From positions 1 to 21,399 of IMG/VR virus record IMGVR_UViG_3300046007_008924: a stretch of DNA of 21,399 nucleotides. The stretch is one strand, 5' to 3'. The notes under the pieces are model-generated. The model saw nothing but the letters and a program-made list of their open reading frames with translations, did no database searches and was not told the DNA's origin. Shown piece after piece: positions 1 through 21,399 of this stretch. The translations under genes were made by a program, and so were the position numbers. Numbering within the stretch: position 1 is the stretch's first letter; each line of letters begins with the position of its first letter. Source of the DNA: a virus.

Positions 1-308
1 GTGCCCCAATAGGTGTAAAGGGTGCGCTGGACTGCTCCAGTGGAGGGTTCCCAGAGCACCGTGGTGACCTTGGCAACCCACAGGTTATCGAGGGCGTCAA
101 CGATCCAGGCTCGGGTCATCGCGGTGTTAGCAAATTGAAGCGTGGCGTCTAAGTTGTCGCCCTGAAGGGAGGCCACCGCTCCACCGAAGCTGAACGGTAG
201 AAATAGGTAGCCATTTATGTTTTGGTTGATAGCGTAGTTTTGGAAACGATACTGTGCTGCTTGGCCACTAGGGCCGACTTCAAACAAGTGGCCGTAGGCG
301 TATTCCAT
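1..308 (-). CDS. Tail protein downstream of the tape measure, 3' end beyond window
   Basis: An open frame runs leftward from an ATG at 308 to the window edge (about 102 codons) and begins MEYAYGHLFEVGPSGQAAQY. Its start overlaps the tape measure stop by one base (TAATG), so translation is probably coupled. The visible part is beta-rich, with a hydrophobic YLFLPFSFGG stretch, then LQGDNLDATLQFAN and a WVAKVTTVLW strand. This loosely resembles small minor tail proteins of the lambda gpM/gpL region, which sit directly after the tape measure gene and help build the tail tip. The family call rests mostly on position. The protein is truncated by the window, so length and C-terminal domains are unknown. 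Confidence 0.75.
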   Translation of the reverse strand, partial: MEYAYGHLFEVGPSGQAAQYRFQNYAINQNINGYLFLPFSFGGAVASLQGDNLDATLQFANTAMTRAWIVDALDNLWVAKVTTVLWEPSTGAVQRTLYTYWG

Positions 309-3300
309 TAGATACCGACTCCTCTACGTGTGGCGGCGCTGTTTTTCAGGCTGCGCATGGCGCGGCGTTCGCCTTGTACGGCACCTTGTTGGGCAGCTTG
401 CGCCATACCACGCTGGAACTGATCAGCCGTAACGTAGTCCACATTGTTGATGCGTTCCACGCTGTAGCGGACGTCGATAGGCTCCATCGGAGCAGTCCTG
501 CGGGCGGCTTCAGCCATGACCCCACCGCTACCGACAAAACCACCAGCTGCACCGCGGTAACGTCCCATGGCGCCATCCAGGCGAGCTGTGACACCTAGCT
601 TGCCATCAGGTCCGCGCTTGAGCGGCATGATCGCTTCTGGGCCGGCCTCGCCCATGAGACCCGTCTGCACAGCACCTCCATCGGCGAACTGGAATAAGGT
701 CGGAGACGATACGACACCACCCTTAGCGAAGCGGGCAGTGCCCCCATCAAAGTAGGCACCCTTAGCGGCCATCAGGGGGAATGAGCCTGGGAGTGGTGGT
801 TTAGCTCCACCTGCGCCTCCACCGAACAAGCCAGCAAACTGCTTAGCAATACCGATTGCTATGTATGTGGCAATCATCTTAGCGGCTTCTTGCATTAAAA
901 TCTGACCGATGTCTTTTAAGAAGCTGGAGAATACTTCTTTTGCTGTTGTCGTGCCTTCGATGAGTCCAGTTATACCGTTTGTTAATGCATTACCGACGGC
1001 ATCTCCGATGCCTTGAGAAACAGTAATAGCGACACCTTCGAGATCTTCTAGCTGTCGTTGTGCATCACCAATGAAGCTTCGGATGCGCGTGCCGGGCTCG
1101 GTGGCGGCTTTTGCACGGGCGTCTTCGGCCCCTGCACCGGCACGGCCGGCTGCTCCGACACCTTCGATCTGCTTACGCAAGCGCTCAATGGTGGCGAGCG
1201 CAGCAGCGAGCTGTTTCTCTAGCTCGGCTTTTTCGGTACCCGAAGTCGCTGCGATCTTTTGCTGGAGTTCGTCGCGGAGCGCGAGCTCGGTGGTCAGCTG
1301 TGCGCTGAGCTCCGTTGTGAGGCGGTTTACTTCACGTTGAATATCTAACTTGGCTATTTCGGCTGCGATGAACTCGGGTGCGACACCTTCTGCTTGCAAG
1401 CTGTTACGTAGTTTAAGTGCTTCGATATCCTCGTAAATACTGCGAGCCTGATCACGCGTTTGTTGAATGAAGTTTGTGGCTTGTTCAGTAGACAGAATGC
1501 GTTGTTTGAGTAGCGCTTCTTGATCCAGCCCACGTAGATACTGTGCATGCTTCGTGTTGACCGCTTCGATAGCGCGTGTTCTCTCCGTGTCATTCAGCTT
1601 CGTCTGTTTAGCAATACCGTCGAGAATCTGTTGTAGCTCACGCGCAGCAGTAGCGCGCTGGGCAAACAGGTTGGATTCGAGAGCGGCGCGCTCGGGGCTA
1701 AAGGTTGTCGAGTCACTACGTGTGAGAGCGTCGTAGTTGGCCTGTAGTTCGAGGAGCTGGTCTTGGTACTGCTCGATTGCGACCTGAGGGAAGGCGGCTT
1801 TTGCGAACTCGTCGAAAGCTTCCGCTGTGTTGGCCTCTGTAATCGCTGCCTGTAGTGAGCGGTGGTGCTCCATTGCGCCTGCAAGGCTGCGAACAGCAGT
1901 GGCGTAGTTGTCAGCCGCAGCGGATGCGTCAGGTAGTTCGCTGCCGCCGGCAGGGGCAGCCGCAGGCGTGGCAGCACCTGCGCCGCCTCCCATCAGTTGC
2001 TGTGTTGCGGCGCGAAGCTTGCCCGGATTTGCATATTGGAGTCCGATCCACTCCTGTTTGAGTCCGCGCTCGGTGGCTGCGATGTCGCCGGGGACAACAC
2101 GATTACGAGCCAGGGCTTCAAACAGTTTCTCCTGTACTGCTGGGCTGAACTTGTCTGAGGGAGAAACACCAGTGGGGCCATAGCCTCCGCTCATTAAAGA
2201 GCGAAGAGTAGAGCCAATAATTTGATATTTACCAACAGCATGTAGCTGTTGATTGCGTGGAACATTGGGCGCTAGTTGCCTTCGCTGAATCTCAGCGATC
2301 GTCATATTGACTAGGTTTGGATCTATACCGCTGCCATGCGCTGTATGTCCCTGATTGCTACCGCCTCGGTTGAACGCTCCGTAGTTTCCTCCGTAGCTTT
2401 CGTGGCCGCCGATGAGCTGACTGAGTGCTCCGCTCGGTCCTGTAGGTGCGGGGGGTCCGGCGACGCCTGCTCGGCGCCGAGCGTCAGCTGAATCGCGCTC
2501 GTAGTCCGCGGACTTTTTGCGGAGTTCGGCGATCTTCTTCTCCGTGTCGTAGCGGTAGTCGCTGATTGCCTTCTCGAGGTTGGTGACCTCAATGGCGATG
2601 GTCTGCTTGGCGGCTTCGATCTCGAGTTCGCCGCGCTCGCGGGTGGCGATGTAGTTGTTGAGCGCCTCGAGGGCCGCGCGGGAGGCGCCTTCTTCGCCCT
2701 CGATGAGCTTGGCGTTAGCTCGCTCGATCTGCTTGATGCGCAGCTCGCCGGCGGCACGGAAGATGTCGACTTCCTTCTGAGCTAAGGCTTCGCGCTGCTG
2801 GAATAGGTCGTTCTCGAGCTGGCGGCGCAAGTCAGCGATCTCGCGCTCGAGGTTGGTGCGGTTCTGCGCTTGGAGCTGGATGTCCTTGATCGCTTGTTCG
2901 CGGTCGCGCTGAGCGTCTACACCCCGTAGCTCGGCTTTGATCTTGGCTTCCTCTTTGAGCAGGCCACCGAGTACTTGACGAGAGCGTTCCTCGAATCGGC
3001 CGACCTCGGATCCAGAGAGCGCATCCCAGAATTCGCCCCAGCTTTGGATACCGGGTTTGAGTTCGTAGCGAATCTGGTTGATTTTCTTGCGTACTTCTTC
3101 TAGCTGATCGATATTGCGGCTGTAGTTGGCATTAACGATGGCCTGCTCAAAGTCGCGAGCGGATTTTGTAGCGCTATCAGCTGAATCACCTACATCCTTG
3201 TATGTAGTTTGGAGGCGACGGAGGGCTTCAGCAGCACGGGCATTTGACTGTTGATCCTCTTGTGCACGCTGGAAGCGACCGAAGGCGTCAATGACGGCGG

Positions 3301-5242
3301 CGATACCGACTTGGATGACGAGCACCCAACCCAAGGACGCAAGGATCGATGCGCCGGCGGCTTTTGCACCAGCACCGAGGCCGCGGAAGCCAGCAGCGAG
3401 GACGTTCAGTTGCGTGCCTGACGTGACAGCTTGCTTGCCTACGGTGAGCAACTCAAGCGATAGAGCCTTGAGGCCGGAAGCCAGAGCGGGGATAACGGCG
3501 GCTGCGCCTACGAGCGATGTGGCCAGACCAGCGAAAACAACGAGGAGCTTGCCGACGGCCAGGACAACTGCGGCGATGGCACCGACCAGGCCGGCGAGAG
3601 CTGTGCCGAGGCCGCCGATAGCGGGGATGACTGCGCCGACGATGAAGCGGCCGAAGAGTACGAGCTGTGTAGCGGCGTCGAGCCCGACGCGCTTGAGGAG
3701 ACCGAGTACTGCGGCGACCTCGGAGAAGTACTGGACGGCGGGGGTGTTGAGGAAGCGCGAGTAGAGGTTGAAGAGGCCCGCCAGAGGCTGCGAAATAGCG
3801 CCGACGACGCTGGCGATGTTGGCCAGGGCGGAGGCGAGGGCCTCGAAGGTTCCGACCTTGATGCGGACAAAGGCCTCGGCGATGTTGCGGAAGGCATCGA
3901 CCAGGATCAGCGCGGTGGGCTTCAACGCTTCGATGACCTGCGTGAGGGCACCGACGGTGCGCTGAGCGACAAGCTCGATCTGGTTGAAGCCTTGCTGCGC
4001 GACGGAGGCAGCGGCAGAGGCGGCGCGGGAGGGGTCGCCGGCGCCGATTCCGGTGCGGCCGGCGGTGAGCCCGACGACGAGCTGCCCGGCGCGGCCGATG
4101 GCTTGGCCGGCGCCCTCGGCGATGGCGAAGATCTGGGTGCGGATCTTGAACAGGGTCTCGAAGACACTGGTCAGGCCGTCAAGCAGGGGGTCGAGAAGGC
4201 CGCGGCCGAAGTTCTGGCCTATGAGTTCACCGAGGTCAGCGATGTTGGAGATGACACCGGCGAAGCCCTGAGCGGCTATGGCCTGCCCAGCTACAGAAGC
4301 CGCAAGTTTCGTCTCTAGAAACTTAACAACGCCTCCTACTTCTGTTTTCGCGCGAGCGATGTCTGCACTACTAATCCCAAGTGCCTGAGCAAGGTATGAA
4401 TCCGGTCCTACGTCCCCACGAAGAATCGATCCGATTTCTTGGCGGGCCTGTTCCAGTGGTAGCCCGAAGGTGCCAAGAGCTGCAGAAAAGCTGATAGCGA
4501 GGTCTTCTGCATCCTTGAGCCCGCCGCCGATTTGCCCAACTTGGGAGGCGACAATGCCAAAGACCTCGATGACGTCATTCGAGGTGACGCCCGCCAGGGC
4601 GATGGACCGTTCTCGGATGGAATCGATACGCTCTGCTACGGCGCCGGTCAGTGAGACGATCTTCTGGTACGGATCGGTGATCTCTTTGCCACCGGCAAAG
4701 ACGCGGTTTGTAGACGCGAGTGTCGTTTGGGTCTTGAGGATCGTCTCGCGGAGCTTGATCTCGCGGCCGATGGTGTTGTTGAAGAAGCCGTTCCAGGCGG
4801 CTTGGACGACGCCGACGGCCTCTTTGAGGGCGAAGGTAGCAAGACCTACTTTAGCAAGATTGTCTAAAAGAGCTCCGCTAGATTTGCTAGCAGCATTTAG
4901 CGTGTTAGTAAATATGCCTGCAGCCTGCGCATTTTTGGTTAAATTTTGGCCTATCTTATACTGCTCTTTAACTGTATTAACAGTGGCTTTTGTGTAGGCT
5001 TCTGCTTTATTTACTTGTTCGCTTAATCCAGGTATGTATTTACTAACAGTATAAGCTTGCTTTACTCTTTTTGCTGTCTGTGTGAAATTACGTTCAAGTG
5101 TGGTAAAAGTTTTATTTAACTCCCCTAGATCTATTTTTATTGCACGATAACGCGTAGCTTTATCTGCTGCTTTATCTACCTGCTGTAGTTTTCGCTCAGC
5201 GGCCTGAGTTTCAGCTATTACGTTGAGCCGAAAGTCAGACAC
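308..5242 (-). CDS. Tail tape measure protein with embedded muralytic domain
   Basis: This 1644-residue protein is the tail tape measure. The N-terminus (about 1-130) is helical and charged. Long hydrophobic, Ala/Gly/Val-rich stretches follow at about 500-610 and 640-655, then long coiled coils. A lysozyme/transglycosylase-like domain lies at about 940-1085, with candidate catalytic Glu948 in GGHESYGGNYGAF and a later AVGKYQIIGSTL motif. The C-terminus has the usual lambda-type ending: GLIEG, FLKDIGQILMQEAAKM, FAKGGVV and GEAGPEAIMPL near 1530-1560. The start is a GTG at 5242 with no clear Shine-Dalgarno site, eight codons after the TAA that ends the chaperone T frame. At about 0.15 nm per residue, the length predicts a tail of up to about 245 nm. 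Codon third positions are AT-rich at 4840-5230 and GC-rich elsewhere. Confidence 0.95.
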   Translation of the reverse strand: MSDFRLNVIAETQAAERKLQQVDKAADKATRYRAIKIDLGELNKTFTTLERNFTQTAKRVKQAYTVSKYIPGLSEQVNKAEAYTKATVNTVKEQYKIGQNLTKNAQAAGIFTNTLNAASKSSGALLDNLAKVGLATFALKEAVGVVQAAWNGFFNNTIGREIKLRETILKTQTTLASTNRVFAGGKEITDPYQKIVSLTGAVAERIDSIRERSIALAGVTSNDVIEVFGIVASQVGQIGGGLKDAEDLAISFSAALGTFGLPLEQARQEIGSILRGDVGPDSYLAQALGISSADIARAKTEVGGVVKFLETKLAASVAGQAIAAQGFAGVISNIADLGELIGQNFGRGLLDPLLDGLTSVFETLFKIRTQIFAIAEGAGQAIGRAGQLVVGLTAGRTGIGAGDPSRAASAAASVAQQGFNQIELVAQRTVGALTQVIEALKPTALILVDAFRNIAEAFVRIKVGTFEALASALANIASVVGAISQPLAGLFNLYSRFLNTPAVQYFSEVAAVLGLLKRVGLDAATQLVLFGRFIVGAVIPAIGGLGTALAGLVGAIAAVVLAVGKLLVVFAGLATSLVGAAAVIPALASGLKALSLELLTVGKQAVTSGTQLNVLAAGFRGLGAGAKAAGASILASLGWVLVIQVGIAAVIDAFGRFQRAQEDQQSNARAAEALRRLQTTYKDVGDSADSATKSARDFEQAIVNANYSRNIDQLEEVRKKINQIRYELKPGIQSWGEFWDALSGSEVGRFEERSRQVLGGLLKEEAKIKAELRGVDAQRDREQAIKDIQLQAQNRTNLEREIADLRRQLENDLFQQREALAQKEVDIFRAAGELRIKQIERANAKLIEGEEGASRAALEALNNYIATRERGELEIEAAKQTIAIEVTNLEKAISDYRYDTEKKIAELRKKSADYERDSADARRRAGVAGPPAPTGPSGALSQLIGGHESYGGNYGAFNRGGSNQGHTAHGSGIDPNLVNMTIAEIQRRQLAPNVPRNQQLHAVGKYQIIGSTLRSLMSGGYGPTGVSPSDKFSPAVQEKLFEALARNRVVPGDIAATERGLKQEWIGLQYANPGKLRAATQQLMGGGAGAATPAAAPAGGSELPDASAAADNYATAVRSLAGAMEHHRSLQAAITEANTAEAFDEFAKAAFPQVAIEQYQDQLLELQANYDALTRSDSTTFSPERAALESNLFAQRATAARELQQILDGIAKQTKLNDTERTRAIEAVNTKHAQYLRGLDQEALLKQRILSTEQATNFIQQTRDQARSIYEDIEALKLRNSLQAEGVAPEFIAAEIAKLDIQREVNRLTTELSAQLTTELALRDELQQKIAATSGTEKAELEKQLAAALATIERLRKQIEGVGAAGRAGAGAEDARAKAATEPGTRIRSFIGDAQRQLEDLEGVAITVSQGIGDAVGNALTNGITGLIEGTTTAKEVFSSFLKDIGQILMQEAAKMIATYIAIGIAKQFAGLFGGGAGGAKPPLPGSFPLMAAKGAYFDGGTARFAKGGVVSSPTLFQFADGGAVQTGLMGEAGPEAIMPLKRGPDGKLGVTARLDGAMGRYRGAAGGFVGSGGVMAEAARRTAPMEPIDVRYSVERINNVDYVTADQFQRGMAQAAQQGAVQGERRAMRSLKNSAATRRGVGI

Positions 5243-5266
5243 GGGCCGATATGCGCTACTCGTATG

Positions 5267-5746
5267 TTAGGTCGGGCCTGTGGCTGCGGTTGCGAGCGCG
5301 GCGTAGACGTGCAGCGGCAGGCACTGGGTGCGTACGAGCTCGGAGAGGATGAACTTGGTGGGTCCGTCGGGGCCGTCGGAGACTGCTGCTGTTGGTTTCC
5401 AGTCAGGGAAGGGAAGGAAATCGCGGGGCTGCACCTTGGGTGCGGGGCGCTTGGAACCGGAGTACCCGTGTGCGATCTGGATCAGCACGGTGGTAAGCCG
5501 GGCCGCGGTGACGCTTTGCGTGTTGGCATTACCGCGCTCGAGGTCGTCGATTTGACGCAGCAGCCAGCGGATTGTGCTAATCGGGGTGCGGAGGAACCGG
5601 GCGGGGGTGAAGTCTCCACCTACTGGAGATGAACGGACTCGGAAGTACACCGAGTCCCAGTCAGACAGCGGGGTGCGTAGCGTTTCCTCGGCCTGTTTCA
5701 GGGTTTGCTCGGGGGAGGGCTGAATTCGAGCTCCTCCGCCGAATCG
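5267..5746 (-). CDS. Tail assembly chaperone, T-like extension made by -1 frameshift
   Basis: This frame encodes the C-terminal extension of the tail assembly chaperone, the counterpart of the T part of lambda gpG-T. It has no convincing start of its own: the first ATG in frame is at 5650, but the frame is open upstream through 5758 and passes through the slippery heptamer at 5746-5752. After a -1 slip the reading continues as RFGGGARIQPSPEQTLKQAE and then LRTPLSDWDSVYFRVRSS, giving about 159 residues fused to the first 165 of the upstream protein (324 aa in total). In lambda, the T part recruits the tape measure protein to the tail tube subunits. The frame stops with TAA at 5269-5267, 24 bases before the tape measure GTG and in the same frame as it. 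Confidence 0.85.
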   Translation of the reverse strand, partial: RFGGGARIQPSPEQTLKQAEETLRTPLSDWDSVYFRVRSSPVGGDFTPARFLRTPISTIRWLLRQIDDLERGNANTQSVTAARLTTVLIQIAHGYSGSKRPAPKVQPRDFLPFPDWKPTAAVSDGPDGPTKFILSELVRTQCLPLHVYAALATAATGPT

Positions 5747-6240
5747 TTTCCCTCCGCTGTGGGCCAGCCATCACGCTCCCAGGTGAGAAGCTCGAAGATC
5801 TGCTCCATCAAGCGGGTGGGGATGGCTTCGGTGTCGGCTTCACTCCAGTCTTCGAGCTTTTGCCAGTCCTTGGCGCGGGGCAGCTTGGCTTCGCCGCGAT
5901 ACTGCATGAAGAGCGTGACGAAGGCGATCTGCTGCTCGACCGCTCCGATGGAGTCGCGCTGCAGCTCTTCAAGGTCAGAAGCGTAGTCGTAGAGCAGCTC
6001 TTGGTTCTCTTCGGCGGAGTTGCCGAGGAGATCAATAGCTTCTTTGGTTGTGATGCCTTTGTCTTTAGCAATGCGTTGCGCAAGCTTAATAGAGCGGAAT
6101 GTCGACTTAGATTGCTTACGGCTTAGCGTTTCAATGCCCTTAGCTTCACCTGGTACAAGGTCGTGGTAAACGGGGAAGCGGAAAGGGCCGATCTCGTGGT
6201 ACTCCTCGGGGGAGAACAGGAGCGACGCGTACTTAGACAT
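5698..6240 (-). CDS. Tail assembly chaperone, G-like
   Basis: This 180-residue helical, acidic protein sits just upstream of the tape measure gene, where siphoviruses carry the G/G-T tail chaperones. It begins MSKYASLLFSPEEYHEIGPF and has charged helices (EENQELLYDYASDLEELQRD, then IPTRLMEQIFELLTWERDG). The ATG at 6240 is chosen because it overlaps the upstream stop by eight bases (ATGTCTAA). A TTG at 6282 would add 14 residues but lies deep inside the upstream gene. Most ribosomes should stop at TGA 5700-5698, and a minority should slip at GGGAAAC, 46 bases earlier, to make the longer product. Sequence similarity alone would not prove the family; the frameshift architecture and the neighbours do. 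Confidence 0.85.
   Translation of the reverse strand: MSKYASLLFSPEEYHEIGPFRFPVYHDLVPGEAKGIETLSRKQSKSTFRSIKLAQRIAKDKGITTKEAIDLLGNSAEENQELLYDYASDLEELQRDSIGAVEQQIAFVTLFMQYRGEAKLPRAKDWQKLEDWSEADTEAIPTRLMEQIFELLTWERDGWPTAEGNDSAEELEFSPPPSKP
5746..5752 (-). other. Programmed -1 ribosomal frameshift site GGGAAAC
   Basis: Read on the minus strand, the zero-frame codons are GAG GGA AAC, so the heptamer fits X XXY YYZ exactly (G GGA AAC). A -1 slip gives GGG AAA and then CGA TTC, the T frame. An eight-base spacer is followed by GGAGG (5737-5733), which can pair with CCTCC (5718-5714) as a modest stimulatory stem. Lambda uses the close relative GGGAAAG at the same place. Confidence 0.88.
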
Positions 6241-6466
6241 CAGCGATGGGGAGATCGATGGACCAAGACCTGAAAGGCTCAACTTGGTTTACGAGCTCGT
6301 CAGGTAGTTCAACCATCACGCTAGCAGCCTCATACGCTAAGCGTATAGATTTGAACGGGATCAGGGGCTCCAGGTACAAGGCGCCGCAGTGAAGGGTGTC
6401 GCCTTGTACTTGGCAGTTCACTGCATACACCATGTGGGCTGCGTCCATTAAGAGGTCGTGTTGCAT
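6233..6466 (-). CDS. Small tail-module protein of unknown function
   Basis: This 77-residue frame starts with ATG at 6466, just after the terminator hairpin, and ends with TAA overlapping the next start by eight bases. The protein (MQHDLLMDAAHMVYAVNCQV at its start, ending SWSIDLPIADV) is mildly acidic, has no membrane helix, and may be a small alpha/beta fold. I do not recognise a family. Its place between the major tail protein and the chaperone gene suggests a tail assembly role. The second Met (MDAAHMVYA) is an alternative start. No clear Shine-Dalgarno site precedes the ATG. Confidence 0.7.
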   Translation of the reverse strand: MQHDLLMDAAHMVYAVNCQVQGDTLHCGALYLEPLIPFKSIRLAYEAASVMVELPDELVNQVEPFRSWSIDLPIADV

Positions 6467-6478
6467 TGCTGTAGGTAC

Positions 6479-6503
6479 AAAAAAGCCCCGCGATGGCGGG
6501 GCT
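6479..6503 (-). terminator. Rho-independent terminator after the major tail protein
   Basis: On the minus strand, AGCCCCGC - CATC - GCGGGGCT forms a perfect 8-bp GC-rich stem (6503-6484) with a tetraloop, followed at once by six T (6484-6479). It begins 29 bases past the stop of the major tail protein gene. It would end or attenuate the capsid and tail-tube transcript before the chaperone and tape measure genes, which are needed in fewer copies. Confidence 0.9.
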
Positions 6504-6532
6504 GAGTAGTTGGCTCGAGCTCAGTCTGACCC

Positions 6533-7543
6533 TTAGGCCGTACGGAAGAGGGTCTCGAAACCTTGGAGGGGGAACAGAACACCGGTAGCAGAGGGGTTAC
6601 CGCTGTTGTCGAGGGCCTGTTTGATGGCACCGTCAGCCACGCGGAGGCGGTAGATGGTGTCAGCCGCCAGGTTGGCAGAGGGGTTGATAGTGACGACGTT
6701 GCTGGCCAGGGATACGACAGCAGGGACAAGAGTGCCGCTGGAGGCGACTTCGAGGCGGAAGCCGCTGCCGTTGGTCTGGCCCAGGAAGAGCTGGGTCAGC
6801 GCAGTGCTGCCATCGCTGGTGTAGGTGACAGTGAGGTTGTTGCCTACTGCAATCTCGTCAGCGTTGTCAGCCGGCACAACCGCATACCGGCGGGTGCCGG
6901 AGGTAGCAGAGGTGAACAGTAGGCTCGACTGCACACCCCCGAAAGCCAGGGGGGTAGCACCAGCGTCGTAGCGGCCGAATACGGGGCGACCACGGGACAT
7001 CAGGTCGAAGGAGACCTCGGTGAGACCCTCTGCAGTGAGGTTCTCGTTGTAGTTCATCACGACGGCGTTGAAGCCGGTGAAGTCGTAGATGTAGTTGCCG
7101 CTAGTACCGTTGGCCTGACCGAGCTCTTTAAGAAACTCGATGTAGAGCTCGTAGTCCTTGTTGTACCGCGCTTTCTCAATAAGAGAAAAGCCCTCTTCGT
7201 AGTTGCCGCGGAACACGGGGCAGTTCTGGCCGGCCGGGATGCCTGTGTCCTTCAGGAAGTAGGCAGTCACAGAGGCCTGAACGCTGGAGCCGGTGATCAC
7301 CGAGTCACCCCAACCGTCGTCACCGAGGAGACGGAACTCCTGGTTGTTGTCGTTGATGGCGAAGGTGGTGTTGCTGACACCTTGGATCTCGACGTAGCGG
7401 GAACCGGCGTCGAGAGTGGGCAGGGTGACCATGCCGGCGGTGTCGCGGGTTGCGAAGTAGCGGCAGGGAGGGGTGAGGTCCACGGCACGGACTAGGGTCC
7501 GGTGAGCCTTGTGGAACGACAGCCCGATGGCGTAGTCGGCCAT
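6533..7543 (-). CDS. Major tail (tube) protein with C-terminal Ig-like domain
   Basis: This 336-residue protein forms the tail tube. The first 210 residues or so are beta-rich, as expected for a tube subunit (QGVSNTTFAINDNNQEFRLL, then VSFDLMSRGRPVFGRYDAGA). The last third, about 220-320, reads like a bacterial Ig-like domain of the Big_5/SbsA type: PADNADEIAVGNNLTVTYTS, then ASNVVTINPSANLAADTIYR with a D-x-S-G-N-P end. Such add-on domains decorate the outside of many siphovirus tails. A good Shine-Dalgarno site (AAGGAG) precedes the ATG at 7543, as expected for a highly expressed gene. A strong terminator follows. The position between the tail terminator and chaperone genes supports the call. 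Confidence 0.88.
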   Translation of the reverse strand: MADYAIGLSFHKAHRTLVRAVDLTPPCRYFATRDTAGMVTLPTLDAGSRYVEIQGVSNTTFAINDNNQEFRLLGDDGWGDSVITGSSVQASVTAYFLKDTGIPAGQNCPVFRGNYEEGFSLIEKARYNKDYELYIEFLKELGQANGTSGNYIYDFTGFNAVVMNYNENLTAEGLTEVSFDLMSRGRPVFGRYDAGATPLAFGGVQSSLLFTSATSGTRRYAVVPADNADEIAVGNNLTVTYTSDGSTALTQLFLGQTNGSGFRLEVASSGTLVPAVVSLASNVVTINPSANLAADTIYRLRVADGAIKQALDNSGNPSATGVLFPLQGFETLFRTA

Positions 7544-7555
7544 GGTTGGGACTCC

Positions 7556-8029
7556 TTATGGGATCGGGGGGTTCAGAACGGGGCCCAAGATGGACACCGT
7601 CAAGGCCTCGTATGTGGCCTCGGTCCGGGGAGTGTGCGTAGCACTATCCCGGGGGAAGGTGCGTGCCAGGCGCCTGCTGATGTCCAGCAGAGAGATCGGC
7701 ATGCGAGTGCCCTTGCGGGTGCCGTAGTTCGTGAAACGAACAGGCCAGCGCTCGAAGGACAGGATGGCTCCGACGGAGCCAGGAGAGACGATCTCGGGTA
7801 CATCAGTGATGGTGCACTCGATTCCGGTTACAGCCCAGTTGGAGGGAACCATGGCCTCGCCGACGACGTAGACCGCAGGGATGCGGGTGTTGTTGGGCAA
7901 GGTGTAGTAGCCGGGCCAGCTGGCTTGCGACTTGAGCGTGGTGCCATCGGCCTCGTAGAGATCGAGGATGTAGCGCTCGATGGTGGTGCGCAGGGAGCGC
8001 ACCTCGGGGCAGCTGGTTGAGATCGTCAT
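7556..8029 (-). CDS. Probable tail terminator / tail completion protein
   Basis: This 157-residue protein starts MTISTSCPEVRSLRTTIERY. Its ATG overlaps the upstream stop by four bases (ATGA). The order HK97 gp10-like protein, this gene, major tail protein is where lambda gpU/HK97 gp10-region phages encode the tail terminator, which caps the finished tail and joins it to the neck. The mixed alpha/beta pattern (RYILDLYEADGTTL, IPAVYVVGEAMV, GIECTITDVPEIV) fits such small proteins, but no diagnostic motif is visible. The function is inferred from synteny; it could instead be another connector component. Confidence 0.6.
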   Translation of the reverse strand: MTISTSCPEVRSLRTTIERYILDLYEADGTTLKSQASWPGYYTLPNNTRIPAVYVVGEAMVPSNWAVTGIECTITDVPEIVSPGSVGAILSFERWPVRFTNYGTRKGTRMPISLLDISRRLARTFPRDSATHTPRTEATYEALTVSILGPVLNPPIP

Positions 8030-8397
8030 GACTGCTCAGCGCGGAGAGCGTTGCGCAGGAAGCGGTCGAACTGGGCTTGTGCTTCTTCAAGAGGAGCCTT
8101 AGTCCAAGGTCGGCCGGGGAAGCGGAGGCCGGTGATGGCAACTCCGCCCTCGTGGACCTGGGCGGCATATTCCACCGGCCAGGTGAAGGTGACTGACCCA
8201 TCAGCGTTGACGGATCGAGTCTGGCTGGCACGGAGGCGGCCGGTATCCACGATGTCCCGCACCTTCGGAGGTGTGGGGTAGTCCCATTTGGCCGACGAGA
8301 TCTCCGCGGTGAAGCGGGTGTCGAGCCAAGTGGCAAGCTGCCGGGTCGCCTGGGCGGTGGCAGCGCGGAGCTGTGCGTCGAGTGGGCGTCTAGCCAT
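8026..8397 (-). CDS. HK97 gp10-like neck/tail completion protein
   Basis: This 123-residue protein has an N-terminal helix (RPLDAQLRAATAQATRQLAT) followed by V-D-T-G-R-L-R-A-S and then VEYAAQVHEGG with a downstream GRPW. That is the order seen in the HK97 gp10-like family of head-tail connector and tail completion proteins. The ATG at 8397 overlaps the upstream stop by eight bases (ATGGCTAG). The frame stays open to 8748, but that part lies wholly across the upstream connector gene and reads as low-complexity Ser/Arg/Pro, so it is not used. The stop overlaps the next ATG by four bases. Confidence 0.82.
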   Translation of the reverse strand: MARRPLDAQLRAATAQATRQLATWLDTRFTAEISSAKWDYPTPPKVRDIVDTGRLRASQTRSVNADGSVTFTWPVEYAAQVHEGGVAITGLRFPGRPWTKAPLEEAQAQFDRFLRNALRAEQS

Positions 8398-8794
8398 CGA
8401 TGAAGCCTCCGATGACACGGAACGTGCCTTGGATGGACTGGCGGATGTCCTGGTAGGCAGCGGCGTCCATATCGAGATCGAAAACGAGCTCGAAACGACC
8501 GCGGTAGCCATTGATGATGGCTTCCGCCTGGCTGCCGTTGGTAATCCGAAGGTCCAGGCGATCAGGGCTGAGCAGGCGCCCGCTGCAGCGGTAGCTCGAG
8601 TTGTCGGCTCCTGGTTGGCCATCCCACGAGGGGGCCTCGAGTTTGAGCGCAGCCAGGTATTCGACGGTCTCGACGGTTTGCACCGTGTTGCCCGTGCTGG
8701 CGTCCGTAGTGAGGGTGGTTCCGCCAACCTCGAATGCCAGCTGGGCATTGCCCCAGGGGGCGTAGCTGGCGATCGTGGCGGCGGAGATAGCCAT
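8390..8794 (-). CDS. Probable head closure / neck protein
   Basis: This 134-residue protein begins MAISAATIASYAPWGNAQLA and is largely beta-structured (FEVGGTTLTTDAS, CSGRLLSPDRLDLRI, GRFELVFDLDMDAA). It lies between the DUF4054-type adaptor and the HK97 gp10-like protein, the usual site of the head closure protein (stopper) that seals the portal after DNA packaging. No motif allows a firm family call, so the role comes from gene order. It starts two bases after the adaptor stop and overlaps the next gene by eight bases, consistent with coupled translation. Confidence 0.6.
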   Translation of the reverse strand: MAISAATIASYAPWGNAQLAFEVGGTTLTTDASTGNTVQTVETVEYLAALKLEAPSWDGQPGADNSSYRCSGRLLSPDRLDLRITNGSQAEAIINGYRGRFELVFDLDMDAAAYQDIRQSIQGTFRVIGGFIDG

Positions 8795-8796
8795 GA

Positions 8797-9105
8797 CTAC
8801 AGCGCGAATCCAGAAAGAGCGAGGTTGCCTTTGAGGCGTTCGTACTCCTGGCCGTACAAGCTGGCGGTCAGACCGGTGCCGAGGGGCTGGCCGGCCTGAC
8901 TACCGACCTGAAGGCCGATCTGCATGACACGGGTGGAGAGGATGTGGGCCGCCAGATTGCTGACGGCCTCGGTGTGAACGGTGCCCCAGTTGGCCGCAGG
9001 GGTGGAACGGCCAGCCTCCGTGAGGGCGCTCTGGACTACGGGGAGCGAAAGCTCGCCGAACTCGGGGAAGCGGGTAAGGAACTCACTGGAGGTGGGGACA
9101 GCCAT
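8797..9105 (-). CDS. DUF4054-like head-tail adaptor protein
   Basis: This 102-residue, mostly helical protein begins MAVPTSSEFLTRFPEFGELS, followed by a helix ending in ALTEA, a Trp, and A-V-S-N-L-A-A-H-I-L. The F-x-x-R-F-P-E-F start and LAAH helix match the DUF4054/gp6-gp15 type adaptor that binds the portal and begins the neck. The ATG overlaps the upstream stop by one base (TAATG). Its length and its position after the capsid gene are typical. Confidence 0.8.
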   Translation of the reverse strand: MAVPTSSEFLTRFPEFGELSLPVVQSALTEAGRSTPAANWGTVHTEAVSNLAAHILSTRVMQIGLQVGSQAGQPLGTGLTASLYGQEYERLKGNLALSGFAL

Positions 9106-9518
9106 TAGCCGTTACCCTCTGTGATGGCAGAGATGCGCTTGCTGATGGCGTTGCGGATGCGGATCCGCTGCTCACCTGACTCCCAACGTTGGAGCTGGGC
9201 GACATCGAAGCTGTCCTCCACGAGACGGAGTGCCTGCGTGACAGGCATGTCTGCGATGGAGTCCACGTCAGCGGCTGCTGCAGGATCGGACACGAAGGCC
9301 TGATCCTCTTCGACGCGCAGGGCGCCGAGTTTCAGCATGTTCTTGACGACGTCGTAGTCCTTGATCTGCTCCCACACTTTCTCGGGGAAGCCGCGGTTGA
9401 CACCGGACTTCACCTGGATGCTTTCCGGTTGTCCTGTGTGTTGGACAAAGGAGAAGCCAATCGTGCACTCGGGGTCCATTGGAGGACTTTCGAGTTCGGG
9501 GCGATAGACGAGGATCAT
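9105..9518 (-). CDS. Conserved-type structural module protein, unknown function
   Basis: This 137-residue acidic protein starts MILVYRPELESPPMDPECTI. It has an N-terminal beta part (IGFSFVQHTGQPESIQVKSG) and a helical C-terminal part with alternating charge (ALRLVEDSFDVAQLQRWESG, then RIRIRNAISKRISAI). It lies between the major capsid protein and the adaptor, where small capsid-associated proteins of unknown role are common. I do not recognise the family. A 45-base gap with a hairpin separates it from the capsid gene, so it may be expressed less. It shares one base with the next start. Confidence 0.75.
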   Translation of the reverse strand: MILVYRPELESPPMDPECTIGFSFVQHTGQPESIQVKSGVNRGFPEKVWEQIKDYDVVKNMLKLGALRVEEDQAFVSDPAAAADVDSIADMPVTQALRLVEDSFDVAQLQRWESGEQRIRIRNAISKRISAITEGNG

Positions 9519-9555
9519 GATCAGAAAGGTGAAAGAGCCAACAAAGCAAGCGCGC

Positions 9556-9570
9556 AGCCTGGATCAGGCT
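9556..9570 (-). other. Hairpin at the end of the capsid gene
   Basis: AGCCTG - ATC - CAGGCT forms a perfect 6-bp stem that includes the capsid stop codon (TGA 9566-9564). No T-tract follows (the next bases on the minus strand are GCGCGC), so it is not a standard rho-independent terminator. It might protect the mRNA 3' end or mark a processing site. Confidence 0.35.
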
Positions 9571-10481
9571 TTCTCGAGCACGATGGCGCTCTTGGGGTAG
9601 TAGAGCGCGAGGCCGCCGATGCGAGCGTGAGCGGCGACGGAGAACTCGAGCTCGGCGCGCACGGGCGGGAAGAACTCGAGGGGCTGCGGGATGTGCAGCT
9701 GCAGCTTGTCGGGGCTGCGGTCGTAGCAGATCACGCGGTCCTTGGACAGGACACCACCAGACTTGGAGGCTTCGAGCTCGTTGATGGGCTCGATCGCGGT
9801 GATCATCGGGTTGGTGCGCAGGAAGAACTCCATCACCGTGGTGTCGGAGGTGGTGCTGCGCGGGGTGGTGGAGATGATGCGGTACACGTTGTAGGGCACC
9901 AGCATCGTGTTGGGCATCTCCTTCATGTTGCTGTTCTGCACGATCCGCGTGGCGGGCTCGTTGAGCAGCTGCAGCATCTCGTCGGTGGTGATGTCCACGG
10001 TGTCGAACCAGTGGTCCGGCACCAGCTTGTCCACCTGATTGTTGTTGAAGAAGCCCTTCATGCCGGAGGGGGCATCGCCGAAGTAGGCGATCTCCTGCAC
10101 TTTCTCCTCGTAGGCGCGGCGCACGGCGTTAGCGCGGCGCTGCTCCAGGTTCATGCCGGGCACCATGGAGGCGGCACGGGTTTCCTGGACGGTGTAGGCG
10201 AAGGAAGCACCGAGGCTGCGGACCGGGTGGGTCACTTCCTTGCGGAGGACGTCAGCACGGGGCAGGTCTTGGGCTTTGTCGCCAATGACCTTCATCGAGC
10301 CTTGCTTGTCGAAGACGCGATAGGTGAAGGAATCAGCGCCGTTACCGACCTCGGAGGAGACGGGGATGACGGTGCTGTACTTGATGTCGGCGTACTCAAC
10401 CTCGAAGGCGCGAGCGAGGATGGACTCCAGCTCGCGAGCAAGAAAGAGGCCGACCGAGTCGTTACGGATGTCGGTGGTCAT
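9564..10481 (-). CDS. Major capsid protein (DUF2184 family, HK97 fold)
   Basis: This 305-residue protein is the major capsid protein. Family-typical segments occur in order: LESILARAFEVEYADIKYST, VIPVSSEVGNGADSFTYRVF, KVIGDKAQDLPRADVL, HPVRSLGASFAYTVQETRAA, LEQRRANAVRRAYEEKVQEI with AYFGDAPSGMKGFFN, and a C-terminal FPPVRAELEFSVAAHARIGG. This is the DUF2184 pattern, a group of HK97-fold capsid proteins without a long cleaved delta domain. It follows the cement protein and the protease/scaffold gene, the usual order. A GGAG lies about 11 bases before the ATG. A 511-codon open frame on the opposite strand is a base-composition shadow. Confidence 0.93.
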   Translation of the reverse strand: MTTDIRNDSVGLFLARELESILARAFEVEYADIKYSTVIPVSSEVGNGADSFTYRVFDKQGSMKVIGDKAQDLPRADVLRKEVTHPVRSLGASFAYTVQETRAASMVPGMNLEQRRANAVRRAYEEKVQEIAYFGDAPSGMKGFFNNNQVDKLVPDHWFDTVDITTDEMLQLLNEPATRIVQNSNMKEMPNTMLVPYNVYRIISTTPRSTTSDTTVMEFFLRTNPMITAIEPINELEASKSGGVLSKDRVICYDRSPDKLQLHIPQPLEFFPPVRAELEFSVAAHARIGGLALYYPKSAIVLEKA

Positions 10482-10498
10482 GGGATGGGGCTCCGGGA

Positions 10499-11119
10499 TC
10501 AGGTGTCGGCGGTGAAGGTGATCCCCGGGATGTCAATCTCGAGGAGGACCAGGCCGGCGCCGCTGGTTTCAGACAGCCAGCGAGCCCCGCCAGTCATGGC
10601 GAAGGTCTTGTTGGCCACGGCGGTCTTGGTGAAGCGACCCACGAAAGCACCGGTGACGGTGGACGAGTGGTCGACGCCGAAGAAACGCACAGCATCACCG
10701 AGGGCGATGGCGGCGGTGCTGTAGACCCAGACGACGCCTTTGGAGACGACGTTCATGGTCTGGCCATTCGGGTAGCCCACGCGAAGGGAGCCATCACCGA
10801 TGATGTTGGTGGGGTTGGGGGTGTAGGCAGAGCTGCCGGCCACGCCCTCGAAGGTCAGACCGTCGACGGACAGACCCACGACACCGGTGCCACTGGTTGC
10901 CAGCAGCACAGCAAAGGGATCGTTGCTGGTGGGGTCGTTATCGATGGCGACCAGCGAGCCGAAGGGGATGGCAACGCCGGACTGGTTGTAGTAGCTGCGG
11001 GACACATAGGCCTGCAGGTCAGCGATCATGCCCTCGTGGCCCACGGTCAGCTCCAGGGGGTAGCTGCCTTGAGCGCCGGTCGGGTTGCTGACGACAGTAG
11101 GGGTGAAAGATACGGCCAT
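10499..11119 (-). CDS. Capsid cement / decoration protein (Gp24-like)
   Basis: This 206-residue, mostly beta protein begins MAVSFTPTVVSNPTGAQGSY and continues G-H-E-G-M-I-A-D, YVSRSYYNQSGVAIPFGSLV and VVSKGVVWVYSTAAIALGDA. The G-M-I-A-D...S-R...IPFG block followed by a V-x-x-x-G-x-V-W-V strand is typical of phage structural cement proteins, which bind the capsid outer surface and are encoded next to DUF2184 capsid genes. A strong Shine-Dalgarno site (TAAGGAG) precedes the ATG, in keeping with hundreds of copies per virion. It lies between the protease/scaffold gene and the capsid gene. Confidence 0.82.
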   Translation of the reverse strand: MAVSFTPTVVSNPTGAQGSYPLELTVGHEGMIADLQAYVSRSYYNQSGVAIPFGSLVAIDNDPTSNDPFAVLLATSGTGVVGLSVDGLTFEGVAGSSAYTPNPTNIIGDGSLRVGYPNGQTMNVVSKGVVWVYSTAAIALGDAVRFFGVDHSSTVTGAFVGRFTKTAVANKTFAMTGGARWLSETSGAGLVLLEIDIPGITFTADT

Positions 11120-11132
11120 TGGAAGGAACTCC

Positions 11133-12413
11133 TTACTTGGTAGCGGTGAGGGGACGTTTCCAAGCGTCAGTCACCTTGCTGCGATAGGCAGCGATGGGGC
11201 TGTCGGTGGAGCGGCCGGCACCTTTCAGCGCGTCACGCAGGGTGGCGGTGCTGTCGGCGCGATCGGAATCGGCGTCCTCTTTGGTTTCGCCGTCGGCATC
11301 CTCGGAGTCGTCGTCCTCGGGGTCGCCATCTTCGTCGCCTTCGGCGTCAGCACGGGCGGCGAGGATGCCTTCAACCACGCCCTGGATGTAGGCGGGTTCG
11401 GCGTCGTCGCGGGGTGCGGAGCCGGTGAGGTTCTCGAAAGCCTGTACGTACAGGGAGGCGTCGTCGATACCGTCGAACTTGAAGTCCTCGGTGAACGCGG
11501 GGGCGAGGCGTTGCAGGGTTGCGAGGCGCTCGGCGACCAGCTGGTCGAGCTCGGCGGTGTCGATGCGGGCGTCGCCGGAGGCAGCGAGCTGCTCCTCGAG
11601 TGCATCGGCACGACCTTCAGCGGCCTCTTTGTCGTAGGCCAGAGCGTCGAAGTCGGCCTGCAGAGTGTCGAGCTTGGTGGCAAGCTCGTCGCGCTCGGTG
11701 GTGAGTGCTTGCAGTTGGCGCCCCATGTCCCGGGAGTAGGACTGGACCGCGCTGGCTGCTTCTGCGGGCAGATCGATCTCCAGGCCGTCGAGTTTGACGG
11801 TTGCCATAACGGGAGATGCAGTTGAACTGGACTGGGGCGCCATTTCGTGCTCGGGGAAGGCGGCTACAGCATCAGCTGCATCCATTCGATCGAGCAAGAG
11901 TCGTACCTCCGGGCCAGCCCGGCCGCGGGGGACAATGGCGATGTGGTTCACCCGGATGTTGCGCTGGACGCCGGCGTACTCTTCGCCCTCGGGGGTGATT
12001 CCGGGGGTGGGGTCAAAGTCGACCTTGTAGCCGGCAGATACCTCGGTGGCATCCTTGCGCTTGATCTTCTCGATGGCGTCCTGGTCGGTGACGACGAGGG
12101 CAACTTCGACAAAACCGTCGTTGTACCGAACTTGGCTACCGGAGTAGCCGACTTGGTACTGCTTGGTGTTGGCGGAGTCGAGAAGAACCGGTGGGTGACC
12201 CCACGTTGCGGGTTTCATGCCGAACGTGGAGAGGGAGTCCGGGTTACTGACCTCCTCAGGGGGTCGGTATTCGCGGACTTGGGAGCCATCAGACCGGCGG
12301 TAGAGCTGCGTACCCGAGCGGGCGGCGCGACACCAAACCCGGAGGTAGCCCTCGGGGGTGGTTTCGCTGCCCGTGATGGGAGCGAAGTCGTACCTGGACA
12401 CTGATGTTTCCAT
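11133..12413 (-). CDS. DUF2213 capsid maturation protease fused to scaffold-like domain
   Basis: This 426-residue protein joins two parts. Residues 1-175 match DUF2213, a capsid maturation protease group: YLRVWCRAARSGTQLYRR, ATWGHPPVLL (His73), ATEVSAGY (Ser126), then RVNHIAIVPRGRAG (His157). By analogy with HK97-type proteases, His73 and Ser126 could be catalytic, but this is inferred. Residues 203-426 are scaffold-like: a coiled coil (about 230-290), a very acidic Asp/Glu run (about 355-390) and a basic end (DAWKRPLTATK). An in-frame ATG at Met203 could give a separate 224-residue scaffold, as lambda Nu3 is nested in C, though no Shine-Dalgarno site is visible before it. The start at 12413 overlaps the divergent XRE frame. 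Confidence 0.87.
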   Translation of the reverse strand: METSVSRYDFAPITGSETTPEGYLRVWCRAARSGTQLYRRSDGSQVREYRPPEEVSNPDSLSTFGMKPATWGHPPVLLDSANTKQYQVGYSGSQVRYNDGFVEVALVVTDQDAIEKIKRKDATEVSAGYKVDFDPTPGITPEGEEYAGVQRNIRVNHIAIVPRGRAGPEVRLLLDRMDAADAVAAFPEHEMAPQSSSTASPVMATVKLDGLEIDLPAEAASAVQSYSRDMGRQLQALTTERDELATKLDTLQADFDALAYDKEAAEGRADALEEQLAASGDARIDTAELDQLVAERLATLQRLAPAFTEDFKFDGIDDASLYVQAFENLTGSAPRDDAEPAYIQGVVEGILAARADAEGDEDGDPEDDDSEDADGETKEDADSDRADSTATLRDALKGAGRSTDSPIAAYRSKVTDAWKRPLTATK

Positions 12414-12691
12414 GCTTAAGAGCTTACCGGTTCTTGTGCGTTTGCTTAGCTTTATGCACAGAGCGGTTACAGCACTTGGCGATTCATAGGCAGTTGACGT
12501 TGTGTCGGCGTATCAGGGCGCTACGGGAATACCATAAGTTTACGCAGTTTGAAGTTGCAGAGAGGTTAGGCGTTAGCCAAGCTGCATATTCGCGGTTGGA
12601 GAAAGGAGAGATAGAGGTGTCAGTTATGAAGCTGATAGCTTTGAGCGAGATCTACGATGTTAGGTTGCAGGAATTAGTAAAAGATATCTAG
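12404..12691 (+). CDS. XRE-family helix-turn-helix regulator, moron-like
   Basis: This plus-strand frame runs against the operon and encodes a Cro/C1-type DNA-binding protein. The helix-turn-helix core spans about residues 35-92: RIRALREYHKFTQFEVAERL, then GVSQAAYSRLEKGEIEVSVM and KLIALSEIYDVRLQELVKDI. Helices 2 and 3 (about Thr47-Arg64) are intact. The first 30 residues look non-native and overlap the divergent protease start, so real translation may begin at a TTG near 12494 or 12500, giving about 64-66 residues; no clear Shine-Dalgarno site settles it. Its stop overlaps the convergent gene's stop on CTAG. Codon use is more AT-rich than in the neighbours. It may regulate the late operon or lysogeny. 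Confidence 0.75.
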   Translation: MFPCLRAYRFLCVCLALCTERLQHLAIHRQLTLCRRIRALREYHKFTQFEVAERLGVSQAAYSRLEKGEIEVSVMKLIALSEIYDVRLQELVKDI

Positions 12692-13953
12692 ACGATCTCG
12701 AACCACGCGAGGTCGAGGAATAGCTTGGCGGCGTTGTTGGTGGGAGTAGCGGCGATCAGTAGTACGTCGCTTACGCCAGCGAGGGTGCGACCGAGCTGGA
12801 AATTGAAGTCTGTAATGCTCCCGAGGTCTAGTGAAGAAGAGCTTGTGAGATAGCCTCCTGCGATCTCGGTACCACCGGTGAAGCTGGTGATTGTGGTGTT
12901 GTATTGGACGTTGTTATTGACGTGAGTGGACCAGGTGCCTCCTGTGATTGTGGGGTTAAGCAAAACATGGTACTGGACAATGTCTAGCTTGTTATTTGTC
13001 GTCTGTTCGACAGCCGCGTTTAAGTTGGATGGAACAACTACACTATCTAAACGGGTGCTGTTTAAGCGCAGCGCCAGTACGGGGTAGATCGTGCCGGCAG
13101 TGGCGAGTGTGACTGCGGTGGAGCCGGTGGCGATGTTGTAGCGGCGGCTGAAGCCTTCGTATCCGCCCTCGGAGGCGACGGTGTTGCAGATCTGCTTTGC
13201 GGTAGCTGAGGTCGCAATAGTTCCTGTGTTCTCGATCTCCTGGCGTAGGGGGAGGATCGCGGTGGTCATGTAGCTGGTGAGGTTGATGTTGTCGCCGTGG
13301 AAGGTGTGAGCGATGACCATGCGGCCGTCTACGACGAAACCGCATCGGACATCGCCGACACCGAGCCACTCGATGTCAATCCAGAAGATCTGGGTTTTGG
13401 ATAGGTCGAGAGTGCGGCCGGAAAGGCCGGTGCCATCGAATTTGTCGTTGTTCCAGTCGGCCTGGGCTATGCGGGTATTGACGACGCTGCCGGTGACGTA
13501 GCTGCGGCGAACGAGGTAGGTAGCAGTGCCATCGCTCTCGAGATAGATGCCATTTTGGGTGCCGAAGTAGCCGATGCGTTGGCGCAGGTTGGTTCGAGGC
13601 GCGGCGAAAGCGAAGGATGTCATCACCAGCATCGATTTACCGGGCTGGTAAGGGAAGACGCGTTTGGTTTCGCGGTAGACGTAAGCGCCAGAGGTTGTTG
13701 GGACGGTGAGATTGACGCAGCTTTCGTTGGCGGCGTATGTCTTGGAGCCGCCACCATTTAATGCTGTGTCCCATTTGTCGTTTTCTTGGTAACGATGTTG
13801 GCTGTCAAACAGCGTGAATGGGGAGCTTGTACGGAGACGGCCGAAGGCGTCACCACTGGTGCCGGTGTTAGCGAGGACGGGTACGGGATAATCGTCATCG
13901 CTGCGTACGTAGACGAGCTCGTAGCGGTCGTTATTGACAATGCGTTGGCCCAC
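12688..13953 (-). CDS. Cyanophage-type virion structural protein
   Basis: This 421-residue protein resembles a structural protein widespread in marine cyanophages and pelagiphages. Key segments are GDAFGRLRTSSPFTLFDSQH, RETKRVFPYQPGKSMLVM, RQRIGYFGTQNGIYLESDG, LDLSKTQIFWIDIEWLGVGD with VRCGFVVDGR, and LRQEIENTG. It is beta-rich and is often annotated as a tail fibre or putative structural protein; its exact place in the virion is not known. Finding it between the internal-protein cassette and the capsid protease, away from the tail genes, is notable. The start is GTG at 13953 with no clear Shine-Dalgarno site and a small hairpin just upstream. Confidence 0.8.
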   Translation of the reverse strand: MGQRIVNNDRYELVYVRSDDDYPVPVLANTGTSGDAFGRLRTSSPFTLFDSQHRYQENDKWDTALNGGGSKTYAANESCVNLTVPTTSGAYVYRETKRVFPYQPGKSMLVMTSFAFAAPRTNLRQRIGYFGTQNGIYLESDGTATYLVRRSYVTGSVVNTRIAQADWNNDKFDGTGLSGRTLDLSKTQIFWIDIEWLGVGDVRCGFVVDGRMVIAHTFHGDNINLTSYMTTAILPLRQEIENTGTIATSATAKQICNTVASEGGYEGFSRRYNIATGSTAVTLATAGTIYPVLALRLNSTRLDSVVVPSNLNAAVEQTTNNKLDIVQYHVLLNPTITGGTWSTHVNNNVQYNTTITSFTGGTEIAGGYLTSSSSLDLGSITDFNFQLGRTLAGVSDVLLIAATPTNNAAKLFLDLAWFEIV

Positions 13954-13958
13954 GGGTA

Positions 13959-13976
13959 GATAGCGCTGCTGCTATC
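13959..13976 (-). other. Small hairpin before the GTG start
   Basis: In the 35-base gap between the kinase gene and the structural protein gene, GATAGC - AGCAGC - GCTATC forms a perfect 6-bp stem six bases before the GTG start at 13953. No T-tract follows, so a terminator is unlikely. It could affect initiation or mRNA processing. Confidence 0.3.
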
Positions 13977-13988
13977 AGGCTAGGGGCG

Positions 13989-15500
13989 CTACAGCGGAGT
14001 ACCGAAGGGCTGCTTGCGCATGCGGGCAGGGCGGGCCACACGTTTTGGCTTTAGGGCTAGTCGTAGCCGTGGGGTTTTGACACCGAGAGCCTTTGCTACA
14101 TCACTCATTTGAATGAGTCCACGCTCCATGGCTGCTCGCGGCGCAGTGTTGGCGTTGGCAGTCAGGATGCGGCGTGTGAGTCCAGGAATGCGCGGTTGAT
14201 CGGCCCCGCTTACGAAGCGTGAGCGGGGCATCCGGTCGGCAGCCAAGAGTTCGCGCTCGAGAGCGTCGTGGTAACGCTTGACTGCGATCTCGAAGCGCTC
14301 GGTGTTGGCAGCGCCTCCGTAAGTCGATAGTGCCTTTGCCTGCTTCTCAACGTTAGCTAGTACACCTTTGTATTTATTAGTAAAATCAGCACCGCGTGAA
14401 TTAAACCCTAAAAAGTCGGGAAGCCTATTCATATCATACATCAAGTTCATTACACCATTGCGGTAATGCGCTGGTTGCCGTGGATCATGCAGCTCTGTAG
14501 CATAACCAAAGTCTATCAATGCTACTTTTTTACTTTTAGCATTAACCATAAGATTTCCGTTATGAATGTCTCCATGTGCTAAGCCTGCTGTGTGTAACTT
14601 GCGAAACTCACGTGCGATTTTTGTTTTAACAATTAAGGGTGCGTTTGAGGCGTTACCATTAGAGTCACGGTATTCTTTACCTAAAGTCTTGTAGCCACTC
14701 ATATGAGTCAAAATAAGAGTCTGCGACCTTACCTGGCCATCCGCGTCGCTGATTGCTTGCATACGAAGCGGAGCGGGGACGTTGACACCGGCATAGTCGG
14801 CCAGGTCTAGGCGGCGGAACTCGCTAGCAACGTCGTCCTCGTCGCCATTGCGGAAGAGCTTGATGCCGTACTTCTCAGAAGGATGGACAAAGTAAGTGCC
14901 GAAAGCTCCTGCGCCTGCTTGGCAGCGGGGTTGATTGACGTAGCCTCCTGCCGATGCAAGACCCTGGCTGCCGGTAGACACCAAGGCGCGGGCGTGCATA
15001 GCCCCGGTGGAAAGGCCGTACCAATCGGTGTCGGCGTCAAACTTCCCCGGGGCTTGGATCTTTCCCAGACCACCGCCACATTCAGCAGCGCGGCGACGCT
15101 GGTTGATCTGCTCCTGGACGTCCCACTCTTGGCCCTCCGCGATGGCTTCGTCGACGATGCGTTGAGCTTCGTCCTCGGTGAGTTTGGGGTGTTTTAGTTT
15201 GTTGACAGGGTCGTTATCCCAGGCCTCCTTGGTCCTGTACTTACTGGCGATGGCAGCACCTCCTGCTACTACACCTGCGACAAGCGCGACTTTAGCAGCA
15301 GTCTTAAGCGTTTCTGCGGTTATACCGCCTGCTTGTTTTGTGCACTTATGCGTGCGAGGAATATGCGACTCGCCGCAGGGCTTTCCCTTGCCGCCCTTAA
15401 GGGCGTCGATTCGCGCTAGGCCGAGGACTTTCCCGGCGTGAGAGCTCCATCGCGGCGGCTGGTCTTGCCGGAGCAGCGCCACTTTGCCCGCGACAAGCAC
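13989..15500 (-). CDS. Protein kinase-like virion cassette protein with Cys motif and membrane helix
   Basis: As annotated, this frame has 503 residues. The motif CGESHIPRTHKC (Cys42-Cys53) is followed by a hydrophobic helix at about 64-86 (AAKVALVAGVVAGGAAIA). A kinase-like domain then carries all core residues: Lys214 (YGIKLFR), Glu227 (ASEFRRL), a hinge-like LILTHMSGY, catalytic loop HGDIHNGN (Asp311, Asn316) and D-F-G at Asp330. The loop resembles the RIO/Kdo/aminoglycoside kinase superfamily more than Ser/Thr kinases. The C-terminus is very basic. The GTG at 15500, and another at 15482, lie inside the upstream gene without a Shine-Dalgarno site; a -1 frameshift from that gene may be the true route. 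DNA at 14340-14720, covering the catalytic loop, is far more AT-rich (33% GC at 14521-14580). Confidence 0.82.
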   Translation of the reverse strand: MLVAGKVALLRQDQPPRWSSHAGKVLGLARIDALKGGKGKPCGESHIPRTHKCTKQAGGITAETLKTAAKVALVAGVVAGGAAIASKYRTKEAWDNDPVNKLKHPKLTEDEAQRIVDEAIAEGQEWDVQEQINQRRRAAECGGGLGKIQAPGKFDADTDWYGLSTGAMHARALVSTGSQGLASAGGYVNQPRCQAGAGAFGTYFVHPSEKYGIKLFRNGDEDDVASEFRRLDLADYAGVNVPAPLRMQAISDADGQVRSQTLILTHMSGYKTLGKEYRDSNGNASNAPLIVKTKIAREFRKLHTAGLAHGDIHNGNLMVNAKSKKVALIDFGYATELHDPRQPAHYRNGVMNLMYDMNRLPDFLGFNSRGADFTNKYKGVLANVEKQAKALSTYGGAANTERFEIAVKRYHDALERELLAADRMPRSRFVSGADQPRIPGLTRRILTANANTAPRAAMERGLIQMSDVAKALGVKTPRLRLALKPKRVARPARMRKQPFGTPL

Positions 15501-16132
15501 AGCGGGGTGTTGCGTTCAGCGCCGGCGCAGTTGTAGCCCTCGGATTTCATGTCGCCGAAGCTGCGGGCGCAGTAGCGGTCGCCTTTGTCGGTGCCCGGGG
15601 CGATGGTGTAGCCCTTGGCTCCGTAGCGGATGCGGTTCTTGCGGCCCGTTTCGGGGTTGGTCACCACCTTGGTGTACTTCTTGCCGTCCTCGGTGTCGAA
15701 ACCGGCGGCCCAGACGTCGGTTTTGGAGCTCACCATGACAGGGGCGCCGGTGCGCTCTTTGCATGGGTCTTCGCGGCGCTTGCGCGCGACGAGCCGGCGG
15801 CGCTCCGCAGGAGAAAGGGCCAGAGCTTTGGCGGAAGGTAGGCACTTTGGCTTACCTTCGCCCTCGGTGCGGTCACCGCAAGGGCCGAGGATGCGGCCGC
15901 TGCTGTTCATGCGGACCCACTTTTCTTTGAACCACTTGTCGAGGGCGTCATTACGGAAGGTTCCGCCGCGCTTTTTGTATTCGCGGACCATCCAAGCGTT
16001 GGCATATGCGCTCGGGTAGATCTTGAACTTGCGCTTGGCCTCTGCTTTTACTGCGGCGTGCAGCTTTTTGTCAGCAAAAATGACCCCGCGGGCGTCGGCG
16101 CGGATGCGCAGCGTTGCGGGGGTGAGGTTCAT
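15416..16132 (-). CDS. DUF5872-like protein fused to Cys-rich phage domain, internal ADGF-type motif
   Basis: This 238-residue protein starts MNLTPATLRIRADARG like its neighbours but lacks the Cys motif. Residues 25-75 (AYANAWMVREYKKRGGTFRN, DKWFKEKWVRM) resemble DUF5872, followed by GPCGDRTEGEGKPKCLPSAK and a basic A-R-K-R-R-E-D-P helix, a combination I associate with phages and large viruses. TDVWAAGF (Asp139-Phe145) is the motif that ends sister proteins, here internal. A second, Cys-containing part follows: RIRYGAKGYTIAPGTDKGDR, YCARSFGDMKSEGYNC and LSRAKWRCSGK. The protein therefore looks like a complete cassette unit fused to another domain. Its start overlaps the upstream stop (ATGA). 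A slippery GGGAAAG lies four codons before its stop. The biochemical role is unknown. Confidence 0.85.
   Translation of the reverse strand: MNLTPATLRIRADARGVIFADKKLHAAVKAEAKRKFKIYPSAYANAWMVREYKKRGGTFRNDALDKWFKEKWVRMNSSGRILGPCGDRTEGEGKPKCLPSAKALALSPAERRRLVARKRREDPCKERTGAPVMVSSKTDVWAAGFDTEDGKKYTKVVTNPETGRKNRIRYGAKGYTIAPGTDKGDRYCARSFGDMKSEGYNCAGAERNTPLCLSRAKWRCSGKTSRRDGALTPGKSSA
15428..15434 (-). other. Candidate -1 frameshift site GGGAAAG linking the 238-aa and kinase frames
   Basis: Zero-frame minus-strand codons are CCG GGA AAG TCC, an exact X XXY YYZ heptamer (G GGA AAG, the sequence used by lambda G-T). A -1 slip gives GGG AAA GTC CTC, which is the kinase frame. The zero frame stops 10 bases later (TAG 15418-15416). 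A 5-bp stem (CGCCC-TTAA-GGGCG, 15405-15392) lies 22 bases downstream, farther than usual. The kinase frame is open only from 15515, so the overlap is short and contains the site. Confidence 0.5.
15696..15714 (-). repeat. ADGF-motif coding repeat, copy inside the 238-aa gene
   Basis: Nineteen bases (tcgaaaccggcggcccaga on the plus strand) are identical to 16136-16154. Both encode W-A-A-G-F, here in mid-protein and there at the C-terminus of the 169-aa protein, suggesting that this gene arose by fusion or recombination at the motif. Confidence 0.75.
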
Positions 16133-16638
16133 GGCTCGAAACCGGCGGCCCAGATGGAGTCAGAGCGCTTCATCTTGGCAGCGCCCTTGCGGGTGGTCTT
16201 GCTGCCCTTCTTGTAGCCCATCTTGTTGAGGGTGCCGTAGATGTAAGCGGCGGCGCGTTCACCTTTAAGGCCGCGAGCGGCGGCTTGCTTGGCGAGCTCG
16301 GCTTCCATGGCGGCGACTTTGGTGCCGCGGGGGTCCATGCGGGACTCAGTGGTACCGGCATCCCGGCGTTTCCCCCGCATATCCTCGAGTGCTAGCTCGA
16401 GTTCATTGCGAGCTAACGCGTCACGAGCCGGGAACAGACCCATAGCACTCAGTTTTTGTTTCTCTTCTGAGGTTAAGCGCAGGTTGCGGCTACTACCCGC
16501 CTTTCCCCACTTGCGTGCGCTAGGACGTGAGGTTGGTTCAACTTTAGTTGCTGGACCTTTAGTGCACTTTTCGCCCTCGGAGATAGCTCCTTTACCACAT
16601 TTGAGGTCGAGGCGGAGGGAGGCGTGGGTCAGGGTCAT
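16129..16638 (-). CDS. Cassette protein with Cys motif and C-terminal WAAGF motif, no membrane helix
   Basis: This 169-residue, strongly basic protein opens MTLTHASLRLDLKCGKGAIS and completes the motif with EGEKC (Cys14-Cys25), nearly identical to the 272-aa neighbour. Unlike the other carriers it has no hydrophobic helix. The middle is helical (LTSEEKQKLSAMGLFPARDA), and near the end AAARGLKGERAAAYIYGTLN and KMGYKKGSKTTRKG form a Lys/Arg-rich segment that could bind DNA or membrane. It ends KRSDSIWAAGFEP. It starts three bases after the upstream stop and its stop overlaps the next ATG (ATGA). I recognise no catalytic fold. A DNA-associated internal head protein is one possibility. Confidence 0.82.
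   Translation of the reverse strand: MTLTHASLRLDLKCGKGAISEGEKCTKGPATKVEPTSRPSARKWGKAGSSRNLRLTSEEKQKLSAMGLFPARDALARNELELALEDMRGKRRDAGTTESRMDPRGTKVAAMEAELAKQAAARGLKGERAAAYIYGTLNKMGYKKGSKTTRKGAAKMKRSDSIWAAGFEP
16136..16154 (-). repeat. ADGF-motif coding repeat, copy at the end of the 169-aa gene
   Basis: This is the partner of 15696-15714: 19 identical bases encoding the W-A-A-G-F end of the 169-aa protein. Confidence 0.75.
16562..16584 (-). repeat. Cys-motif coding repeat, copy A (169-aa gene)
   Basis: Twenty-three bases are identical in three genes (here, 17879-17901 and 18287-18309). They encode I-S-E-G-E-K-C-T at the end of the shared 12-residue Cys motif. The bases on either side diverge more, so identity here suggests recent duplication or gene conversion. 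Confidence 0.85.
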
Positions 16639-16641
16639 GGC

Positions 16642-17133
16642 TCAGATAGCAAGTTGATCGAGCTCGGGGGAGAAACCGTCGGCGTACACAGAGTCGCGCC
16701 GCTTGGATGCGGCGTTTCGGCCTCGGGTGACAAACCCTTTGATGTCGGTGCCGTAGCCCTTAGCCAGGGTGCTGAGGTTGCGGCCCATGCCTTCACCAGT
16801 TGCTGCGACGTTAGCGGCGTTTTTTGCTGCTCCAGACCAGTTGCCTCGAGCAACGTTGCCCACGCCAAAGCCAGCCTGCAATGCGGGCTCAACTACTGCG
16901 CGGGCGGCTGCCCTCATCCCGGAACGGGGATGCAGAAAAGCAGTTCCTACGATGGCGGCGCCAGTCAAAGCCGCAGCTCCAGCCGCGAGCTTGACGGGCT
17001 TGTTCCAAGAGGCGCGACACTGGTGATCACGGGGAATGCAAGCATTGCCACAGGCCTTAGAAGTTGAACCGCAGTTGAGCTTTTTGTTGCCTACGAAAAC
17101 ATCGGTGCGAAGAGTGGTGGGGGTCAAGGTCAT
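16642..17133 (-). CDS. Cassette protein with Cys motif, membrane helix and C-terminal ADGF motif
   Basis: This 163-residue protein starts MTLTPTTLRTDVFVGNKKLN and has four cysteines (21, 28, 32, 39). Cys28-Cys39 is the shared 12-residue motif in the form CGNACIPRDHQC. A hydrophobic helix follows at about 47-67 (VKLAAGAAALTGAAIVGTAF), then an Ala/Gly/Asn-rich, probably amphipathic stretch (about 72-130) that might associate with membranes. The end is KRRDSVYADGF followed by SPELDQLAI. It has no recognisable catalytic domain and may be a minimal form of the cassette: motif, helix and tail. Start and stop each lie three bases from the neighbouring genes. Confidence 0.83.
   Translation of the reverse strand: MTLTPTTLRTDVFVGNKKLNCGSTSKACGNACIPRDHQCRASWNKPVKLAAGAAALTGAAIVGTAFLHPRSGMRAAARAVVEPALQAGFGVGNVARGNWSGAAKNAANVAATGEGMGRNLSTLAKGYGTDIKGFVTRGRNAASKRRDSVYADGFSPELDQLAI
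16672..16686 (-). repeat. ADGF-motif coding repeat at the end of the 163-aa gene
   Basis: Fifteen bases (gaaaccgtcggcgta on the plus strand) are identical to 17167-17181 and encode Y-A-D-G-F at the C-termini of the 163- and 272-aa proteins. Confidence 0.6.
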
Positions 17134-17136
17134 GGC

Positions 17137-17955
17137 TTACAACGCGATGGTGTCCCAGTCGATGTCGAAACCGTCGGCGTAAATCGAATCGAGCTTGCCG
17201 CGGCGCCGCAGGATCTCTTGGTAGGCGGCGTTGATCTTCTGGGCTTTGCGAACGTCACCACCAACGTCAGGGTGGTTTTCTCGCATCAGCTGTAGCCACT
17301 TCTTTTTGATCTCTGCTTCGGATGCATTTTCAGAAATGCCGAGATCTTTGAAAGGATCTTTTACTGCTTTGTTAGTTCCGACGTTGCGACTTCCTGAGGA
17401 TGCGTTTTGCTTGGCTCTATCACGCGCGGAGTTCCACTGGCGCTTGTAGTCCTCGGCGCCCATAGCCCATTCACGCTCGGCGGCAGCCAAGTTGGTACGC
17501 AAAGAACGACCTGCCGTGATGCTGCCACCACCTAAATACATGAGTGCGCTGCCAGCAGCAAGGCTTCCGGCCTGGCGCTTATTGGGTTTTTTGGCGTACT
17601 CGTTGGCGAGTAGCCCGGCTCCGGCAATGCCTAAGCCAACACCTGCAATCTCGGCTCCGAGAGCCATACCGCGAGCCTTCTTGAAGGCCGCTTTACCTTG
17701 AGCAATACTTTCATCAGGAGTGGCCTTCGCTCCCAGAGGTGTCGAAAGGATGCGTTGGCTCGCGCGAGCTTTTGCAGCACCAAATGCAACGCCACCTAGA
17801 ACAGCAGCGCCTCCCACTCCGAGAGCAACGTTGCGGATGGTGTTGTTGTTGGTTTTAGCAGGCGTAGCGGGGCCCTTGGTGCACTTTTCGCCCTCGGAGA
17901 TCGAGCCGCGGCCGCACTTGAGGTCAGAGCGGATGCTGGATGGGGTGAGCACCAT
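17137..17955 (-). CDS. J-domain (DnaJ-like) cassette protein with Cys motif and membrane helices
   Basis: This 272-residue protein opens MVLTPSSIRSDLKCGRGSIS and completes the motif with EGEKC (Cys14-Cys25). Three hydrophobic Gly/Ala-rich segments follow at about 39-63, 94-120 and 125-150. A J-domain occupies about 199-253: DPFKDLGISENASEAEIKKK, then WLQLMRENHPDVGG with the essential His-Pro-Asp at 228-230, and INAAYQEIL. J-domains stimulate the ATPase of Hsp70 (DnaK). No DnaK is encoded here, so a host partner is likely if the domain is active. It ends LDSIYADGFDIDWDTIAL, the shared tail. It lies three bases from both neighbours. The family parts are clear; packaging into the virion is an inference from position. 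Confidence 0.87.
   Translation of the reverse strand: MVLTPSSIRSDLKCGRGSISEGEKCTKGPATPAKTNNNTIRNVALGVGGAAVLGGVAFGAAKARASQRILSTPLGAKATPDESIAQGKAAFKKARGMALGAEIAGVGLGIAGAGLLANEYAKKPNKRQAGSLAAGSALMYLGGGSITAGRSLRTNLAAAEREWAMGAEDYKRQWNSARDRAKQNASSGSRNVGTNKAVKDPFKDLGISENASEAEIKKKWLQLMRENHPDVGGDVRKAQKINAAYQEILRRRGKLDSIYADGFDIDWDTIAL
17167..17181 (-). repeat. ADGF-motif coding repeat at the end of the J-domain gene
   Basis: This is the partner of 16672-16686: 15 identical bases encoding Y-A-D-G-F at the protein's C-terminus. Confidence 0.6.
17879..17901 (-). repeat. Cys-motif coding repeat, copy B (J-domain gene)
   Basis: This is the second of three identical 23-base copies. Here it lies about 55 bases after the start codon, and the LTP-x3-R-x-D block comes before it. 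Confidence 0.85.
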
Positions 17956-17958
17956 GGT

Positions 17959-18726
17959 TCAGATGTCGAAGGAGCCGGAGTCAGCGGAGAAGCCATCTGC
18001 CCAAGCGTCACGGACAGAGGGGCGCTTGGTTTTTTTCCATGCAGCTTCTCTGGCTTTCATAACAGCAGCCAACTGAGTCTTCTTTGAAGGTGCTGGAGCT
18101 CCTGCTTTTGCGCGTGCTGCAGGATCCAGTGCGCGGCGCAGGTCAGTGTTGCGCTTAGCTGTTTGCTGCATGTAAGCAGCACCCCCAATCAGAGCCGCTG
18201 CGCCTGCAATCTTTGCGGCGGTCTTGAGACCGCGAACTTTGGAGCCACCGCGCTGCTGCGGCTGTACTCGCTGAGCTGGCCCCTTGGTGCACTTTTCGCC
18301 CTCGGAGATGCTGCCTTTGCCACACTTCAGGTCGAGGCGCTCAGCGGTGTCGAGGCGGGCTCGGATGTAGGTAGGGCTGCGGTCTTGGATGCCGAGCTCG
18401 CAGGCGTCGAGGTACTCGAGGGGTGTCAGTGAGTCGCCGCGCTTGCGCATGGAGCCGCAGTTGCCATCGCACTTGGCGCCCTTCTTGCCCTTACAGCCGC
18501 ACTCGGCATCCATGGGCTTTTTGCCGTAGCCGTCGGCAGCGGGCTTGGTGTGTTTGGCGCCCTTAGCGCTGCGCTTACGGCTGTGGCTGGCGGCCATGTC
18601 CATTTCCTCCTCCTCTTCTTCCTCTTCGGGGGACTCCATGTTGCGGGCGCGAGCTGCCATGGCGCGGCCTTCGCGGATGCCTTCTTCGTAGGCCTCGGAT
18701 TTAGCGCGGCGTGTGGTGGCGGGCAT
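17959..18726 (-). CDS. Cassette protein with acidic/Cys-rich N-terminus, Cys motif, membrane helix and ADGF tail
   Basis: This 255-residue protein is the first gene of the cassette. Its N-terminus is unlike the others: a charged helix, a run of eight Glu (about 34-41), a basic stretch, then DAECGCKGKKGAKCDGNCG (five Cys, possibly metal-binding, about 73-91). R-G-D-S-L-T-P-L-E-Y-L follows at about 96-106. The shared motif is CGKGSISEGEKC (Cys135-Cys146), with a hydrophobic helix at about 166-184 (AAKIAGAAALIGGAAY) and a basic region. It ends VRDAWADGFSADSGSFDI. The ATG at 18726 has no strong Shine-Dalgarno site; an 88-base divergent gap lies upstream. I recognise no enzyme domain. The Cys clusters and acidic run suggest binding rather than catalysis. 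Confidence 0.82.
   Translation of the reverse strand: MPATTRRAKSEAYEEGIREGRAMAARARNMESPEEEEEEEEMDMAASHSRKRSAKGAKHTKPAADGYGKKPMDAECGCKGKKGAKCDGNCGSMRKRGDSLTPLEYLDACELGIQDRSPTYIRARLDTAERLDLKCGKGSISEGEKCTKGPAQRVQPQQRGGSKVRGLKTAAKIAGAAALIGGAAYMQQTAKRNTDLRRALDPAARAKAGAPAPSKKTQLAAVMKAREAAWKKTKRPSVRDAWADGFSADSGSFDI
18287..18309 (-). repeat. Cys-motif coding repeat, copy C (255-aa gene)
   Basis: This is the third identical 23-base copy. Here it lies in the middle of the protein, because this gene has about 120 extra N-terminal codons. Confidence 0.85.
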
Positions 18727-18814
18727 GGCGTAGAGCCCCGAGTATTGCTTCCCACAGCGTAGCTGCCTTGTGCTATAGGGCTCGATAGGCTGAGAGCATC
18801 TATCTGTTCTAGTT
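18727..18814. promoter_or_regulatory. Divergent intergenic region, possible promoter
   Basis: These 88 bases separate the minus-strand cassette from the plus-strand membrane gene. A TGCTATAGG at 18771-18779 resembles an extended -10 element for the plus strand, but no good -35 lies at the usual distance. No clear operator repeat or terminator is seen. Promoter assignment is weak. Confidence 0.2.
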
Positions 18815-19054
18815 GTGAACTTGCTTCGCTTAGTTGCTGGGAGTGGTGCGGCCTCGGGATTGCTGATTGGTCAGCTCGTTTTTGCTGCTTTCTTTGTCGG
18901 ATCTTGTGAGATCCCAAATGTGCTCAACAGGGGTAGCGCTAATGCCTGTCTCGATCGTTGGATGACTACAGCTGCTCTGTTCTTTCCTTCAGGTGTAGCG
19001 GGTGCTGGTACAGCAGTTGCGCTGGATAAAGCAAAAAGGCGCTTTCTTGGCTGA
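18815..19054 (+). CDS. Small two-helix membrane protein, moron-like; holin-like candidate
   Basis: This 79-residue plus-strand frame fills an otherwise empty gap in the operon. Two hydrophobic segments, about 9-30 (SGAASGLLIGQLVFAAFFVG) and 51-69 (TTAALFFPSGVAGAGTAVAL), flank a short loop with two Cys (CEIPNVLNRGSANACLDRW), and the end is basic (DKAKRRFLG). Small size, two membrane helices and a basic tail are holin-like, but many small phage membrane proteins share them. The GTG at 18815 lacks a Shine-Dalgarno site and later TTG codons are possible. Its stop directly abuts the convergent minor head gene's stop. Plus-strand orientation suggests its own promoter. Confidence 0.55.
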   Translation: MNLLRLVAGSGAASGLLIGQLVFAAFFVGSCEIPNVLNRGSANACLDRWMTTAALFFPSGVAGAGTAVALDKAKRRFLG

Positions 19055-19918
19055 TCAGTCGAAGGGCTGAGGCGCGAACTGCTCGAAGACTGCAGCTTTG
19101 TTGAGGTCGGCCGGGCCGACGGTGGCTACGCGGGATACTTCTTCGCGGTGAGTGCGGGGAAGCGCGGCGTACTCGGGGTCGATCGCGGCGATCTCGGGGT
19201 CCCAGGGGGCTAGGTAGCAACGGCAGCGGGGGTGTGCGGGTGCGTTTGTACTAGCGCGCTTGTAGATGCGGCCGGCCCGGGCGTTGCAGATGGGGCAAGT
19301 GCGGTCATCGCTGGTGGCGTACCACATGACGAGGTCGATGCCGTTGGCTGCGTAGTACTGGTTGCTGGCAGCGTTGTATGCGCGTAGCGACTCGGTGCGG
19401 GCGATGACGTCAGCGCGAGACTTCACCACGCCGAGGCGCAGACGCAGGTCGTTGGTGATGGCGTCGGTAGGGCGGCCTTCAGCGATGCCTTGGGCGACGA
19501 GATCGGTGGCCGTGGTTGCGAAGGCTTCGCCATGGCGGCGGAGGTAGCCGCGGGCTTGGGCTGCAGCAGCCACGGTGGCTTCGATCGGAATGGAGACGTT
19601 GATCAGGCGGCGCTGGGAGCCGGAGTCGCGGAGAAGCTCTCGGGCGACGGTGACGCCTTTGCCTTCGGAGCTGCGGAGTAGGGAGCGCAGCACGCGGTCA
19701 TAGGCGTCGGTTCGGTCGGGGCGGAAAGCGGGAACGAGCTGACGGAACTCCTGCAGTAGGGCGACGTTGCGGTCGGCTGCGGGGGCTCCGCTGCGGAGCT
19801 GGATGCGGGTGCGCCGCAGTAGGCGGTTGAAGCTGCTGTCGAGGATGCGGTTGAGCTGGGCGATGGTGACGTCCTCGGAGCGACGCAGGGCGGCGTTGTA
19901 GCGCTCAAGGAGTTGCAT
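19055..19918 (-). CDS. Minor head / head morphogenesis protein (Mu gpF, SPP1 gp7 type)
   Basis: This 287-residue protein has a helical N-terminus (LERYNAALRRSEDVTIAQLN) and a clear C-terminal Phage_Mu_F domain: ADVIARTESLRAYNAASNQY, WYATSDDRTCPICNARAG (Cys208, Cys211) and APAHPRCRCYLAPW (His229, Cys232, Cys234), the usual zinc-type signature. Members of this family are minor capsid proteins near the portal that act in head assembly and DNA exit or ejection. The ATG at 19918 overlaps the upstream gene by 14 bases. In other phages this domain is often fused to toxin-like enzymes; here candidate effectors are separate genes on both sides. Confidence 0.92.
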   Translation of the reverse strand: MQLLERYNAALRRSEDVTIAQLNRILDSSFNRLLRRTRIQLRSGAPAADRNVALLQEFRQLVPAFRPDRTDAYDRVLRSLLRSSEGKGVTVARELLRDSGSQRRLINVSIPIEATVAAAAQARGYLRRHGEAFATTATDLVAQGIAEGRPTDAITNDLRLRLGVVKSRADVIARTESLRAYNAASNQYYAANGIDLVMWYATSDDRTCPICNARAGRIYKRASTNAPAHPRCRCYLAPWDPEIAAIDPEYAALPRTHREEVSRVATVGPADLNKAAVFEQFAPQPFD

Positions 19919-21399
19919 CAGCCCTGTCGTTGCGGATGAGGTCGGCGATCTGCTCCACCTGCGAATCCTGCATGCGCATGAATTTGCCTCCGCGCTTCAT
20001 TGCGAATAGCCGTTCGTCAGAGGACAGTGCTGGGCGGAACCCGTATTTTTCGTAGACAGAACGGCGTTTTGCACCTTTGGTGTCATTAGAGTAGGGAATA
20101 GCATAGATAATTGAGTTGTCGGGTAGTTGGTCTACCTGCTCCTGGAACATCTTTTTGACGGTGGAGGCTACACCACGGGCGTTGCGGGACGCTGCTTCTG
20201 ACTTTGCGTCAAATTCTCCATCTACTCGGAACTGAGTTGAGTAAGTGCGCGCACCTCCGATGCTTTCCTGCGGTTTTGTTGAGTAAATAAGAAGTGTTTC
20301 CCCGACGGAGCCTGTGCTGAGCAAGCTACCGTCTTTCATTTTCCAGTTGGTGAAGTTATCTTTTGTGTTTACTGAAGTGATTTCACCTCCTTTGGACTTC
20401 AGAGCCATGTAAGCAGCACTTGCTTTAGCGTCTCCAACCAGCCCACGCACCGACTTTTGGAACTGTTTAGGTATGCGGTTTATGCCAGCGTCTATTTCCG
20501 CGCTCGACAACGATTTAATCACCCGCTTGCTGATCGCGGGTACCACTACCTCTTTGTTTTTGTATGCAATCGCTCCACCGGCAGCCAAAGCAGCACCAGC
20601 ACCGATAGCAGCCGCGATAGCAACACGGTTGCGCGTTTTATTATCGCTCTCGGGGGGTTGTTTTTCTTGGCTGGCTACTCCTGCGCCCTTACGGCACTCA
20701 TGTGCCTTTGGGATGTGTGAGGCTCCGCAAGGCTTACCCTGCAGGTCCTGCCGGACAGCCAGATAAGTAGTGGCACGGATCAGACCAGGGGGCAACGCGT
20801 CACCCCTCTGGCGGCGGGCTATTTCAGCGCGGGCGGCACGGTAGGAGGCCTCGAGGCTCATATCTTCGCCGCGGCCTTTAGCAGCCTCGCGCAGGGAGCG
20901 GGCAAGGTCGGTGATCTGCGCTTGGGCGCTGCGGCGGCCGCGGGGTGGGGTGGTAGCTGCAGGAGCTGCGCCTGTCGCAGCGCGACCCGCTGTCTGTACC
21001 GGAACCAGGCGCTCAAAGCCGTTCTGCTGCAAGTAGCGGGTGGCGTCGCTCAGGCTGGTGATGTCGCGACCAGCGAGCTCGGAGGCGGCAACCCGGGTTT
21101 CGCGATCCGAGAGTGTGAACGTGCTGCTCTTGCTGACCTGGCGGGCGAAGTACTCCTTGGAGATGGCGTCGCTGAGGCCCTGGCCGATGCGTCCGGTGAC
21201 GTTCGCGGGCTTTGCCAGGCGCTGTGCTAGGTAGCGGGAGTGGCCGATGCGGGCGCTGTTCATCAGGTCGCCGTAGCCAGCGCGGCGCTGCTCCGTGGGC
21301 ATAGCGGCGCCCGGGGTTTGGCGCACTTCGTCGGCGATGCGGCCGAAGTACTGATCGAACCCGTCACGGGTCTCTCGGTACAGGCGATTGGCGAGTCCC
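19905..21399 (-). CDS. Large virion-associated protein, 5' end beyond window, with Cys motif, membrane helix and possible GNAT-like end
   Basis: The frame is open to the right edge, so this is the C-terminal 497 residues of a longer protein; a GTG at 21326 is in frame but the frame continues past it (GLANRLYRETRDGFDQYFGR). The first 180 residues or so are charged and helical. CGASHIPKAHEC, the shared motif, lies about 225 residues into the visible part, followed by a hydrophobic helix (RVAIAAAIGAGAALAAGGAI). The last 130 residues resemble an acetyltransferase: TLLIYSTKP and YSTQFRVDGEF strands, a long helix, SIIYAIPYSND and RRSVYEKYGFRP, the Y-x-K-x-G-F signature near the end of GNAT folds. 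A portal protein could be the missing N-terminal part given gene order, but nothing seen proves it. DNA at 20040-20660 is AT-richer than its flanks. Confidence 0.75.
   Translation of the reverse strand, partial: GLANRLYRETRDGFDQYFGRIADEVRQTPGAAMPTEQRRAGYGDLMNSARIGHSRYLAQRLAKPANVTGRIGQGLSDAISKEYFARQVSKSSTFTLSDRETRVAASELAGRDITSLSDATRYLQQNGFERLVPVQTAGRAATGAAPAATTPPRGRRSAQAQITDLARSLREAAKGRGEDMSLEASYRAARAEIARRQRGDALPPGLIRATTYLAVRQDLQGKPCGASHIPKAHECRKGAGVASQEKQPPESDNKTRNRVAIAAAIGAGAALAAGGAIAYKNKEVVVPAISKRVIKSLSSAEIDAGINRIPKQFQKSVRGLVGDAKASAAYMALKSKGGEITSVNTKDNFTNWKMKDGSLLSTGSVGETLLIYSTKPQESIGGARTYSTQFRVDGEFDAKSEAASRNARGVASTVKKMFQEQVDQLPDNSIIYAIPYSNDTKGAKRRSVYEKYGFRPALSSDERLFAMKRGGKFMRMQDSQVEQIADLIRNDRADATP

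Follow-up and report, generated by a model that had tools for sequence, protein, structure and literature searches.

Gene order and domains of the head cassette

The window, the whole stretch of 21,399 nucleotides that was analysed (positions 1 to 21,399 of IMG/VR record IMGVR_UViG_3300046007_008924), contains the head-gene cassette of a tailed phage that has not been cultivated. The cassette order is edge protein, Mu-F minor head protein, p255, p272, p163, p169, DUF5872 protein, kinase, p421 and DUF2213 protease (Table 1), and the arrangement reported in the first-pass annotation, with tagged genes bracketing the minor head protein and preceding the capsid protease, is as found in the window. 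The nearest relative of the capsid protein encoded in the window is that of Synechococcus phage S-CBS4, and we infer a cyanobacterial host.

Table 1. Positions of genes, tags, hydrophobic segments, domains and tails in the window
Feature	Position	Strand	Basis or remark
Edge protein, truncated at its 5' end by the window edge	19905..21398	-	C-terminal 497 aa; 890 aa in the L001 relative
Tag CGASHIPKAHEC, edge protein	20694..20729	-	regex
Ala/Gly-rich hydrophobic segment, edge protein	20568..20618	-	KD17 1.88
GNAT-like acetyltransferase fold, edge protein	19974..20384	-	AF2 pLDDT mostly >85 here
Minor head protein (Phage_Mu_F), untagged	19055..19918	-	PF04233 E 2e-16; phrog_115
p255: N-terminal part conserved; tag and body follow, the body differing between loci	17959..18726	-	
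Tag CGKGSISEGEKC, p255	18289..18324	-	regex
Hydrophobic segment, p255, past tag	18169..18219	-	KD17 1.34
p272: tag, hydrophobic segment, J-domain, C-terminal tail	17137..17955	-	PF00226 E 4.6e-8
Tag CGRGSISEGEKC, p272	17881..17916	-	regex
Hydrophobic segment, p272, past tag	17779..17829	-	KD17 1.88
J-domain, p272	about 17218-17355	-	HPD present
C-terminal tail, p272	about 17140-17190	-	
p163: four-Cys tag, Ala/Gly helix, C-terminal tail	16642..17133	-	
Tag CGNACIPRDHQC, p163	17017..17052	-	extra Cys 21 at 17071-17073
Hydrophobic segment, p163, past tag	16933..16983	-	KD17 1.71
C-terminal tail DSVYADGFSPELDQLAI, p163	about 16645-16695	-	
p169: tag, no hydrophobic segment, tail DSIWAAGFEP	16129..16638	-	
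Tag CGKGAISEGEKC, p169	16564..16599	-	regex
DUF5872 protein (238 aa), untagged; probable 0-frame partner of kinase	15416..16132	-	PF19197 E 1.5e-11
Slippery heptamer G GGA AAG; -1 shift leads to tagged kinase frame	15428..15434	-	
Kinase ORF: tag, hydrophobic segment, kinase domain	13989..15500	-	
Tag CGESHIPRTHKC, kinase	15342..15377	-	regex
Hydrophobic segment, kinase, past tag	15249..15299	-	KD17 1.92
APH/Kdo/ABC1/RIO-like kinase domain	about 14442-14831	-	Pfam; HGDIHNGN and DFG
DUF2213 head-maturation protease, long acidic C-terminal part	11133..12413	-	PF09979 E 5e-42; phrog_530; beyond cassette and p421

The recognised domains are distributed one per ORF, unless the DUF5872-kinase frameshift described below operates. 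The J-domain and the kinase proposed from the sequence at first reading are both Pfam matches, and the acetyltransferase guessed for the edge protein is supported as a fold by an AF2 model in which residues 125-261 align with 5us1_J in VIA (Z 9.8, rmsd 3.2, 122 aligned). Nearly all of the VIA rows listed for this model are acetyltransferases. Foldseek matches are weak (best E 0.013 in the PDB and 4.2e-5 in BFVD), and the GNAT assignment is based on VIA alignments of Foldseek's own candidates. The usual acetyl-CoA binding motif of GNAT enzymes, Q/RxxGxG/A, does not stand out in the A4 consensus for this predicted GNAT-like fold. The minor head protein carries no tag, no Pfam match above cut-off other than PF04233 and no visible effector domain.

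The cysteine tag and its hydrophobic segment

The expression CG.{3}I[PS].{2}[HE].C matches exactly once in each of the edge protein, p255, p272, p163, p169 and the kinase, confirming the six tags named at first pass, and has no match in the other four that were scanned, namely the minor head protein, DUF5872, p421 and the protease. A looser expression run over the six-frame translation of the window finds no places beyond the same six, and 2000 rounds of shuffling eight window proteins gained the motif in none. Five of the six tagged proteins have a 17-residue hydrophobic segment starting 11-25 residues past the last Cys, with best mean Kyte-Doolittle values of 1.34-1.92 (17-residue windows) compared with 0.26 in p169, where no such segment follows the tag, and the helix claimed for five of the six is thereby borne out. 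The 890-aa edge protein of the L001 relative has a further tag, CGGRCIPPNWDC, near its N terminus.

The tag belongs to a large family with 148 distinct 12-mers. The survey covers the best 80 of 92 confirmed stretches, another search giving at least 119, so that the prevalence is a minimum. Loci that overlap on one contig were deduplicated by 36-residue context, and the related sequences are not independent. Fifteen loci judged to be chance or cellular matches were left out (L263-L266, L268-L271, L273, L274, L281, L284-L286 and L289). The residues C1, G2, I6 and C12 are set by the expression and their invariance is no result; tags differing at these positions exist and are uncounted, for example CGKVCLPKGAVC in CL131 gp045. 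A hydrophobic helix follows in 105 of 179 nonredundant tag contexts compared with 26 of 870 control windows, about 40% of contexts lacking it at a cut-off of 1.4, including all 6 nonredundant N-terminal tags of edge proteins. In 12 long viral records (665.6 kb), picked for carrying the pattern, 62 of 63 matches to a loose pattern fall inside one same-strand head-gene cluster of 3.8-8.7 kb, the reversed-pattern control giving 3 matches, and a minor head protein and a protease adjoin the cluster in 12/12.

The proteins behind the tag are diverse. Matches to kinase, J-domain, LRAT, lipase or ART families occur across the family, and 111 bodies (≥60 aa, from complete tagged ORFs ≤560 aa, linked over ≥40 aa) fall into 21 unlinked groups. 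Two loci of the same record (L036 and L167) have edge proteins with a GNAT-like domain and a kinase together, and L255 and L257 have DnaJ plus an LRAT match below cut-off; no viral relative of the L255 tagged protein was found. Portal-tag junctions are seen in other phages as a lambda-type portal-tag-ART and a portal_3-tag-GNAT-InPase.

This constancy of the tag while the bodies differ past its boundary, with similar short stretches recurring along the cassette, could be read as a recombination or homing seam among ordinary moron or accessory genes with no virion role. We consider this very improbable, as GEKC-class copies differ mostly at synonymous codons. The 73 within-locus pairs, partly from near-identical loci, average 3.9 synonymous codon differences and 0.9 nonsynonymous ones over the 12 codons, and only 3/73 are without synonymous differences, showing that protein sequence and not DNA identity is kept. 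A second pair of cysteines that is kept or lost together also speaks against a seam.

This second pair, C5 and an upstream Cys, is present in 87 of 390 tag contexts and behaves as a unit (87/87 with, 302/303 without), a rule based on about seven tag contexts. Left-out loci with coding matches (L266; L268 and its duplicates L273 and L274) obey it, the remaining left-out loci having no coding match in the ORFs kept, and all 7 tags of L295, a later addition, fit. CL131 gp048 has both extra cysteines in four of its tags and neither in one. Because the pair comes and goes as a unit, the sequences suggest disulfides more than a fixed metal site. An orthologous site that switches tag form was not found; a candidate before the GNAT domain was rejected, the four-Cys tag of the relatives being an extra one and their two-Cys tag lying 43 residues upstream. 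Nor was Cys depletion outside the tags found as a sign of oxidised life (0.49%, compared with 0.55% in five untagged window proteins).

A metal-binding mini-finger, in which the four-Cys form would bind Zn and two-Cys forms would draw on His or Glu residues at positions 5 and 10, finds some footing in the composition of the 148 12-mers, with His at position 5 in 36 and at position 10 in 38, and in the p163 model, where the tag appears as one hairpin at low confidence. However, position 5 may also be A, F, S, G, Y or W and position 10 E, K, W, R, A, Y or Q, which disfavours a metal site common to all the 12-mers, and where cysteines are lost it is one complete pair that goes. With no constant four-ligand set (87/390 contexts, position 10 variable), the metal binding offered at first pass does not hold as a family-wide property, and the mini-finger is quite improbable. 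AF2 confidence in the tag is low (about 40 in the edge model and about 65 in p163, overall pLDDT 58.5), and in the weak p163 hairpin C28 lies near C32, not C39.

The first-pass annotation also allowed for a processing site, at or beside which a head or host protease would cut to free the effector from its carrier. Tags do lie at carrier/effector junctions, a DUF2213 protease gene follows the cassette, and the ISE|G stretch of GEKC-class tags is similar to the I/L-x-E rule of the T4 type. The T4 internal proteins and Alt carry a short N-terminal capsid-targeting sequence on unrelated packaged proteins, encoded beside the head protease and cleaved at a conserved site. In contrast, the tag described here is Cys-based, often internal and can be repeated, and its 12-mer lacks an invariant I-x-E, position 8 being Glu in 18/148. 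Since residues 7-11 vary, a constant cleavage motif inside the 12-mer is rejected family-wide; the fixed positions look structural, although they are fixed by the expression. We regard processing at the tag as distinctly unlikely.

The C-terminal tail and the DUF5872-kinase junction

A feature missed in the first-pass annotation is a C-terminal tail on the small tagged proteins. In p272, p163 and p169 it reads DSIYADGF or similar (DSxYAxGF), and p255, despite its conserved N-terminal part, ends in a looser RDAWADGF form. The tail stands at the C-terminal end of 13/13 tagged p163 ORFs, 22/26 of p169, 13/15 of p272 and 49/71 of p255, and in none of the edge (0/49), kinase (0/13) or tagged DUF5872 (0/42) ORFs; its expression also matches 23/1819 untagged ORFs.

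The tail bears on the first-pass proposal that the tag itself is the head address. On this view tag and helix would, like a T4 capsid-targeting sequence, bind scaffold, protease or portal and bring each protein into the procapsid. The 62 of 63 matches lying in the head cassettes and the position of the tag near the N terminus in many stand-alone tagged proteins agree with such a role. It is set against up to five tags in one protein, tags in portal-effector fusions although portals are virion proteins anyway, and the tail as a competing signal in small stand-alone proteins. A tag acting as head address appears unlikely, and by its distribution the C-terminal tail is the likelier candidate.

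The second feature unnoticed at first pass is a slippery site that would join DUF5872 to the tagged kinase. The heptamer GGGAAAG lies in the 0 frame with an open -1 frame (X XXY YYZ) in 17/17 loci with this DUF5872 end, against a chance per site of 0.012 from codon usage. The kinase ORF has no ATG, GTG or TTG from the heptamer to the tag, and GTG candidates at 15500 or 15482 lie inside the overlap of the two genes. Unless one of these is used, the reading frames indicate that the kinase probably starts as a -1 frameshift extension of DUF5872, with a predicted fusion of 714 aa. As a candidate stimulatory RNA structure, the fold of the 83 nt downstream of the heptamer does not stand out from shuffled sequences (z of -1.14, with 26 of 200 shuffles as good).

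Possible role of the tag and relation to known systems

The analysis upholds a head-cassette family with unrelated effector-like domains and one conserved tag, whereas the further idea that its members are addressed by the common tag is weakened by five-fold repeats and portal fusions. As up to five tags occur per polypeptide, and as tags are present inside portal-effector fusions where the portal already has a place in the virion, the tag looks, from these arrangements, like a per-effector module. Our leading reading, held tentatively and at slightly under an even chance, is that the cassette encodes modular virion-carried effectors delivered to the host, in which a portable Cys-tag and helix module precedes effector-like domains. 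The module is an element of 12 residues bracketed by Cys and holding one or two paired cysteines, mostly followed by an Ala/Gly-rich hydrophobic segment of at least 17 residues, and the putative effectors behind it are J-domain, kinase and GNAT-like domains, and elsewhere LRAT/NlpC, ART or lipase domains. The tagged proteins would ride in the head, placed there either by large carriers (the edge-protein N terminus, the portal, or DUF5872 via frameshift) or by the DSxYAxGF tail. The tag might then close by disulfide formation in the released, oxidised virion, the tag and helix acting once per effector during or after ejection by docking or threading at the host membrane, and the effector could be released in the reducing cytoplasm.

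The more specific scheme of a two-signal cargo, in which the tail directs small proteins to the head, a redox-gated Cys tag and membrane helix before each effector serves passage into the host and frameshifting sets dosage, is doubtful; if it is true, a phage could gain or exchange effectors or line up several in tandem. Tag, often with helix, before unrelated enzyme-like domains in cyanophage-related phages looks like an undescribed way of loading and delivering an exchangeable set of proteins that alter the host. Effectors carried in virions are known, but few phages have a known sequence rule for making proteins deliverable. With a short module that can be recognised, such effectors could be mined from cyanophages, where little is understood of how photosynthetic hosts are taken over early.

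Clustered tags occur in two of seven named cyanophages checked, PaV-LD and CL131, each with 7 tags between the portal and tape measure genes. Among the seven tagged ORFs of PaV-LD (ORF061, 065, 078-081 and 085), the depositors called one 'virion structural protein' and another 'minor virion protein', and the virion proteome of CL131, relevant to the virion presence of tagged proteins, is already published (PMC6293099; 23 proteins by LC-MS/MS). The CL131 gene products concerned are gp044, gp045, gp047 and gp048. For PaV-LD, 13 virion proteins are reported by MS (Gao et al. 2012). Five tags lie in the single polypeptide CL131 gp048, one unit being without a helix. The relative S-CBS4 has no match to the pattern, and the tag is therefore not needed for head building. 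The matches in Cr-LKS4 (2), Nodularia kac65v151 (2), Pf-WMP4 (1) and Mic1 (1) are all outside the longest non-overlapping ORFs. Among named phages no relative was found for a composite tag query at E up to 10 or for the 890-aa edge protein at E up to 1, and a CL131 tag unit matches CL131 alone. The gp048 search returned one locus, and that with the portal-ART region only one, an IMG/VR record of equal length at 100% identity.

A predominance of the motif in unrelated bacterial proteins, raised at first pass as an argument against a link to phage heads, was looked for and not found. The tight GEKC pattern occurs in 1 of 84,980 species' genomes, a Thermosynechococcus MAG, and the four-Cys form in 9 of 386 cyanobacterial genomes, where coding matches are confined to G013 (phage contigs) and two exported-looking Cys-rich proteins (G190 and G253), the other six loci having no match in the longest non-overlapping ORFs. 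The loose pattern gives 34 matches in the whole of MAG G013 compared with 10 in the reversed control, so that single matches there mean little, and only ORFs on contigs C216, C257, C390, C400 and C407 were used. None of 27 pattern stretches found with an edge-protein profile on genome contigs was confirmed.

In searches of open-licence papers for effectors that are packaged or injected, for capsid signals and for DUF5872, none of the listings mentions the tag. One close likeness is to the polyvalent proteins (Iyer et al. 2017, PMC5512222), described in the passages concerned as carrying several unrelated effector domains per polypeptide, encoded among late virion genes and predicted to be injected. 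Here too at least two disparate domains share a polypeptide (portal-GNAT-InPase, portal-ART, GNAT-like with kinase), a portal-InPase fusion of the kind named in that paper is seen, and tagged genes lie among packaging and virion genes (window order; 12/12 records). In the present family, unlike the polyvalent proteins as described there, a recurring Cys tag sets off units that are often separate small proteins; the matching passages of PMC5512222 contain no such tag and its main text has 'cysteine' 0 times. The MuF polymorphic toxins of temperate phages (Jamet et al. 2017, PMC5576092), in the parts consulted, share a constant virion part with exchangeable C-terminal effectors, whereas the MuF-type minor head protein of the window is untagged and without effector, the effectors being on other carriers; cysteine, linker and cyanobacteria occur 0 times each in that main text. 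The Dar proteins of phage P1 are described in passages of PMC12810830 (PLoS Pathog 2026) as head-borne, co-ejected with DNA and anti-restriction in role, DarA being attached to the inner capsid and shortened by the head protease. Virion carriage would be common to both systems, here as judged from the genes, and the passages on Dar differ in describing no common short tag. The cyanobacterial proteins G190 and G253 share the core CGxxCIx5C and the upstream Cys with the tag and differ in being cellular, with export-like N termini by inspection and no effector domain seen, and their likeness to the tag is possibly convergence.

Distribution of the tag in viral and cyanobacterial DNA

The six 12-residue Cys-bracketed tags (C1 to C12) reported in the first-pass annotation are real and lie where it placed them, a looser regular expression on the six-frame translation of the window returning the same six places only and 2000 rounds of shuffling eight window proteins gaining the motif 0 times. 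The Ala/Gly-rich hydrophobic stretch described downstream of the tag is present in five of the six proteins and absent from p169. Pfam assigns the minor head protein to Mu-F, p272 to DnaJ, the 238-aa protein to DUF5872 and the protease to DUF2213, with kinase-superfamily matches for the 503-aa ORF; no family matches p255, p163 or p169 at E ≤1, and the single match of the edge protein, which is cut by the window edge, is far below that family's cut-off. The major capsid protein is closest, among named phages, to that of Synechococcus phage S-CBS4 (55.6% identity over 99%).

A p272 scan of viral contigs gave 92 confirmed stretches, and the best 80 of these 92, used as loci, contain 340 ORF matches to CG.{3}I.{5}C. 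In viral contigs, at least 119 stretches match the tight pattern of the GEKC class of tags. Within the limits of the fragments, the 25 loci inspected share one gene order: edge protein, minor head protein, p255, variable tagged genes, (p421), protease, DUF2190 and major capsid. The tagged genes vary in number, order and fusion. Twelve loci were searched over their complete records (40.6-72.0 kb each, 665.6 kb total); picked for carrying the cassette, these records measure confinement and not prevalence. Of 63 motif matches, 62 fall in a single cluster per record (3.8-8.7 kb, all on one strand), and the last is solitary on the opposite strand of one record. The reversed pattern gives 3 matches in these records, and genes for the minor head protein and protease are located at the cluster in 12/12. 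In the related isolate S-CBS4, glycosyltransferases and a methyltransferase occupy the corresponding slot, from the portal region to the protease, in place of tagged genes. Small genes near the capsid protease or capsid region (see table) resemble HTH regulators, judged by inspection or annotation; the position is odd for a regulator gene and common to several lineages.

Among seven named cyanophages checked, PaV-LD and CL131 carry seven tags each, all between the portal and tape measure genes, CL131 having two extra pattern matches on the opposite strand outside kept ORFs; tags are absent from the longest ORFs of the remaining five. The PaV-LD depositors named tagged ORF081R 'virion structural protein' and ORF085R 'minor virion protein' (grounds not given in the record) and the other five 'hypothetical protein'. 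For purified CL131 particles, PMC6293099 reports 23 structural proteins by LC-MS/MS. Directly ahead of the CL131 tape measure gene lies gp048 (1811 aa), which has five tags and alpha/beta-hydrolase matches at several places; a hydrophobic segment comes after four of the tags. Locus L295 encodes a four-tag relative of gp048 and another protein bearing two tags.

The tight GEKC pattern matches one genome among those of 84,980 species, a Thermosynechococcus MAG that has further tags on phage-like contigs. The four-Cys pattern is found in 9/386 cyanobacterial genomes compared with 1/386 for the reversed control, and the coding matches beyond this MAG are two exported-looking Cys-rich proteins with the Cys core of the tag, CGxxCIx5C, as tandem repeats in one.

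Coordinates of genes and sites in the window and in related loci
Feature	Location	Strand	Remark
DUF2213 protease	window 11133-12413	-	long acidic C-terminal part past matched domain, resembling a fused scaffold
Small gene, window	12404-12691	+	opposite strand, just upstream of capsid protease
Small gene, S-CBS4	NC_016766.1 13837-14127		opposite strand, just upstream of capsid protease
Small gene, CL131	MG209611.1 34126-34437		opposite strand, just upstream of capsid protease
Similar small gene, Thermosynechococcus phage contig	L257:3999-4232		upstream of capsid region
DUF5872 gene	window 15416-16132	-	238-aa protein
Heptamer G GGA AAG	window 15428-15434	-	in PGK codons
Alternative kinase starts (GTG)	window 15500 or 15482		within overlap
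Portal-protease slot, S-CBS4	L081:9916-12282		
gp048, CL131	L294:34006-39441		
Cyanobacterial Cys-rich protein	L268:1270-2166		
Cyanobacterial Cys-rich protein	L266:1432-1788		

Cysteine pairs, hydrophobic segment and variable bodies

In a corpus of 390 tag contexts (148 distinct 12-mers), all 87 tags with Cys at position 5 (C5) also have an upstream Cys, with 4-7 residues between it and C1 (one example per distinct 12-mer). Of the 303 tags lacking C5, 302 have no Cys in the ten residues upstream, and the sole exception has three residues between Cys and C1. This four-Cys form is seen in about seven distinct contexts: the edge N terminus, the second/third edge tag, p163, PaV-LD, CL131 and two Thermosynechococcus contigs. 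Of the five gp048 tags, four come with both additional Cys and the fifth with none, and relatives with a four-Cys tag ahead of a GNAT-like domain also have a two-Cys tag 43 residues upstream; no orthologous site switching between the two forms was found. The two extra Cys come and go together against a constant C1 and C12, which is how a second disulfide would be expected to behave; a metal site built on four ligands would probably be abolished by losing two of them. The AF2 models show a weak hairpin at residues 25-34 of p163 (pLDDT ~65) that would place C28 near C32, and an unstructured tag in the edge protein.

A 17-residue window with mean hydropathy ≥1.4 lies ≤60 residues downstream of the tag in 105/179 nonredundant contexts compared with 26/870 control windows from the same proteins (122/179 and 37/870 at a cut-off of 1.2; 82/179 and 13/870 at 1.6, where the segments are 39% Ala and 17% Gly and start a median of 21 residues past the last Cys). 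By tag class, the segment is present in 38/43 His5, 37/79 GEKC and 21/33 other tags, in 9/18 four-Cys tags excluding the edge N-terminal ones, and in 0/6 nonredundant contexts of the latter.

With tag and tail removed, complete tagged ORFs of ≤560 aa from the 80 loci (best 80 of 92) give 111 distinct bodies in 21 single-linkage clusters (blastp E 1e-3, ≥40 aa). At E ≤0.01, Pfam identifies kinases (14), J-domains (8), DUF5872 (5), ART (1) and lipase/hydrolase (1) among 86 representative tagged proteins, and LRAT (13), NlpC/P60 (12) and kinases (4) among 28 edge-type proteins, many members having no match. Within loci, GEKC-class pairs differ by a mean of 3.9 synonymous and 0.9 nonsynonymous codons per 12 (73 pairs, partly non-independent, this class alone), with 3/73 lacking a synonymous difference. 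This large synonymous excess indicates that the GEKC tag is under selection as a protein and that most copies are older than fresh duplicates.

C-terminal tail and putative role of the tag

The tail consensus DS[IV][YW]AxGF is present in 107/260 tagged ORFs compared with 23/1819 untagged ORFs (≥100 aa), and 96/104 matches in complete tagged ORFs start at a fixed distance, 17 or 10 residues, from the C terminus. Counting redundant loci, it ends 13/13 p163, 22/26 p169, 13/15 p272 and 49/71 p255 proteins and is absent from the C terminus of 49 edge proteins, 13 tagged kinases and 42 tagged DUF5872 proteins. The tail thus marks small tagged proteins that lack a large carrier domain, although p255, whose N-terminal part is conserved, departs in part from this rule. 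This distribution makes the tail a better candidate than the tag for a head address.

One Thermosynechococcus MAG protein consists of a lambda-type portal (residues 41-389), a tag (549) and ART (630-775), and another of portal_3 (59-431), a tag (708), GNAT (795-879) and InPase (935-1010); two more have DnaJ, an LRAT match below cut-off and two to four tags. As the tag accompanies effector domains, can recur in one chain and sits between virion protein and effector, a role served separately for each effector, during ejection or passage through the membrane, would fit better than a head address. The module, its junction position, its modularity and the co-occurrence of the Cys pair are observed. 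In the model suggested for them, carriers or the tail would put the proteins into the head, the tag would oxidize after lysis to a small disulfide element, tag and helix would engage the host envelope at infection, and reduction within the host cell would release the effector.

T4 internal proteins are of the same general kind as the tagged proteins. So, from the portions of the sources consulted, are phage polyvalent proteins (PMC5512222), MuF toxins (PMC5576092) and P1 Dar proteins (PMC12810830); a recurring Cys tag with changing bodies was not found described in those portions, nor elsewhere in the open-licence literature searched.

Reading frame of DUF5872 and the kinase

The 238-aa DUF5872 protein ends in ...TPGKSSA, and its PGK codons include G GGA AAG, a classic -1 slippery heptamer, as in the lambda G-GT genes. 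In the window, the -1 frame continues from it to the tag of the kinase. Heptamer and open -1 frame are present in 17/17 loci with this DUF5872 end (15 distinct ORFs, with a chance of 0.012 per site from codon usage), and ATG, GTG and TTG are absent between heptamer and tag in 10 of 11 loci examined. The kinase ORF as listed for L013, L014 and L057 begins past the tag, which the -1 frame takes in, and in L010 DUF5872 and kinase form a single reading frame. Alternatively, the kinase could start within the overlap, at either of two GTG codons; RNA folding downstream of the heptamer is not above shuffles. The heptamer conservation, open -1 frame and start-codon pattern argue that the kinase is probably produced by programmed -1 frameshift, as part of a minor DUF5872-tag-kinase fusion of 714 aa, which would again put the tag at a carrier/effector junction. 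DUF5872 occurs in this phage group both alone and fused behind tags; in the literature searched, the single paper that names it deals with an algal virus.
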